57,789 nucleotides of DNA from an uncultured Pelagibacteraceae bacterium (GTDB lineage: Bacteria; Pseudomonadota; Alphaproteobacteria; Pelagibacterales; Pelagibacteraceae). Both the position numbers and the translations under genes were made by a program. Of this stretch, positions 1 through 57,789 are shown in pieces. The notes under the pieces were generated by a model, which was given only the letters and a program-made list of their open reading frames with translations, ran no database searches and was not told where the DNA came from. The DNA is taken from contig CACBRY010000003.1 in NCBI GenBank assembly GCA_902541825.1, positions 1 to 57,789 of the forward strand. The letters run 5' to 3'. How positions within the stretch are numbered: the first letter of the stretch is position 1; the number at the start of each line of letters is the position of its first letter.

Positions 1-4
1 GTAA

Positions 5-739
5 ACTTCTGATAAAAATTTAGTAATCCAATACTTTAAAGATGATGCTACAGCATTTAATAATGAAAAAAGAACTACTATTGAGGGTAAAGGAGTTTTA
101 AATAATAGAATTTCTGAACATATACTTACAAATTTGTCTCAAATAGGTATTGAAAATCATTTAGTTAAACGACTAAACATGAGAGAACAATTAATTAAAT
201 TTGTAGAAATAATTCCAATTGAATTTGTTATCCGGAATGTTGCGACAGGATCTTTGACTAAAAGACTTGGAATAGAAGACGGAACTGTACTAAAAGAACC
301 TTTAATTGAATATTGTTTAAAAGATGACAAACTTGGTGATCCTTTAATTTCAGAGGATCATATTTATGCATTTGATTGGGCAAATAAAAAAGAAATTGAA
401 AAGATTAAAAAAAATATTTTTAGAATTAATGATTTTATGATTGGAATGTTTAGAGGGGTGGGAATAAAATTAATTGATTTTAAATTAGAATTTGGACGAA
501 CTAAAATTGATGGAAGAAAAGAAATAATTTTGGCTGATGAAATAAGCCCTGACACTTGTAGATTGTGGGACTCTGCAACTGACAAAAAACTTGATAAAGA
601 CAGATTTAGAAAAGATTTAGGGGATTTATTACCTGCGTATACCGAAGTTGCCAAAAGACTTGGAATTCTACATGAGCAATCGAACGTTTCTGCAGTAAAT
701 ATAACTAAACTATCTTCAATTAAAAAGAAGCGAAAATGA
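5..739 (+). CDS. purC: SAICAR synthetase (partial, 5' end outside window)
   Basis: Phosphoribosylaminoimidazole-succinocarboxamide synthase joins aspartate to CAIR in de novo purine synthesis (cytoplasmic, ATP-dependent). The C-terminal 244 residues are visible. Family signatures are clear: [13 protein letters not shown] and [14 protein letters not shown], the latter carrying the nucleotide-binding acidic residues. Homology to PurC continues upstream of the TTG at 134 ([16 protein letters not shown] is encoded from about 20), so that TTG is not the start. An in-frame TAA at 2-4 sits where PurC normally continues; an edge artefact is the likeliest reason. The stop overlaps the purS ATG by 4 bp, so the genes are probably translationally coupled. 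Identification is secure. Confidence 0.93.
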
Positions 740-978
740 AAGTTTCTGCAGTAATAACTTTAAAAAAGGATGTTTTAGATCCACAAGGCAAAGTAATTCA
801 TGAAACATTGGATGGTATGGGTTTTAATTCTGTGAATGAAGTTAGACAAGGAAAATATTTTGAAATTGATGTTAAAGAAAATGATCCAAAAAAAGCTAAA
901 GATCTAGTGGAAGACATGTGTAAAAAACTTTTAGCGAATCTTGTTATTGAAAACTACAAAATTATTGAGACACAATAA
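736..978 (+). CDS. purS: FGAM synthase subunit PurS
   Basis: Small structural subunit of the three-part phosphoribosylformylglycinamidine synthase (PurS-PurQ-PurL). It bridges the glutaminase PurQ and the synthetase PurL and helps channel ammonia. The 80-residue length fits the family, and the sequence shows the usual pattern: a first strand after [19 protein letters not shown], then a central [16 protein letters not shown]. The start overlaps the purC stop (ATGA) and purQ follows after 3 bp. Its presence agrees with the short PurL encoded further along, which needs separate PurS and PurQ. Confidence 0.95.
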
Positions 979-981
979 TTA

Positions 982-1665
982 ATGAAATCATCCGTTATAA
1001 CCTTCCCTGGTTCAAATTGTGATCGAGATATGGACGTGGCTCTCACAAAATTTGGATTCAAAAATAAAATGGTTTGGCATAATGATCAAGAATTGCCCAA
1101 AAGTGATTTAATTGTTTTGCCTGGTGGTTTTTCTTACGGTGATTATTTGCGTTGTGGCAGTATGGCCTCAAAATCAAAAATTATGCATTCAGTAATAAAT
1201 TTTGCAAAATCAGGTGGATTGGTAATGGGAATTTGTAATGGTTTTCAAATTTTAGTTGAGTCTGGATTAGTACCAGGAGTATTATTAAGAAACAAATATC
1301 TTCAGTTTATTTGTAAAAATGTCCACGTAAAAGTAGATAATAAAGAAAACACCTTTTTCAAAAATCTTGATAAAAAAATTTTAGAATTTCACATAGCTCA
1401 TAATGAGGGTAATTATTTTTGCACCAATGATCAACTCAAAGAGATTGAAGATAATAATCAAATAGCAATTTATTATTGTGATCAAAATGGCAATACAGAT
1501 GATCAAATAAATCCTAATGGTTCAATAAAAAATATTGCAGGTATTTTTAACAAAGAAAAAAACGTTTTAGGTATGATGCCTCATCCTGAGAGAATGATAG
1601 ATGAAAGTTTATCTGGGGAAGATGGATCAATCTTTTTTAAAAATCTTATAAATAATATTAAATGA
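982..1665 (+). CDS. purQ: FGAM synthase subunit PurQ (glutaminase)
   Basis: Class I glutamine amidotransferase subunit that supplies ammonia to PurL in the fourth step of purine synthesis. The nucleophile is Cys85 in VMGICNGFQIL, and the His-Glu pair lies in MMPHPERM near the C-terminus (about residues 200-206). The oxyanion region LPGGFSYGDYLRCG is intact. Length (227 aa) is normal. The stop codon overlaps the next ATG by 4 bp, but the next gene is not purL: an exported lyase-like gene stands between purQ and purL. Confidence 0.95.
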   Translation: MKSSVITFPGSNCDRDMDVALTKFGFKNKMVWHNDQELPKSDLIVLPGGFSYGDYLRCGSMASKSKIMHSVINFAKSGGLVMGICNGFQILVESGLVPGVLLRNKYLQFICKNVHVKVDNKENTFFKNLDKKILEFHIAHNEGNYFCTNDQLKEIEDNNQIAIYYCDQNGNTDDQINPNGSIKNIAGIFNKEKNVLGMMPHPERMIDESLSGEDGSIFFKNLINNIK

Positions 1666-2555
1666 AAATTCGAACTAAACTATTCTATATATTGTTAGCC
1701 TTTTTTATGATGACCAGTGTTTCTTTTGCGTGTGTTACCTCAAAAGAATGCAGTCCCAAAAAAGAAAAAGGTTACTACAATTATCCTAATAAATTGAAAA
1801 GAGGTATTGCAGGAAATATGCACATTGCAAACTTTATGCCAGAGGAACTACATTTAGCAAATTACTCTATCGTGAAAGATCCAACAGGCACATCGCCTAT
1901 TGAGATAATTGAAGATTTTAGTCCGATAAAAGGTCATTGCGGAACAGCAGGTCATTTCTGGAAACAAAATAAGGTTAAAGTAGGAACTGGAACAACAGAT
2001 TGTAATAGTAATAGATTAAGACTCGAACTTGCTATGAATAAAGATTTAAGGACAGGTAAGAAAGCTAAAGAAATTTGGATAGGTTATTATTTGTATGTGC
2101 CTGACACGTCTGATAATTTTAAAGATAAAAAATTACAACCTTACATAACACAATTTTATGGCACTAATAAAAAAGGTGGTCAAAATAGAGGTGGTTATGC
2201 ACCTCAATTTTCTGCTTCTATATACAACGGTAAACTTTCTATTGAAGGTGTTCCTGTAATTGATGAAAACAATTTAAAGGGCAAGTGGCACAAAGTTGAG
2301 TTTAATGTTAGATACTCAAAAAAAGATGATGGTTTTTTTAAAGTCTATATTAATGGTGAATTAAAAGTAAATAGAACAGGATTTCAAACATCAAAACATA
2401 GTCATGTTGAAATAAAATATGGTTCATATTCACATCCTGAATACGGTGGTGCCAATTATCCTGAAGGATATCAATTCCCATCCCACACAATATACTTTGC
2501 TGGGTTCAGTGTAGAGAAAGATAGAGCAAAATTAAAAGTTAACAATATTGAATGA
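1662..2555 (+). CDS. Exported polysaccharide-lyase-like (heparin lyase I-fold) protein
   Basis: A predicted secreted protein of 297 aa. Residues 1-23 form a Sec-type signal (basic MKIRTK, hydrophobic core, SVSFA before Cys24); the motif before Cys24 is a poor lipobox, so signal peptidase I cleavage is more likely than lipidation. The rest resembles the beta-jelly-roll family that includes heparin lyase I (Pfam Polysacc_lyase): an arginine-rich RLRLELAM strand, then [11 protein letters not shown], a [13 protein letters not shown] strand, a YINGE turn, and a final [12 protein letters not shown] strand. Four cysteines (24, 30 and two near 93-115) suggest disulfides. Lyase activity is not established; it could simply bind glycans. 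It overlaps purQ and purL by 4 bp each (ATGA), so it is translated as part of the purine operon. The family call comes from pattern recognition only. Confidence 0.6.
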
Positions 2556-4744
2556 TGGAAGTTAACGAACAAATAGCTATAGATCACGGTTTAAAAAAAG
2601 AGGAATATAAAAAAATTTGTGATTTATTAAAAAGAGTTCCTAATCTAACTGAACTAGGAATTTTCTCTGCGATGTGGAATGAACATTGCTCATATAAATC
2701 TTCAAGAATTCATTTAAAAAAATTACACACTAAAGGAAAAAAAGTAATTCAAGGACCAGGGGAAAATGCTGGGGTTATTGATATTGAGGATGGAGATGCA
2801 ATAGTTTTTAAAATCGAGAGTCATAATCACCCATCATTTATCGAGCCTTATCAGGGAGCCGCTACAGGAGTAGGTGGAATTATGCGAGATGTTTTTACAA
2901 TGGGTGCAAGACCCATTGCTAACTTAAATTCAATACATTTTGGTTCAACTCAAAATAAAAAAACAAAAAATTTATTAAGAGGTGTTGTTCATGGAATTGG
3001 TGGTTATGGAAACTGTATGGGAGTACCTACCATAGCAGGTCAAACATCTTTTGATAGATCATATAATGGAAATATCTTAGTGAATGCTATGACTTTAGGA
3101 TTGGTTAAAAAAGATAAGATATTTTACTCTAAAGCAGCTGGTTTAAATAAACCAGTTATATATGTTGGATCAAAAACCGGTAGAGATGGAATTCACGGAG
3201 CAAGTATGGCTTCTGCAAGTTTCGATGAAAAGATTGAAGAAAAAAAACCAACTGTGCAAGTTGGAGATCCTTTTACTGAAAAACTTTTATTGGAGGCGTG
3301 CTTAGAATTAATGTCAGGAGACTCAATTATTGCAATTCAAGATATGGGAGCCGCAGGACTAACCTCTTCAAGTATTGAAATGGCATCAAAAGGAAATTTA
3401 GGTATCGAAATTAACTTAAACAAAGTTCCATGTAGGGAAACCAAAATGACCCCTTACGAAATTATGTTATCAGAAAGCCAAGAACGAATGCTTATAGTTC
3501 TTGAAAGTGGCAAAGAGGAAATAGCTAAAAAAATATTTGATAAATGGAATTTAGATTTCGCTGTAATTGGAAAAACAACCAACACAAAGAATATTGAATT
3601 ATTTTTTGATAACAAACAAGTAGCTAATATTCCAGTGAATACATTGGTTGAAAATTCTCCGATGTATGATCGAAAATGGAAAAAATCGAAATTACCAAAA
3701 AAAAATAGAATAAATAAAACAATATTTAAAAGTCTAAAAATCAAAGATACCTTAAAAAAAATCTTATCCAGTCCAAACGTTTGTAGCAAAGAATGGATTT
3801 GGCAACAATATGATCACACCGTAATGGGTGATACTATACAAAAACCGGGAGGAGACTCAGGTGTAGTAAGAGTTCATAAAACGGATAAAGCTATTGCTGC
3901 TACAGTTGACTCATCTGCAACTTATTGTTGGGCACATCCACTAACAGGTGGAAAGCAAGTCGTTTGTGAAACTTGGAGAAATTTAATCTCAGTAGGTGCT
4001 AAACCTATAGCGGTTACGAATTGTTTAAATTTTGGAAGCCCAGAGAAAGAGGAAAATATGGGTGAGTTTGTCGAATGTGTTCAAGGTATCAGTGAAGCAT
4101 GTAAGTATTTAGATTATCCTGTTGTCTCAGGCAATGTATCTTTTTACAACGAAACTAAAGACATTGGAATTAAACCAACTCCTACGATAGGAGGTGTGGG
4201 TTTAATTAAAGATTACAAAAAAATGATTACAATGGATTTTAAGGAAATCGACAACATCGTATTAGTGATTGGCAAAACAGAGGGGCATATAGATCAAAGT
4301 TTATTATCAAGAATAATATTAAATGAAAATAATGGACCACCACCTGAGGTAAATTTATTTAATGAAAAAAATAATGGTCTAACTTTACTAAATTTAATTG
4401 AGAAAAATTTCATTAAAAGTGCCCACGATGTATCTCTTGGTGGGATAATTACAGCATTAAGCAAAATGTGTATAAAAGGAAATAAAGGTATACAAATCAA
4501 AAAGCCAAAATTTTTGATTAATGAAATTGAATACTTTTTTTCTGAAGATCAAGGAAGATATTTAATTGAAATAAATCCAAAAGATTTAAAAGAAGTTTCA
4601 AAGATTTTAGAAAAAAATTCGGTACATTATGATGAAATAGGTAAAATCATCGATAAAGAGATGATAATTGATCAAAAGACGAAACTAACAATTGACGAAT
4701 TAAAATCATATAATACTAATTGGTTTAAAGGCTACATGGTTTGA
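2552..4744 (+). CDS. purL: FGAM synthase subunit PurL
   Basis: Synthetase subunit of phosphoribosylformylglycinamidine synthase; uses ATP and PurQ-derived ammonia to convert FGAR to FGAM. At 730 aa it is the short form that works with PurS and PurQ. Diagnostic motifs: [11 protein letters not shown] near residue 43, [19 protein letters not shown] near 90, and [10 protein letters not shown] and [10 protein letters not shown] in the second half of the AIRS-like tandem repeat. Two adjacent ATGs occur (2552 and 2555); the first overlaps the preceding stop. It ends the purine block, and bolA begins 2 bp after the stop. Confidence 0.95.
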
Positions 4745-4746
4745 TT

Positions 4747-4977
4747 ATGGCAATGGATTTAAAAGAAATCGAGAAATTTATTAAAGAAGCAATGCCAGAT
4801 GCTTCAATAGAAATACAAGATTTAGCGGGAGATGGTAATCATTATTCTGCTACTGTTACATCATCTCAATTTGCTGGAAAAAGTAAAATTGAACAACACA
4901 AAATGGTTTACAATTCATTAAAAGGTAGAATGGGGAATGAATTACATGCCTTAGCAATTAAAACAAAGGAACAATAA
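4747..4977 (+). CDS. BolA family protein
   Basis: Small cytoplasmic BolA-type protein (76 aa from the ATG at 4747). These proteins pair with monothiol glutaredoxins to bind or traffic [2Fe-2S] clusters. The core GDGNHYSATVTSSQFAGKS followed by HKMVYNSL and the HALAIKT strand is the BolA alpha/beta fold, with the conserved invariant His near the C-terminus. An earlier TTG at 4741 is possible but overlaps the purL stop. The adjacent CGFS glutaredoxin, overlapping by one base (TAATG), supports the role; this BolA-Grx pairing is well known across bacteria. Confidence 0.92.
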   Translation: MAMDLKEIEKFIKEAMPDASIEIQDLAGDGNHYSATVTSSQFAGKSKIEQHKMVYNSLKGRMGNELHALAIKTKEQ

Positions 4978-5309
4978 TGGATGATAAAACAAAAAATATA
5001 ATTCAAAATCACATAGATACTAACGATGTATGTTTATTCATGAAGGGAACTCCAGATGCACCACAGTGTGGATTCTCAATGGCAGTCACAAACATTCTTA
5101 AAATTTTAGAGGTGAATTTTAAAAGCGTAAATGTTCTTGAAGACCAATCAATTAGAGAGGGAATAAAAATTTTTAGTGATTGGCCTACTATTCCTCAACT
5201 CTATGTAAAAAAAGAATTTATTGGTGGATGTGATATTTTAAAAGAAATGTACGAAAGTGGTGAATTAAAAAAAGTTTTTGAGGAAAAAAACATAAAATTC
5301 AAAAACTAA
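4977..5309 (+). CDS. grxD: Monothiol glutaredoxin, Grx4 family
   Basis: CGFS-type monothiol glutaredoxin of 110 aa that carries a glutathione-ligated [2Fe-2S] cluster and takes part in Fe-S assembly. The active site MKGTPDAPQCGFS is at about residues 22-34, with the glutathione-binding WPTIPQLYV (TIP motif) and GGCDIL further along; this is the complete family signature. It is coupled to bolA upstream. Its stop overlaps the stop of the convergent methyltransferase gene by 4 bp, leaving no room for a terminator. Confidence 0.95.
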   Translation: MDDKTKNIIQNHIDTNDVCLFMKGTPDAPQCGFSMAVTNILKILEVNFKSVNVLEDQSIREGIKIFSDWPTIPQLYVKKEFIGGCDILKEMYESGELKKVFEEKNIKFKN

Positions 5310-6049
5310 TTTTTTTCAAAAAAAACTATATCAGATATGTCAGTGTTACCTTTATATTTATAAACATTGTTAATAGTGTCTAGTAAAAGATTGGTTACTT
5401 TGCTTGAAACTAACGAGGATGAAAAAGATTTCTTTTTTAAGATATGATCAGCTAATTTATCAATTTTAATATCATTTACATCATTAAGATGTTTAAAATA
5501 ATCTGGAAATTTATAGTCCTCAATTATATAAAAACCACCATCAACAAGATATTCATAAAAATGATTTAAAGCACTTAATTGATCACTCTGTTTGTGAGAG
5601 CCATCATCGATTATAACATCAAAGTATTTTAAAGTGTCTTTATCCATTATTTTTTTAATAAATTTTGAAACCATTTTTGAATTTGATGAGTCCAGACCAA
5701 AAACATGAATTTTTTTTGAATAATATTTAAAATTCGAAATGTTTATGTCTAAACAATAAATTTCACAATTTGGAAAGTATTTTGAAAAAGCAGCAGCTGA
5801 GGCCCCAGAAAACGATCCTATTTCTAAAATTTTAATTTTCTTTTCTTTTAAAAAAGATAGATGTTTTTCATAGTATTTTGAAAAACCGTGAGTTTTGTTT
5901 TGTTTATCTTTGCTATATTCAGATTTATCTGTTCCATAATGAGAAAAAAGTTTATCTAGGGAAGAATCTTCTATTCCATCTAAATCAATGTTATGTTTTT
6001 TTTTGAGCTTATAAATTAAGCCTCTTTTAAATAAACTAAGAAAGTTCAA
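5306..6049 (-). CDS. Class I SAM-dependent methyltransferase (GTDK / MycE-TylF-like)
   Basis: A 247-aa Rossmann-fold methyltransferase. SAM-binding motif I is ILEIGSFSGASAAAF (about residues 75-90), followed by an acidic residue in YCLDIN. The metal/acceptor region reads DVIIDDGSHKQSDQ, and GGFYIIEDY follows. The HYGTDKSEYSKDK segment near residue 33 is typical of the sugar O-methyltransferase group that includes the MycE, NovP and TylF types. The acceptor is unknown; a sugar of surface polysaccharide is a guess. It lies 2 bp after rpsD, so it may be co-transcribed with a ribosomal protein gene. Confidence 0.7.
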   Translation of the reverse strand: MNFLSLFKRGLIYKLKKKHNIDLDGIEDSSLDKLFSHYGTDKSEYSKDKQNKTHGFSKYYEKHLSFLKEKKIKILEIGSFSGASAAAFSKYFPNCEIYCLDINISNFKYYSKKIHVFGLDSSNSKMVSKFIKKIMDKDTLKYFDVIIDDGSHKQSDQLSALNHFYEYLVDGGFYIIEDYKFPDYFKHLNDVNDIKIDKLADHILKKKSFSSSLVSSKVTNLLLDTINNVYKYKGNTDISDIVFFEKN

Positions 6050-6051
6050 TT

Positions 6052-6669
6052 TTATCTAGAATAATATTCAATAACTAAATTTGGTTCCATTACTACAGGA
6101 TAAGGGACCTCTTCAAATTTTGGAATTCTTACAAACTTAAATTTTTTATTTTTTTGATCTAATTGAATATATTCAGGCGCTTCTCTCTCTTTACTTGCTA
6201 AAGCTATATCAATGATTGCAAGTTGTTTAGATTTATCTCTTATTTCAATACTATCTTCCTCTTTAACTAAGTAACTAGAAATATTCACTTTTTTTCCATT
6301 CACTTTAACATGTCCGTGGTTAATTAATTGTCTAGCAGAAAAAATTGTTGTAGCAAATTTAGCTCTATAAATTACTGCATCTAATCTTCTTTCAAGAAGA
6401 CCAATTAAATTTTCACTGGTATCTCCTTTAAGCATAGAAGCTTTTTTATAAATATTTCTAAACTGTCTCTCATTTATGTTTCCATAATAAGCTTTTAATT
6501 TTTGTTTTGCTTGCAATTGAATACCATAGTCTGAAGGTTTACCTTGTTTAGTTTGACCGTGCTGACCTGGTCCATAAGCTCTTTTATTGAATGGGCTTTT
6601 CGGTCTACCCCACAGGTTAACCTTTAGTCTTCTGTCAACTTTATGTTTAGAGTTAATTCTTTTTGTCAT
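6052..6669 (-). CDS. rpsD: 30S ribosomal protein S4
   Basis: Primary 16S rRNA-binding protein of the small subunit. It has the N-terminal basic arm ([18 protein letters not shown]), the [10 protein letters not shown]-like segment read here as [10 protein letters not shown], and an S4 RNA-binding domain [12 protein letters not shown]...[11 protein letters not shown]. Length is the usual 205 aa. It follows trmJ by 40 bp; that gap carries a sigma70-like promoter, so rpsD probably has its own transcription start in addition to read-through. Confidence 0.97.
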
Positions 6670-6681
6670 TTGATATTCGGT

Positions 6682-6709
6682 CTTATAAACTTACTCTTTT
6701 GTTTGTCAA
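6682..6709 (-). promoter_or_regulatory. Candidate sigma70 promoter for rpsD
   Basis: Reading the minus strand, TTGACA (6709-6704), a 16-bp spacer and TATAAG (6687-6682) stand immediately after the trmJ stop. The predicted transcription start would be only a few bases before the rpsD ATG at 6669, giving a very short leader. The -35 matches the consensus exactly. No experimental support is available from sequence alone. Confidence 0.45.
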
Positions 6710-7423
6710 TCAACGTTTTTTACCTAAACTTGCGAATACACCTGATAATATACGTGTTTCTTTATCAGATAACTCCATTTTATAAAAAATATTTCTGAGG
6801 TTCTCAAGCATTTTAGGTTTCTTTTCCTTGGGTCTAAAAAAATTTATTTCATCTAAATTTTTAATGCAAAGACTTAACATAGATTGAATTTCTTTTTTAT
6901 TAGCTGATTTGATTTTTTCCGATCTTTTAAATGGAGTATTTTTTAATTTGATAAGGCTAGATACGTATTGAGCGATAATAATAAGGCTATGGGATAAATT
7001 CAAAGATTTAAAATCAGGGTTAGTAGGTATTTGTAAAGTATAATTAGCATAACTGATTTCATCATTTGATAAACCTGACGCCTCCGAACCAAACAGAAAA
7101 CCAATTTTTTTTTTAAAATTTATTTTTTTTAAATCTTTTAAGTTTATATGCTTTACATTTTTGTTTCTAAATCTTGCAGAAGTAGCGACAACAATATCAA
7201 TTTTGTTTATTGCATCTTCTAAATTATCATAATTTTTGCTTTGTTTAATAATATCTTTAGCTCCAACTGATGTAGCTAGAATTTTATCATTTGGAAAAGT
7301 AGGTTTTGGGTTTACTAAAATCAATTTATTAAAATCAAAGTTTTTTATTGCTCTGGCACAGGCACCGATATTTTCTGACAATTGAGGTTTATGAAGAATA
7401 AATGAAATATTATTTTTACTCAT
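6710..7423 (-). CDS. trmJ: tRNA 2'-O-methyltransferase, TrmJ-like (SPOUT family)
   Basis: A 237-aa SPOUT methyltransferase predicted to methylate the ribose of residue 32 in tRNA. The trefoil-knot motifs are present: LHKPQLSENIGACARAIKNF near the N-terminus, LVNPK, FLFGSEASGLSNDEI at about residues 110-125, and IPTNPDFKSLNLSHSL after it. A C-terminal helical extension is typical of TrmJ (formerly TrmH group 1). The start lies directly against the cimA stop. Assignment to TrmJ rather than another SpoU member rests on the N-terminal motif and length. Confidence 0.82.
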   Translation of the reverse strand: MSKNNISFILHKPQLSENIGACARAIKNFDFNKLILVNPKPTFPNDKILATSVGAKDIIKQSKNYDNLEDAINKIDIVVATSARFRNKNVKHINLKDLKKINFKKKIGFLFGSEASGLSNDEISYANYTLQIPTNPDFKSLNLSHSLIIIAQYVSSLIKLKNTPFKRSEKIKSANKKEIQSMLSLCIKNLDEINFFRPKEKKPKMLENLRNIFYKMELSDKETRILSGVFASLGKKR

Positions 7424-9025
7424 TTATTTACTTGCAGGCGCATTATCTTTAAATAATTTATAATCTAAACTATCAATTAATGCTTTGAACGAAGCTTCGA
7501 TAATGTTTGTTGAGACACCAATAGTAAACCAATTTTTTCCTTGAGAATCTGTGCTTTCAATTGAAACTCTTGTAACAGCTTCAGTTCCTGTATTTAAAAT
7601 TCTTACTTTATAATCCACCAGTTTTAAATCTTTTAAATATTTTGAGTATTTTGCTAGTCTATCAACGTTTTGTCTGATGGCATTATCTAAAGCATTTACT
7701 GGACCATTCCCTTCTCCTTCACACATAATTTTTTCTCCATCAACTTCTAATTGAGCTTTTGCAGAAGAAACTATTTCGCCAGAATTATTTTTTTTCACTG
7801 TAACGTCATATTCATTTATAGATATATATCTTGGTATTTCTCCAATAATTCTTCTAGCTAATAATTCAAATGATGCATCAGCACCATCATAACTATAACC
7901 AATGAATTCTCTATCTTTTACTTCATCTAATAATTTTTTAATTTTTGGATCATTTTCTTGAATATCAATTTTAATACTTTTTAATCTTGAGATAATATTC
8001 GATTTTCCTGATTGGTCAGAAACAACAATATTTCTTGTGTTACCAACTTCCTCCGGATTGATATGCTCATAAGTTTTTGGATCTTTTTGTACAGCAGATA
8101 CATGCAATCCCCCTTTATGTGAAAAAGCTGCTGCGCCCACATATGGTAAATGTTGGTTGGGTTTTCTATTTAAAATTTCATCTAAAAGTCTTGAACAATC
8201 AGTTAGATTTTTAATATTTTTTGATTTTATTCCAATTTCAAATTGAGATGAAAAATCTTTCTTTAAAAAAAATGTTGGTATTAATGACATTAAATTTGCA
8301 TTTCCACATCTTTCACCCAATCCATTTATTGTACCTTGAATTTGTCGAACACCAGACAATACTGCTGCTAATGAGTTAGCAACCGCATTACCAGTATCAT
8401 TATGTGCGTGAATTCCCAAATTTTTTCCTGGTACTACTTTTGTAACCTCACTAACTATCTGTGTAACTTCATGTGGAAGTGTACCTCCATTAGTATCACA
8501 TAATATCACCCACCTTGCACCTTGATCATAAGCAGCTTTAATACATGAGAGTGCATATTTTGGATTTGCTTTATAACCATCAAAAAAATGTTCTGCATCG
8601 AACATAAATTCTTTTTTTGCTTTAACAAAATGTTTTGCACTCTCAGAAATATTATCTAAATTTTCTTCATTGGTAATTCCTAAGGCAACATCGACATGAA
8701 AGTCCCAAGACTTACCAACTAAACATACTGCAGAGGTATTCGAGTTCATAAGTGCAGATAAACCAGTATCATTTTCTGCACTTCGTCCAGATCTTTTTGT
8801 CATTCCAAAAGATGTTAGTTTTGAATTTTTAAAATTGTGTTTCTTTTGAAAAAATTCTGTATCGGTTGGGTTAGCTCCAGGCCATCCTGCTTCAATGTAA
8901 TCCACACCCAAATTATCCAAAGCTAAAGCAATTTTTTCTTTGTCTTCCAAAGAAAAATCAACTCCTTGCGTTTGAGCTCCATCTCTAAGAGTTGTATCAA
9001 ATATGTATAGTTTTTCTTTGCTCAT
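7424..9025 (-). CDS. cimA: Citramalate synthase
   Basis: HMGL-like/LeuA-type enzyme that condenses pyruvate and acetyl-CoA to (R)-citramalate, a threonine-independent entry to isoleucine. The N-terminal TIM barrel starts FDTTLRDGAQTQGVDFS with the catalytic Arg-Asp, and has HAHNDTGNAVANSLAA and GTINGLGERCGNANL metal-site motifs. A C-terminal LeuA regulatory domain follows from about residue 410 (EIVSSAKAQLEVDGE). At 533 aa it matches CimA rather than 2-isopropylmalate synthase. It overlaps cysS by 4 bp. Confidence 0.92.
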   Translation of the reverse strand: MSKEKLYIFDTTLRDGAQTQGVDFSLEDKEKIALALDNLGVDYIEAGWPGANPTDTEFFQKKHNFKNSKLTSFGMTKRSGRSAENDTGLSALMNSNTSAVCLVGKSWDFHVDVALGITNEENLDNISESAKHFVKAKKEFMFDAEHFFDGYKANPKYALSCIKAAYDQGARWVILCDTNGGTLPHEVTQIVSEVTKVVPGKNLGIHAHNDTGNAVANSLAAVLSGVRQIQGTINGLGERCGNANLMSLIPTFFLKKDFSSQFEIGIKSKNIKNLTDCSRLLDEILNRKPNQHLPYVGAAAFSHKGGLHVSAVQKDPKTYEHINPEEVGNTRNIVVSDQSGKSNIISRLKSIKIDIQENDPKIKKLLDEVKDREFIGYSYDGADASFELLARRIIGEIPRYISINEYDVTVKKNNSGEIVSSAKAQLEVDGEKIMCEGEGNGPVNALDNAIRQNVDRLAKYSKYLKDLKLVDYKVRILNTGTEAVTRVSIESTDSQGKNWFTIGVSTNIIEASFKALIDSLDYKLFKDNAPASK

Positions 9026-10365
9026 TTAAATTTCCAGAGTGTTTTACCATCTTTATCTTCTATTAAAACACCTTTGTCCAAGAGCTCATCTCTAATTCTA
9101 TCAGCTTCTTTATAGTTCTTATTTTCTCTAGCTTTATCTCTTAAACCAAGCATATTTTGAATTTCAGACTCGGTTATAGATACTCTTTTCTTTTTAAATT
9201 CATTCCATTGCTCACTAGTTTCATGCATCAAACCAATAAATTTGCATGCCGAAACAAATAAGTCTGTGTTTTCACCTTTGTTGGCTTTTTCGAATAACTT
9301 GTGAAGGTTGGCGATATATCCAGGAGTATTTAGATCCTCATAAAGTGGTTTTAAAATTTCATCTGAAACTTTGACACTTTTAAGATCAGATGAATATACT
9401 TTATACCACTTATCTAAAGTGCTTTCACAATCACTTAATAATTTGTCGTTCCAATCTAATGGTTGCTTATAGTGTGCACTCATTAAAGCCAATCTGATTA
9501 TTTGGCCACTAATCTTATTTCTAAAATCTTTTATTTTAAGAATATTACCTTGTGACTTAGCCATTTTCTCATTAGACATAGTAATAAAAGCATTGTGCAC
9601 CCAATAATTTGCAAAAACTTTTGTATCATTGGCACATCTAGATTGGGCTATTTCATTTTCATGATGAGGAAAAATAAGATCTATACCTCCACCATGAATA
9701 TCAAATTCATTACCTAAGAATTTTTTTGACATAGCTGAACACTCTAAATGCCATCCTGGTCTACCTTTACCCCATGGTGAATCCCAAGCAGGTTCATCAT
9801 TATTTGACGGTTTCCACAGAACAAAGTCTTCAGAATTTTTTTTGTTTTCACTGATTTCTACTCTAGATCCAGCGATTAAATCTTCTAAATTTTTATTTGA
9901 TAATTTTCCGTACTCAGGAAATTTTTTAACCTCAAAATAAACATGCTTTTTATTTTCATACGCAAATCCTTTTTTAATTAAATCCTTTATCATTTCAATC
10001 ATTGGCTCAATATGTTCTGTCGCTTTTGGCTGATGAGTAGGATTCTCACAATTTAAAAACTCACAGTCTTTAAAAAAACTTGAAGTTACTTTTTCTGTGA
10101 GTTCTTTTGTAGAAATTTTTTGTTCTTGTGAGGATTTAATTATTTTATCATCAATATCAGTTATATTTCTCACATATGTTACTGAGGGAAATTCATTTTT
10201 TAATAATTTAAATAAAATATCAAAAATTACTAAGGGTCTTGCGTTTCCTATATGAGGATCATCATAAACTGTGGGTCCACAAACGTACATTCCAACATTT
10301 TTTTTTTCTTTTGGAACAAATTGTTCTTTTTTATTACTTAAATTATTTGTTAAAAAAATATCCAT
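9022..10365 (-). CDS. cysS: Cysteinyl-tRNA synthetase
   Basis: Class I aminoacyl-tRNA synthetase that charges tRNA-Cys. The HIGH motif appears as DDPHIGNARP near residue 40, after zinc-ligand Cys29 in YVCGPTVYDDPH, and the KMSKS loop as NEKMAKSQGN at about 268. The zinc-binding ECS and HHENE motifs (HLECSAMS, FPHHENEIAQS) are intact. The anticodon domain is shorter than in many species; 447 aa is slightly compact but complete. Confidence 0.96.
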   Translation of the reverse strand: MDIFLTNNLSNKKEQFVPKEKKNVGMYVCGPTVYDDPHIGNARPLVIFDILFKLLKNEFPSVTYVRNITDIDDKIIKSSQEQKISTKELTEKVTSSFFKDCEFLNCENPTHQPKATEHIEPMIEMIKDLIKKGFAYENKKHVYFEVKKFPEYGKLSNKNLEDLIAGSRVEISENKKNSEDFVLWKPSNNDEPAWDSPWGKGRPGWHLECSAMSKKFLGNEFDIHGGGIDLIFPHHENEIAQSRCANDTKVFANYWVHNAFITMSNEKMAKSQGNILKIKDFRNKISGQIIRLALMSAHYKQPLDWNDKLLSDCESTLDKWYKVYSSDLKSVKVSDEILKPLYEDLNTPGYIANLHKLFEKANKGENTDLFVSACKFIGLMHETSEQWNEFKKKRVSITESEIQNMLGLRDKARENKNYKEADRIRDELLDKGVLIEDKDGKTLWKFK

Positions 10366-10416
10366 ATTAGCTGATTAAGAAATATACCTTATTTAATGAT
10401 TTGTTAATCTAATTGA

Positions 10417-11154
10417 TTAACTAGGAATCTTGCAAACTGGAATTGGCTCCATTTTATGCAAGTTTTGATTTCGAATTTTTTCGTATTGTTCTCTATGAGG
10501 CGAATTTGGGTTGCCCATTGCGTCTTCAAGTTCTGAATAATTGAATCCTAATTGACCTTCATCTGTTCTTCCATCGTCCCATAATCCATCAGTTGGTGGA
10601 GCATCAATAATTTCTTTTAATATACCTAATTCTTTACCAAGTTCCCATACTTCTGTTTTATTACAATCTGCTATAGGAGATATATCAACACCACCATCTC
10701 CGTATTTAGTATAAAAACCTACTCCAAAATCCTCTACTTTATTCCCTGTTCCAACTACAATACCTTTATTTGCTGCTGCAACTTGATAAAGAGTAGTCAT
10801 TCTAAGTCTTGCTCTGGAGTTAGCAAAACCATGTTCATTATCAAATTTATTTAGGGTTGTTGAAAATGTTTCAAAAAGTTTATCTAAACTTAAAGTATGT
10901 GCTTCAACATTTTTAAAATTTTTTACAAGCCATTGTTGATGCTTTAAACTAAGATCATGTTGATTTTCTTTTTGTTTAATAGGCATTGTTAAAACAATGG
11001 TTTTAATTCCTGTCATCGCACTCAGAGTGCTTGAAACAGATGAGTCTATACCACCAGATATTCCAATGACTAATGATTGTGCCTTTTTCGGCATTTGATC
11101 AACGTATGTTTTGATCCAATTAGAGATAAATTTTACTTTTTCTGATGGTAACAT
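10417..11154 (-). CDS. nadE: NH3-dependent NAD+ synthetase
   Basis: Last step of NAD synthesis: amidation of nicotinate adenine dinucleotide. The N-type ATP pyrophosphatase P-loop is IGISGGIDSSVSS at about residues 29-41, and the downstream VGTGNKVEDFGVGFYTKYGD region binds deamido-NAD. At 245 aa it lacks the glutaminase (carbon-nitrogen hydrolase) domain seen in longer NadE proteins, so free ammonia is the expected nitrogen donor. It sits between the DAHP synthase gene and cysS in the same orientation. Confidence 0.93.
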   Translation of the reverse strand: MLPSEKVKFISNWIKTYVDQMPKKAQSLVIGISGGIDSSVSSTLSAMTGIKTIVLTMPIKQKENQHDLSLKHQQWLVKNFKNVEAHTLSLDKLFETFSTTLNKFDNEHGFANSRARLRMTTLYQVAAANKGIVVGTGNKVEDFGVGFYTKYGDGGVDISPIADCNKTEVWELGKELGILKEIIDAPPTDGLWDDGRTDEGQLGFNYSELEDAMGNPNSPHREQYEKIRNQNLHKMEPIPVCKIPS

Positions 11155-11192
11155 GACAAATATCTAACTATCTTAAAATTTTATGCAATAGC

Positions 11193-12572
11193 TTAAGATG
11201 CCGCTTGAATAGCATTTTTAGAATAGCTGCTATTCTTTTTAATCTCATCAGAAATTAAAAAGGCTAATTCTAAAGCCTGGTCTGAATTCAATCTTGGGTC
11301 ACAATGAGTGTGATATCTACTTGATAAATCAGCATCAGATATTTTTCTAGCTCCACCTGTACACTCTGTCACATCTTGGCCAGTCATTTCAACATGTAAA
11401 CCACCTGCGTATGATCCCTCAGACTGATGAACACCAAAAACATTTTTGACCTCATTAACTACATTATTAAATGGTCTCGTTTTAAAACCAGTAGTTGATA
11501 CAATTGTATTCCCATGCATTGGATCACATGACCAAATAACATTTAGACCTTCTTTTTTAATTCGTCTTATTAACTTTGGTAAAAACTTTTCTACATTTTG
11601 ATGACCAAATCTTGAAATTAAAGTTATTTTACCTTTTTCATTTTTTGGATTTAATACTTCACAAATTTTTGCAATCTCCTCAGGTTTAGAAGTAGGACCA
11701 CACTTTATTCCAATAGGATTTTCTATTCCTCTACAAAATTCAACATGTCCACCATCTAACTGTCTTGTTCTATCACCAATCCAGACAAAATGAGCAGATG
11801 TATCATGATACTCACCGGTAGTAGAGTCTACTCTAGTCATACTTTCCTCAAAGGGTAAGTGCAACGCTTCATGTGATGTCCAGAAATTTACAGTGTATAA
11901 TCTATTATTAAAGTCTGAAGTTATTCCACATGCTTCCATAAAAGCCAGTGCATCAGCAATTTTGTCCTCTAGGTCTTTAAATTTTTTCGCTTGAGGACTT
12001 TTTTTAATGTAATCTAAATTCCATAAATGAACTTTGTTCAAATCTGCAAAACCACCTTTTGAAAATGCTCTAAGTAAATTAAGTGTTGAAGCTGATTGAG
12101 AATACGCTTTGTACATTCTTTTTGGATCAGGCCTTCTAGCTTTTTCGTTAAAGTCTATTGCATTAATGTTATCACCTAAATAACTTGGTAATTCTACATC
12201 ACCTTGTTTTTCTGTTGGAGCACTTCTTGGTTTAGAAAACTGCCCGGCAATCCTTCCAAGTTTTACAATAGGTAAAGACGCAGAGTATGTCATCACCAAA
12301 GCCATTTGAAGAATTACTTTAAAAGTATCTCTTATATTGTCAGGATGAAATTCTGCAAAACTTTCGGCACAGTCACCGCCTTGCAATAAAAAAGCTTTGC
12401 CATCAACTACTTTAGATAATTGATCTTTTAAATGTCTTGTCTCACCTGCAAATACAAGTGGCGGAAATGTTTTTAATTTGTTTAAAACACTATTAAGCTC
12501 CTTCTCATCACCATACGTTGGTATGTGTTTGACAGGATACTTTCTCCAGCTATTTACTTTCCAATTTTTCAT
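11193..12572 (-). CDS. Class II 3-deoxy-7-phosphoheptulonate (DAHP) synthase
   Basis: First step of the shikimate pathway: phosphoenolpyruvate plus erythrose 4-phosphate. The sequence is the plant/actinobacterial class II type: LLQGGDCAESF, GRIAGQFSKPRS, KCGPTSKPEE, WSCDPMHGNT and GGLHVEMTGQDVTEC, which carry the phosphate- and metal-binding residues. Length of 459 aa is normal. The chosen start is the ATG at 12572; a TTG two codons earlier (12578) is possible. It lies 30-odd bp downstream of glmS. Confidence 0.93.
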   Translation of the reverse strand: MKNWKVNSWRKYPVKHIPTYGDEKELNSVLNKLKTFPPLVFAGETRHLKDQLSKVVDGKAFLLQGGDCAESFAEFHPDNIRDTFKVILQMALVMTYSASLPIVKLGRIAGQFSKPRSAPTEKQGDVELPSYLGDNINAIDFNEKARRPDPKRMYKAYSQSASTLNLLRAFSKGGFADLNKVHLWNLDYIKKSPQAKKFKDLEDKIADALAFMEACGITSDFNNRLYTVNFWTSHEALHLPFEESMTRVDSTTGEYHDTSAHFVWIGDRTRQLDGGHVEFCRGIENPIGIKCGPTSKPEEIAKICEVLNPKNEKGKITLISRFGHQNVEKFLPKLIRRIKKEGLNVIWSCDPMHGNTIVSTTGFKTRPFNNVVNEVKNVFGVHQSEGSYAGGLHVEMTGQDVTECTGGARKISDADLSSRYHTHCDPRLNSDQALELAFLISDEIKKNSSYSKNAIQAAS

Positions 12573-12607
12573 GTTCAACTCAAGATTGTTGTATCAGAGT
12601 TTTTCTA

Positions 12608-14428
12608 TTATTCAACGGTTACTGATTTAGCTAAATTTCTAGGCTTATCTATATCAAATCCTTTTTTGAGAGCTGAATAATAAGCTAATTTTTGCAAAGG
12701 TATTGTTAAAAGAAAGGGTAAAAGGTCATCATTAGCACTTTCAACCTCTATTTTTTCCCAAATATTTTCTGAAACCACCTCATCACTACTTTTATTGGTT
12801 ACTAACAAAACTTTTGCTCCTCTTGCAATAACTTCCTGCATGTTAGAAATAGTTTTTTTATAATAATTGTCTCTCGGTGCTAATACAACAACTGGCATTC
12901 CTTCTTCGATAAGAGCAAGTGGTCCATGTTTCATTTCACCAGCTGGATAGCCTTCAGCATGGATATAAGATAGTTCTTTTAATTTTAATGCTCCTTCTAA
13001 TGCTATTGGAAAAGAAAAGCCTCTTCCTAAAAACATTGAACCTTTAGCTTCATTAAACGTATTAGATATTGCCTGTATCTTATTATCAGTTAATAAAGTC
13101 TTTTCTGCTAATTTAGGAAGAGATTTAAGGTCTTTAAGTTTTTCATTAAATAGCTCTTTTTTTAAATCTTTTCTTAATAATCCAATTTTTAAAGCTAAAA
13201 TGTATAATATAAGGATTTGACCCAAAAAGGCTTTAGTAGAGGCAACTCCTATCTCAGTCCCACAATGTATTGGTAAAACAAATTTAGAGTCTCTAGCAAT
13301 CGAACTCTCGATTACATTTACAACCGCACATGTTTTCATATCATTTTGATTACATAAATCTAATGCCGCATAAGTATCTGCTGTTTCACCAGATTGAGAT
13401 ACAAATATATATAAAGTCTCTTTCTTAAATCTGTTTTTTCTATATCTAAACTCTGACGCAATATCTACATTAACATCTAATGAAGTTAATTCTTCGAACC
13501 AGTATTTAGCAAGTAGACAAGAATGATAAGCTGTTCCACAACCAATTAAAGTTACTGAGGAAATTTCATTCATTTTCCAAGGAAAATTATAAATATTAAT
13601 ATCATTATTTAATGTATCTACATATTCATTAATTCCGTTTTTTAATGTTGTCGGTTGTTCCTCTATTTCTTTAGCCATGAAATGTTTGTAATCACCTTTG
13701 TCATATTTTTCATCTTCTAGAGATAATTCTAAAACTTTTTTATTTATCTTATCCCCATCCTCATTAAAAAATTCAACGTGATCTTTTTTTATAATACAAA
13801 ATTCACCGTCATTAAGATAAGTAATCTTATTTGTCATCGCCTTCAGAGCGTATGAGTCTGAACCTAAATAATTTTCATTTGGACCATACCCCACAGCTAA
13901 TGGAGATCCTCTTCTTGCACCAACAATCAAATCAGGTTGATCTTTAAATATTATACCTAGCGCAAAACTACCATGAAGAGATTTAAGAGTTTTTTTAATT
14001 GAATTAACTATATTTTCAGTTTTTAAATTTTCTGTAATCAAATGTACAATCACTTCAGTATCAGTTTGTGACTTAAATTTATGACCCTTGCTTACCAAAA
14101 ATTTTTTTAATAACGTAGAATTTTCAATTATCCCATTATGAACTACAGAAACATTTTGTGATGAGTGAGGATGAGCATTAATACTATTTGGCAACCCATG
14201 TGTAGCCCAACGAACATGTCCTATACCAATAGTTCCTTCCATTTTTTGAACTAATAGATTATTTTCAAGATTATCAACTCTTCCTTCAGATTTAACTTCG
14301 TTAATTTCATTGTTTGAAAGCGTTGCTATACCAGCTGAATCATATCCTCTGTATTCTAATTTTTTTAAAGAACTGATAATTGTTGATGAAACAGGTCTAT
14401 TACTATTTATTCCAATTATTCCACACAT
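12608..14428 (-). CDS. glmS: Glutamine-fructose-6-phosphate aminotransferase
   Basis: Makes glucosamine 6-phosphate for peptidoglycan and lipid A. Cys2 (MCGIIGINSN) is the N-terminal nucleophile of the glutaminase domain, followed by GHVRWATHG. Two SIS sugar-isomerase domains come after residue 240 (IGCGTAYHS, SQSGETADT, STKAFLGQ) and the C-terminus ends DKPRNLAKSVTVE, as in the family. At 606 aa it is complete. It starts 2 bp after the glmU-like acetyltransferase gene, so two steps to UDP-GlcNAc are coupled. Confidence 0.97.
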   Translation of the reverse strand: MCGIIGINSNRPVSSTIISSLKKLEYRGYDSAGIATLSNNEINEVKSEGRVDNLENNLLVQKMEGTIGIGHVRWATHGLPNSINAHPHSSQNVSVVHNGIIENSTLLKKFLVSKGHKFKSQTDTEVIVHLITENLKTENIVNSIKKTLKSLHGSFALGIIFKDQPDLIVGARRGSPLAVGYGPNENYLGSDSYALKAMTNKITYLNDGEFCIIKKDHVEFFNEDGDKINKKVLELSLEDEKYDKGDYKHFMAKEIEEQPTTLKNGINEYVDTLNNDINIYNFPWKMNEISSVTLIGCGTAYHSCLLAKYWFEELTSLDVNVDIASEFRYRKNRFKKETLYIFVSQSGETADTYAALDLCNQNDMKTCAVVNVIESSIARDSKFVLPIHCGTEIGVASTKAFLGQILILYILALKIGLLRKDLKKELFNEKLKDLKSLPKLAEKTLLTDNKIQAISNTFNEAKGSMFLGRGFSFPIALEGALKLKELSYIHAEGYPAGEMKHGPLALIEEGMPVVVLAPRDNYYKKTISNMQEVIARGAKVLLVTNKSSDEVVSENIWEKIEVESANDDLLPFLLTIPLQKLAYYSALKKGFDIDKPRNLAKSVTVE

Positions 14429-14430
14429 AA

Positions 14431-15054
14431 TTATTTAGATTTTCTTTTATAATTTTTTACCTCTAGTTGTTGGCTTCTAGTCAGTGCTAAAGATTTTTTA
14501 CTTACATTCCTGGTAATTACTGATCCTGCTCCAATTATACTATTATCTGCAAGTGTAATTGGGGCTACTAAAGAAGAATTAGAACCAACAAAAACATTAT
14601 CTTTTATTTTAGTTTTGTATTTTTTAACTCCATCATAGTTGCAAGTGATTGTTCCTGCTCCAACATTAACTGATTTACCGATTAGGGCGTCACCAATATA
14701 AGTTAAATGATTTACCTTAGATTTTTTTCCAAGAGTACTTTTTTTAATTTCAACAAAGTTTCCAATTTTAGAACCTTCCTTTAAAGTGGTACCAGGTCTT
14801 ATTCGTGCATAAGGACCTATTTCAACTTTATTTTCAATTTTACAATTCTCTAAATGACTGAAAGATTTAATGATAACATTGTTACCAATCTTCACTCTTG
14901 ATCCAATAACTACGTATGGTTCTATAGTCACATTTTTTCCAATTTTTGTATCTTTAGAAAAATAGATTGTTTCTGGAGCGATCATATTTACTTTAGATTT
15001 TAAGAACTTTACTCTCAGTGAATTTTGAAGTTTATTTATATTTAATTGTTTCAT
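14431..15054 (-). CDS. Stand-alone GlmU C-terminal acetyltransferase domain
   Basis: Left-handed beta-helix protein of 207 aa matching only the second half of GlmU, the domain that acetylates glucosamine 1-phosphate. Conserved active-site segments are present: [22 protein letters not shown] (catalytic His and the Tyr after it), [11 protein letters not shown] and the C-terminal LALTRSQQ. Typical GlmU is about 450 aa with an N-terminal uridyltransferase domain; here it begins in the linker region. An in-frame TAG lies just upstream of the ATG, so the short form is real in this sequence. The uridyltransferase must be encoded elsewhere. Its position directly ahead of glmS supports a role in UDP-GlcNAc synthesis. 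Confidence 0.85.
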
Positions 15055-15125
15055 CTAGAAAATTACTTACATTAAGTATATATCTTTCTTAATTCACAAA
15101 ATATTTCTTAAAAATACTTTTAATT

Positions 15126-15809
15126 ATGAAACAAATTTTTACAATTCTTTTTGATTTAGATGGCACTTTAGTAGATACAGCTCCCGACTTAATGAGGGCT
15201 CACAATCATGTTATGAGTAAATTTGGATATCCAACCAAGTCTACTGAGGAAATAAGAAACTTGGTGGGTCAAGGCGCAGGTGCAATGCTTGGTCGATCTA
15301 TATGGGGTCAGGCAAAAAAAGAATTCGGAAAAGTTCAAGATGAAAAAATTAAAAAAGAAATGGTCAAAGAATTTGTAAAGTATTACGGAAATAATATTGT
15401 AAATGAAAGTAAATTAATTGATGGAGTTAAAGATTTTTTAATATGGTCAAAAGAAAAAAAGATTTCAATGGGTGTTTGCACAAACAAACAAGAACATCTA
15501 GCAATTGATCTTTTAAAAAAAATTGGAATTTATGATTTTTTTGAATATGTAGCGGGTCACAATACATTTGATTATTGTAAACCTGATCCAAGACACTTAA
15601 CGTCTGTAGTTGAAATTTTAGATGGGGATCTTAAAAAAACTTTAATGATTGGCGATAGTGAAACAGATGCTAACGCCGCAAAAGCTGCTGGAATTCCAGT
15701 TATTTTACTTGAGGATGGTTATACTGAAAAAAATACAACTGAAATTTACCATAATCACTTAATAAAAGACTTCATTGGTATTGAAAAAATCGTAACAAAA
15801 TATCTTTAA
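15126..15809 (+). CDS. gph: Phosphoglycolate phosphatase-like HAD hydrolase
   Basis: HAD-superfamily phosphatase of 227 aa, probably acting on 2-phosphoglycolate, a by-product of DNA repair and oxygenase chemistry. Motif I is LFDLDGTLVDTAPDLM (nucleophile Asp10), motif II lies in GVCTNK, motif III at KPDPRH and motif IV at MIGDSETDANAAKAAG. The four-helix cap between motifs I and II is the Gph type. Substrate specificity within this family cannot be fixed from motifs alone. It is divergent from the acetyltransferase gene across 71 bp. Confidence 0.83.
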   Translation: MKQIFTILFDLDGTLVDTAPDLMRAHNHVMSKFGYPTKSTEEIRNLVGQGAGAMLGRSIWGQAKKEFGKVQDEKIKKEMVKEFVKYYGNNIVNESKLIDGVKDFLIWSKEKKISMGVCTNKQEHLAIDLLKKIGIYDFFEYVAGHNTFDYCKPDPRHLTSVVEILDGDLKKTLMIGDSETDANAAKAAGIPVILLEDGYTEKNTTEIYHNHLIKDFIGIEKIVTKYL

Positions 15810-15860
15810 TATTGATTATTTTTTTTTAACTATTAGAACAGTTTTCAATTAGGAGTTATT

Positions 15861-17363
15861 TTGATCATACATAACGTAAAAGTTTTCCCATCTAAAGTTC
15901 ATTTACCCAAAAAAAAACAGCTGGCTTGGAAAATCGCAGAGATTGCAAGTGATAATGCAAAGTTAGATAAAGAAGCGATAGAGATGGTGATTAATAGAAT
16001 TATTGATAATGCTTCAGTAGCAATAGCTTCTCTAAATAGACGTCCAGTTATTTCATCCCGAGAGATGGCCCTAAAGCATTTAAGAAAAAATGGTGCAACA
16101 TTATTTGGAGTTGATAATAAATTAAAATTTGACTGTGAATGGGCAGCATGGAGCAACGGGACAGCTGTGAGAGAACTTGATTTTCATGACACATTTTTAG
16201 CAGCTGATTATAGTCATCCTGGTGATAATATTCCTCCCCTTATAAGTGTTGCACAACAAAATAAAAAAAGCGGATTAGATCTTTTAAGAGGGATAATAAC
16301 TGCCTATGAAGTGCAAGTTAATCTAGTTAAAGGAATTTGTTTACATAAACATAAAGTAGACCATATCGCTCACTTAGGACCAAGTGTTGCTGCTGGAATA
16401 GGATCGATGTTGAGACTAAATACAGAAACAATCTATCAAGCAGTTCAACAAGCTCTACATACAACTATTTCAACAAGACAGTCTAGAAAAGGTGAAATCT
16501 CCAGTTGGAAAGCTTATGCCCCAGCGCATGCCGGTAAACTTGCAATCGAGGCTGTAGATAGAGTTATGCGTGGCGAAGGTGCTCCAAGTCCAATTTATGA
16601 AGGTGAGGATAGTGTTATTGCACGAATTTTGGATGGAAAAAAAGCGTTATATAGAGTTCCACTTCCAAAAAAAAACGAGACAAAGAAAGCTATTCTTGAA
16701 ACTTACACAAAAGAATATTCTGCCGAATATCAATCTCAAGCATTAATTGATCTTGCAAAAAAACTTAAAAAGAAAATATCTAATCTAAATCAAATAAGAA
16801 AAATTGATATTTATACCAGTCATCATACTCATTATGTGATTGGTACAGGAGCAAACGATCCTCAAAAAATGGATCCAAATGCAAGTAGAGAAACGTTAGA
16901 TCATTCAATAATGTATATATTTGCTGTAGCTTTAGAAGATGGTAGTTGGCATCATGTAAAATCTTATTCGAAAGCTAGAGCAAAAAGAACAAGTACAATT
17001 AAGATATGGAGATCAATCAAAACACATGAGGATAAAAAATGGACCAAAAGATATCATGACCCAAACCCTAGAAAAAAAGCTTTTGGTGCAAAAGTCACAA
17101 TTACCCTTAAAAATGGAAAAAAAATTACCGAAGAACAAGGAGTTGCAGATGCTCATCCGTATGGCTCAAGGCCATTCAAGAGAAAAAATTATATAAACAA
17201 ATTTTTAACACTTACCGAGAATATTTTAGATAAAAAAGAAATAGAAAGATTTTTAAAAACAGTACAAAACTTAAGAAAACTAAAGTCAGGTCAATTAGAT
17301 AGATTGAATATTATTGTTAAAAAGAGCAAAATTAAACGAAATTTAAAAAAAGGAATTTTTTAA
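15861..17363 (+). CDS. prpD: 2-methylcitrate dehydratase (MmgE/PrpD family)
   Basis: Dehydrates 2-methylcitrate in the methylcitrate cycle that oxidises propionyl-CoA to pyruvate. The start is a TTG at 15861: AGGAG lies at 15851-15855 with 5 bp spacing, the protein aligns from there, and the next Met is about 40 residues in. The conserved region [20 protein letters not shown] (residues about 107-126) and the later RPFKRK segment are typical of PrpD. The stop overlaps the prpB start (TAATG). The two following genes complete the pathway module. Confidence 0.92.
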
Positions 17364-18259
17364 TGCATTTTGTCGAGAAAGAACCAATACAAAAAAGAAA
17401 AGATTTTACGGATAAATTAAGATCTAAAAAAATATTAAGAGTTCCTGGTGCTTATAATCCTTTAACAGCAAAATTAATTGAGGAGATTGGTTATGATGCT
17501 GTTTATGTTTCAGGAGGTGTTATGGCAAATGATCTTGGATTTCCTGATATTGGATTAACCACACTGCAAGATGTTAGTACGCGGTCCTACTTAATTTCTA
17601 GAGTTACAAATCTTCCTACAATTGTAGATATAGATACAGGATTTAAATCATGTAAAGAAACGATAGAAACTTTTGAAGAGTTTGGAATTACTGGAGTTCA
17701 TTTAGAAGATCAAATTGAAAGAAAAAGATGTGGACACCTGGATAATAAAGAATTGATATCCACTGATGCAATGGTGAAAAAAATTAAAGAATGTATTTCT
17801 GCAAAAAAAGATGAAAATTTTAGGATTATTGCAAGATCCGATGCAAAAAGTGTAGAGGGAATTGATAAAATGATCGAGAGATGTAAAGCGTATATCGATG
17901 CCGGAGCAGAAATTATTTTTCCTGAGGCACTTCATGATGAAAAGGATTTTGAAAAAGTTAGAAAAGAATTATCGTGTTATTTGTTAGCTAACATGACTGA
18001 ATTTGGAAAAACTAAATTATTAAATTATAAACAACTAGAAGAACTGGGTTACAATATTGTTATTTATCCTGTTACAACTCAAAGATTAGCAATGAAAAAC
18101 GTTGAGGATGGTTTAAGAGACATTTATGCAAATGGACACCAAAACAATATTATTGATAAAATGCAAACTAGAAAACGGTTATACGATCTTGTAGATTATG
18201 AAAAATATAATAGTTTGGATGAAAAAATTTATAACTTTAACACCGATGGTCACGAATAA
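17363..18259 (+). CDS. prpB: Methylisocitrate lyase
   Basis: Cleaves 2-methylisocitrate to pyruvate and succinate. It is an isocitrate-lyase/PEP-mutase family TIM barrel of 298 aa. The catalytic loop reads KRCGHLDNKEL (about residues 121-131) with the active cysteine, and metal-binding acidic residues appear in VDIDTGF and HLEDQIE. Length fits PrpB rather than the larger isocitrate lyases. Overlaps of one base with prpD and prpC suggest coupled translation. Confidence 0.93.
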   Translation: MHFVEKEPIQKRKDFTDKLRSKKILRVPGAYNPLTAKLIEEIGYDAVYVSGGVMANDLGFPDIGLTTLQDVSTRSYLISRVTNLPTIVDIDTGFKSCKETIETFEEFGITGVHLEDQIERKRCGHLDNKELISTDAMVKKIKECISAKKDENFRIIARSDAKSVEGIDKMIERCKAYIDAGAEIIFPEALHDEKDFEKVRKELSCYLLANMTEFGKTKLLNYKQLEELGYNIVIYPVTTQRLAMKNVEDGLRDIYANGHQNNIIDKMQTRKRLYDLVDYEKYNSLDEKIYNFNTDGHE

Positions 18260-19383
18260 TGAGTGATGATATTAAAAAAGGCTTATTAGGAATTGTTGTA
18301 GACGAAACAGAAGTCTCAAAAGTAATGCCTGAAATTAACTCTTTAACTTATAGAGGTTATGCTGCTCAAGATCTTTGTGAATATTGTAGATTTGAGGAAG
18401 TAGCTTATCTTATTTTAAATAAAGATTTACCTAATACTATTCAGCTTAGAAAATTTGAAAAGGAAGAGAAAAGTAATAGAGAATTATCTAAAGATTTATA
18501 CTCAGTTATAAAAAAAATGCCTAAAAAATCTCATCCTATGGACGTGGCCAGAACTGCCGTAAGTATTATGGGTTTAGAAGATAAAGAAACAACTGATTCT
18601 TCTCCTGAGGCAAATATGAGAAAAGCGATAAGGATCCTTGCAAAAACTCCTACTGCATTAGCTGCCTTCTACAGAATTAGAAAAGGTAAAAAAATTATCA
18701 AACCCAAAAAAAATTTAAATATAGCAGAAAACTTTTTTTATATGTGTTTTGGAAAAGTGCCTCAAAAAGAAATAGTAAAAGCTTTTGATGTGTCTTTAAT
18801 ATTATATGCAGAGCATAGCTTTAACGTTTCAACTTTTACTGCAAGAACTATTACCAGCAGCTTGTCTGACATTCATGGTGCAATTACTGGGGCAATAGCA
18901 AGTTTAAAAGGTCCATTACATGGTGGAGCTAATGAGGAAGTGATGCATATGATGAATAAAATTAAGGATCCTAAAAACGCTCTTAAATGGATAAATGATG
19001 CATTAGATAACAAAGATGTTGTGATGGGTTTTGGCCATAGAGTTTACAAAAGTGGAGACTCAAGAGTTCCTACAATGAGAAAATATTTTGCAAAAGTAGC
19101 AAAAATTAAAAAAGATAAAAAATTTGAAAAAATTTATGACATTGTTGAAAAAGTAATGATTGAGAGAAAAAACATCCATCCAAACGTGGATTATCCTACT
19201 GGTCCTACTTATCATTTAATGGGTTTCGATACAGATTTTTTCACACCTATTTTCGTAATTTCAAGAATTACAGGTTGGTCAGCACATATAATGGAGCAAC
19301 ATGCTGCAAATAAACTGATCAGACCTCTTGCAAGTTACAAAGGTAACAAGCACAGAAAAGTTTTACAATTAAATCAAAGATAA
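18259..19383 (+). CDS. prpC: 2-methylcitrate synthase
   Basis: Citrate-synthase-family enzyme condensing propionyl-CoA with oxaloacetate. Catalytic histidines are in GPLHGGANEEV (about residue 220) and GFGHRVYKSGDSR, with the aspartate region HPNVDYPTGPTYHLMG. At 374 aa and next to prpB and prpD, methylcitrate synthase is more likely than a second citrate synthase, though such enzymes often accept acetyl-CoA too. The gene ends exactly where the convergent nrdB ends, with no spacer. Confidence 0.92.
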   Translation: MSDDIKKGLLGIVVDETEVSKVMPEINSLTYRGYAAQDLCEYCRFEEVAYLILNKDLPNTIQLRKFEKEEKSNRELSKDLYSVIKKMPKKSHPMDVARTAVSIMGLEDKETTDSSPEANMRKAIRILAKTPTALAAFYRIRKGKKIIKPKKNLNIAENFFYMCFGKVPQKEIVKAFDVSLILYAEHSFNVSTFTARTITSSLSDIHGAITGAIASLKGPLHGGANEEVMHMMNKIKDPKNALKWINDALDNKDVVMGFGHRVYKSGDSRVPTMRKYFAKVAKIKKDKKFEKIYDIVEKVMIERKNIHPNVDYPTGPTYHLMGFDTDFFTPIFVISRITGWSAHIMEQHAANKLIRPLASYKGNKHRKVLQLNQR

Positions 19384-20400
19384 TTAACTAAAAGCTTCGA
19401 CCCAAGTTCCTTGTGTAGATGCTTTAGAATACTCAGTTGCACGACCCTCAAAGAAGTTCATGTGCTCAACTGCGTTTAACATTGTATCTAACCATCCAAG
19501 TGGATTTTTTTGTACATCGTAAATTGGTTCCAAGCCTAATTGAACTAGTCTTCTATTGCCAATAAATCTGATATAGTCTTTTACTTCTTTTGCAGTTAAT
19601 CCTTCCATTGGACCCATTTCAAAAGCTAAATCTATAAAGGCATCCTCATGTTCAATAATAGTTCTGCAAGCTTCATATAATTCTTTTTTTAATTTTGGTG
19701 TCCAGATTTCTGGATTCTCTTTGATGAATTCTTTAAAAATTCTAATCATAGAATTGCAGTGAAGAGTTTCATCTCTTACAGACCAAGTAACTATTTGGCC
19801 CATTCCTTTCATCTTGTTGTGTCTTGGGAAATTTAAAAGGATCGCAAAACTTGCAAATAATTGTAAACCCTCAGTGAAAGCACTAAAGACTGCAACAGTT
19901 TTAGCAATGTCCTCTTTTGAATTAACATTAAATCCTTGCATGTAATCATATTTGTCTTTCATTTCTTTATACTTCATAAATGCAGAATATTCTGACTCTG
20001 GCATTCCAATAGTATCTAATAAATGAGAATAAGCAGCGACATGAACTGTTTCCATTGCAGCAAAAGCTGTCATCATCATTAAAACTTCAGTTGGTTTAAA
20101 AACAGTTGTGTAATGTCTTAAATAACAGTTATTAACTTCAACATCAGCTTGAGTAAAAAATCTAAAGATTTGAGTTAAAAGATTTTTTTCAGGTTGTGAT
20201 AAATTTTTCTGCCAATCTCTAACATCATCACCAAGTGGTACCTCCTCAGGTAACCAATGGATTCTTTGTTGTGTTAACCAAGCGTCATAACACCAAGGGT
20301 ATCTAAATGGTTTGTAAACTGGATTTTCTACTAAAAGACCCATCTTTTTAGGTTGGATAATTTCTTTTTTTTCTACTTTGATTTTCTCTGCTACTGACAT
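19384..20400 (-). CDS. nrdB: Class I ribonucleotide reductase, beta subunit
   Basis: Ferritin-like radical-generating subunit. Metal ligands are recognisable: Asp in FFTQADVEV, Glu and His in AMETVHVAAYSHLL, and EGLQLF and DETLHCNSM later. The tyrosine in VHVAAYSH falls at the spacing expected for the radical tyrosine (Glu, +3 His, +7 Tyr), so a tyrosyl-radical class Ia-like enzyme is likely. ATG at 20400 is preferred over a GTG at 20409, because GAGGAG stands 8 bp before it. That ribosome-binding site lies inside the last codons of nrdA. Confidence 0.94.
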   Translation of the reverse strand: MSVAEKIKVEKKEIIQPKKMGLLVENPVYKPFRYPWCYDAWLTQQRIHWLPEEVPLGDDVRDWQKNLSQPEKNLLTQIFRFFTQADVEVNNCYLRHYTTVFKPTEVLMMMTAFAAMETVHVAAYSHLLDTIGMPESEYSAFMKYKEMKDKYDYMQGFNVNSKEDIAKTVAVFSAFTEGLQLFASFAILLNFPRHNKMKGMGQIVTWSVRDETLHCNSMIRIFKEFIKENPEIWTPKLKKELYEACRTIIEHEDAFIDLAFEMGPMEGLTAKEVKDYIRFIGNRRLVQLGLEPIYDVQKNPLGWLDTMLNAVEHMNFFEGRATEYSKASTQGTWVEAFS

Positions 20401-22331
20401 GATAAACACTCCTCGTATTCTGGTTCTTCGTTAGTTTGTTGATTTTTAGATTTATATACATTGGCTGTAATATCAGTTGATTGAGCATTATTGATATTTT
20501 CAGCTCTTTGAATTGATTTTGATCTACAGTAATAAAGGCTTTTCAAACCTTTTTTCCATGCATCAAAATGAATTCTATGTAATTCTTTTTTGTGAACGTC
20601 TGCTGGTAAAAACAAATTGACTGATTGTGCTTGAGAAATAAATGGTGTCCTATCACCACTCAACTCAATAATCCATTTTTGATTTAATTCAAAAGCAGTT
20701 TTAAAAACATCTTTTTCTAAATCAGTTAAAAAATCTAAATGCGAAACTGAACCTTGATTAGTAGTTATTGTTGACCATGTTTCGTCGTCATTCTTACCGT
20801 GACTTTCCAAAATCTCCTCAAGATATCTATTTCTTACATTGAAAGATCCTGACAAAGTTTTGTGAGTATAACTGTTAGCTGCAATAGGTTCCACTCCTGG
20901 TGATGCACCTCCGCAGATTATTGAAATAGATGCAGTTGGTGCTATTGCGGTCTTATTTGAAAATCTCTCTTTAAAACCATATTCTGCAGCATCTGGACAT
21001 GCACCTCTTTCTTCAGCTAAATCTTTTGAGGCTTGGTTTACCTTTTCATGAATATTTTTAAAAATCTTTTTATTCCATGACTTTGCCATGACAGACTCGA
21101 GTGGAATTCTTTTTTTCTGCAAGAAAGAATGGAAACCCATCACTCCTAACCCAACACTTCTTTCTCTCTCAGCAGAGTATTTAGCATCTTTAAATTGCTC
21201 AGGGGCTTTGTTAATAAAATCAGATAAAACATTATCTAAAAATCTCATTACATCTCCAATCATATCTGGATCATCTTTCCACTCATCATACTTTTCTAAA
21301 TTTAATGAAGACAAACAACAAACAGCTGTTCTATCTCTTCCATCTTTATCGATACCAGTAGGTAAAGTTATTTCACTGCAAAGGTTTGAAGTTTTAACTG
21401 TAAGGTTTGCAAGCTTGTGATGTTGCGGTATTTGTCTATTAACAGTATCGATGTAAATAATGTAAGGTTCACCTGTTTCAATTCTCGCTGTTAATAATCT
21501 GATCCATAAATTTCTTGCGGATATAGTTTGTTGAATAGTTCCGTCAGCAGGACTCTTTAGTGCCCATTGCTCATCATTTTCTACAGCTCGCATAAATGCA
21601 TCTGAAACTAAAACACCGTGGTGTAAATTTAATGCTTTTCTGTTCGGATCACCACCAGTTGGTCTTCTCATTTCCATAAACTCTTCTATTTCAGGATGGT
21701 CAATTGGAAGATAACATGCTGCAGATCCTCTTCTTAATGAACCTTGACTGATTGCCATAGTTAATGAGTCCATCACTTTTATAAATGGAATAATCCCAGA
21801 AGTTTTTCCTACTTTACCAATCTTCTCACCTATTGATCTTAAATTTCCCCAATAACTTCCAATACCTCCACCTTTTGCAGCTAACCAAACGTTTTCACTC
21901 CAAAGATCTAGAATACCACCTAAGCTATCTGATGCTTCATTTAAAAAACATGAAATTGGTAATCCTCTTTTAGTTCCACCATTAGACAAAACAGGTGTAG
22001 CTGGCATGAACCAGAGATTACTTATATAATTATAAATTCTTTGCGCATGCAAATTATCGTCAGCATATGTGCTAGCTACTCTCGCAAATAAATCTTGAAA
22101 AGATTCGTTGTGACCAAGGTATCTGTCTTTTAAAGTTGCCTTACCAAAATCAGTTAAGTTTATATCTTTTGATCGGTCAATTTTAATTATTATGCCCTTA
22201 TCATTTTGAAATAATTCAGTTTCGTTATTTAAAGAGAATAAATCTGGTCTATTGCTTTTTTGGACTTCTTTAACCTCGGGGCTATATTCAGAGACAGCTT
22301 TCTTTAATGCCTGCGATAGTATTTTATTCAT
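20391..22331 (-). CDS. nrdA: Class I ribonucleotide reductase, alpha subunit
   Basis: Catalytic subunit that reduces ribonucleotides to deoxyribonucleotides. Active-site residues are visible: the first redox Cys in LPISCFLNEAS, the SNLCSEITLP triad (Asn, Cys, Glu), the second Cys in AVCCLSSLNLEKY, the radical-transfer tyrosines in LYYCRSKS, and the C-terminal CLSC shuttle pair. At 646 aa it is shorter than E. coli NrdA because the N-terminal ATP-cone is missing, so overall activity is probably not controlled by the dATP/ATP site. It overlaps nrdB by 10 bp. Confidence 0.95.
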   Translation of the reverse strand: MNKILSQALKKAVSEYSPEVKEVQKSNRPDLFSLNNETELFQNDKGIIIKIDRSKDINLTDFGKATLKDRYLGHNESFQDLFARVASTYADDNLHAQRIYNYISNLWFMPATPVLSNGGTKRGLPISCFLNEASDSLGGILDLWSENVWLAAKGGGIGSYWGNLRSIGEKIGKVGKTSGIIPFIKVMDSLTMAISQGSLRRGSAACYLPIDHPEIEEFMEMRRPTGGDPNRKALNLHHGVLVSDAFMRAVENDEQWALKSPADGTIQQTISARNLWIRLLTARIETGEPYIIYIDTVNRQIPQHHKLANLTVKTSNLCSEITLPTGIDKDGRDRTAVCCLSSLNLEKYDEWKDDPDMIGDVMRFLDNVLSDFINKAPEQFKDAKYSAERERSVGLGVMGFHSFLQKKRIPLESVMAKSWNKKIFKNIHEKVNQASKDLAEERGACPDAAEYGFKERFSNKTAIAPTASISIICGGASPGVEPIAANSYTHKTLSGSFNVRNRYLEEILESHGKNDDETWSTITTNQGSVSHLDFLTDLEKDVFKTAFELNQKWIIELSGDRTPFISQAQSVNLFLPADVHKKELHRIHFDAWKKGLKSLYYCRSKSIQRAENINNAQSTDITANVYKSKNQQTNEEPEYEECLSCQ

Positions 22332-22335
22332 TTTT

Positions 22336-22381
22336 TGTTAATATATCTTGTTAATACAGCGAAAACAACTATATGTTGTGT
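22336..22381 (-). promoter_or_regulatory. Candidate pair of NrdR boxes upstream of nrdA
   Basis: The stretch 22366-22381 (CAACTATATGTTGTGT on the plus strand) matches the core of the known NrdR consensus at all but one position of CwATATaTwGTGT. A weaker partner lies at 22336-22351, starting 30 bp away, which is close to the three-turn spacing usual for NrdR pairs. Both sit between the predicted promoter and the nrdA start, as expected for repression. The second box is degenerate, so the pair is a hypothesis. Confidence 0.45.
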
Positions 22382-22391
22382 GCGCTTGGTG

Positions 22392-22419
22392 TTAATATAC
22401 TAAATATTATGTAAATCAA
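22392..22419 (-). promoter_or_regulatory. Candidate promoter for nrdAB
   Basis: On the minus strand, TTGATT (22419-22414), a 16-bp spacer and TATTAA (22397-22392) resemble a sigma70 promoter. Transcription would begin near 22385, just before the better NrdR-like box. This fits ordinary NrdR repression. The region is AT-rich and such matches arise easily by chance. Confidence 0.35.
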
Positions 22420-22489
22420 CAGAACATTTATAGAACAGTGAAAAAAAAATTCAACTATAAAAATGAAAAAAATGTAAGTAATTAACAGC

Positions 22490-23944
22490 ATGTCTCAATC
22501 AATAAAAATAGACCCCTTCGGCTTTAGAGAATATGACGCAAGATGGATTTACGAAAAAGACATTAATGAGCCAGGAATCACGAATCTTGGAAAAGGTCTA
22601 GGTACCCAAATTAAAGAACATACTAAAAAAGAAAACCCAAGAGTAATAGTTGGACATGATTACAGATCCTACAGTGAAAAAATAAAGTCAGCTTTAAAAA
22701 AGGGTTTGCTATCAACTGGATGTTTTATTGAAGATGTTGGTTTATCTCTATCACCAATGGTTTATTTCGCACAATTTAATTTAGATGCTGATGCAGTTGC
22801 AATGGTAACAGCTAGTCATAATGAAAACGGCTGGACAGGAGTAAAAATGGGGATCAAAAAGGGATTAACACATGCACCCGAGGAAATGAAAGAATTAAAA
22901 GAAATTACCTTAAACCAAAATTTTACTGAAGGTAACGGTAAAGAAAAACAAATTAAAGATTTTGATAAAGTTTATAAAGAAGATTTAATAAGTAAGAATA
23001 AGTTAAAAAAGAAAATAAAAGCAGTTGTTGCTTGTGGTAATGGTACAGCAGGGATTTTTGCTCCCGGTATACTAAGAGAGATTGGATGTGAAGTAGTAGA
23101 ACTAGACTGTAATTTAGATTGGAATTTCCCAAAATATAATCCAAACCCTGAAGATTTAGAAATGCTCCATGCAATTGTTAAATCGGTAAAAGAAAACAAT
23201 GCTGATATTGGTTTTGGTTTTGATGGAGATGGTGATCGAGTTGGTGTAATTGATAACGAGGGAAACGAAATTTTCTCTGATAAAATAGGCTTGTTGATCG
23301 CTAGAAATTTATCTAATTCACATAAAAACTCAAAGTTTATTGTAGATGTAAAATCTACTGGACTTTACTCAACTGATAAAATTTTGAATAAAAATCAATG
23401 TGAAACTTTATATTGGAAAACAGGTCATTCTCACATCAAAAGAAAAGTACATAATGAAAAAGCTTTAGCTGGATTTGAGAAAAGTGGACACTTTTTTTTC
23501 AATCAACCATTAGGTTACGGTTACGACGACGGAATTAATTCAGCAATTCAAGTTTGTCACTTATTAAATAATCAAGATAAAAAAATGAGTGAAATAATTA
23601 AAGAACTTCCAACCACTTACCAATCCCCAACAATGGCACCTTTTTGTAAAGATGAGGAAAAATACAAAGTAGTTGACGAAATGGTAAGGGAATTTAAAAA
23701 AATAAAAGACCAAAAAATAAAAATAGATAATCAAGAAATAAAAGAAATTATAACTGTTAATGGAGTTAGATTTTCCTTTGAAGACGGTTCTTGGGGTTTA
23801 ATTCGAGCATCCTCTAATAAACCCTCATTAGTTGTAGTAACTGAAAGCCCTACTTCTGATGAAAGAAAATTAAATATTTTTAAATTCATTGATAAAACAT
23901 TAATGAAAACTGGCAAGATTGGTGAGTACGATCAAAAAATTTAA
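22490..23944 (+). CDS. Phosphomannomutase/phosphoglucomutase
   Basis: Alpha-D-phosphohexomutase of 484 aa interconverting hexose 6- and 1-phosphates for surface polysaccharide and nucleotide-sugar supply. The phosphoserine loop is TASHNENGWTGVKMG (about residues 104-118), the metal loop is GFDGDGDRVG near 245, and the sugar-binding loop reads GFEKSGHFFF. The fourth domain holds RASSNKPSLVVVTES. Length and motifs fit the AlgC/ManB group, which often uses both mannose and glucose phosphates. It is transcribed away from nrdAB. Confidence 0.87.
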   Translation: MSQSIKIDPFGFREYDARWIYEKDINEPGITNLGKGLGTQIKEHTKKENPRVIVGHDYRSYSEKIKSALKKGLLSTGCFIEDVGLSLSPMVYFAQFNLDADAVAMVTASHNENGWTGVKMGIKKGLTHAPEEMKELKEITLNQNFTEGNGKEKQIKDFDKVYKEDLISKNKLKKKIKAVVACGNGTAGIFAPGILREIGCEVVELDCNLDWNFPKYNPNPEDLEMLHAIVKSVKENNADIGFGFDGDGDRVGVIDNEGNEIFSDKIGLLIARNLSNSHKNSKFIVDVKSTGLYSTDKILNKNQCETLYWKTGHSHIKRKVHNEKALAGFEKSGHFFFNQPLGYGYDDGINSAIQVCHLLNNQDKKMSEIIKELPTTYQSPTMAPFCKDEEKYKVVDEMVREFKKIKDQKIKIDNQEIKEIITVNGVRFSFEDGSWGLIRASSNKPSLVVVTESPTSDERKLNIFKFIDKTLMKTGKIGEYDQKI

Positions 23945-24008
23945 TAAGGGAAAGATTCAACTAAAAAGTGTTCATAAAACTGTAAAGAATCATTTAATCT
24001 GATACTGT

Positions 24009-24047
24009 GAGGTGATGGAGGGAGACTGAAGTCACCTCTTTTTTTTT
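24009..24047 (+). terminator. Intrinsic terminator ending in a T tract directly before the next ATG
   Basis: A 7-bp stem GAGGTGA (24009-24015) pairs with TCACCTC (24032-24038) around a 16-base loop, followed by nine Ts (24039-24047). It should terminate the phosphohexomutase transcript. The ATG of the DUF2061 gene starts at the very next base, so that gene has no room for a separate ribosome-binding site. Confidence 0.7.
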
Positions 24048-24248
24048 ATGGCAGACAAAAAAATTAGATCAATAGCTAAAACTTTTTCTTGGAGATTTAT
24101 CATTTTTGTTTATTGGGTAATTTTCGGATACATTTACACTGGAACATTTACAGGTGCAGGGATACTCGGTGTTGGATCAATAGTTCCACTTTTTTTTTAC
24201 TATTTTCATGAGAGAATTTGGAACAAGGTTAAATGGGGAACTGGTTAA
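24048..24248 (+). CDS. DUF2061 small membrane protein
   Basis: A 66-aa protein with the pattern of the DUF2061 family: KKIRSIAKTFSWRFIIFVYW near the start and FHERIWNKVKWG at the end, with two hydrophobic segments (about residues 15-33 and 37-51) between. Inner-membrane location is expected; function is unknown. Members are sometimes found beside sulfur-assimilation genes. A TauE/SafE permease gene lies convergent 2 bp away, but no functional link can be drawn from that. The start abuts a terminator T tract, so its expression probably depends on read-through. Confidence 0.8.
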   Translation: MADKKIRSIAKTFSWRFIIFVYWVIFGYIYTGTFTGAGILGVGSIVPLFFYYFHERIWNKVKWGTG

Positions 24249-24250
24249 TA

Positions 24251-25087
24251 TTAATTTATTGATAAGTATTCAAAAAAAGATCTAATTGATACAATAATTA
24301 AGAATATCCCAAAGATCTTGCTCAATATATTTTTATCTATTTTATAAACTGCTTTTGCGCCTACTCTAGCCATTATCATTGTCACTGGCACAAAAACTAG
24401 AAACCCAAGTAAATTCACATATCCAAGACTGTAGGGTGTATTAATATTATCTACAATTTTACCTCCAGTAATCATTGTAATTGTACCAAATACAGCAATC
24501 AGAAAACCAACTCCTGCTGCAGTTCCTATTGATCTCCTAATATCGTATCCAAAAGTTCTCATAAAAGGAACCATTAATGAACCACCACCAATCCCTAGTA
24601 ATACAGATATAAAACCTATAATAATTCCTGAAATATTTTTAGCTGAATCAGAGATTATTTTTGGATTTTTTAAAAGTTGTTCCCTAAAAAAAATAAAAAA
24701 TAAACCAACTATAAAGGCCATAATGGAAAAGAATAAAACGAAAGCTGGTGTTTTTAAATTTACTGCCAAAAATGTTCCTGCAATAACACCAAATAAAATG
24801 AATATACCAAAAGACTTTATGAGTTTAAAATCAACTGCATCATACTCCATATGAGTTTTTGTTGATATGATAGAAGTTGGAATTATAATTGCTAATGAAG
24901 TACCAACTGAAAGATGCATTCTTGTAGCAATATCAAAATCTAAAACAGTAAAAGCATAATAAAGAGCAGGCACTATTATAATACCACCACCAACTCCTAA
25001 TAAACCCGCCATAAAACCAGCAACAGATGCTGCTAAAGATAAAACAAATAAAAGATTTATAATTTCATTTAAGTCTAAAGTTTCCAT
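24251..25087 (-). CDS. TauE/SafE family membrane permease
   Basis: Integral membrane protein of 278 aa with about eight hydrophobic helices arranged as two homologous halves. Each half has a glycine-rich entry helix: GFMAGLLGVGGGIIIVPAL and ISVLLGIGGGSLMVPFM, the hallmark of the sulfite exporter TauE/SafE family. Members move small anions such as sulfite or sulfoacetate; the substrate here is not determined. The start overlaps the dusA stop by one base, at the end of the TRAP transporter run. Confidence 0.85.
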   Translation of the reverse strand: METLDLNEIINLLFVLSLAASVAGFMAGLLGVGGGIIIVPALYYAFTVLDFDIATRMHLSVGTSLAIIIPTSIISTKTHMEYDAVDFKLIKSFGIFILFGVIAGTFLAVNLKTPAFVLFFSIMAFIVGLFFIFFREQLLKNPKIISDSAKNISGIIIGFISVLLGIGGGSLMVPFMRTFGYDIRRSIGTAAGVGFLIAVFGTITMITGGKIVDNINTPYSLGYVNLLGFLVFVPVTMIMARVGAKAVYKIDKNILSKIFGIFLIIVSIRSFFEYLSIN

Positions 25088-26091
25088 TATGAGTTGGCCT
25101 GAATTGCCTTTTCATTATTCTGAACAATAGTCATAATATGTTTTGCTTTTTGAAAATCAGAGTCTCTTGCCATCATGTTATCACTTAGATATCTTTTCCA
25201 TTCTTTTGAGCCAACTTGTCCGTGATATAAACCTACTGTATGTCTCATGATATGATTTATTTTTGTTCCTAATTTTACTTCTCTACCAGCATACTCTAAA
25301 AGTTTTTCTACAACTTGTTCCCTTGTAGGACTAATCTTTGTTTTGAATATTTCTTTTTCAATTTCAATTAAAGAATACGGATTTTGATATATTGATCTTC
25401 CTATCATTACCCCATCACAAAGCTTTAAATGATTATTTATTTCCTCAACTTTTGTAACTCCACCATTTATAATTATTTCTAAATTAGGATTTTCTTTTTT
25501 AATATCATAAACCATTTTATAGTTTAATTTTGGAATGTTTAAATTTTGTTTGGGAGATAAACCTGTCAAGATTGCTTTCCTTGCATGCAATATAAATGTT
25601 TTTGAACCAGCATCTCTCATCTTGTGAATAAAATTATTTAAATAATCAAATTCTTCTGTATCATCGAAACCAATTCTTGTCTTAGCTGTAACAGGAATTC
25701 TACATGCATTTACCATTGAATTAATACATTCAGCAACCAAATCAGGTTCTTTAATTAAACATGCACCAAATTTATTTTTTTGAACTTTTTTGCTAGGACA
25801 ACCAAGATTAATATTAATTTCATCATAACCCATATCCTCTGCAATTTTAGCTACCTCTGCTAACTCCTCTTTATTAGATCCACCCACTTGTAGAGCTAAT
25901 GGTTTTTCTTCAGGACTAAAAGATAAAATTTTTTTTCTATCGCCATGAATTGCAGATTTTGTTGCAACCATCTCAGTATAGAGCATTACATTTTTGCTCA
26001 TCAATCTTAAAAAGAAACGATCATGTCTATCAGTACAATCCATCATTGGGGCAACTGATATTTTTCTATTAATTTTTTTTTTAGAATCCAA
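25087..26091 (-). CDS. dusA: tRNA-dihydrouridine synthase A
   Basis: FMN-dependent enzyme reducing uridines in the tRNA D-loop. N-terminal VAPMMDCTDRHDRFFLRL and NINLGCPSKKVQKNKFGACL (catalytic Cys in the loop after the CPS motif) identify the DusA branch. A later GVMIGRSIYQNP segment binds FMN phosphate. The length of 334 aa is normal. It overlaps the end of dctM by 11 bp, so it is apparently carried in the TRAP transporter transcript. Confidence 0.92.
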   Translation of the reverse strand: MDSKKKINRKISVAPMMDCTDRHDRFFLRLMSKNVMLYTEMVATKSAIHGDRKKILSFSPEEKPLALQVGGSNKEELAEVAKIAEDMGYDEININLGCPSKKVQKNKFGACLIKEPDLVAECINSMVNACRIPVTAKTRIGFDDTEEFDYLNNFIHKMRDAGSKTFILHARKAILTGLSPKQNLNIPKLNYKMVYDIKKENPNLEIIINGGVTKVEEINNHLKLCDGVMIGRSIYQNPYSLIEIEKEIFKTKISPTREQVVEKLLEYAGREVKLGTKINHIMRHTVGLYHGQVGSKEWKRYLSDNMMARDSDFQKAKHIMTIVQNNEKAIQANS

Positions 26092-27412
26092 GGTCTTTAC
26101 CCATTATTTTATCAGGTAACCATGTAACAATCTCAGGAAAAATACATAAAATTACTATAGCTAAAGCCATAATTATCATAAACGGTATAGATCCTTTTAA
26201 AATTTCTGACAAACTAACGTCTGGGGTAATTCCTTTAATAATATAAAGATTTAATCCAACTGGTGGTGTAATTAAGCCAATCTCCATATTGATTGTAAAT
26301 ACTATTGCAAACCAATATGGGTCAAAACCTAAAGTAGTAATAACTGGCAATAAAATTGCTGATGTCATTACAATAACTGCAACTGGCGGTAAAAAGAAAC
26401 CAGCTATTAAAAGAAATATGTTTATTAGAATGAACACAACCCATTTGTTAGAGCTTAATTCGACCATGCTCTGCGCTAATGACTGAGTTACATACAGTTG
26501 TGATAGAGTGAACGCAAAAAGATATGAGGCTGCGATAATGAACATTATCATTACACTTTCTTTCATAGAAACTTTAACAATGTTCCAAATCTTTTTTGGT
26601 TGATAAATTTTGTACACAACAGCTATTAATACAAAAACTAAGAATGCCCCTACTCCAGATGCCTCAGATGGTGTTGCAACTCCTCCATAAAGTACATACA
26701 GAACTCCTGCTATAATTCCTAAAAAAGGAAGAATTCTCGGTAAAACTTCAAGTTTTTCTTTTAGAGTTGGTCTTACTCTATTTCTTAAAGCTTTTGCTGC
26801 ATCTTTATCAATAAAATAACTGTGTATTAGAGCCCATATCGCAAACATACCTGCCAACATAAAACCTGGCACAAGACCACATAAAAATAATCTTCCAATA
26901 GATGTACCCGTTGCAATTCCATAAACTATCAAAACAATACTAGGTGGAATTAAAACTCCTAAAGTTCCACCTGCAGCAATGGTTCCTGTTGCGATTTGAT
27001 CGGAATAACCTCTTTTTCTCATTTCAGGTATTCCCATTGTCCCGATCGCAGCACAAGTTGCAGGACTAGATCCACTTAAAGCTGCAAAAATTGAACAAGC
27101 GCCAATATTTGAAATTACCAATCCACCTGGTACTCTCCAAAGCCATCTATCTAATCCTGTATATAAATCTTTTCCAGCAGGAGAGTTAGCAACAGCCATT
27201 CCCATTAAAATAAACATTGGTATAGAAAGTAAAACAAATGAGTTTAATCCTGCAAAAAATGTTTCAGCAAATACATCAAGCATTTGAAAACCTTCAAATG
27301 TAACCAAAAGAGCTATCGAAACAAAACTCAAACCAAATGCAATTGGAATTCCAGAAAAAAGTACCAATAAAGTAAAAACTGCAACAATTAATGCTATAAT
27401 CAGTGGATCCAT
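26081..27412 (-). CDS. dctM: TRAP transporter large permease (DctM)
   Basis: Transport channel of a tripartite ATP-independent periplasmic importer, driven by a sodium gradient in characterised systems. It has 443 aa and about 12 hydrophobic segments. Family motifs include SIPMFILMGMAVANSPAG, ASGVGAFLVF and GTLGVLIPPSIVLIVYG and, near the C-terminus, NMEIGLITPPVGLNLYIIKG. It sits immediately after the small permease gene and before dusA. The substrate is not evident from sequence. Confidence 0.93.
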   Translation of the reverse strand: MDPLIIALIVAVFTLLVLFSGIPIAFGLSFVSIALLVTFEGFQMLDVFAETFFAGLNSFVLLSIPMFILMGMAVANSPAGKDLYTGLDRWLWRVPGGLVISNIGACSIFAALSGSSPATCAAIGTMGIPEMRKRGYSDQIATGTIAAGGTLGVLIPPSIVLIVYGIATGTSIGRLFLCGLVPGFMLAGMFAIWALIHSYFIDKDAAKALRNRVRPTLKEKLEVLPRILPFLGIIAGVLYVLYGGVATPSEASGVGAFLVFVLIAVVYKIYQPKKIWNIVKVSMKESVMIMFIIAASYLFAFTLSQLYVTQSLAQSMVELSSNKWVVFILINIFLLIAGFFLPPVAVIVMTSAILLPVITTLGFDPYWFAIVFTINMEIGLITPPVGLNLYIIKGITPDVSLSEILKGSIPFMIIMALAIVILCIFPEIVTWLPDKIMGKDLGF

Positions 27413-27907
27413 TTATTTAAAATCCTTTTCATCAGTTAATTTTATAATTTCTGCGATATACTGTAATATCATCAATAAAGCCCCTAACATCATTGATGAA
27501 TATGGTATCCATAGTGGTGGATCCCACACAGTTCCTGTTGAATAATTTTTGGTAAATGCTTCCTCGAACATTAAGAAACCAAAATAAAATAAAATTAGGA
27601 AAAATAATAAACTAATAGAAGATGTAAAAATTTTTAATCTAATTATATTTTTTTTGGATAAAAAATCGTAAATCCATTCCATGCTTACATGAGCTTTTTC
27701 ACTTAGAACGTATACACTCCCTATAAAAGTAGAAGCAACTAACAACATAGTTACAAGTTCTGTTTGCCATGTAATTGCTCTTTGAAAAAAATATCTTTCA
27801 AAAACAAGTTCAACGATTACTAAGATGGATAAGAGTAATGCTAATACAGCGAAAGCACCACATGCTTTAGCGATAAGATCACAAAATTGAAGATACTTTT
27901 TTTTCAT
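27413..27907 (-). CDS. dctQ: TRAP transporter small permease (DctQ)
   Basis: Four-helix membrane subunit of 164 aa that joins DctM. Hydrophobic segments lie near residues 13-35, 45-70, 88-108 and 131-152, with the family-typical VSMEWIYDFLSKK and the aromatic PLWIPYSSM before the last helix. Its ATG follows a strong hairpin and T tract with no spacer (27908-27944), so only a fraction of dctP transcripts may continue into dctQM. Confidence 0.9.
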   Translation of the reverse strand: MKKKYLQFCDLIAKACGAFAVLALLLSILVIVELVFERYFFQRAITWQTELVTMLLVASTFIGSVYVLSEKAHVSMEWIYDFLSKKNIIRLKIFTSSISLLFFLILFYFGFLMFEEAFTKNYSTGTVWDPPLWIPYSSMMLGALLMILQYIAEIIKLTDEKDFK

Positions 27908-27944
27908 AAAAAAAACCCCTATTTAATAAAAATAAATAGGGGTT
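27908..27944 (-). terminator. Strong hairpin plus U tract between dctP and dctQ (attenuator)
   Basis: A perfect 12-bp stem, AACCCCTATTTA (27914-27925) with TAAATAGGGGTT (27933-27944), has a 7-base loop. Read on the minus strand it is followed by a run of Ts (through 27908) and then immediately by the dctQ ATG at 27907. It has the form of a Rho-independent terminator. In an operon this would let the abundant binding protein be made in excess over the permeases. Confidence 0.75.
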
Positions 27945-27958
27945 CTTTATATATTATT

Positions 27959-28969
27959 TTATTTAACTGCTAAAGCCATTTCCATTAGCTTATCGCCACC
28001 TGGAACTTTATCAGCAAATGCCTTATGAGAAGATTTTTTCGCAATCTCTACCCATGCAGCATGGTCTTTTGCATCCATGTATACTAATTTTACACCTGCA
28101 GCTTTATAAGCATCTTCAAACTTTTTATCTAAGTTTTCTACTTGAGCTGTCATGTATTTCTCAGCAACTTTTCCAGCCTTCATTAAAGCTTTCTGCTGCT
28201 TAGAGTTTAAAGCATCAAAAGACTTTTTTGACATCAAAATTGGCTCATACATAAACCACAGACCAAATTTTCCTGGAGGAGTAGCACATGAAACTTGTTC
28301 ATAAATTTTGTAACTTACAAAACTTCCTGAACTTGTGTTAGCACCTGTTAATACACCAGTTTGTAAACCTGTGTAAATTTCAGATGAAGGCATACTTTGT
28401 ATACCAGCTCCAGCTGCTTCTAACATTTGGTTAAATGCTTTTCCAGCAGCTCTCATAACTTGACCTTTTGCATCGCTAGGATTTTTAATACATTTTGTTT
28501 TTGAGGCAAAACCACCACCTAACCAAGCATCAGATAAAACTACAACACCAGCATCATTTATGATTTTTTTAATTTCAGTCATCATTGGACCTTTATTAAA
28601 TCTTAACGCATGGTCATGATTTTTTACTGTTCCAGGCATTAAAGTTGCGTCAAATTCTGGATGGAATTTTGAAGCATATGCTAATGGAAAAGCAGAAATA
28701 TCTAATTGACCAGTTGTCATTGGTTTCCACTGTTCTTTTGGTTTGTATAATGATTTAGCTGGGTAAATTCTAATATCTACTCCAACATTTGCTTTTTTAA
28801 CCTCGTCAGCAATGATTTGAACCATTTCATGACGTGGGTCATAAGATCCATCAGCTCTTGGTGTACCAGGCCATTGGTGACTTGCTTTCAGCGTAACTGC
28901 ATAAGCAGAACCAATAGTAGTAAAAACAAAAACTAATGAAGTTAAATATAAAGATATCTTTTTTAACAT
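27959..28969 (-). CDS. dctP: TRAP transporter solute-binding protein (DctP)
   Basis: Periplasmic binding protein of 336 aa with a signal peptide (residues 1-24, ending SAYA before VTLKASHQW). The DctP fold is shown by TGQLDISAFPLAYASKF, KGQVMRAAGKAFNQMLEAAG with the arginine that usually binds a substrate carboxylate, and PSSEIYTGLQTGVLTGANT. The ligand is probably an organic acid, but sequence alone does not say which. A GAGGG ribosome-binding site lies 8-12 bp before the ATG. It heads the dctP-dctQ-dctM-dusA-tauE run. Confidence 0.92.
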   Translation of the reverse strand: MLKKISLYLTSLVFVFTTIGSAYAVTLKASHQWPGTPRADGSYDPRHEMVQIIADEVKKANVGVDIRIYPAKSLYKPKEQWKPMTTGQLDISAFPLAYASKFHPEFDATLMPGTVKNHDHALRFNKGPMMTEIKKIINDAGVVVLSDAWLGGGFASKTKCIKNPSDAKGQVMRAAGKAFNQMLEAAGAGIQSMPSSEIYTGLQTGVLTGANTSSGSFVSYKIYEQVSCATPPGKFGLWFMYEPILMSKKSFDALNSKQQKALMKAGKVAEKYMTAQVENLDKKFEDAYKAAGVKLVYMDAKDHAAWVEIAKKSSHKAFADKVPGGDKLMEMALAVK

Positions 28970-29004
28970 TATTTTTTCCCTCTATTGTTATTTTTAATAA
29001 TTGA

Positions 29005-29033
29005 ATTAAAGTGAACTTATTAATAAGAGTCAA
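29005..29033 (-). promoter_or_regulatory. Candidate sigma70 promoter for the dctPQM operon
   Basis: Minus-strand TTGACT (29033-29028), a 17-bp spacer and TTTAAT (29010-29005) match the consensus well and place the transcript start near 28998, about 29 bases before the dctP ATG. It lies in the divergent gap shared with the CoA transferase gene. Confidence 0.5.
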
Positions 29034-29064
29034 GTCGACAAAAACTCATGATATATATAATTAT

Positions 29065-30207
29065 ATGGATGGACCGTTAAAAAACCTACTAGTAGTTGAT
29101 TTAACAAGGGTATTAGTAGGTCCTTACTGTACAATGATATTATCAGATCTTGGCGCAAGAGTAATTAAAATTGAAGCCCCAGAAATAGGAGATGACTCAA
29201 GAAAATTTGGACCATTCATAAAAGATTACTCAGCTTATTTTATGTCTTTGAATAGGGGTAAAGAAAGTATTGCGCTGAATTTAAAAAACAGTGAGGATAA
29301 AAAAATTTTTGATAAAATTTTATCTAAGGCAGATGTCTTAGTTGAAAATTTTAAACCAGGTACTTTGGAAAAGTGGGGTTATGGTTGGAAAGATATAAAT
29401 AAAAAATATCCTAAATTAATTTACGCATCTGCTTCTGGATTTGGTCAAACCGGTCCTCTCAAAGAATTGCCTGCATACGATATGGTTGTACAAGGTATGG
29501 GCGGATTAATGAGTGTAACTGGTCAACCTAATTCCGAACCAACTAGAGTCGGAACATCAATTGGTGATATTACTGCTGGTTTGTTTACAGCAATTGGAAT
29601 TAATGCAGCTCTTTATGATAGACAAAAAACAGGTAAGGGGATGTTCATAGATGTTTCGATGCTAGATTGTCAAATAGCAATTTTAGAAAATGCTATAGCT
29701 CGTTACTTAGCAAAAAATGAAATTCCAAAACCAATGGGTTCACGTCATCCATCAATTGCACCTTTCGAAGCTTTTAAAACAAAAGATAGTTACATTATTA
29801 TTGCTGCTGGAAATGATAGATTATTCGAAAAACTTTGTGAACTTTTAGCAATGCCTGAAATAAGTAAAGATTCTAAATTTTCTGTCAATTCATCTAGAGC
29901 CAAAAATATGGATAAACTGAAAATAATTCTTGAAAAAAAATTGGCAACTAGATCGACAAGTGAATGGGTTAAAGATATGGAAAAAGAAAAAATTCCATGT
30001 GGTCCAATATTCAATATTAAAGAAGCAGTAGAAAATCCTCAAGTAGATGCAAGAAACATGATTGTTAAAGCTTTTCATAAAGAAATTGGAGATTTCAAAT
30101 TAGCTGGTAATCCAATTAAAATGTCTTCTTATAAAGATGAAAAAACTAGGGGTGATATCCCTGATTTAGACGAACATAGAGAAAAAATTTTAAAAGAATT
30201 TACTTAA
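29065..30207 (+). CDS. Family III CoA transferase (CaiB/BaiF)
   Basis: Transfers coenzyme A between carboxylic acids. The N-terminus [20 protein letters not shown] followed by [18 protein letters not shown] is the CoA-binding signature, and the catalytic aspartate is in [10 protein letters not shown] near residue 185. About 380 aa from the ATG at 29065, which is where family similarity begins; an upstream ATG at 29011 would add 18 unrelated residues and run into the dctP promoter. Substrate is unknown. Divergent from the TRAP importer, so an imported acid could be its substrate, but that is speculation. Confidence 0.87.
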
Positions 30208-30737
30208 TTATTCTCAGTTTCGTTTGAAGTATCTTGCTCAGTGGCTTTATTTTCTGTTTCAGTTACTTCATCTAATGAAACATCCCCTTGCTCATCACTT
30301 GTTTCATCTGTTGCTGTTGTATCAATTTCTGGTTTAGCAGTTTGTGATAGTTCTGCTAAATCTTCATTAGAAACTTGAATTTTTTCAGGAGTTTTTCTTG
30401 CTCTTTTAGATGGTAAAATAGGTGTACCACTTTTTGAAATTTCACCTTTGTATAGACTTTCAAAATCATCACCTACATCTTCATCATCTTCAGCACCATC
30501 ATCAACTTGCTCTACATGCTTTCTTAATTTGTAAACTGCACTTTCAGTAAGTTCATTTACTTTAATATTTTCCTCTGCAATTTCTCTTAGAGCTATAACA
30601 GTATTTTTGTCGTTATCTCTATCTAAAGTTGGTTCTATTCCAGTGTTTAACTGAGTTGCTCTTTCTTTCGCAACTAACACTAATTCATAAGGACTCTCTA
30701 CTTTATCGATGCAATCTTCTACTGTTACTCTTGCCAT
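30204..30737 (-). CDS. rpoZ: RNA polymerase omega subunit with acidic tail
   Basis: Small RNA polymerase assembly subunit. Residues 1-65 are canonical: [26 protein letters not shown] and [16 protein letters not shown] tail of roughly 110 residues follows, rich in Asp, Glu, Thr and Ser (for example [13 protein letters not shown] and the Glu/Thr-rich C-terminus), with a short basic patch [12 protein letters not shown]. At 177 aa the protein is clearly longer than common omega subunits. The tail is probably disordered. Its stop overlaps the convergent CoA transferase stop by 4 bp. Confidence 0.92.
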
Positions 30738-30780
30738 GCGGAGTATCTATACAGTGATCTTTAAAAAATCAAGGAGAATT

Positions 30781-31986
30781 TTATAAATATTGTGGATTCA
30801 GCTTATTTCTGACAAAAAATAATAAGGCGGCAGCTGAGGCAATATAAATAAATGATACAAAAGCAACCTGTTCTATTGAAAATCCTATATCAATTAAAAG
30901 ACCAAACAATGCTGTGCCAAATGCCGTTGAAAAAACCATTAATGCTGTGGTTAGTGCTTTTATGGAACCAATGTATCTAACACCATAAATTTCTGCCCAC
31001 GTTGAGGAACCCAAAACGTTTGCAAGTCCATTTGATATCCCAATTAAGCCTAAGAATAAGAAAGCTGAAAATGAAATGTCAAAATACATTAAAACTATAG
31101 TCGAAATTAACAATGGAATATTCATAAAAATAAGTAGTTTTCTGCTAGTAAATTTATCGATCAAAAAACCTGCAACTAGCAAAGTTATTACTGATAAAAC
31201 TGAATAAACCATAAAAGATTGGGCAATTACATAAGTGCCCCAGCCTTTAGACTCTGTAATAAAAGATTGGTAAACAAATACACCTGTTGCAATCCATGGC
31301 ATAGCTAACATATTCAAACAAACGATATAAAATCGATAATCTTTAAGAACTTCAATTCTTTTCCATTGTTTTATTTTTTGATTAAATTCTTCTTGGTTTG
31401 TCTCTTCCCTAGATTCAAAGTTTAAGTTTTTAACTAGAAGAAAAGAGGTTATCGGAAGAAATATTAATACTAATATTGAAATATATATCCATAAATTTTG
31501 CCAAGAGGTAATTGTAAGCAAATATACAATCAAGACAGGTAGTATAAACTCAGCTGTAGAAAGACCAAACCAGCTTGTACTTAGAGCCTTTCCTCTAGAT
31601 TTCGTAAAATATCTAGAGATTGTTGTTGTTGCAGTATGAGACATCATACCCTGACCTGAGAATCTCATTAAAAAAATTGAAATAAATAAAAAAGTTATTG
31701 AAGAAATTTTTGAAAAGAAAAAACACGAAAAAGATAAAATTATTGTTACAAAAAATGCAAATTTAAATATATTGATATCATCTATTTTTTTTCCAACCCA
31801 AATTAATAAAAAACTACTCAACAAAGTTGCGGATGCATAAATTGTTCCAAATTGTCCCTGGGTGATAGATAATGCATCTCGTATGCTAGAATTAAAAAGA
31901 CCAAGAAAAAAACTCTGTCCAAAACTAGAAAAAAATGTAAATATAAAACCAAATATAATTACTTTTAAACTTAAATTTTTAAACAT
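30781..31986 (-). CDS. Major facilitator superfamily transporter
   Basis: Integral membrane protein of 401 aa with about 12 hydrophobic helices in two halves. The first-half loop carries LLIWVGKKIDDINIFK, a degenerate form of the MFS loop 2-3 motif, and the second half VAGFLIDKFTSRKLL repeats it. The N-terminal GQSFFLGLFNSSIRDAL resembles the group that includes monocarboxylate and oxalate carriers; this is suggestive only. Only 11 bp separate its start from the divergent dehydrogenase gene, so the promoters must overlap coding sequence. Confidence 0.82.
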   Translation of the reverse strand: MFKNLSLKVIIFGFIFTFFSSFGQSFFLGLFNSSIRDALSITQGQFGTIYASATLLSSFLLIWVGKKIDDINIFKFAFFVTIILSFSCFFFSKISSITFLFISIFLMRFSGQGMMSHTATTTISRYFTKSRGKALSTSWFGLSTAEFILPVLIVYLLTITSWQNLWIYISILVLIFLPITSFLLVKNLNFESREETNQEEFNQKIKQWKRIEVLKDYRFYIVCLNMLAMPWIATGVFVYQSFITESKGWGTYVIAQSFMVYSVLSVITLLVAGFLIDKFTSRKLLIFMNIPLLISTIVLMYFDISFSAFLFLGLIGISNGLANVLGSSTWAEIYGVRYIGSIKALTTALMVFSTAFGTALFGLLIDIGFSIEQVAFVSFIYIASAAALLFFVRNKLNPQYL

Positions 31987-31997
31987 ATAAATAAATT

Positions 31998-32867
31998 ATG
32001 AGCTGTAATGTTGCTTTCATAGGTCTTGGTGTCATGGGTTATCCAATGGCTGGTTATATATCAAAAGGTGGACACAATGTAACTGTTTTTAACAGAACAA
32101 AATCGAAAGCTGAAAAATGGATTAAAGAATACAAAGGTAATATGGCTGATACTCCAGCTGAAGCTGCAAAAAATGCTGAATACATTTTTACATGTGTTGG
32201 AAATGATAATGATTTAAGAGAGGTAACTTTTGGAGACAACGGTGCATTTAAAACAATTAAAAAAGGTGCTGTTTATATTGATAACACAACTGCCTCTGCA
32301 ACTATTGCAAGAGAGATACATGCTTATGCAAAAAAAAATGGCTTTGGCTCACTAGATGCGCCAGTATCAGGAGGACAAGCTGGTGCAGAAAACGGAGCGC
32401 TAACAGTTATGATTGGTGGTGATCAAGCAGACTTTGATAAAGCAAAAGATAAAATAGATTGTTACAGCAAAAAAATGAAATTACTTGGTGGACCAGGAAA
32501 TGGACAGCTAGCTAAAATGGTTAATCAAATTTGCATTGCAGGTTTAGTTCAAGGTTTATCTGAAGCTATAAATTTTGGAATGAAAGCTGGATTGAACATG
32601 GAAGATGTAATTGAGGTTATTTCAAAAGGTGCGGCTCAATCTTGGCAAATGGAAAATAGATATAAAACAATGATTGATGATAAGTTTGATTTTGGTTTTG
32701 CAGTGGATTGGATGAGAAAAGACTTAAAGATTGCAATGGAAGAAGCTAAAAATAATGGATCATTGTTACCTGTTACTGAACTTGTTGATAAATATTACGG
32801 TGAAGTACAAGGCATGGGTGGTAATCGTTGGGATACTTCAAGCTTAATAAAAAGATTTAGAAAGTAA
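31998..32867 (+). CDS. 3-hydroxyisobutyrate dehydrogenase-family oxidoreductase
   Basis: NAD(P)-dependent beta-hydroxyacid dehydrogenase of 289 aa. The Rossmann motif is VAFIGLGVMGYPMAGYI; the substrate motif is LDAPVSGGQAGAENGAL; the catalytic lysine is in GNGQLAKMVNQI near residue 172. Candidates include 3-hydroxyisobutyrate dehydrogenase and tartronate semialdehyde reductase, which are not separable here. It is followed 3 bp later by a flavin-binding-like protein gene. Confidence 0.88.
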   Translation: MSCNVAFIGLGVMGYPMAGYISKGGHNVTVFNRTKSKAEKWIKEYKGNMADTPAEAAKNAEYIFTCVGNDNDLREVTFGDNGAFKTIKKGAVYIDNTTASATIAREIHAYAKKNGFGSLDAPVSGGQAGAENGALTVMIGGDQADFDKAKDKIDCYSKKMKLLGGPGNGQLAKMVNQICIAGLVQGLSEAINFGMKAGLNMEDVIEVISKGAAQSWQMENRYKTMIDDKFDFGFAVDWMRKDLKIAMEEAKNNGSLLPVTELVDKYYGEVQGMGGNRWDTSSLIKRFRK

Positions 32868-32870
32868 AGT

Positions 32871-33470
32871 ATGCACCCAGCATACTATGAAGATTTTGCG
32901 GAAATTCAAAATAAGTATTGGTCTATGTTAGATGATGCTGTGACCAATAGAGGCTCGCCATTTAGAATTCCAGTTTTTATTTGTGCTCATCAAAACGAAG
33001 TTGATGGTAGAATTGTTGTTTTAAGAAAATCAGATAGAGAGAATAATTTATTACAGTTTCATACTGATCTTAGATCTCCAAAAGTAGATATTCTTAAGAA
33101 AAACAAAAATGCATCTTTAGTCTTTTATGATAAAGAAGAAAAGATACAATTAAGAGTTAAAGTTGAGTGTGAAGTAAATAATCAAAATTCTACCACTGAG
33201 GAATCTTGGAAAAAAACTCAACATATTAGTAGAAGATGTTACTTAACTGATAGCCCTCCTGGAACTGCATCGGATAATCCAACCTCCGGAATGATATCCA
33301 AATTAGAAGATTTTGATTACACGATGGAACAAAGTGAAGAGGGTTATAAAAATTTTACAGTTATTAAGTGTAGAATAAAATCTATTGAGTGGTTATATCT
33401 TGCAGCTAAAGGGCACCGTAGAGCAAAGTTTGATTTAGAAAATAACAAAAATGAGTGGTTAGTTCCTTAA
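32871..33470 (+). CDS. Pyridoxamine 5'-phosphate oxidase-like FMN-binding protein
   Basis: A 199-aa split-barrel protein of the PNPOx-like superfamily. The core shows GRIVVLRKSDRENNLLQFHTDLRSPKVDIL and later SLVFYDKEEKIQLRVKVECE, matching the FMN-binding half, and ends with IEWLYLAAKGHRRAKFDL. It differs from true PdxH in length and in the C-terminal region, so vitamin B6 metabolism should not be assumed. It is probably co-transcribed with the upstream dehydrogenase. Confidence 0.75.
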   Translation: MHPAYYEDFAEIQNKYWSMLDDAVTNRGSPFRIPVFICAHQNEVDGRIVVLRKSDRENNLLQFHTDLRSPKVDILKKNKNASLVFYDKEEKIQLRVKVECEVNNQNSTTEESWKKTQHISRRCYLTDSPPGTASDNPTSGMISKLEDFDYTMEQSEEGYKNFTVIKCRIKSIEWLYLAAKGHRRAKFDLENNKNEWLVP

Positions 33471-33487
33471 TAACTAATTATTAGTTA
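33471..33487. terminator. Weak AT-rich inverted repeat between convergent genes
   Basis: TAACTAAT (33471-33478) and ATTAGTTA (33480-33487) form an 8-bp palindromic stem. It is in the only convergent gap of more than a few bases in this window. With no G+C-rich pairing it is a weak candidate for a bidirectional terminator. Confidence 0.25.
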
Positions 33488-33502
33488 AACAAAGGTTAAA
33501 AA

Positions 33503-34138
33503 CTATTTTTTTGAAAAATTAGTAATACTTTTTTTTATCGTTTCAGCAATAATTAATACCCCTTTTTCATTTGGGTGTAATCGATCATCCTGATTAAATT
33601 TTGGATTAAGAGCAACACCTTCTAATAGAAATGGAATTAATTCTAGTTCAAATTTTTTTGATAAGTCAGGATAAATTTTATCAAATTTTTTTTTATAATT
33701 TAATCCATTTGTAGGTGAAGCAACCATACCTGCAAGAATTACCTTAATGTTATTATCTAGTATAATGTTAATAATTTCATTTAAATTTTGCTTGGTTTGA
33801 TTTGGGTTAATTCTTCTTAACATGTCATTCGCTCCAAGACCAATAATTATCAAGTCATAACTTTCATCTAATAATTCATCTTCAATTCTATCTAAACCAT
33901 CTAAAGAAGTATCACCAGAGACACTGCCATTAAAAACTTGAATTTCATATCCTTCAGATTTTAAACTTTTTTCTAAAATTACAGATAAATGATCCTTCTC
34001 AGGTAGGCCATAACCTGACATAAGGCTGTCACCAAATAATAATACTTTTTCTAATTTGATTTGTGATTTTTTTTCACCGCAACTTATTAATATAATGGAA
34101 GTTAAACTTAGGATAACGATCCCTAAACGTTTTTTCAT
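33503..34138 (-). CDS. TesA-like SGNH hydrolase, predicted lipoprotein
   Basis: GDSL/SGNH esterase of 211 aa related to acyl-CoA thioesterase I/arylesterase. Block I is LLFGDSLMSGYGLP (Ser nucleophile), block II NGSVSGDTSL, block III GLGANDML, and block V DDRLHPNEKG with the Asp-His pair. The N-terminus has a lipobox-like LILISC-type sequence (IILISCGEKK) near residue 20, so it is probably an envelope lipoprotein. The region before and through its first codons is one copy of a perfect 31-bp repeat also found at the start of the next gene upstream. Confidence 0.87.
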   Translation of the reverse strand: MKKRLGIVILSLTSIILISCGEKKSQIKLEKVLLFGDSLMSGYGLPEKDHLSVILEKSLKSEGYEIQVFNGSVSGDTSLDGLDRIEDELLDESYDLIIIGLGANDMLRRINPNQTKQNLNEIINIILDNNIKVILAGMVASPTNGLNYKKKFDKIYPDLSKKFELELIPFLLEGVALNPKFNQDDRLHPNEKGVLIIAETIKKSITNFSKK

Positions 34139-34160
34139 GAATTATTAAAAAATTGATTTA
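34130..34160. repeat. 31-bp direct repeat, copy 1
   Basis: Identical to 35553-35583 over 31 bp. On the minus strand it covers the first codons ATGAAAAAA of the TesA-like gene and the whole 22-bp gap between that gene and the stop of the serine hydrolase gene. The offset between the copies is 1423 bp. Confidence 0.95.
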
Positions 34161-35561
34161 TTATGGAATCTGAACACCATCTTTAATGATATTATAAACC
34201 ATTTTTTTCCAATTATAATTATATTTTTTTCTGTTAACGTGAATTGTATTTAAAACTACAATTCTTGAGTTTTCTACGTCAATCAAAATTTGCTGACCTC
34301 CGTGTCCTCCCATGCCGAGAATTTTCCTATCTTTCATTCCTTTAATATCTAAATGAAATTGACCACCATAACTATATGTGGCTTCCTCAACACGAAATAA
34401 ACTTCTCTTTGGATTAGTTAATTTCTTTTCAATTCTATTATTGTAAATAGTTTTTAAATATTTTCCAACACATGAATCATTTTGCCAATCATCCATAATT
34501 GTCTTAGCTACTCGTAAATAATCATATCTTGTTGCATAAAACATACTTTGAGCGTCACCATTTTCAGCAAATTTATTTGGAACCTTAAAAAAATATACAC
34601 TATTTTTTACTTTAGCTTTAACTTGAAAAATATTATTTAAAAGTTTTTGCCAATTATCTCCAGATTTAAACATTGCATAATTCAATATTAAGTGCGTATT
34701 AATAACGTTGTAATTATATTTGCGATCTGATTTTTTTTTATTTTTAAAATAATTACCCATGTAAAAAGCAATAGTATTAGTGTCCGCCTCACCTTCCACT
34801 GTTTGATATTCTACATCTCCCATTTCTAAAATAACGCTGTCATAAACATACTTTTGATCGCCAGCATTCATATTTAACAAATCTATTAGTTTATCATCTT
34901 GGTAAATTGTATCTTTTACTAAAGGCCAATCACTAATTCTCTGATTTACATCCTTAATGTATCCTGCACAAATTGCGTGACCTAATACGTACGATGCCAA
35001 ACTTTTTCCCATTGAATTTGATCTTAATTTTGTATCATTATTTACAAATTCACCAAATCGATCAATCGGTGATAATTCATCTATTATAATTTGACCATCT
35101 TGAAAATAAAGGTAACTAAGGATTGCTTGTTTCATAAATTGTTTTTTTATAAATTCATTTTCTATTTTATTGAATTTAAATTCATAAGGATCTTTGGAAG
35201 CTTGAATTAAATATTTCTTCCATTGAATAGTGCTACCATCACCTGTTTCATGACTAAATAAATTTTTGTAATTGTAATATACTAATGTATCTCTGTTAGG
35301 ATTTTTGTTAAAAGGTACGCTCCACCTTCCTTTGTAAGCGTTAACTTTCAAATTATTTTCTTTATCTTCCCATAATGGATTTCCATTCTCATCGTAACAT
35401 AGAGCATTTCTCGTTTTTTTATTATCGCATCCAACTCTATAGCTATAACCATTATTTTTTAACCAAAGATTAAAACTCAACATGCTGTTTGAGTAATCTG
35501 ATGCAAAAACAATATTGTTTTGAAAAAAGAGTAATATTAAAATCAATGTAAATTTTTTCAT
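34161..35561 (-). CDS. Serine hydrolase, beta-lactamase/NylB-like, exported
   Basis: A 466-aa exported protein: signal peptide at residues 1-20 (MKKFTLILI...VFA). The beta-lactamase-like (class C/penicillin-binding) fold is supported by SNSMGKSLASYVLG (SxxK, serine and lysine), a possible YNYNVINTH (Y-x-N region), and GMGGHGGQQILID (HxG in place of KTG). This set resembles 6-aminohexanoate-dimer hydrolase and esterase-type members. Lactamase activity should not be inferred. The gene is bounded by perfect 31-bp repeats: its stop codon touches one copy and its start codon lies in the other, as if inserted as a unit between the carbonic-anhydrase-like and TesA-like genes. Confidence 0.72.
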   Translation of the reverse strand: MKKFTLILILLFFQNNIVFASDYSNSMLSFNLWLKNNGYSYRVGCDNKKTRNALCYDENGNPLWEDKENNLKVNAYKGRWSVPFNKNPNRDTLVYYNYKNLFSHETGDGSTIQWKKYLIQASKDPYEFKFNKIENEFIKKQFMKQAILSYLYFQDGQIIIDELSPIDRFGEFVNNDTKLRSNSMGKSLASYVLGHAICAGYIKDVNQRISDWPLVKDTIYQDDKLIDLLNMNAGDQKYVYDSVILEMGDVEYQTVEGEADTNTIAFYMGNYFKNKKKSDRKYNYNVINTHLILNYAMFKSGDNWQKLLNNIFQVKAKVKNSVYFFKVPNKFAENGDAQSMFYATRYDYLRVAKTIMDDWQNDSCVGKYLKTIYNNRIEKKLTNPKRSLFRVEEATYSYGGQFHLDIKGMKDRKILGMGGHGGQQILIDVENSRIVVLNTIHVNRKKYNYNWKKMVYNIIKDGVQIP

Positions 35562-35583
35562 GAATTATTAAAAAATTGATTTA
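35553..35583. repeat. 31-bp direct repeat, copy 2
   Basis: Same sequence as 34130-34160. On the minus strand it contains the last codons and TAA of the carbonic-anhydrase-like gene (stop at 35568-35570), the short gap, and the first codons ATGAAAAAA of the serine hydrolase. Because this copy encodes part of a conserved upstream gene, it is likely the original and copy 1 the duplicate. Confidence 0.95.
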
Positions 35584-36080
35584 GAATATTTTTTCCAATT
35601 GTCTTGATAGTGTTTCGTATTCTCAATAATTGCTTTTTTTTCATCTTCCGTAATTTCTCTTACAACCTTACCAGGTGAGCCAATTACTAAAGAGTTGTCT
35701 GGAATTTCTTTGTTTTCTGTAATTAATGCTTTTGCTCCAATAAGACAGTTTTTTCCAATCTTTGCGTTATTTAAAATTACTGCTCCAATACCAATTAAAC
35801 TATTATCTCCTATGGTGCAGCCGTGAAGCATAACCATATGTCCAACGGTAACATTCTTTCCAACTTTTAATGGATATCCAGGGTCTGTGTGTAAAACACT
35901 TCCATCTTGAATATTAGATCCTTCACCAATATGAATATTTTCTACATCACCTCTTAAAGTTGCATTAAACCAAATACTAGAATTTTTTTCTAAAGTAACA
36001 TCACCTATTATAGTTGCATTAGGTGCTACCCAATTTTCGCCAGAGTTTTTTGGTTTTTTATCTTTTAAATCGTAAAACAT
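35568..36080 (-). CDS. Gamma-class carbonic anhydrase-like protein
   Basis: Left-handed beta-helix protein of 170 aa in the YrdA/PaaY/CaiE group. Hexapeptide repeats start after residue 15 (WVAPNATIIGDV). Putative zinc-ligand histidines are in DGSVLHTDPG and TVGHMVMLHGCTIG, the spacing of gamma carbonic anhydrases. Catalysis is unproven for many members; some act in thioester metabolism. Its last codons lie in copy 2 of the 31-bp repeat. Start-to-start distance to the divergent thioredoxin-like gene is 20 bp. Confidence 0.83.
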   Translation of the reverse strand: MFYDLKDKKPKNSGENWVAPNATIIGDVTLEKNSSIWFNATLRGDVENIHIGEGSNIQDGSVLHTDPGYPLKVGKNVTVGHMVMLHGCTIGDNSLIGIGAVILNNAKIGKNCLIGAKALITENKEIPDNSLVIGSPGKVVREITEDEKKAIIENTKHYQDNWKKYSKSIF

Positions 36081-36100
36081 AATTTATATATTATTACATT

Positions 36101-36655
36101 ATGCCCATACAAACTCCAATATGTGATTTTGGTCAAAAAGCTCATGACTTTAAGCTTAAATCAACAGAGGGTAAAATTCTTTCCTTAGCAGATGTCATAG
36201 GTGAAAAGGGAACGTTGATAATGTTTATCTGTAATCACTGCCCATATGTAAAAGCAGTAACGAAAGACATTGTTGAAGATTGTAAAAAATTAAAAGATGT
36301 CGGTATCAATTCAGTAGCTATTTGCGCTAATGATGCTGAAAATTATCCTGAAGACTCTTTTGATAATATGATTGAGTTTTCAAAAAAAAATCAATTCGGT
36401 TTCCCTTATTTAGTTGATGAAACGCAAGAAGTAGCAAAAACTTATGATGCAGTATGTACTCCAGATTTTTTTGGATATAACAAAGATTTAGAACTTCAAT
36501 ATAGAGGAAGAGTGAGAGAACTAAAAAAATTGATACCGGTAAGAGATGGGGACAGTGATCTTTTCAAAGCTATGATCCAAATTGCTGAAACTAATAAGGG
36601 ACCTAAGAACCAAATTCCTAGTGCTGGATGTGGTATTAAGTGGAAAACTAATTAA
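36101..36655 (+). CDS. Thioredoxin-fold (AhpC/TSA-like) protein
   Basis: A 184-aa thioredoxin-family protein. The active-site region reads FICNHCPYVKAV (CxxC with Asn-His between, about residues 43-54), and the cis-proline region is AVCTPDFFGYN. The family is seen in many marine bacteria without an assigned partner. No signal peptide is evident, so it is probably cytoplasmic. Its stop overlaps the glycosyltransferase start by one base. Confidence 0.82.
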   Translation: MPIQTPICDFGQKAHDFKLKSTEGKILSLADVIGEKGTLIMFICNHCPYVKAVTKDIVEDCKKLKDVGINSVAICANDAENYPEDSFDNMIEFSKKNQFGFPYLVDETQEVAKTYDAVCTPDFFGYNKDLELQYRGRVRELKKLIPVRDGDSDLFKAMIQIAETNKGPKNQIPSAGCGIKWKTN

Positions 36656-37737
36656 TGTACATTATTGTTACCAGAACTTTCCCGCCAGAATTAGGTGGAA
36701 TGCAAAGTTTGATGTGGGGTTTATCTCGTGAGATGTCAAAAAATTTCATGATTAAAGTTTTTGCAGATTATCAGGAAAATCATAAAGATTTTGATGAACA
36801 AGCTAGTTTTTCAATTGAAAGAGTTGGTGGAATAAAATTTTTAAGAAAAATAAGAAAAGCTCAATTAATAAATGAATTTTTAAAAAAAAATAAAGTTGAG
36901 GGCATCATTGCTGATCACTGGAAAAGTTTAGAATTAATCAAAACTAATAAAAAAAAGTATTGTTTAATTCATGGTAAGGAAATCAACCACCCTATAGGAA
37001 GCTCATTAAATAAAAGAGTTGTAAAAGTTCTTAATAATGTAGAGAAAGTAATTGCGAATTCTGAATACACAAAGAATTTAGCAATAAATAATGGTGTAGA
37101 ACAAAATAAAGTTATAGTCATAAACCCTGGGGCTGATCCAGTTCAAGAATTAAATAAAAAATCTCTTGAGAAAGTTGAAAGTTTATTAAAAGTCAAAACA
37201 CCAAGACTAATTACAGTTTCTAGATTTGATAAAAGAAAAAATCATGAAAAAGTAATTATGGCATTAAGAAATTTAAAACAACTATATCCTGATATTGTTT
37301 ATATTTGTATTGGTTATGGTGATGAAGAAGAGAATATAAAAAAATTAGTTGAAGAATTAGATCTAACTTCACAAGTAATGTTTTTTAAAGATATAAGTTC
37401 TGATCTAAAAAATTCTTTATTAGCTAAATCTAATATCTTTGTAATGCCTTCTATTATACATAAGACTTCTGTAGAAGGTTTTGGGATAGCTTATGTTGAA
37501 GCTGCACAATATGGAGTTCCTTCTTTAGGAGGAAAAGATGGTGGTGCATCCGATGCAATTGACCACGATAGGACTGGATTAATTTGTGATGGAAACAATC
37601 TAGATGACATTTATTCATCATTGAATTCAATGATTGAAAATAAAAAATATATTGAATTTGGAAAAAATGCCAAAGAGTATGTTTCAAAATTTCAATGGGA
37701 TAAAACCTTTGAAGAATACAAAAAAATTCTTAATTAA
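36655..37737 (+). CDS. GT4-family glycosyltransferase
   Basis: GT-B fold retaining transferase of 360 aa, likely building lipopolysaccharide or another surface glycan at the inner membrane face. N-terminal VTRTFPPELGGMQSLMWGLS is the typical acceptor-domain start; the donor domain has TVSRFDKRKNHEKVI and the EX7E region GFGIAYVEAAQYGVPSLGG. Substrates are unknown. It is followed by a convergent GT9 gene, sharing a 4-bp stop overlap. Confidence 0.87.
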   Translation: MYIIVTRTFPPELGGMQSLMWGLSREMSKNFMIKVFADYQENHKDFDEQASFSIERVGGIKFLRKIRKAQLINEFLKKNKVEGIIADHWKSLELIKTNKKKYCLIHGKEINHPIGSSLNKRVVKVLNNVEKVIANSEYTKNLAINNGVEQNKVIVINPGADPVQELNKKSLEKVESLLKVKTPRLITVSRFDKRKNHEKVIMALRNLKQLYPDIVYICIGYGDEEENIKKLVEELDLTSQVMFFKDISSDLKNSLLAKSNIFVMPSIIHKTSVEGFGIAYVEAAQYGVPSLGGKDGGASDAIDHDRTGLICDGNNLDDIYSSLNSMIENKKYIEFGKNAKEYVSKFQWDKTFEEYKKILN

Positions 37738-38675
37738 TTTAAAGAATTAATTAATCTTTCAAAAACTTTTTCTGCACTTAAATTATTTAGGTCTGTTACT
37801 TCAATTGCTTTAAAATTTTCTCTTTCAATACTAACTTTGTAAGCAGTAGTATGTTTTCCAAATAAAGTTAAACCTTTAGCTCCAACATGTGCTGCAATAT
37901 GAGCAGGTCCAGTATCATTAGCAATAACAAAGGTGCTTTCTTTAATTAAAGAAGTTAGTTGAGAAATATCAAGCGCTTTTCCGTTATCTAATAAAACTTC
38001 AGCATTTATTTCTTTTGCATCATTTATCTCTGAAGGACCTGGAGCTATAACAATTCTATATTCGTTCCCAAATTTATCTAAAATAAGTTTTATAAGATCA
38101 TTATAATAAGGCCATTTCTTAATATGTAAGTGAGGTGAGCAAAAAGGAAATAATAAAATAAATTTATCTAATTCAAAGTCATTTTTAATTTCATTAATAT
38201 CAGAACAAGCCCAACTAAAATCAGGATTTAACGTATAAGATGTTTTTAACCCTGAGGTTTGTAGTTGATGATTGAATCTGTCTAAAACTGAATGTTTATC
38301 AAATTCTTTTTTATCTATCACCTCTGGCAAAGTTGTAATTGAGCTAGACCAGGTTTCTTTTTTTGCTTTAGGAAAAAGAATATTTTTATAAAAATTTGTT
38401 CTTGAAGAATTTTGAAGATCGAAAACTTTTGAAAAACTATGTTTTTTAAGTTCTCTCATTAATAAGTATAAATATATTAAATTATATCTTGGCAGCCTCT
38501 TATCTAAAATTACTTCATGAATAAACGGATTTTTTTTAAAAACTTCAAAATAAGCTTTTGTAGTCAGTAAATAAATTTGATCTTTCTTATGATTTTCAGA
38601 TATGTCTTGAATTGCACCACTTGCTTGAGCTATATCTCCTAATGATCCGTGTTTAATAATTAAAATATTAGACAT
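37734..38675 (-). CDS. GT9-family (heptosyltransferase-like) glycosyltransferase
   Basis: A 313-aa ADP-heptose:LPS heptosyltransferase-family protein. The N-terminus ILIIKHGSLGDIAQASGAI and the donor motif VIANDTGPAHIAAHVGAKGLTLFG are diagnostic. It probably adds a sugar to the LPS core at the cytoplasmic face. Starts 32 bp from a divergent DUF6165-like gene, which commonly accompanies such transferases. Confidence 0.88.
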   Translation of the reverse strand: MSNILIIKHGSLGDIAQASGAIQDISENHKKDQIYLLTTKAYFEVFKKNPFIHEVILDKRLPRYNLIYLYLLMRELKKHSFSKVFDLQNSSRTNFYKNILFPKAKKETWSSSITTLPEVIDKKEFDKHSVLDRFNHQLQTSGLKTSYTLNPDFSWACSDINEIKNDFELDKFILLFPFCSPHLHIKKWPYYNDLIKLILDKFGNEYRIVIAPGPSEINDAKEINAEVLLDNGKALDISQLTSLIKESTFVIANDTGPAHIAAHVGAKGLTLFGKHTTAYKVSIERENFKAIEVTDLNNLSAEKVFERLINSLN

Positions 38676-38707
38676 ATTTGTAACAAGATAGCACAGTATT
38701 AGATTTT

Positions 38708-39097
38708 ATGAATAAAATTATAGTAGAAGTCTCGATTGGTGAACTTTTAGATAAAATTTCAATTTTAGAAATCAAACAAGGAAAAATTAAAGATTCAGAA
38801 AAACTAAAATTTATCAACAACGAACACTCTATTTTAAAAAATCAGTTGGATAAGAATGTAAAATCTGATGATAAACTTAATGATCTTTATCAATCATTAA
38901 AACAAATAAATTCTAAACTATGGGTTATTGAGGATGATAAAAGACAATGTGAAAAAGATAAAGATTTTGGAGAAAAATTTATTAAACTTTCAAGAGACGT
39001 CCATTTTCTTAATGATGATCGAGCAAAAATTAAATTAGAAATTAATAATCACACTGGTTCTGTCATAAAAGAGATAAAAGAATATACTAGTTACTAA
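38708..39097 (+). CDS. DUF6165-like coiled-coil protein
   Basis: A 129-aa protein without signal peptide or membrane segment. It opens with IIVEVSIGELLDKISILEIK and has long amphipathic helices rich in Lys, Glu and Leu, consistent with coiled coil. I recognise it as similar to DUF6165 proteins, which occur near LPS glycosyltransferase genes; here it is divergent from a GT9 gene. No biochemical role can be named. Confidence 0.65.
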   Translation: MNKIIVEVSIGELLDKISILEIKQGKIKDSEKLKFINNEHSILKNQLDKNVKSDDKLNDLYQSLKQINSKLWVIEDDKRQCEKDKDFGEKFIKLSRDVHFLNDDRAKIKLEINNHTGSVIKEIKEYTSY

Positions 39098-39106
39098 ATA
39101 ATTCTA

Positions 39107-40258
39107 ATGGCGCTTCATTTTTCAAAAGAGGAGTTTTCTAGCAGAAAAAGTAAAGTTTTGAATTCGATGCAAGAACAAAACCTTGATGCTCTTTTGATGT
39201 TTAGACAAGAGTCCATGTATTGGTTAACTGGATACGATACCTTTGGTTATGTTTTTTTTCAGTCATTAGTTTTAGATAAAAGTGGAAATATAATATTGCT
39301 TACAAGAGCTCCTGATTTAAGACAAGCTCAAAATACATCCAACATAGAAGATATTAGGATATGGGTTGATAAAGATGGATCAAATCCAACTGATGATCTT
39401 AAAGCTATTTTGAATGAATTAAATCTTAAAGGAAAAAATTTAGGAATTGAATATGAAGCTTATGGTTTGACTGGTCGTAATGCTCTTCGATTAAACAAAT
39501 CTTTAGAAAATTATTGTTCTCTTTCAGATAAATCAGACTTAATAACAAAATTAAGAGTAATAAAATCTAAAGAGGAAATTGTTTATGTAAAAAAAGCTGC
39601 AGAGCTTGCGGATAAAGCTTTAGACGAAGTATGGAGACATGCAAAAACTGGTGTTAGTGAGTCTAAAATATTAGCAGAAATGAACAGAGTTATATTTGAA
39701 GGTGGTGGAGATTATCCTGCAAATGAATTTATAATTGGTTCTGGCAAAAATGCATTGCTTTGTCGTTATCAAGCAGAAAAACAAATTTTAGATAAACAAG
39801 ATCAGTTAACTATTGAATGGGCTGGTACTTATAGACATTATCATTCTGCAATGTTTAGAACTATTCCTATTGGTAAAGCAGATCCTAAACATCATAAAAT
39901 GCATGAAGCATGTGTTGAAGCTCTTAAAAATTGCGAAAGTAAATTAAAACCTGGGAATAAAGTTGGAGAAGTTTTTGATATTCATGCAAAAACGTTTGAT
40001 GACCTTGGTTTTAAAAAAGCTAGAATGAACGCTTGTGGTTACTCATTAGGAAATACTTTTTCTCCAAACTGGATGGATTGGCCAATGCTCTTCACCAATA
40101 ATCCTTATGTAATTCAGCCTGGAAATATTTTTTTTATGCATATGATATTAATGGACTCAGAAAACCAATTAGCCATGAACCTAGGTGAAACTTATTTAGT
40201 TACAGGGGATAGTAATGAAAGACTCGGTAAACAAAAGTTAGATTTAGTAGTGCTTTAA
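39107..40258 (+). CDS. M24-fold hydrolase, ectoine hydrolase (DoeA/EutD)-like
   Basis: A pita-bread-fold enzyme of 383 aa. The N-terminal creatinase-like domain is followed by a catalytic domain in which the usual metal-ligand region reads IEWAGTYRHYHSAMFRTI instead of the D-x-G...D pattern of aminopeptidases, and GYSLGNTFSPNWMDWPM then FFMHMILMD replace the HGxG region. Those segments recall ectoine hydrolase, which opens the ectoine ring, so a non-peptidase amidohydrolase is likely. A proline peptidase label would be misleading. It converges on an amino-acid ABC importer with a 4-bp stop overlap. Confidence 0.62.
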   Translation: MALHFSKEEFSSRKSKVLNSMQEQNLDALLMFRQESMYWLTGYDTFGYVFFQSLVLDKSGNIILLTRAPDLRQAQNTSNIEDIRIWVDKDGSNPTDDLKAILNELNLKGKNLGIEYEAYGLTGRNALRLNKSLENYCSLSDKSDLITKLRVIKSKEEIVYVKKAAELADKALDEVWRHAKTGVSESKILAEMNRVIFEGGGDYPANEFIIGSGKNALLCRYQAEKQILDKQDQLTIEWAGTYRHYHSAMFRTIPIGKADPKHHKMHEACVEALKNCESKLKPGNKVGEVFDIHAKTFDDLGFKKARMNACGYSLGNTFSPNWMDWPMLFTNNPYVIQPGNIFFMHMILMDSENQLAMNLGETYLVTGDSNERLGKQKLDLVVL

Positions 40259-40929
40259 TTAAAACTATATTTTTTCTCTAAAAATTTAATAAAGTTGTGA
40301 ATAATAAAAGTCATAAATAAATAAATTCCACCAGCAACTATAAATACTTCAATCGGTTTAAAAGTTGTTGAAATTATATACTTTGCAACACCTGTAAGGT
40401 CCATTATGGTGACTGTGCTCGCTAAAGAAGTTCCTTTCATCATCAGGATTATTTCATTTCCATATGCAGGTAAAGATTGTCTGATAGCGATAGGTATCTG
40501 AATTTTATAAAAAATTACTTTACTTGAGATACCCAAACTTTTACCTGCCTCTATTATTCCAGGTTTAATTGTTTGAAATGCTGATCTTAATATCTCTGAA
40601 GTGTAAGCACCCGTGTTAAGAGCAAAAGCAATAATTGCACACCAATATGGTTCTTTTAAGATTGCCCATAAAACTGTCGACCTTAAATATTCAATCTGCC
40701 CTAAACCAAAATAAATTATAAAAATTTGTACTAAAAGCGGAGTGCCTCTAAAAACATACGAATATCCATAAGCAAATCTATTTATGAATATATTTTTATT
40801 TAATCTTAGAATTGCAAAAAGTAAGCCAATGAACAATCCTATTATTAAAGAAACTGAGAGAAGTTTTAAAGTTATCACTGCTGCGCTTAATAACTTTGGG
40901 AAACTATTAATCATCAATTCAAGATCCAT
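40255..40929 (-). CDS. Polar amino-acid ABC transporter permease (HisM-like)
   Basis: Inner-membrane permease of 224 aa with five or so hydrophobic helices. The ATPase-contact EAA loop is GIIEAGKSLGISSKVIFYKI near residues 133-152. The N-terminal half carries YSYVFRGTPLLVQIFIIYFG, typical of the His/Glu/Gln/Arg/opine subfamily. It is the second permease of the set; together with the preceding gene it should form a heterodimeric channel. Confidence 0.9.
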   Translation of the reverse strand: MDLELMINSFPKLLSAAVITLKLLSVSLIIGLFIGLLFAILRLNKNIFINRFAYGYSYVFRGTPLLVQIFIIYFGLGQIEYLRSTVLWAILKEPYWCAIIAFALNTGAYTSEILRSAFQTIKPGIIEAGKSLGISSKVIFYKIQIPIAIRQSLPAYGNEIILMMKGTSLASTVTIMDLTGVAKYIISTTFKPIEVFIVAGGIYLFMTFIIHNFIKFLEKKYSFN

Positions 40930-41621
40930 TAATATCCCCTACTATATCTAACTTCTAATCTATTGATTAATTTCATGCTTACAAAAGTAAGTAATAAATA
41001 TAAAACTGCAGCAAATGAGTAAAAGAATAATGGATCTCTTGTTGATCCAGCAGCAATATAAGATTGTCTCATTATTTCAACTAAACCCGTAACTGAAATT
41101 AGAGAAGTGTCTTTGAGAGTTATCTGCCAAACATTACTTAGATTTGGGATAGCTAATCTTAATGTTTGAGGTAAAATTATTTTAAAAAATTTTCCAAACT
41201 TATTGAGACCTAATACATTAGCAGCTTCGAACTGGCCTTTATCAATTGATTGAATTGCTCCTCTGAAAACTTCAGTTGAATAAGCACCAGAAATGATTCC
41301 AATTGCAAATGCACCTGTGATGAACGCATTTATTTCAATATATTCATTATAACCAAATATTGATGCAACAAACATAACTGCACCAGTTCCACCAAAAAAG
41401 AAAAGGTAAATTACTAATAACTCTGGAACACCTCTTATTATAGTTGTGTAAGAATTGGCAATAAAATTTAAAAACTTATTTTTAGATAATTTTAATGGAG
41501 TAAAGATTAATGCAAAAAGAAAACCTATAAACATTGCTGTTATTGAAACAGCTATGGTCATCAGGGTTGCGTAAAATAATTCATCACCCCAACCAGTATC
41601 TCCGAATGCTAGAAGTTCCAT
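40929..41621 (-). CDS. Polar amino-acid ABC transporter permease (HisQ-like)
   Basis: Inner-membrane permease of 230 aa. IRGVPELLVIYLFFFGGTGA and the EAA loop FEAANVLGLNKFGKFFKIIL identify the same subfamily as its neighbour. The start overlaps no other gene but is separated from the binding-protein gene only by a hairpin whose foot is 2-3 bases from this ATG. Its stop overlaps the next permease start by one base. Confidence 0.9.
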   Translation of the reverse strand: MELLAFGDTGWGDELFYATLMTIAVSITAMFIGFLFALIFTPLKLSKNKFLNFIANSYTTIIRGVPELLVIYLFFFGGTGAVMFVASIFGYNEYIEINAFITGAFAIGIISGAYSTEVFRGAIQSIDKGQFEAANVLGLNKFGKFFKIILPQTLRLAIPNLSNVWQITLKDTSLISVTGLVEIMRQSYIAAGSTRDPLFFYSFAAVLYLLLTFVSMKLINRLEVRYSRGY

Positions 41622-41623
41622 AC

Positions 41624-41657
41624 AGATTGGCGACTATACATGATAGTCGCCAAATCT
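41624..41657 (-). other. Intercistronic hairpin between binding-protein and permease genes
   Basis: Arms 41624-41637 and 41643-41657 pair over 14 bp with a single bulged base and a 5-base loop. No T tract follows on the minus strand, so it looks like an mRNA-stabilising or translation-limiting stem rather than a terminator. It would favour the binding protein over the permeases and may mask the permease start. Confidence 0.65.
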
Positions 41658-41666
41658 AAAATTTAA

Positions 41667-42494
41667 TTACATAGAAGCGTCGAAACCAAACCACTTAGTA
41701 GCAATTCTACTAATGTCTCCGTTTTTTCTCGCTTTATTGATAGCGGCGTTAAACTTTTTCAAAAGTTCAGTATCATCTTTTCTAATACCTACTCCAACAC
41801 CGTTTCCAAATGCACCACCTGAGAAAGTTGGTCCAGTTAGAACAACTGGCTTACCAGATTTTTCTGCATAATCACTGAATGCAACAGCAGCAGCTAACGC
41901 AGCATCACATCTTCCAGATGCTAAATCTAAGTTAACTTCGTCTTGTGTTTTGTAAGTTCTTACATTTACTTTTCCTACATCACCAGAGTCTAAAAAGTTT
42001 TGATGAATTGTAGCAGTTTGTACACAAACAGTTTTACCTGCTAATGCGGCAGTAAGTGTTTTGAGATCTTTTTTAGCTGCAGCATTTGGTTTTGTAAGAT
42101 TTATTCCAGCAGATGTATCTAAACCCTCAAGGCTAGATCCTTTCATGACTGCTAGAGATGCAACTTCATCTGCATATCCTTGAGAAAAGCTAATAGCTTT
42201 TTGTCTTTCTGCAGTAATTGACATACCTGCCATTATTGCATCAAACTTTCTCATGATTAACGCTGGAATCATTCCATCCCAATCTTGCTCAACTATTACA
42301 CATTGCTGTCCAATGTATCTGCATAGCGTGTAAGCTAATTCAACTTCGAATCCTATTAACTTACCTGCCTCATTTTTTGAGTTCCAAGGAGGATAGGCAC
42401 CCTCTGTTCCAATTCTTATTTTATCAGCATTAACATTTCCCATTACCAATAGAGAAAATAAAACTGAAAAAATAGTTTTTTTGAATATATTCAT
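41667..42494 (-). CDS. Amino-acid ABC transporter substrate-binding protein (HisJ/ArgT-like)
   Basis: Periplasmic protein of 275 aa with a signal peptide (residues 1-23, ending NVNA before DKIRIG). Family motifs: GTEGAYPPWNSKNEAGKLIGFE at the start of the first lobe (shown in parts: GTEGAYPPW, GFEVELAY), DWDGMIPALIMRKFDAIMAGMSIT, and RCDAALA. The resemblance is to lysine/arginine/ornithine and opine binders, so a cationic amino acid is a fair guess. An AAAGGAGA-type Shine-Dalgarno lies at about 42501-42506. No ATPase gene is next to these three genes in the window. Confidence 0.88.
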   Translation of the reverse strand: MNIFKKTIFSVLFSLLVMGNVNADKIRIGTEGAYPPWNSKNEAGKLIGFEVELAYTLCRYIGQQCVIVEQDWDGMIPALIMRKFDAIMAGMSITAERQKAISFSQGYADEVASLAVMKGSSLEGLDTSAGINLTKPNAAAKKDLKTLTAALAGKTVCVQTATIHQNFLDSGDVGKVNVRTYKTQDEVNLDLASGRCDAALAAAVAFSDYAEKSGKPVVLTGPTFSGGAFGNGVGVGIRKDDTELLKKFNAAINKARKNGDISRIATKWFGFDASM

Positions 42495-42555
42495 TGTTAT
42501 CTCCTTTAATAAAAAAAATAGTATTTCACAGATTTTGAATATTAAAAAGAAAAAA

Positions 42556-43596
42556 TTAATGATTTATCGATGAAGAAAAATTCCAGGAACAATCAAAACT
42601 AGGTATGTAAACTCTGGATAAATTAGTGTTTCCAAAATGATGATTAAATACATTCAACCAATTTTCAACTTGAAGAGGTTTTTTATCCTGACTTCCTACC
42701 TGAGCAGTAATAACTCCTTTAGGTTTAAGTATTCTCACTAAAGAGTCCATATTTTTAGCAGCAAGATCTATACAAAACTGATCATCATTTAAATCAACAA
42801 AAATATGATCGTATGTATCTTCGTTTACTGTTTTTATACTTTCAAACGCATCACCCCATACACATTTTACAGAATTTTTTTCTGTAGATTTTTTTCCTAT
42901 ATCACCAAGATGTTTATTACAAACTTCAACAACTTCTAGATCTAATTCATACCAATCTATAAAATTAAACTTTTTTGAAATGCATTCTCTTGCAACACCA
43001 CCATCACCACCGCCAATTATTGCGGCTCTCTCATTTTTTTTATTTAATTTTAAACCAGCACCAACAAAAGTTGAGCTATACAAATGTTCATCTGATGCAG
43101 CTACTTGTATTTCACCATCTATAAATAGAGATTTTCCAAATTGTTCTAATTCTAAAATTTCAATATGTTGACCAACTTTTGATTTAAAATCTTCTAGAAC
43201 TTCATTGACAACATAAGATTTTTGTAATCCAGGTGAACTATAAATATCATAGTAAAGAGATCTAGTATCTCTATTAAATTCTTTTTTAACAATTCTTTTA
43301 TGTTCAAATTCTTTTTTAACAATATCAATTGCTACTGATGGACTTATTTTTCCACAGGTAAAAAAATCAAAACTTATTATTCCATTTTCTGGAAATGTAT
43401 GAAAACTAATATGACTTTCCGCCAATAACGCTAAAATAGTAAAACCTTGAGGTTCAAATTTATATTTTGAAATATTTAAAATAGTTACATTAGCTGCTTT
43501 AGCTATTTTATGGATTACTTTTTCATAGATTGAAGGATCGTACTCTTTTGTAGTACCTATAATATCTAAAGTAATATGCTCACCAACTTTAATCAT
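42556..43596 (-). CDS. Fused S-adenosylmethionine decarboxylase-aminopropyltransferase
   Basis: A bifunctional 346-aa protein. Residues 1-125 are a SpeH-type AdoMet decarboxylase: LLAESHISFHTFPENG with Ser61 as the likely pyruvoyl precursor (cleavage between Glu60 and Ser61), and FFTCG afterwards. Residues about 130-346 are a spermidine-synthase domain: FIDGEIQVAASDEHLY and the dcAdoMet-binding AIIGGGDGGVARE. The decarboxylase product would feed the transferase directly. Two substrate-site motifs differ from spermidine synthase: VDLNDDQF stands where DSTDP is usual, and SDEHLYSS where RDEFIYHE is usual. The polyamine product is therefore uncertain. It ends the mtnP-mtnA-aldolase run. Confidence 0.85.
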   Translation of the reverse strand: MIKVGEHITLDIIGTTKEYDPSIYEKVIHKIAKAANVTILNISKYKFEPQGFTILALLAESHISFHTFPENGIISFDFFTCGKISPSVAIDIVKKEFEHKRIVKKEFNRDTRSLYYDIYSSPGLQKSYVVNEVLEDFKSKVGQHIEILELEQFGKSLFIDGEIQVAASDEHLYSSTFVGAGLKLNKKNERAAIIGGGDGGVARECISKKFNFIDWYELDLEVVEVCNKHLGDIGKKSTEKNSVKCVWGDAFESIKTVNEDTYDHIFVDLNDDQFCIDLAAKNMDSLVRILKPKGVITAQVGSQDKKPLQVENWLNVFNHHFGNTNLSRVYIPSFDCSWNFSSSINH

Positions 43597-43597
43597 C

Positions 43598-44251
43598 TTA
43601 CCCTTTTTTATAATTCTTAGCTTTATCTAAAACTTTTTTCATTTCTTCAAATGAAAGAATCTTAGGTTGTCCTAATTTTAAAGCAATAGTATATTGATGA
43701 CAAATATTTTCTATCTCTTGTGCGAGTTCAAATGCATCCTCTAAATTTTTTCCAAAAGCAACCTGGCCGTGATTAGACATTAAACAAGCACATCTATTTT
43801 CTAAAGCTTTGATTATATTTTTTGATAACTCTTCAGTTCCAAAAGTCGCGTATTCAGCACATTTAATGTCATCTCCTCCTGCAAGAGCAACCATATAATG
43901 AAAGGGTGGAATTGGTTTTCCGTGTGAGGATACAGCTGTTGCGTGTGGAGAGTGCGCATGAACAATAGCCTCTGCTTCTTTTTTATTTGTATAAATATCT
44001 CGATGAAATCTCCATTCAGATGATGGTTTGTTATTTGAGACTTTTTTTTCATCGTCATTTAAACCCATAAAAACAATATCTTCAGGTTTTAATGTTTCAT
44101 ATTTTTTTCCTGATGGAGTAATTAAATATCCTTCTTTATCGCCCTCCTTTCCTCTTAGTGATATATTTCCAGATCTGAGCGGTGAGAGATTTGTAGAATT
44201 TAATTTTAATGAATATTCAATAATTTGATTTCTTTGTTCTAAATTCTTCAT
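43598..44251 (-). CDS. Class II aldolase/adducin-family enzyme acting after MtnA
   Basis: A 217-aa zinc-dependent enzyme. Metal ligands are the HxH in VHAHSPHATAVSS (about residues 100-102) and His in LMSNHGQVAFG; a catalytic Glu is in PSSEWRFHRD. The fold covers both methylthioribulose-1-phosphate dehydratase (MtnB) and the aldolase that splits methylthioribulose 1-phosphate to DHAP and methylthioacetaldehyde. Its place 4 bp into the mtnA stop region points to methylthioribulose 1-phosphate as substrate; which reaction occurs cannot be decided. No mtnC, mtnD or mtnE-like genes are adjacent, favouring the aldolase shunt. Confidence 0.75.
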   Translation of the reverse strand: MKNLEQRNQIIEYSLKLNSTNLSPLRSGNISLRGKEGDKEGYLITPSGKKYETLKPEDIVFMGLNDDEKKVSNNKPSSEWRFHRDIYTNKKEAEAIVHAHSPHATAVSSHGKPIPPFHYMVALAGGDDIKCAEYATFGTEELSKNIIKALENRCACLMSNHGQVAFGKNLEDAFELAQEIENICHQYTIALKLGQPKILSFEEMKKVLDKAKNYKKG

Positions 44252-45318
44252 TTAAATAATTCTTTAAGTCCTTTTTCCGATGCTTCACATATACCTTTTT
44301 CGGTAATTAATCCTGTAACATATTTTGCAGGTGTTACATCAAAAGCTAAATTCATAGCTTTACTTTTTTTTGGATATATTTGAATCTTTTTTATATCTCC
44401 TTTTTCATCTAAACCTTCAACCTGAGATAATTCATCTGAATTTCTCTTTTCGATTGGAATATTTTTATGATCTTTTATATTCCAATCAATTGTTGAACTT
44501 GGTAGTGCAACATAAAAAGGAATTTTATTATCATGAGCTGCCAGTGCTTTAAGATAAGTTCCAACTTTATTACAAACATCCCCATTAGCTAAAGTTCTAT
44601 CTGTTCCAACAATACACATATCAACTTCTCCTCTTTGCATTAAAATTCCACCTGTGTTATCTGCAATGATTGTGTTTTTAATTCCTTCTTCATTTAATTC
44701 ATATGAAGTTAAATTTGCTCCTTGATTTCTTGGTCTAGTTTCATCTGCCCACACATGGACAGGAATTCCTTTTTTGTGAGCATGGTATATGGGAGATGTT
44801 GCTGTTCCCCAATTTATTGTTGCAAGCCAACCTGCATTGCAATGAGTAAGAATATTAACTGTATCTTTTTTTTTATTATAGATTTCCTCAATAATTTTAA
44901 GACCATTTAATCCTATATTTTCACAAAATTTAATATCTTCTTCACAAATTTCATTTACCTCGTTAAGAGCTATTTCTAAAATTTGATCACTATTAACTCC
45001 TGATAGTTTATTCATCATTCTATCAACAGCCCATTTTAAATTTATTGCTGTTGGTCTTGAACAAATTAAATCTTTAGCAGATTTCTTTAAAAATGATTGA
45101 TCATTCTTTTCGATAATAGCTAAAACCAATCCAAAAGCAGCTGTAGCTCCTATTAAAGGTGCGCCCCTTACCTCCATTACTTTGATTGCGTTTATTGCAT
45201 CCTTAACTGTTTTAAGTTCTTTTATTCTAAATTGGTGTGGAAGTTTTGTTTGATCAATAATTTTTACAACATTATTGTCAAACCATATAGTTCGATATTC
45301 TTTTCCTTCTAATCTCAT
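44248..45318 (-). CDS. mtnA: Methylthioribose-1-phosphate isomerase
   Basis: Isomerises 5-methylthioribose 1-phosphate to methylthioribulose 1-phosphate. Member of the eIF2B-like family at 356 aa. Conserved segments: MEVRGAPLIGATAAFGL, LTHCNAGWLATINWGTA with the catalytic Cys, and GTDRTLANGDVCNKVGTY with the catalytic Asp. It overlaps the mtnP gene and the class II aldolase gene by 4 bp each, so the three are evidently one translational unit. Confidence 0.94.
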   Translation of the reverse strand: MRLEGKEYRTIWFDNNVVKIIDQTKLPHQFRIKELKTVKDAINAIKVMEVRGAPLIGATAAFGLVLAIIEKNDQSFLKKSAKDLICSRPTAINLKWAVDRMMNKLSGVNSDQILEIALNEVNEICEEDIKFCENIGLNGLKIIEEIYNKKKDTVNILTHCNAGWLATINWGTATSPIYHAHKKGIPVHVWADETRPRNQGANLTSYELNEEGIKNTIIADNTGGILMQRGEVDMCIVGTDRTLANGDVCNKVGTYLKALAAHDNKIPFYVALPSSTIDWNIKDHKNIPIEKRNSDELSQVEGLDEKGDIKKIQIYPKKSKAMNLAFDVTPAKYVTGLITEKGICEASEKGLKELFK

Positions 45319-46184
45319 TTATTTAAAACTCTACCAGCAATAGTATTTAATTTTTCTATAGTTTTTTTTGTTCTTTTTTCTGGAGCAGTGATTATTGCTA
45401 CATCTAAACAATTATTAGTTGGATCATTAGGATCAATGTGATCTTCAAAATTTTCAATTAAATTTTTAATCATATTTTTTGCTTTAGCAGCATTACCTAA
45501 TAAAACTTTGACTACCTGTTGAACATCAACGTTTTCATGATCTGGATGCCAACAATCATAATCAGTGACCATTGAAACAGATGCATATCTTATTTCTGCT
45601 TCTCGAGCTAATTTTGCCTCTGGCATATTAGTCATTCCAATTACATCTGCTTTCCAAGATCTATATAAGTTTGACTCTGCTGATGTTGAAAATTGAGGAC
45701 CTTCCATTACTATATATGTGCCATTTCTCTGATATTCAATTTTTTCTTTTTTTATTGCTTCTTCACATGCATTCATCAAACCATTAGATGTAGGATGAGC
45801 CATAGAAACGTGAGCAACAATTTCATCATCAAAAAATGTTTTCTCTCTCGCAAATGTCCGATCAATAAATTGATTTACAATAACAAATTTTCCTGGAGGC
45901 AAATCTTCTTTTAAAGATCCAACTGCTGATACTGATACAATATCTGTTACACCCAATTGTTTAAGAGCATCAATATTTGCTCTAAAATTTATTTTCGAAG
46001 GAGAAACGAAGTGACCTCTCCCATGTCTTGGTAAAAAGAATACTTCTTTAGTATTATAACTTGTTTTTAAAATTTGATCTGAGGGTTTTCCCCAGGGAGT
46101 AGTTAAGTCTAATAATTCTCTATTTTTAAATTCTTCTACATCATAGAGGCCGCTACCACCAATAATTGCCAATTTATTTAACAT
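45315..46184 (-). CDS. mtnP: Methylthioadenosine phosphorylase
   Basis: Cleaves 5'-methylthioadenosine, the by-product of aminopropyl transfer, to adenine and methylthioribose 1-phosphate. Nucleoside phosphorylase family, 289 aa: IIGGSGLYDV, FLPRHGRGHFVSPSKINFRA with the phosphate-site His, MEGPQFSTSAES and MTNMPEAKLAREAEIRYASV, then DYDCWH with the purine-binding aspartates. The nearby apt gene could recover the adenine released. Confidence 0.94.
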   Translation of the reverse strand: MLNKLAIIGGSGLYDVEEFKNRELLDLTTPWGKPSDQILKTSYNTKEVFFLPRHGRGHFVSPSKINFRANIDALKQLGVTDIVSVSAVGSLKEDLPPGKFVIVNQFIDRTFAREKTFFDDEIVAHVSMAHPTSNGLMNACEEAIKKEKIEYQRNGTYIVMEGPQFSTSAESNLYRSWKADVIGMTNMPEAKLAREAEIRYASVSMVTDYDCWHPDHENVDVQQVVKVLLGNAAKAKNMIKNLIENFEDHIDPNDPTNNCLDVAIITAPEKRTKKTIEKLNTIAGRVLNK

Positions 46185-46230
46185 GATAAAATTAATTTAG
46201 TTTAATATATTACAGTAACAATATTAAATC

Positions 46231-47658
46231 ATGAAAACAAATCCCTACAAATATGAGACTGTTTTAATAACACTAATTATTTCATTTGGATTGCTATTAA
46301 GGGGTTTTGACATAAATTATAATGATTTTTGGTCAGATGAAATGGTAAGTTTTTATTTGTCAAATCCAAATTTGGAATTTTTAGAAACAATAAAGTTAGT
46401 CTTTGCTTCAAATTTAACAGTTACTTTTGAAATTTTATTAAAACTTTTTCACAAAATTTTTGGATATAATTTTGAATATTCGAGATATTTATCTTTACTA
46501 TTAAGCATTTTTTCAATTTTTTGTTTTTACAGATTAATCAAAACTAACAAATCATACTACAGTGCAATTTTAGGAATTATATTACTATCAATTAATATTT
46601 ATCATATTCGATATAGTGTTGAACTACGTTCTTATATGCTAACTTTTTTATTAGCAATAATTTTGCTTAATCTTATTTTTTATCAAGGGAAAATTAGAGA
46701 ATTTAGAAATTTCTTTAATTACATATTAATTTTTATAGTTTCACTTTTAATGCTTTTTAGTCATGCCTATTCAATTATTATTATAACATCTATTAATTTC
46801 TACATTTTTTTACTTTGGGTAATGAAGAAGAATTTCACAAGAAATAATATTTTATTATTTTTATCCACTTCAATTTCATCTCTTTTATTTGTTTTAGTCT
46901 ATATAAATAATATATCTCATACACCCTCTTGGTTACCTGAATTAAAAAGTTCTTTTTTCACTAACTATTATTTTTCTTCTTTTTTTGGCTCGAGAATTTT
47001 AGGCCTATTACATTTGTTAATCTTACTTTATTTAATTACGTCTCAATTTGATAAAATTTTAAAAAAATTTGGTATAGAACTATTTCTTATTATTCTTTTA
47101 TTTTTAACTTACATAATCCCGGTCTCTTACAGCTTAATTTTTAAGCCTGTACTGATAGATAGATATATTTTTTTTGTTTTAATACCAATATTATATTTGA
47201 TTTGTAGTCTGACTTTAGATTTTAAAAATTCTTATAAAAAATACACTTTTATTTTTTTATTAATAGCTCCAAGTTTTTTTAATCATTTTACAGAAAATAC
47301 TTTTAAACAATTCTATACAAGTATTAATCCATCAAAACCTGAAGTAAGAAAATCTTTAGAATATATTGTTAAAAATGATAACTTAAATTATTCATTTGTA
47401 GCTGTAAAAGATAACCCCATTAATATTAATTTTGTATACGAAAATTATCTTAAAAAATATTCAGAAAAAATTAATAAAAATTTAATTTACTTTGATTATG
47501 ATAATAGCTCTGAGTCACCAGATAATTTATGGCTAATCTATTTCACTGATATTACAAATCAAAAGTTTGCTAAACCAATTGAGTTGAGTGATTATAAAAT
47601 TAAATCAAATAAAATATTTAATCATTTAGAGCTATACGAATTAAAAAAGATTAATTAA
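46231..47658 (+). CDS. Multi-pass membrane glycosyltransferase (PMT/ArnT-like, GT-C fold)
   Basis: A 475-aa polytopic membrane protein with around ten hydrophobic helices. The first periplasmic loop contains NYNDFWSDEMVSFYL, with the acidic pair that marks GT-C transferases using polyprenyl-phosphate sugars (PMT_2 family). The last 100 residues form a soluble domain. Donor and acceptor are unknown; it likely decorates lipid A or O-antigen. The stop overlaps the convergent GT2 stop by 4 bp, and that GT2 is the type that makes polyprenyl-phosphate sugars. Confidence 0.75.
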   Translation: MKTNPYKYETVLITLIISFGLLLRGFDINYNDFWSDEMVSFYLSNPNLEFLETIKLVFASNLTVTFEILLKLFHKIFGYNFEYSRYLSLLLSIFSIFCFYRLIKTNKSYYSAILGIILLSINIYHIRYSVELRSYMLTFLLAIILLNLIFYQGKIREFRNFFNYILIFIVSLLMLFSHAYSIIIITSINFYIFLLWVMKKNFTRNNILLFLSTSISSLLFVLVYINNISHTPSWLPELKSSFFTNYYFSSFFGSRILGLLHLLILLYLITSQFDKILKKFGIELFLIILLFLTYIIPVSYSLIFKPVLIDRYIFFVLIPILYLICSLTLDFKNSYKKYTFIFLLIAPSFFNHFTENTFKQFYTSINPSKPEVRKSLEYIVKNDNLNYSFVAVKDNPININFVYENYLKKYSEKINKNLIYFDYDNSSESPDNLWLIYFTDITNQKFAKPIELSDYKIKSNKIFNHLELYELKKIN

Positions 47659-48440
47659 AAAGTTTTTCCTTTTATTTCAAAAGAAAAAATTTTTTTTTTT
47701 TTAAAAATTCTAAACAATTTAACAAAACAAAATGAAATAAAGCCTATCAAAGATCCAAATCTTAATGGATAAAAATGATAATTCTCAATCATATCAAACC
47801 ATAAAATGAACAATTTTTTTACATCATAATTGCTTTTGCCATCAAATCTTTCTTGATGGTTTACCTTTATGTTTGTTATGTTTTTTGATTCTTTTAAAAT
47901 TAAACTATCAATAAACGGTATCTTTGGATCATGACTTATAAACCTGTTTTTTAAATCCCCCCTTATCCCTTTCATTGAAGAAGTATAAATTCTAAATGGT
48001 TTATCAAAAATAAAACTTGAAAAAAAATTATTCACTTTACTGACAAATATTTTCCAATACACATGTTTTCTTTTGGTATAAAGAGTGTAACAAGCATCAT
48101 ATAAATCTAATTGGTCATAAATAGATATCAAACTTTGTGGTGGATGTTGCAAGTCATCATCCATAATAATTATCTTTTTGCCAATTGAATACTTTAGTCC
48201 TATAAAAATTGCACCATGTTGACCTACATTGTAACTTAGATCTATTCCTTTTACAAAATTGAAATTTTTTGAAATTTTTTTGATTACCTCCCAACTATCA
48301 TCTTTGCTAAAATCATTGACTAAAATAATCTCATAATTTTTTTTAAATCTCTCAGACAAATTTGAATTAATTTCAGTTATAAGTTTATCTAAAATTTTAG
48401 AGCTATTATAAACTGGTATTATTATAGACAAATTCATCAT
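47655..48440 (-). CDS. GT2 glycosyltransferase, polyprenyl-phosphate sugar synthase-like, short C-terminus
   Basis: A 261-aa inverting transferase of the DPM1/ArnC type. NLSIIIPVYNSSKILDKLI begins the nucleotide-binding fold, NDFSKDDSWE follows, and IIMDDDLQHPPQSL is the metal-binding motif. Only one hydrophobic segment (FGSLIGFISFCFVKLFRIF) remains at the C-terminus, where relatives usually have two. Just after it lies a 13-A tract on the coding strand (plus-strand Ts at 47690-47702). The other two frames also stop soon after, so no simple frameshift restores a longer protein. Probably partners with the convergent GT-C transferase. Confidence 0.82.
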   Translation of the reverse strand: MMNLSIIIPVYNSSKILDKLITEINSNLSERFKKNYEIILVNDFSKDDSWEVIKKISKNFNFVKGIDLSYNVGQHGAIFIGLKYSIGKKIIIMDDDLQHPPQSLISIYDQLDLYDACYTLYTKRKHVYWKIFVSKVNNFFSSFIFDKPFRIYTSSMKGIRGDLKNRFISHDPKIPFIDSLILKESKNITNIKVNHQERFDGKSNYDVKKLFILWFDMIENYHFYPLRFGSLIGFISFCFVKLFRIFKKKKIFSFEIKGKTF

Positions 48441-48448
48441 AAATATTA

Positions 48449-48470
48449 TAAATAAATAATTATTTATTTA
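48449..48470. repeat. 22-bp perfect AT palindrome upstream of the GT2 gene
   Basis: The 22 bp from TAAATAAATAA to its mirror TTATTTATTTA are exactly self-complementary. It sits 9 bp before the GT2 start codon in a 160-bp divergent gap shared with apt that otherwise holds only AT-rich sequence. It may be an operator, or a low-complexity coincidence. Confidence 0.4.
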
Positions 48471-48600
48471 TTAATTTTATTAAATACTTTAACGAAGAAA
48501 AAAAATAAACGTCAATATTAATGAAACTTAGCTAAAATATGTATCAAGCTTTGTAAAAAAGTTATTTAACTAAAAATAAATTTTAATAAAGTTAAACTTT

Positions 48601-49128
48601 ATGGACCTTAAAAAATATATAAGATCTATTCCTGACTATCCTAAAAAGGGTATACTTTTTAGAGATATAACCACTCTTATTAAAAATGAAAAGGCATTTA
48701 AAGAGAGTATTGATCAAATTATTGAAAGATCGAAAAAGTTTAAATTTACAAAAATTGCTGCTATTGAGTCTAGAGGTTTTGTGTTTGCATCTGCAGTTTC
48801 ATATATCTTAAATAAACCATTTATTATGCTACGAAAAAAAAACAAATTACCGTCTGATGTATACTCTGTTGACTTTGAATTAGAATACGGATCTGCAACA
48901 ATCGAGATGCACAAAGACTCAGTAGATGTTAAAGATAAAGTTTTGATAATAGATGATCTAATTGCTACTGGTGGAACAGCTGAGGCTGCTGCAAAATTAA
49001 TAAAAATTTCAAAAGGAGAAGTAGCTGGTTTTATTTTTGTAATTAACTTATTTGATCTTAAAGGATCTGATAATTTAATTTCAAAAAATTATAAAGTTGA
49101 AAACTTAATTAAATTTCCTGGTCATTAA
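48601..49128 (+). CDS. apt: Adenine phosphoribosyltransferase
   Basis: Salvages adenine to AMP with PRPP. Type I PRTase of 175 aa: YIRSIPDYPKKGILFRDIT at the start, AAIESRGFVFASAV, and the PRPP loop VLIIDDLIATGGTAEAAAKL near residue 118. It could recycle adenine released by the MtnP encoded 2.4 kb away. Stop overlaps the convergent GT2 stop by 4 bp. Confidence 0.95.
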   Translation: MDLKKYIRSIPDYPKKGILFRDITTLIKNEKAFKESIDQIIERSKKFKFTKIAAIESRGFVFASAVSYILNKPFIMLRKKNKLPSDVYSVDFELEYGSATIEMHKDSVDVKDKVLIIDDLIATGGTAEAAAKLIKISKGEVAGFIFVINLFDLKGSDNLISKNYKVENLIKFPGH

Positions 49129-50015
49129 TAATTGATTTTAGGCCTATAAAAAGATTTGTTTCCTAAAGCTGCATTTAAAAATCCTAAGATTCTATATAAA
49201 TATATTTCTTTTTTTTTTTTATTTATAAAAAAATATATAAGCAATTTAAAAGTAGCTGAAATAAATATAGGGCATACTTTTAAGAAAGCATTAAAGTAAC
49301 TATAGTGTTTTTTATTATAGTAAAATTTTGACCAAACCCAGTGCCAATTTCTTGATAACTCTATTTGATACTCATATTTTTCATCAACAGCTTTAGCTCC
49401 AAGATGTTTAATTTTTGATTTTGGTATGACATAAATATTCTCATTATTTTGGAGTACTCTTTTACATAAATCATCATTTTCTAAATATAGAAAGATATTC
49501 TCATCAAAATATTTTTTATTTCTAAAATCTTCTAGTTTATTTAATCTTGAAAGATTTAATAACATTGCGAAACCATCCACACTCTTTACTTTAAAAGGTT
49601 CATCTTTTTTATTAGTAGATTTATCTTCATCGCTCAATTTATAATTTGGATAATTTCCTTGCTCCATAATTGGTGAAATAATCGAAAATTTATCAATTTT
49701 TTTTGAAGCAAAGATGATTTCGTCAATTGTATCATCTCTTAATAAAACATCCGGATTAAGAATAAATCCATAATCGGTATCAATCTCACTTAGTCCGTAA
49801 TTATTACCTGCTCCCATACCAATATTATTTTCTGATAATATGCAACGGACATTATTAAATTTTTTTTCAATTTCATTTTTAAAAGATAAATTATTCGAGT
49901 TATCAACTATAATAATTTTGATATCCTTAGGTATAGAGCTAATACAATCATAAATTACCTTTTCACTCATAAAGCTTACAATAATTATTGTTAAATTTTG
50001 CCTAGATATTGACAT
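49125..50015 (-). CDS. GT2 glycosyltransferase (rhamnosyltransferase-like)
   Basis: A 296-aa inverting transferase with GT-A fold. LTIIIVSFMSEKVIYDCISSI, then CILSENNIGMGAGNNYGL, the DXD-like region GFILNPDVLL, and the catalytic ENDDLCKRVL near residue 180. This arrangement is typical of WbbL/RfbN rhamnosyltransferases. The dTDP-sugar genes rfbB and rfbA diverge from it 58 bp away, which supports a dTDP-sugar donor. Near the C-terminus it has a coding-strand run of 12 As (plus 49209-49220). Confidence 0.8.
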   Translation of the reverse strand: MSISRQNLTIIIVSFMSEKVIYDCISSIPKDIKIIIVDNSNNLSFKNEIEKKFNNVRCILSENNIGMGAGNNYGLSEIDTDYGFILNPDVLLRDDTIDEIIFASKKIDKFSIISPIMEQGNYPNYKLSDEDKSTNKKDEPFKVKSVDGFAMLLNLSRLNKLEDFRNKKYFDENIFLYLENDDLCKRVLQNNENIYVIPKSKIKHLGAKAVDEKYEYQIELSRNWHWVWSKFYYNKKHYSYFNAFLKVCPIFISATFKLLIYFFINKKKKEIYLYRILGFLNAALGNKSFYRPKINY

Positions 50016-50073
50016 ATGGTCGGTTTAATCAACTATACTAATACTTTTTACTAATGTAAAAATAAATTAATCA

Positions 50074-51090
50074 ATGAAAAAAATAGTAGTAACAGGTGGA
50101 TTGGGTTTTATAGGAAGCAATTTAATCGAATTATTAATCAAAAAAAAATATTTTGTTCTAAATATTGATAAAGTTACTTATTCATCAAATTTCTATAATG
50201 TTAAAGAATTTGAGGCTTTTAAAAACTATAAGTTTATCAAATGCAGTATTGGAGATAAAAAATTTCATAATATGTTGAATAATTACAAACCTTCATGTAT
50301 ATTTAATTTAGCTGCTGAGACTCATGTCGATAGATCTATTGATAATCCAATAAACTTTATTAATAGTAATATTATTGATGTTTATAAATTATTAGAGTCT
50401 TTTAAAAGCTTTTCCAAAAAACATAAATGTAAACTCATTCACATCTCTACTGACGAAGTTTATGGTGATATTTTAAAAGGCCGTTCAAATGAAAAATTTC
50501 CGTATAATCCTAGTTCACCATATGCAGCAAGTAAGGCAGCCTCAGATCATTTAGTAAGGTCGTATGTAAGAACTTATAAAATTCCAGCTATTGTAACCAA
50601 TTGCTCAAATAACTATGGACCAAAGCAGCACCCTGAAAAATTAATACCAAAATTGATTTATAATATTTTAAATAATAAACCTTTACCAATTTATGGTAAA
50701 GGTGCAAACTCTAGAGAATGGATTTATGTTAAAGATCATTGTGAAGCTCTAATTAAAGTATTTTTAAAGGGTAAAATTGGAGAATTTTACAATATTGGTT
50801 CGAACAAAAATTTAAATAACTTACAAGTATGTTCGCACCTGTTAAATGTTTCAAAAAAAATGATGAAAGTAGGAAATAATGTAAAAATAAATTTTGTTAA
50901 AGATCGTCCAGGGCATGACATTAGATATGCTTTAAACAGTAAAAAAATTATCAAAAAACTTCTTTGGAAACCAAAGGTTAATTTTTCGGAAGGGATCAGA
51001 TTAACATTTCAATGGTATAATAAAAATAAAGCTTACTACAAAAACTTCTCAAAAAAAGATATAGTTAAAAGATTGGGCAATTATGATTAA
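50074..51090 (+). CDS. rfbB: dTDP-glucose 4,6-dehydratase
   Basis: Forms dTDP-4-keto-6-deoxyglucose, a precursor of rhamnose and amino-deoxysugars. Extended SDR fold, 338 aa: NAD motif TGGLGFIGSNLIELL, the STDEVYGD motif with the dehydratase Asp-Glu pair, YAASKAASDHLVRSY with the Tyr and Lys, and SNNYGPKQHPEKLIP. It overlaps rfbA by 8 bp. No rfbC or rfbD follows within the window. Confidence 0.94.
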   Translation: MKKIVVTGGLGFIGSNLIELLIKKKYFVLNIDKVTYSSNFYNVKEFEAFKNYKFIKCSIGDKKFHNMLNNYKPSCIFNLAAETHVDRSIDNPINFINSNIIDVYKLLESFKSFSKKHKCKLIHISTDEVYGDILKGRSNEKFPYNPSSPYAASKAASDHLVRSYVRTYKIPAIVTNCSNNYGPKQHPEKLIPKLIYNILNNKPLPIYGKGANSREWIYVKDHCEALIKVFLKGKIGEFYNIGSNKNLNNLQVCSHLLNVSKKMMKVGNNVKINFVKDRPGHDIRYALNSKKIIKKLLWKPKVNFSEGIRLTFQWYNKNKAYYKNFSKKDIVKRLGNYD

Positions 51091-51952
51091 AAAGGGAATT
51101 ATTTTAGCTGGTGGTAAAGGCACTAGGATGAGCCCTTTAACTAAAGCTGTTAATAAGCAGCTTCTTCCAATTTATGATAAACCTTTAATATTTTATCCAT
51201 TATCAATCTTAATGCTTGCAGGTATTAAAGATATATTGATTATTGTTAATAAAGGTCAATTGTATCAATATAAAAAACTTATTCCTGATGGAAATAATTT
51301 AGGAATAAAAATTACTTATCTAGAACAAGATAAACCAAGAGGCTTACCTGATGCATTTGTAATTGGAGAAAAATTTATTGGCAAAGATAGTGTTGCAATG
51401 ATTTTAGGAGATAACTTTTTTTATGGTCAAAATCTTACCTCAAAACTTCAAGAGAATACCAAAATAAAAAAAGGTGCAAGAGTTGTATTACATAAAGTTA
51501 AGAACCCTGAGGCATTTGGGGTAGCAAAAGTAAATAAAAAAAATAAAATTTCAATAATTAGAGAAAAACCCAAAAAATTTTTATCAGATTTAGCAATAAC
51601 AGGATTGTACTTTTTTGACAATAAAGTAGTTGAATTAGCAAAAAAACTAAAACCTTCAAAAAGAGGTGAGGTAGAAATTGTTGATTTATTAAATTTTTAT
51701 AAATCTAAAAATCAATTGAGTGCAGATATTATAGGGAGAGGTGGAGCCTGGTTAGATACTGGTTCGATAGAAGATTTTTATAAAACATCAGCTTTTGTAT
51801 CTGCTATAGAAAATCGACAAGGATTTAAAATTGCATGTCTTGAAGAAATTGCTTTAAATAATAAATGGATTTCAAAGAAACAAATAATGGCAGCAATTAG
51901 TTTTTATGGAAATTGTGAATATTCAAATTATTTGAGAAAACTCATCAGTTAA
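51083..51952 (+). CDS. rfbA: Glucose-1-phosphate thymidylyltransferase
   Basis: Makes dTDP-glucose from dTTP and glucose 1-phosphate; 289 aa. Signature GGKGTRMSPLTKAVNKQLL at the N-terminus, ILGDNFFYG with the metal Asp, and GGAWLDTGSIEDFY. In the usual pathway it acts before rfbB. Glucose 1-phosphate could come from the phosphohexomutase encoded at 22490. Its stop codon is followed immediately by the CCA end of an opposite-strand tRNA. Confidence 0.94.
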   Translation: MIKKGIILAGGKGTRMSPLTKAVNKQLLPIYDKPLIFYPLSILMLAGIKDILIIVNKGQLYQYKKLIPDGNNLGIKITYLEQDKPRGLPDAFVIGEKFIGKDSVAMILGDNFFYGQNLTSKLQENTKIKKGARVVLHKVKNPEAFGVAKVNKKNKISIIREKPKKFLSDLAITGLYFFDNKVVELAKKLKPSKRGEVEIVDLLNFYKSKNQLSADIIGRGGAWLDTGSIEDFYKTSAFVSAIENRQGFKIACLEEIALNNKWISKKQIMAAISFYGNCEYSNYLRKLIS

Positions 51953-52029
51953 TGGTAGCGGGAAGTGGGATCGAACCACTGACCTCGGGCTTATGAGTCC
52001 CGCGCTCTAACCAACTGAGCTACCCCGCC
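51953..52029 (-). tRNA. tRNA-Met (CAT), elongator type
   Basis: A 77-nt cloverleaf including an encoded CCA. On the minus strand: acceptor GGCGGGG pairing with TCCCGCT, D arm GCTCAGTTGGTTAGAGC, anticodon loop CTCATAA with CAT, and T arm GGTTCGATCC. The acceptor with GGCGGGG...CCCGCTACCA matches alphaproteobacterial elongator Met tRNAs rather than initiator or Ile2. Position 31-39 reads A-G, a mismatch at the foot of the anticodon stem. Confidence 0.92.
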
Positions 52030-52044
52030 TTATAACATCATTGA

Positions 52045-52072
52045 TTTATAATATTTATAAAATTTGATTCAA
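52045..52072 (-). promoter_or_regulatory. Candidate promoter for tRNA-Met
   Basis: On the minus strand, TTGAAT (52072-52067), 16 bp, TATAAA (52050-52045), about 15 bp before the tRNA 5' end. The fit is reasonable but the region is extremely AT-rich. The remaining bases from 52073 to 52119 show nothing else. Confidence 0.35.
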
Positions 52073-52119
52073 TAATAATTAATCATTAAATTTATGTAAA
52101 TTTGAGTAATAATATAAAT

Positions 52120-52329
52120 TTAGCTAAAAACTATAAGCCCAAATAGAATTAAACCTGTAGAGGCAACAGCAGAAAAATAAAACTTTTTTCTAGTTTCTTG
52201 TTTTTTATCTGATTTTACTCTGTTTAAGAGAACATTTATGTCTGTTCGTCTAGAAGTTGTTTGAGGATTATCAGAAACAGTATATTTTGAAGTAAGCTTT
52301 TGCTTAAGAGAGTTTGTAAGATTTTTCAT
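52120..52329 (-). CDS. Small tail-anchored protein A (paralogous pair)
   Basis: Unrecognised 69-aa protein. The first half is polar (MKNLTNSLKQKL...); then RRTDINVLLNRVKSDKKQET leads into a basic stop-transfer KKF and one C-terminal membrane helix (YFSAVASTGLILFGLIVF). This layout, with a cytoplasmic N-terminus, suggests a tail-anchored inner-membrane protein. It shares the R-x-DINVL motif, the K-rich linker and the terminal helix with the next gene upstream, so the two look like tandem duplicates. No function can be assigned. Confidence 0.6.
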   Translation of the reverse strand: MKNLTNSLKQKLTSKYTVSDNPQTTSRRTDINVLLNRVKSDKKQETRKKFYFSAVASTGLILFGLIVFS

Positions 52330-52371
52330 TCAGCGTAATAAAACATCCTTTGGAATTATTAGCAAATAAAA

Positions 52372-52602
52372 TTATAAAGAGAGAAATATTCCAATTGAAC
52401 CTAGTAGAAGAACACAAAATGAAAAAATAAAAATATTTTTCCTAAACTCTTTACCTTGCTCAGCCTCTAATTTTGATTTTAAAACATTAATGTCTACTCT
52501 ACTTGAGTTTATTTTATTAGGATTTAAAGGCTTTTCAGTTACTTTAATATCATTTGGGGTCTCGATATTGTTAGTATTCTCTGTAAAGCCTTTAGATGTC
52601 AT
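52372..52602 (-). CDS. Small tail-anchored protein B (paralogous pair)
   Basis: Unrecognised 76-aa protein. A polar N-terminal half is followed by SSRVDINVLKSKLEAEQGKE, then FRKN and a single hydrophobic helix (IFIFSFCVLLLGSIGIFLSL). Compared with the gene downstream, the motif R-[TV]-DINVL, the acidic/basic linker of similar length and the terminal helix correspond. It is divergent from a double winged-helix protein gene, with 113 bp between starts, so shared regulation is possible. Confidence 0.6.
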   Translation of the reverse strand: MTSKGFTENTNNIETPNDIKVTEKPLNPNKINSSRVDINVLKSKLEAEQGKEFRKNIFIFSFCVLLLGSIGIFLSL

Positions 52603-52715
52603 GAGCCTATTAAATCATAATATTTAAAAAAAACAATTTTCTTGGAAGTTCAAACTGGGTCAATAATAAATTGACACATGTCCAATTTGGGTCTTTACTG
52701 CTCCCTTTATAATTT

Positions 52716-53693
52716 ATGAGTATTCAAGAAATAGATTTTTCTAAAACCCTCAATGATGATCAAGTCTATGAGTCAATTATGTCTCATTATTCTACTCTTA
52801 GTAAAGATTGGATAAGTCATCAGTGGAATTGGATGAATAATGTTTATCAAACATTTAATGATCACTATAAATATATGATAATAATTTCTTTAATTGAAAA
52901 GACACTCCAATTTTATGACCAGATGAATGTTCAATATACTTATGATGAATATTACTCGAAATCCTATCTTCAAATTGAAAAGTTTAGCATTACAGAACTT
53001 TGTGAAAAATTAGATTTACCTAAAGAAACAGTTAGAAGAAAAGTTTTAGAACTTGAAAATAAAGGTGTAATAACACGTAATAAAAAAAAAATTATAATTG
53101 ATAGAAAAGCATTTACATTTGTCAAACCTGATAATCAAATAAAATTTTCTGCAAAATATATTTACTTAGTTTCACAAGCTTTAAATAAAGATAAAATTTA
53201 TTCAAAAAAACTAGATCAAAAAACTATTGAGAATATTATAAAAAAAAAATTTTCATTATCGTGGAGATGGTTTTACAGAATGCAGATACCTTTAATTATA
53301 GGATATCATAAATTTTTTCAAGATTTGACAACTTTTCATATTTGGGGGACAATTTGCATGAATCAAGTTTTAAATGTTTCAAACCAATTAAATTTAAATA
53401 ATGAAAAATCTTCGTTAGATTACTTTGCCACAAATAACATTCTCATAGAAAATCTTGGTACAAATACTGGAATAAGTGCAATGTCAATTTCTGATATGAC
53501 AAAAATTCCTCGAGCAACAATAATTAGAAAATGTAAATATTTAATTAAAGAAGATTTAATAAAATTAAATGAAAAAAAACAATATGTGCTTACTTCTATG
53601 AATTTTAGAAAAATTTTACCTTATCAAACAGAAATTTTTAAGTACAAAGCTAAATTTATTCGTAAAGTTTTAAATCTTCTTGTAATTTCTTAA
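52716..53693 (+). CDS. Protein with two winged-helix (Crp-like) DNA-binding motifs
   Basis: A 325-aa probable DNA-binding protein. The first wHTH is at about residues 90-130 (SITELCEKLDLPKETVRRKV then LENKGVITR), the second at about 260-300 (MSISDMTKIPRATIIRKCKY then LIKEDLIKLNEKK). The motifs resemble each other, suggesting internal duplication; no ligand-binding domain is recognisable between them. A TATAAT lies 3 bp before the ATG, so the true start of transcription or translation needs checking. I do not recognise a named family. Confidence 0.6.
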   Translation: MSIQEIDFSKTLNDDQVYESIMSHYSTLSKDWISHQWNWMNNVYQTFNDHYKYMIIISLIEKTLQFYDQMNVQYTYDEYYSKSYLQIEKFSITELCEKLDLPKETVRRKVLELENKGVITRNKKKIIIDRKAFTFVKPDNQIKFSAKYIYLVSQALNKDKIYSKKLDQKTIENIIKKKFSLSWRWFYRMQIPLIIGYHKFFQDLTTFHIWGTICMNQVLNVSNQLNLNNEKSSLDYFATNNILIENLGTNTGISAMSISDMTKIPRATIIRKCKYLIKEDLIKLNEKKQYVLTSMNFRKILPYQTEIFKYKAKFIRKVLNLLVIS

Positions 53694-53733
53694 ATCTTTA
53701 ATAGATTCTCCTCGAGTATTACACAGAGGGGTC

Positions 53734-54579
53734 ATGGGTATAGTAACAACAATAGCGCCGTTTGCGCTAGCTCTCATAATGTTAGGGCTTGGTGCTTCAT
53801 TAACAGTAAAAGATTTTACAAGAGTTTTTCAGCACCCAAAAGAATTTTTTGTTGGTTTAATTTGTCAATTAGTTGTTCTTCCAATTATTGGGTATCTATT
53901 GATAATCATTTTAAAAACTCCAGTAGAGTTAGCATTAGGGGTTATGTTGATTGCAGCTGCACCTGGTGGAGTAACATCGAATGTACTTACTAAATTTGCA
54001 GATGGTGATGTTGCACTTTCTATATCTCTTACTGCTTTTACTAGTTTAATAAGTATTGTTTCAGTTCCTTATATAGTTTTTTTATCAATTGATTTATTTG
54101 ATATTACTTATGTTGAAAAAGAAGTTTCAATGCTTGGTATATCATTGAAGATGTTTTTTGTGGTTACTGTGCCTGTGATAATTGGAATGATCATTAGAAA
54201 ATTTTTTAGTGATTTTATAGAAAATAATATGAAAATTATTGAGAAAATATCTATAGGATTATTTTCAATTGTTTTTATTGCTATCTATATTCAGGAATGG
54301 GATAGTATTATAATGTTCCTCACTACAGCAGGAACTATTGCTTTAGTTTTAAATATTTCCATGATGATTATAGGTTTCTATGTTGCTAAATTTTTCGCAT
54401 CAGGTGTTGCTCAACAAAGATGTATATCTCTCGAATGTGGATTGCAAAATGGGACATTGGCTGTTTTTGTAGGAACTCAATTGTTTGGTCAAAATATGAC
54501 TTACATGGTTCCAACTGCAGCATACGCTTTGATAATGATGATGACTTCTGTTCTTTTTGTTTTTTTTCTTAAGAAATAG
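53734..54579 (+). CDS. Bile acid:sodium symporter (BASS) family transporter
   Basis: Membrane protein of 281 aa with about nine hydrophobic helices. It has the family motifs LALIMLGLGASLTVKDF, GVMLIAAAPGGVTSNVLTKF (sodium-site region) and SLECGLQNGTLAVFVGT. Bacterial relatives carry pantoate, pyruvate-type acids or other organic anions with sodium. The substrate is not evident. It converges on the dehydrogenase gene with 3 bp between stops. Confidence 0.85.
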   Translation: MGIVTTIAPFALALIMLGLGASLTVKDFTRVFQHPKEFFVGLICQLVVLPIIGYLLIIILKTPVELALGVMLIAAAPGGVTSNVLTKFADGDVALSISLTAFTSLISIVSVPYIVFLSIDLFDITYVEKEVSMLGISLKMFFVVTVPVIIGMIIRKFFSDFIENNMKIIEKISIGLFSIVFIAIYIQEWDSIIMFLTTAGTIALVLNISMMIIGFYVAKFFASGVAQQRCISLECGLQNGTLAVFVGTQLFGQNMTYMVPTAAYALIMMMTSVLFVFFLKK

Positions 54580-54582
54580 AAC

Positions 54583-57027
54583 TTAATTATTTTTAAAATT
54601 AGTATGTTTTAAAGGTTTGTTAATTACCTCAATAGGGTATTTTATTTTTTCTATTTCAATAAATAAATCTTTTTTGTGAAGTTCATCATTTGAAATATCG
54701 TTATTGATATAGCCAAATGTTAAATTTTTCCTAAAATTAAAAGAATAATTGCCAGATGTTGATCTACCTATTATCTTATTTTCTAAATAAATAGGCTCAT
54801 CATGAAGCAATAATGGTTCACCTGGTTTGCTATCTTTTAAAGTAAACATTGCAAATCTACTTTTAATTTTTTTCTTTTTGATTTTTTCTAAAGCTTTTTT
54901 GCCAATAAATTCATCCTCCTTTTTAGAGCTTATTGTGAAAGATAAACCTGCTTGATATTGATTTTCTTCTGGTGAGATGTCATGTCCCCAATGTAAAAAT
55001 CCACTTTCCATTCGCATAATATCCATGGCATGCATACCACAATTAGATAGGTTAAAATCCTTGCCTTTAATAATAAGTAATTCATAAATTTTTTTAGAAT
55101 CTTTAGATTTAACATATAATTCGTAGCCTAATTCACCAACGTATGACAATCTTTGAGTCCAAATTTTAATTCCTTCAATAGTGATATATTTTGCCGTACT
55201 AAATCTAAAATTATCATTTTCAAAATTATCTTTTGAAATTGATTTCATTAAAGCTCTACTTTTTGGTCCAAAAACTCCAAAAACACAATAATCATCAGTA
55301 ACGTCTTTTAACTCAACATCTTTTGCAAGGTGTTTATTTATATGGAATTTGTCTCTTTCTCGCGTAGCTGCAGAGCTTATTATTCTAAAATGATCTTTTT
55401 CAATACAAACGACTGTTAGATCTGTTTCAATTCCACCATCAGGATTTAACATATGTGTATAAACACATTTTCCAATCTCATTTTTAATATTAGCTGTGCA
55501 AATTTTTTGTAATTCTTTATGAGCCTGATTAGATTTTATCTCAAATTTTGAAAAAGGAGTTAAATCAAATAAACCAACATTTTTTATAGTATTATTTGTT
55601 TCGTATTCTGCTGAAGGGTACCAATTTTGGTAGTTATAACTGTATTCATATTCCGTTTTTTCTCCATCTAAAGCAAACCACATTGGTCTTTCGTATCCAC
55701 CAGAAACACCAAAACACGCACCGAAACTTTTTAATTCGTCGTGATATGGAAGTGTTTTTATATTCCTAGAGGTTTTATGTTGTTTAAAAGGCCAATGCAT
55801 TCCATATAAATCTCCTAAAGACTCTGTAATTCTTTTTTTAATAAAACCCAATTCAGAGTGAAATTTTTGAAATCTTTTAATGTCATAGCAAAAAATATCT
55901 TCATTAATATGTCCATTGATCAACCATTCAGCTGTAACTTTACCAACACCTCCCCCACTTCCAATTCCAATACTATTTAAACCACAACACACAAAAAAGT
56001 TTTTTACTTCCGGCACTTCTCCAAGCAACGTATTTGTATCTGGGGTAAACGACTCTGGACCTGAAAAAAATTTTCTAATTCCTACTGTTTCTAAAACTGG
56101 AAATCTTTTAATTGCTGTAGCTAAATAAGGCTCAAAATGCTCAAAATTTTCTTGAAATTCTCCAAAGGAAAAATCTTCTGGAACTTTATTAATTTTATCC
56201 CATGCTGGGATTGATTCAGACTCAAAAATTCCAACTAATATTTTTCCAGCATCTTCTTTTATATAAGTTCTGTTATCAAAGTCTCTTATCACCGGTAAGG
56301 TTTTAGAAAGATTTTCAATCGGCTCAGTGATAATATAGAAGTGTTCTGCTGGATAAAGAGGAATACTTACTCCAGCTTTTTCTCCAATTTGGCGTGACCA
56401 CATTCCTGATGCTAAAACTATATACTCACAATCAATTTTTTGACCATTTACTTTTACACCAGAAATTTTTCCATTTTTAGTAATAATCTCATCAACAGGA
56501 GATTTTTCAAAAATCTTTGCCCCTTCCATTCTAGCTGCTTTTGCTAACATATGTGTTACTCCAGATGGATCTGCAGCACCGTCACCTGGCATCAAAATCC
56601 CTCCTAAAACTTCATCAGTATTTACAATTGGATAATTTTTTTTAATTTGTTCTTTATCTAAAATTCTAACATCAACATTAAACAGTTGTGCGGTTGTTGC
56701 TTGTCTTTGAAGCTCTTGCCATCTACCTTTATTCTCAGCAATTGAAAGTGCACCGTTTAATCTTAATCCTGCTGAATGATCAACTTTCTTTTCAAGTTCT
56801 TTATAAAGATCCAAAGTATATTTTCTAATTTTGGTAATTGATGCTGAGGGACCTAATTGACTTACTAATCCAGCTGCATGCCAAGTCGTGCCTGATGTTA
56901 ACTGATCTCTTTCTAAAAGGATTGTATCTTTCCAACCAAATTTAGCTAAATGATAAGCAACTGAGCAACCAACTACCCCACCTCCGATAACAACAACTTT
57001 GGTGCTACTTGGAAGTTTTTTTTCCAT
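54583..57027 (-). CDS. Dimethylglycine/sarcosine dehydrogenase-like FAD-GcvT fusion
   Basis: An 814-aa two-part enzyme. Residues 1-400 are an FAD-dependent amine oxidase domain: VVVIGGGVVGCSVAYHLAKF, then TSGTTWHAAGL with the histidine that binds FAD covalently in relatives, and GIGSGGGVGKVTAEW. Residues about 430-814 are GcvT-like (GLFDLTPFSKFEI, ATRERDKFHI, GMHAMDIMRMESG), the tetrahydrofolate-binding half that accepts the methylene group. Such enzymes demethylate dimethylglycine or sarcosine in glycine betaine breakdown. Which methylated amine it uses is not settled by sequence. Confidence 0.85.
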   Translation of the reverse strand: MEKKLPSSTKVVVIGGGVVGCSVAYHLAKFGWKDTILLERDQLTSGTTWHAAGLVSQLGPSASITKIRKYTLDLYKELEKKVDHSAGLRLNGALSIAENKGRWQELQRQATTAQLFNVDVRILDKEQIKKNYPIVNTDEVLGGILMPGDGAADPSGVTHMLAKAARMEGAKIFEKSPVDEIITKNGKISGVKVNGQKIDCEYIVLASGMWSRQIGEKAGVSIPLYPAEHFYIITEPIENLSKTLPVIRDFDNRTYIKEDAGKILVGIFESESIPAWDKINKVPEDFSFGEFQENFEHFEPYLATAIKRFPVLETVGIRKFFSGPESFTPDTNTLLGEVPEVKNFFVCCGLNSIGIGSGGGVGKVTAEWLINGHINEDIFCYDIKRFQKFHSELGFIKKRITESLGDLYGMHWPFKQHKTSRNIKTLPYHDELKSFGACFGVSGGYERPMWFALDGEKTEYEYSYNYQNWYPSAEYETNNTIKNVGLFDLTPFSKFEIKSNQAHKELQKICTANIKNEIGKCVYTHMLNPDGGIETDLTVVCIEKDHFRIISSAATRERDKFHINKHLAKDVELKDVTDDYCVFGVFGPKSRALMKSISKDNFENDNFRFSTAKYITIEGIKIWTQRLSYVGELGYELYVKSKDSKKIYELLIIKGKDFNLSNCGMHAMDIMRMESGFLHWGHDISPEENQYQAGLSFTISSKKEDEFIGKKALEKIKKKKIKSRFAMFTLKDSKPGEPLLLHDEPIYLENKIIGRSTSGNYSFNFRKNLTFGYINNDISNDELHKKDLFIEIEKIKYPIEVINKPLKHTNFKNN

Positions 57028-57031
57028 TTAA

Positions 57032-57789
57032 TTAATTTTTGATTGCATCTCCTGGGTTAACATATTCATGTCCAAATACATCTGCAACAGCTTTATAAGT
57101 CACATGACCCTTATGAACATTTAATCCTGCTAAAAAATTTTTATCTTCACTAAGAGCTTTTTGATAACCTCTATTGGCTAATTTGACTAAATAAGGAAGT
57201 GTTGCTTTGTTTAATGCGATAGTTGATGTTCTAGGAACCCCTCCTGGCATGTTAGCCACACAATAATGAACAACATTATCAACTATAAAAGTTGGATCAT
57301 TAAAAGTTGTCGGTTTACTTGTTTCTACACAACCGCCTTGATCAATTGCAACGTCAACAATAACAGAGCCTCTTTTCATCAATTTTAACATATCTTTAGT
57401 GACTAATTTAGGCGCCTCTGCTCCGGGGATTAAAACTCCTCCTACTATTAAATCCGCTTCTGCTACTAACTTTTTTAAATCTATCTTATCACTTTGTTCT
57501 GGGATAATTTTATCTCCAAACATTTCAACTAATTGTTTTAGTCTTGCTTCTGATTTATCTACAACATGAACTTTTGCTTTCATGCCAGTTGCTATAGTTG
57601 CAGCATTTTCTCCTACAACACCTCCACCTAAAATTAAAACGTTAGCTGGTTCACCACCAGGAGCTCCACCCAATAATACTCCTCTACCTTTTTGGTTTTT
57701 TTCTAAACAATGTGCTCCAGCTTGAACTGACATACGTCCTGCTACAGCACTCATTGGTGCAAGTAAAGGAAGCCTTCCATTATCATCAG
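57032..57789 (-). CDS. ald: Alanine dehydrogenase (partial, 5' end outside window)
   Basis: NAD-dependent reversible deamination of alanine to pyruvate. The C-terminal 252 residues are visible; the family is about 370. GGGVVGENAATIATGM is the NAD-binding loop and PMSAVAGRMSVQAGA precedes it; GVLIPGAEAPKLVTKDML and the terminal YVNPGDAIKN region fit Ald. The reading frame continues without a stop to the window edge, with family-like residues before the first Met, so the internal Met at 57754 is not the start. It lies 4 bp ahead of the dehydrogenase gene. Confidence 0.92.
   Translation of the reverse strand, partial: DDNGRLPLLAPMSAVAGRMSVQAGAHCLEKNQKGRGVLLGGAPGGEPANVLILGGGVVGENAATIATGMKAKVHVVDKSEARLKQLVEMFGDKIIPEQSDKIDLKKLVAEADLIVGGVLIPGAEAPKLVTKDMLKLMKRGSVIVDVAIDQGGCVETSKPTTFNDPTFIVDNVVHYCVANMPGGVPRTSTIALNKATLPYLVKLANRGYQKALSEDKNFLAGLNVHKGHVTYKAVADVFGHEYVNPGDAIKN

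Follow-up and report, generated by a model that had tools for sequence, protein, structure and literature searches.

In the 57,789-nt stretch of SAR11 (Pelagibacteraceae) DNA analyzed here, which we call the window, a gene for a putatively exported protein of the polysaccharide lyase-like family PF14099 lies between purQ and purL, and we consider it probable that this is a mobile and selected accessory gene of lyase fold that uses the purine operon as an expression platform. Under this explanation, a small minority of Pelagibacter would carry the lyase cassette parked seamlessly between the two genes, where its expression would come from the purine operon, with stop-start coupling as the probable means, and where its purQ-like 3' tail would preserve the native context of the purL start. 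Homologous recombination through the purQ end and the purL start would spread the cassette, and probably also remove it, and the cassette's subfamily would be drawn from a pool common to pelagimyophages. The most likely target of the product would be an anionic glycan that contains uronate and lies at the cell surface or beyond it, and the gene's connection to purine synthesis would be one of expression only.

The insert within the purine operon

The gene order in the operon is purC (truncated at the contig edge), purS, purQ, the lyase gene, purL, a BolA-like gene, and a glutaredoxin gene, with purC and the last two genes named by eye. The features at the two junctions are as follows:

736-978 (+), purS (Pfam PurS, E 3.5e-29)
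982-1665 (+), purQ (Pfam GATase_5, E 1.5e-46)
1651-1665 (+), 3' end of purQ, AATAATATTAAATGA, a near-repeat of the 3' end of the lyase gene
1662-1665 (+), ATGA, the purQ stop overlapping the lyase start (from the sequence)
1662-2555 (+), gene for the predicted exported PF14099 polysaccharide lyase-like protein, 297 aa, ATG start (open reading frame and Pfam)
1662-1730 (+), codons 1-23 of the lyase gene, predicted signal peptide (leader) of Sec type, cleavage site placed by eye
2541-2555 (+), 3' end of the lyase gene, AACAATATTGAATGA, resembling the purQ tail (encoded ends ...NNIK in purQ and ...NNIE here)
2552-2557 (+), ATGATG, in which the TGA stop of the lyase gene (2553-2555) shares bases with the purL start, placed at 2552 or, from homology, at 2555
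2555-4744 (+), purL (Pfam AIRS, AIRS_C, and FGAR-AT_linker; start by homology to relatives)

An earlier, sequence-only reading of this DNA had described a signal-peptide gene at this place that overlaps both neighbors by ATGA. The gene and its leader, which is Sec-type by eye, are as described, and a hydrophobic N-terminal leader can be seen by eye in 7 of 7 aligned orthologues, which points to an exported product. The ATGA overlap holds on the purQ side. On the purL side, the list of open reading frames starts purL at 2552, which would give ATGA, but an ATG equivalent to 2555 is found in 30 of 30 purL loci compared and an ATG at 2552 only in the window and one other of these (L083), and also in L098, and TGATG is therefore the more probable form of this junction. 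With either purL start, the lyase stop overlaps it, so that the lyase gene has a stop-start overlap at both ends. With no intergenic space, the lyase must be read from the purine operon, to which it is probably translationally coupled, judging from the overlap alone.

The end of the cassette resembles the end of the gene that precedes it. Lyase copies of the N and A types (the types are groups in the lyase tree described below) end in VNNI(K/E), like the NNIK tail of purQ, and the likeness extends to the DNA level; B-type copies differ. A purQ-like tail would leave purL with its native start context and could allow clean loss of the cassette. The window's genome, which is 73.6% complete, yielded no second copy of the lyase at E ≤ 1.

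Distribution, recombination, and selection

The insert is rare. Some PF14099 relative is found at E ≤ 1e-5 in 43 of 201 genomes of the genus, and a close orthologue of the lyase in only three: the window's own genome, G132 (78%), and G042 (65%). In a search of 397 family genomes, 13 genomes of another genus have a close orthologue at 71-74%. Comparison of purQ-purL junctions, which the sequence-only reading had recommended, was possible where both genes lie on one contig, as they do, among the matches listed, in 145 of the 201 genomes (purL was detected in 158 of the 201, purQ in 152). The gap is -1 to 8 bp in 141 of these and 883-898 bp in three, the same three lyase carriers, with the window included by design; leaving out the window itself, the insert is present in 2 of 144 resolvable junctions. 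A gap of 552 bp in G032 reads as adjacent genes since the purL match there is partial and sets in at residue 185. We rejected the idea that purQ-purL is a general hot spot for foreign genes, as the lyase is the only gene inserted in the 145 resolvable junctions. On one contig (G186:C11), fragments of purL and purQ occur twice in opposite orientation, probably an assembly artefact.

A wider scan of 84,980 GTDB species genomes with two peptide patterns, by which carriers of only the A type would be missed, found 27 orthologue loci, all in SAR11. Eight are purQ-purL loci, two of which (L100 and L123) we judged to be G132 and G042, respectively. An assembly artefact at this junction, or a gene confined to a single assembly with broken junctions, is rejected because eight other SAR11 genomes have a homologue at the same junction. 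One locus (L120, 3156-4867) holds two different lyases in tandem, in the arrangement purQ-ATGA-A-ATGA-B-TAATG-purL. The nearest purL relatives of the window, at 96-98% protein identity, are without the insert. The other 19 loci (L102-L119 and L124, one of them PRT-SC02) have the order aacS-lyase-hdac, in which the acetoacetyl-CoA synthetase gene (aacS) and the histone deacetylase-like gene were named by eye. These carriers of the same lyase subfamily belong to another genus, and aacS is a second housekeeping landing place for the subfamily.

This distribution bears on two readings raised from the sequence alone. In one, purine status and the envelope are functionally tied, and the lyase is co-regulated with PurSQL for a reason. 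The stop-start overlaps on both sides speak for such a tie; however, the lyase is absent from 142 of 145 resolvable junctions and members of the same subfamily have no purine genes beside them at aacS or on a phage contig, so the tie is unsupported and we regard it as highly improbable. In the other, the operon serves as an expression platform for an accessory gene, and this is supported by an insert that is present or absent between close relatives, crosses species by recombination, and belongs to a subfamily found elsewhere.

Homologous recombination has spread the cassette, the last part of purQ and the first part of purL serving as its arms. Mosaic flanks are seen on the purL side in the window, and on both sides in L122 and L123 by windowed identity. 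The window's tract is as follows:

2555-2686 (+), 5' tract of purL, recombinant and derived from another lineage, with its breakpoint at a place between 2665 and 2686

Nucleotides 1-116 of the window's purL show 7 differences from G132 and 25 from G197, whereas nucleotides 117-1200 show 188 differences from G132 and 52 from G197. A max-chi scan puts the breakpoint between nucleotides 111 and 132, with 0 of 5000 permutations reaching the observed value, and the first ~111-132 bp of the gene come from another lineage. No breakpoint could be placed on the purQ side of the window. Two genomes (G084 and G126) share flanks similar to the window's yet are without the lyase, so the flanks travel with and without it. 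The closest carrier, L098, has 23 differences from the window in purL nucleotides 1-116 and hence little of its tract; tract and lyase may therefore have reached the window in separate events. Between L122 and L123, purQ differs at 71 positions in nucleotides 1-420, at 14 in nucleotides 421-681, and at none in the last 81 nt; the lyase genes are 93-100% identical per 60-bp window; and purL differs at 2 positions in nucleotides 1-120 and at 177 in nucleotides 121-1200. In the lyase tree, the purQ-purL copies form the N, A, and B groups, and well-supported branches force at least two purQ-purL lineages, to which A may add a third.

Patchy presence could also mark a neutral passenger on its way out of these genomes. 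We think this very unlikely, as dN/dS is 0.11-0.36 in 14 pairs, with aacS-site and phage copies among them, so that the lyase is under purifying selection, and internal stops are absent from the close orthologues in 3 rows of the genus set and 14 rows of the family set, the window being in both.

Some of these properties are familiar from the core genome of SAR11. According to the available text of Wilhelm et al. (2007; PMC2217521), gene indels in core regions may be polymorphisms, and the variable ones are under purifying selection. The lyase insert is like those indels in that a single gene under purifying selection is present or absent within a conserved order. It is unlike the cases in that text in its cross-species recombination, its phage copy, and its position inside an overlapping operon; none of the conserved rearrangements reported there involved genes acquired by horizontal transfer. 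The insert is thus a SAR11 core-region indel polymorphism to which cross-species transfer and a phage relative are added. A similar mechanism for larger islands appears to be described in a 2014 paper (PMC4033161) that deals with the replacement islands of aquatic prokaryotes and homologous recombination in them. In the titles and opening lines of abstracts on SAR11 polysaccharide lyases, purL, pelagiphage genes, and recombination, we found no report of the insert.

Fold and candidate active site of the lyase

The lyase matches PF14099 at E 5.7e-16 and 59.5 bits, against a curated gathering threshold of 29.9; all 23 rows of an alignment that includes it (A3) match the family as well. Its likeness to the family consists in this score above the cut-off; the SAR11 subfamily differs in a QFY motif and in an N-terminal region of its own, residues 24-104 lying outside the match. 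A profile of the family finds one glucuronan lyase among solved structures (2ZZJ, from Trichoderma reesei, which we take to be PL20) at E 2.9e-8; phmmer against solved structures gave it only E 0.9, so the profile was needed. An AlphaFold model built from 23 aligned sequences is of middling confidence (mean pLDDT 66.4, pTM 0.69), enough for the core, and its closest solved fold is again 2ZZJ (Foldseek E 4.2e-10; Z 16.8, rmsd 3.6 Å, 204 residues aligned), though at 16% identity and in a fungal enzyme. Next come heparin lyase I structures (3INA and 3IMN, presumably PL13) at Z 15.2 and 14.9 (rmsd 3.6 and 199 aligned at Z 15.2), followed by PL7 alginate lyases. Heparin lyase I shares the jelly roll but is larger (about 370 aa), has a lower Z, and is absent from the phmmer and profile matches; we assume PF14099 to include it.

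Model and profile together confirm a predicted polysaccharide lyase jelly roll that is nearer to PL20 than to heparin lyase I. The sequence-only reading had called the protein a jelly roll of heparin lyase I type: the jelly roll is borne out by Pfam, profile, and predicted fold, and heparin lyase I stands for the class of fold, with the glucuronan lyase being the nearer relative. The heparin lyase I match is unspecific since its fold is common to several lyase families, and the 2ZZJ matches are to be read as kinship, not as membership in a CAZy family. Many lectin-like jelly rolls rank below the lyases among solved structures, and we took them as generic. The best 50 matches in a fold search of viral models include proteins of chlorella viruses and giant viruses, one of which bears the name alginate lyase, and phage jelly-roll or LamG proteins; no pelagiphage is named among them. 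Against PHROGs, NCBIfam, and the anti-phage defence proteins of PADLOC-DB 2.0.0, the lyase matched no family at E ≤ 0.01.

Two alignments, one of 23 rows and a wider one of 17, show residues R120, E122, Q164, G254, and Y256 to be invariant; C93 and C114, a possible disulphide, are invariant in the 23-row alignment and not in the other. The candidate active-site features are as follows:

2019-2027 (+), R120-E122 (RxE), candidate active-site groove, R120 and E122 invariant in both alignments
2151-2159 (+), Q164-Y166 (QFY), with an invariant Q and, in 9 of 12 distant paralogues, His at the third position
2427-2429 (+), Y256 (GxY), candidate catalytic tyrosine, invariant

The catalytic histidine of heparin lyase I has a tyrosine partner, and H151 is named in the title of the 3INA entry. 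Of the catalytic His and Tyr that the sequence-only reading had pointed to, the tyrosine has an invariant candidate in Y256, as judged from alignments. The QFY motif, at a place where 9 of 12 distant paralogues have QFH or QIH, favors a reading in which the protein keeps its lyase fold to hold a glycan and has lost catalysis, as does the report that Cip1, a protein of similar fold, showed no convincing lyase activity in the available text of its description (PMC3764139). We think a binding protein of this kind unlikely, because R120, E122, Q164, and Y256 are invariant in both alignments and the PL20 glucuronan lyase is likewise without a histidine there (IAQFI in the profile alignment). The Q and G-x-Y positions align with 2ZZJ in the profile alignment. 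The available text of the same paper describes a glutamine of a Chlorella-virus alginate lyase that contacts bound glucuronate and is kept in glucuronan lyase (PMC3764139), and Q164 would be the counterpart of this residue. The product may have lyase activity. A separate idea, that a cysteine following the leader in N-type copies marks a lipoprotein, was rejected since, by eye, the preceding residues do not match a lipobox; the other lyase types have E or D at this position, also by eye.

Phage relatives and possible roles

One relative of the lyase lies on a 4,059-bp IMG/VR contig (L125), where it is 89-90% identical at the amino acid level to B-type host copies and 62% to the window's. The other genes of this contig include T4-like baseplate genes whose nearest relative is Pelagibacter phage HTVC008M, at 57%; the phage link is this one pelagimyophage contig. 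No named phage genome in INPHARED matched either the lyase or the slot enzyme described next, and no A-type lyase was confirmed in viral contigs. We compared 79 further phage loci with a close gp25 (best 80 of 147, L125's contig included). The lyase body is found in none of the 79; 10 tblastn matches all end by query residue 32 and cover only the leader. A search with protein bodies found that 37 of the 79 loci encode an exported SxxK-motif protein, on the minus strand in every one of the 37:

L139:3518-4732 (-), pelagimyophage slot SxxK enzyme (body search), with 36 others among loci L137-L215

The distinct full-length slot enzymes with coordinates lie ~1.1-2.6 kb upstream of gp25, as the lyase does in L125, and the predicted fold of one (pLDDT 80.8) is of the serine beta-lactamase/esterase type.

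Leaders and bodies of these proteins may have separate histories. In the slot enzymes, which were found by their bodies and so are free of the bias of a leader query, a strict leader motif, GV(V/T)(F/Y)A, occurs in 24 of 37 and a looser one in 33 of 37. The leader of an aacS-type lyase (L104) matches phage leaders at up to 18 of 23 residues (median 9), compared with 7 for the best of 32 background leaders; the window's leader reaches 11 of 23 (median 6), compared with a background best of 8. The phage lyase and the host copy L123 are 66% identical in DNA over nucleotides 1-66 and 92% over nucleotides 133-882, which suggests a swap of leader and body in the phage gene. The contrast is no proof of a swap since host leaders also diverge fast: the window's lyase is 78% identical to that of L098 in the first 60 bp and 93-98% after. 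The lyase subfamily belongs to a gene pool that hosts and pelagimyophages have in common, as shown for the one phage contig.

One role, which we put forward tentatively, is that of a phage-type surface modifier. The lyase would trim a surface glycan serving as phage receptor; pelagimyophages would carry either the lyase or the beta-lactamase-fold enzyme to exclude rivals or free their virions; and a host that captured the lyase would keep it expressed from the purine operon, as a defence while the pressure from phages shifts. The high identity of the phage lyase to B-type host copies, the frequency of the slot enzyme, its recurrent leader motif, the L104 leader, and the leader-body contrast all argue for this role. 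Against it, the lyase matched no anti-phage model, the phage carrier is a single contig, the link of the window's own leader to phage leaders is weak, the L104 median is modest, and fast divergence of host leaders could account for the contrast. We know of no receptor described for pelagimyophages. According to one study of pelagimyophage auxiliary genes (PMC7029224), members of the HTVC008M group have genes that are thought to change the envelope of the host and to prevent coinfection; the word lyase occurs 0 times in its main text, and its available text describes no exported PF14099 lyase.

A second role, which we put forward about as tentatively, is scavenging: the secreted enzyme would cut dissolved uronate polysaccharide for uptake, and the purine operon would merely give it steady expression. 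Distant PF14099 paralogues in SAR11 favor this. One cluster (L236) combines PF14099 lyases with exported SxxK hydrolases, a sulfatase, DUF1501 and DUF1800 proteins, a GT2 and a PMT_2 protein, and a GH10-like protein that scored slightly below cut-off. PF14099 genes and SxxK hydrolases, with 43 and 45 carriers, respectively, co-occur in 18 of 201 genomes (hypergeometric 9e-4, in a test that ignores genome completeness and kinship) and lie within 3 kb of each other in 7. By eye, however, the window's copy is solitary and uptake or uronate genes adjoin neither host site, and scavenging leaves carriage by a phage unexplained. Two further clusters (L237 and L238) contain, by eye, PF14099 lyases, exported SxxK hydrolases, and a sulfatase. 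All three clusters look like a sulfated-glycan locus, which is unexpected in SAR11, and guilt by association from these distant paralogues hints that the lyase may target a glycan that is acidic and perhaps sulfated. The 45 carriers of SxxK hydrolases counted above are the genomes with host relatives of the phage slot enzyme; five host copies (L216-L220) are 74-84% identical to it, all five adjoining groEL by eye. The window itself encodes, at 34161-35561 (-), an exported 466-aa SxxK protein 39% identical to the slot enzyme, for which no Pfam family scored above cut-off.

Scavenging and phage-receptor change are both possible, as are both directions of transfer between phage and host. In a broader scenario, which we offer as a speculation and think rather unlikely, SAR11 and T4-like phages would share a pool of exported glycan-active enzymes with swapped leaders and bodies, hosts would capture receptor-altering enzymes as promoterless cassettes in essential overlapping operons such as purQ-purL, and recombination through the flanks would spread and remove them, amounting to a polymorphic, constitutive surface defence maintained without a genomic island.

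Our preferred reading, a mobile accessory gene expressed from the purine operon, bears on how SAR11 genomes change. These genomes are small and tightly ordered, and adaptive gene exchange outside their hypervariable islands is an open question. The lyase insert provides a worked case in which a single-gene cassette crosses species into the middle of a core overlapping operon and has a relative on a SAR11-phage contig. It makes the lyase a concrete candidate for a surface-altering or glycan-scavenging gene, and it indicates that even purQ-purL can be a landing place for a mobile gene.
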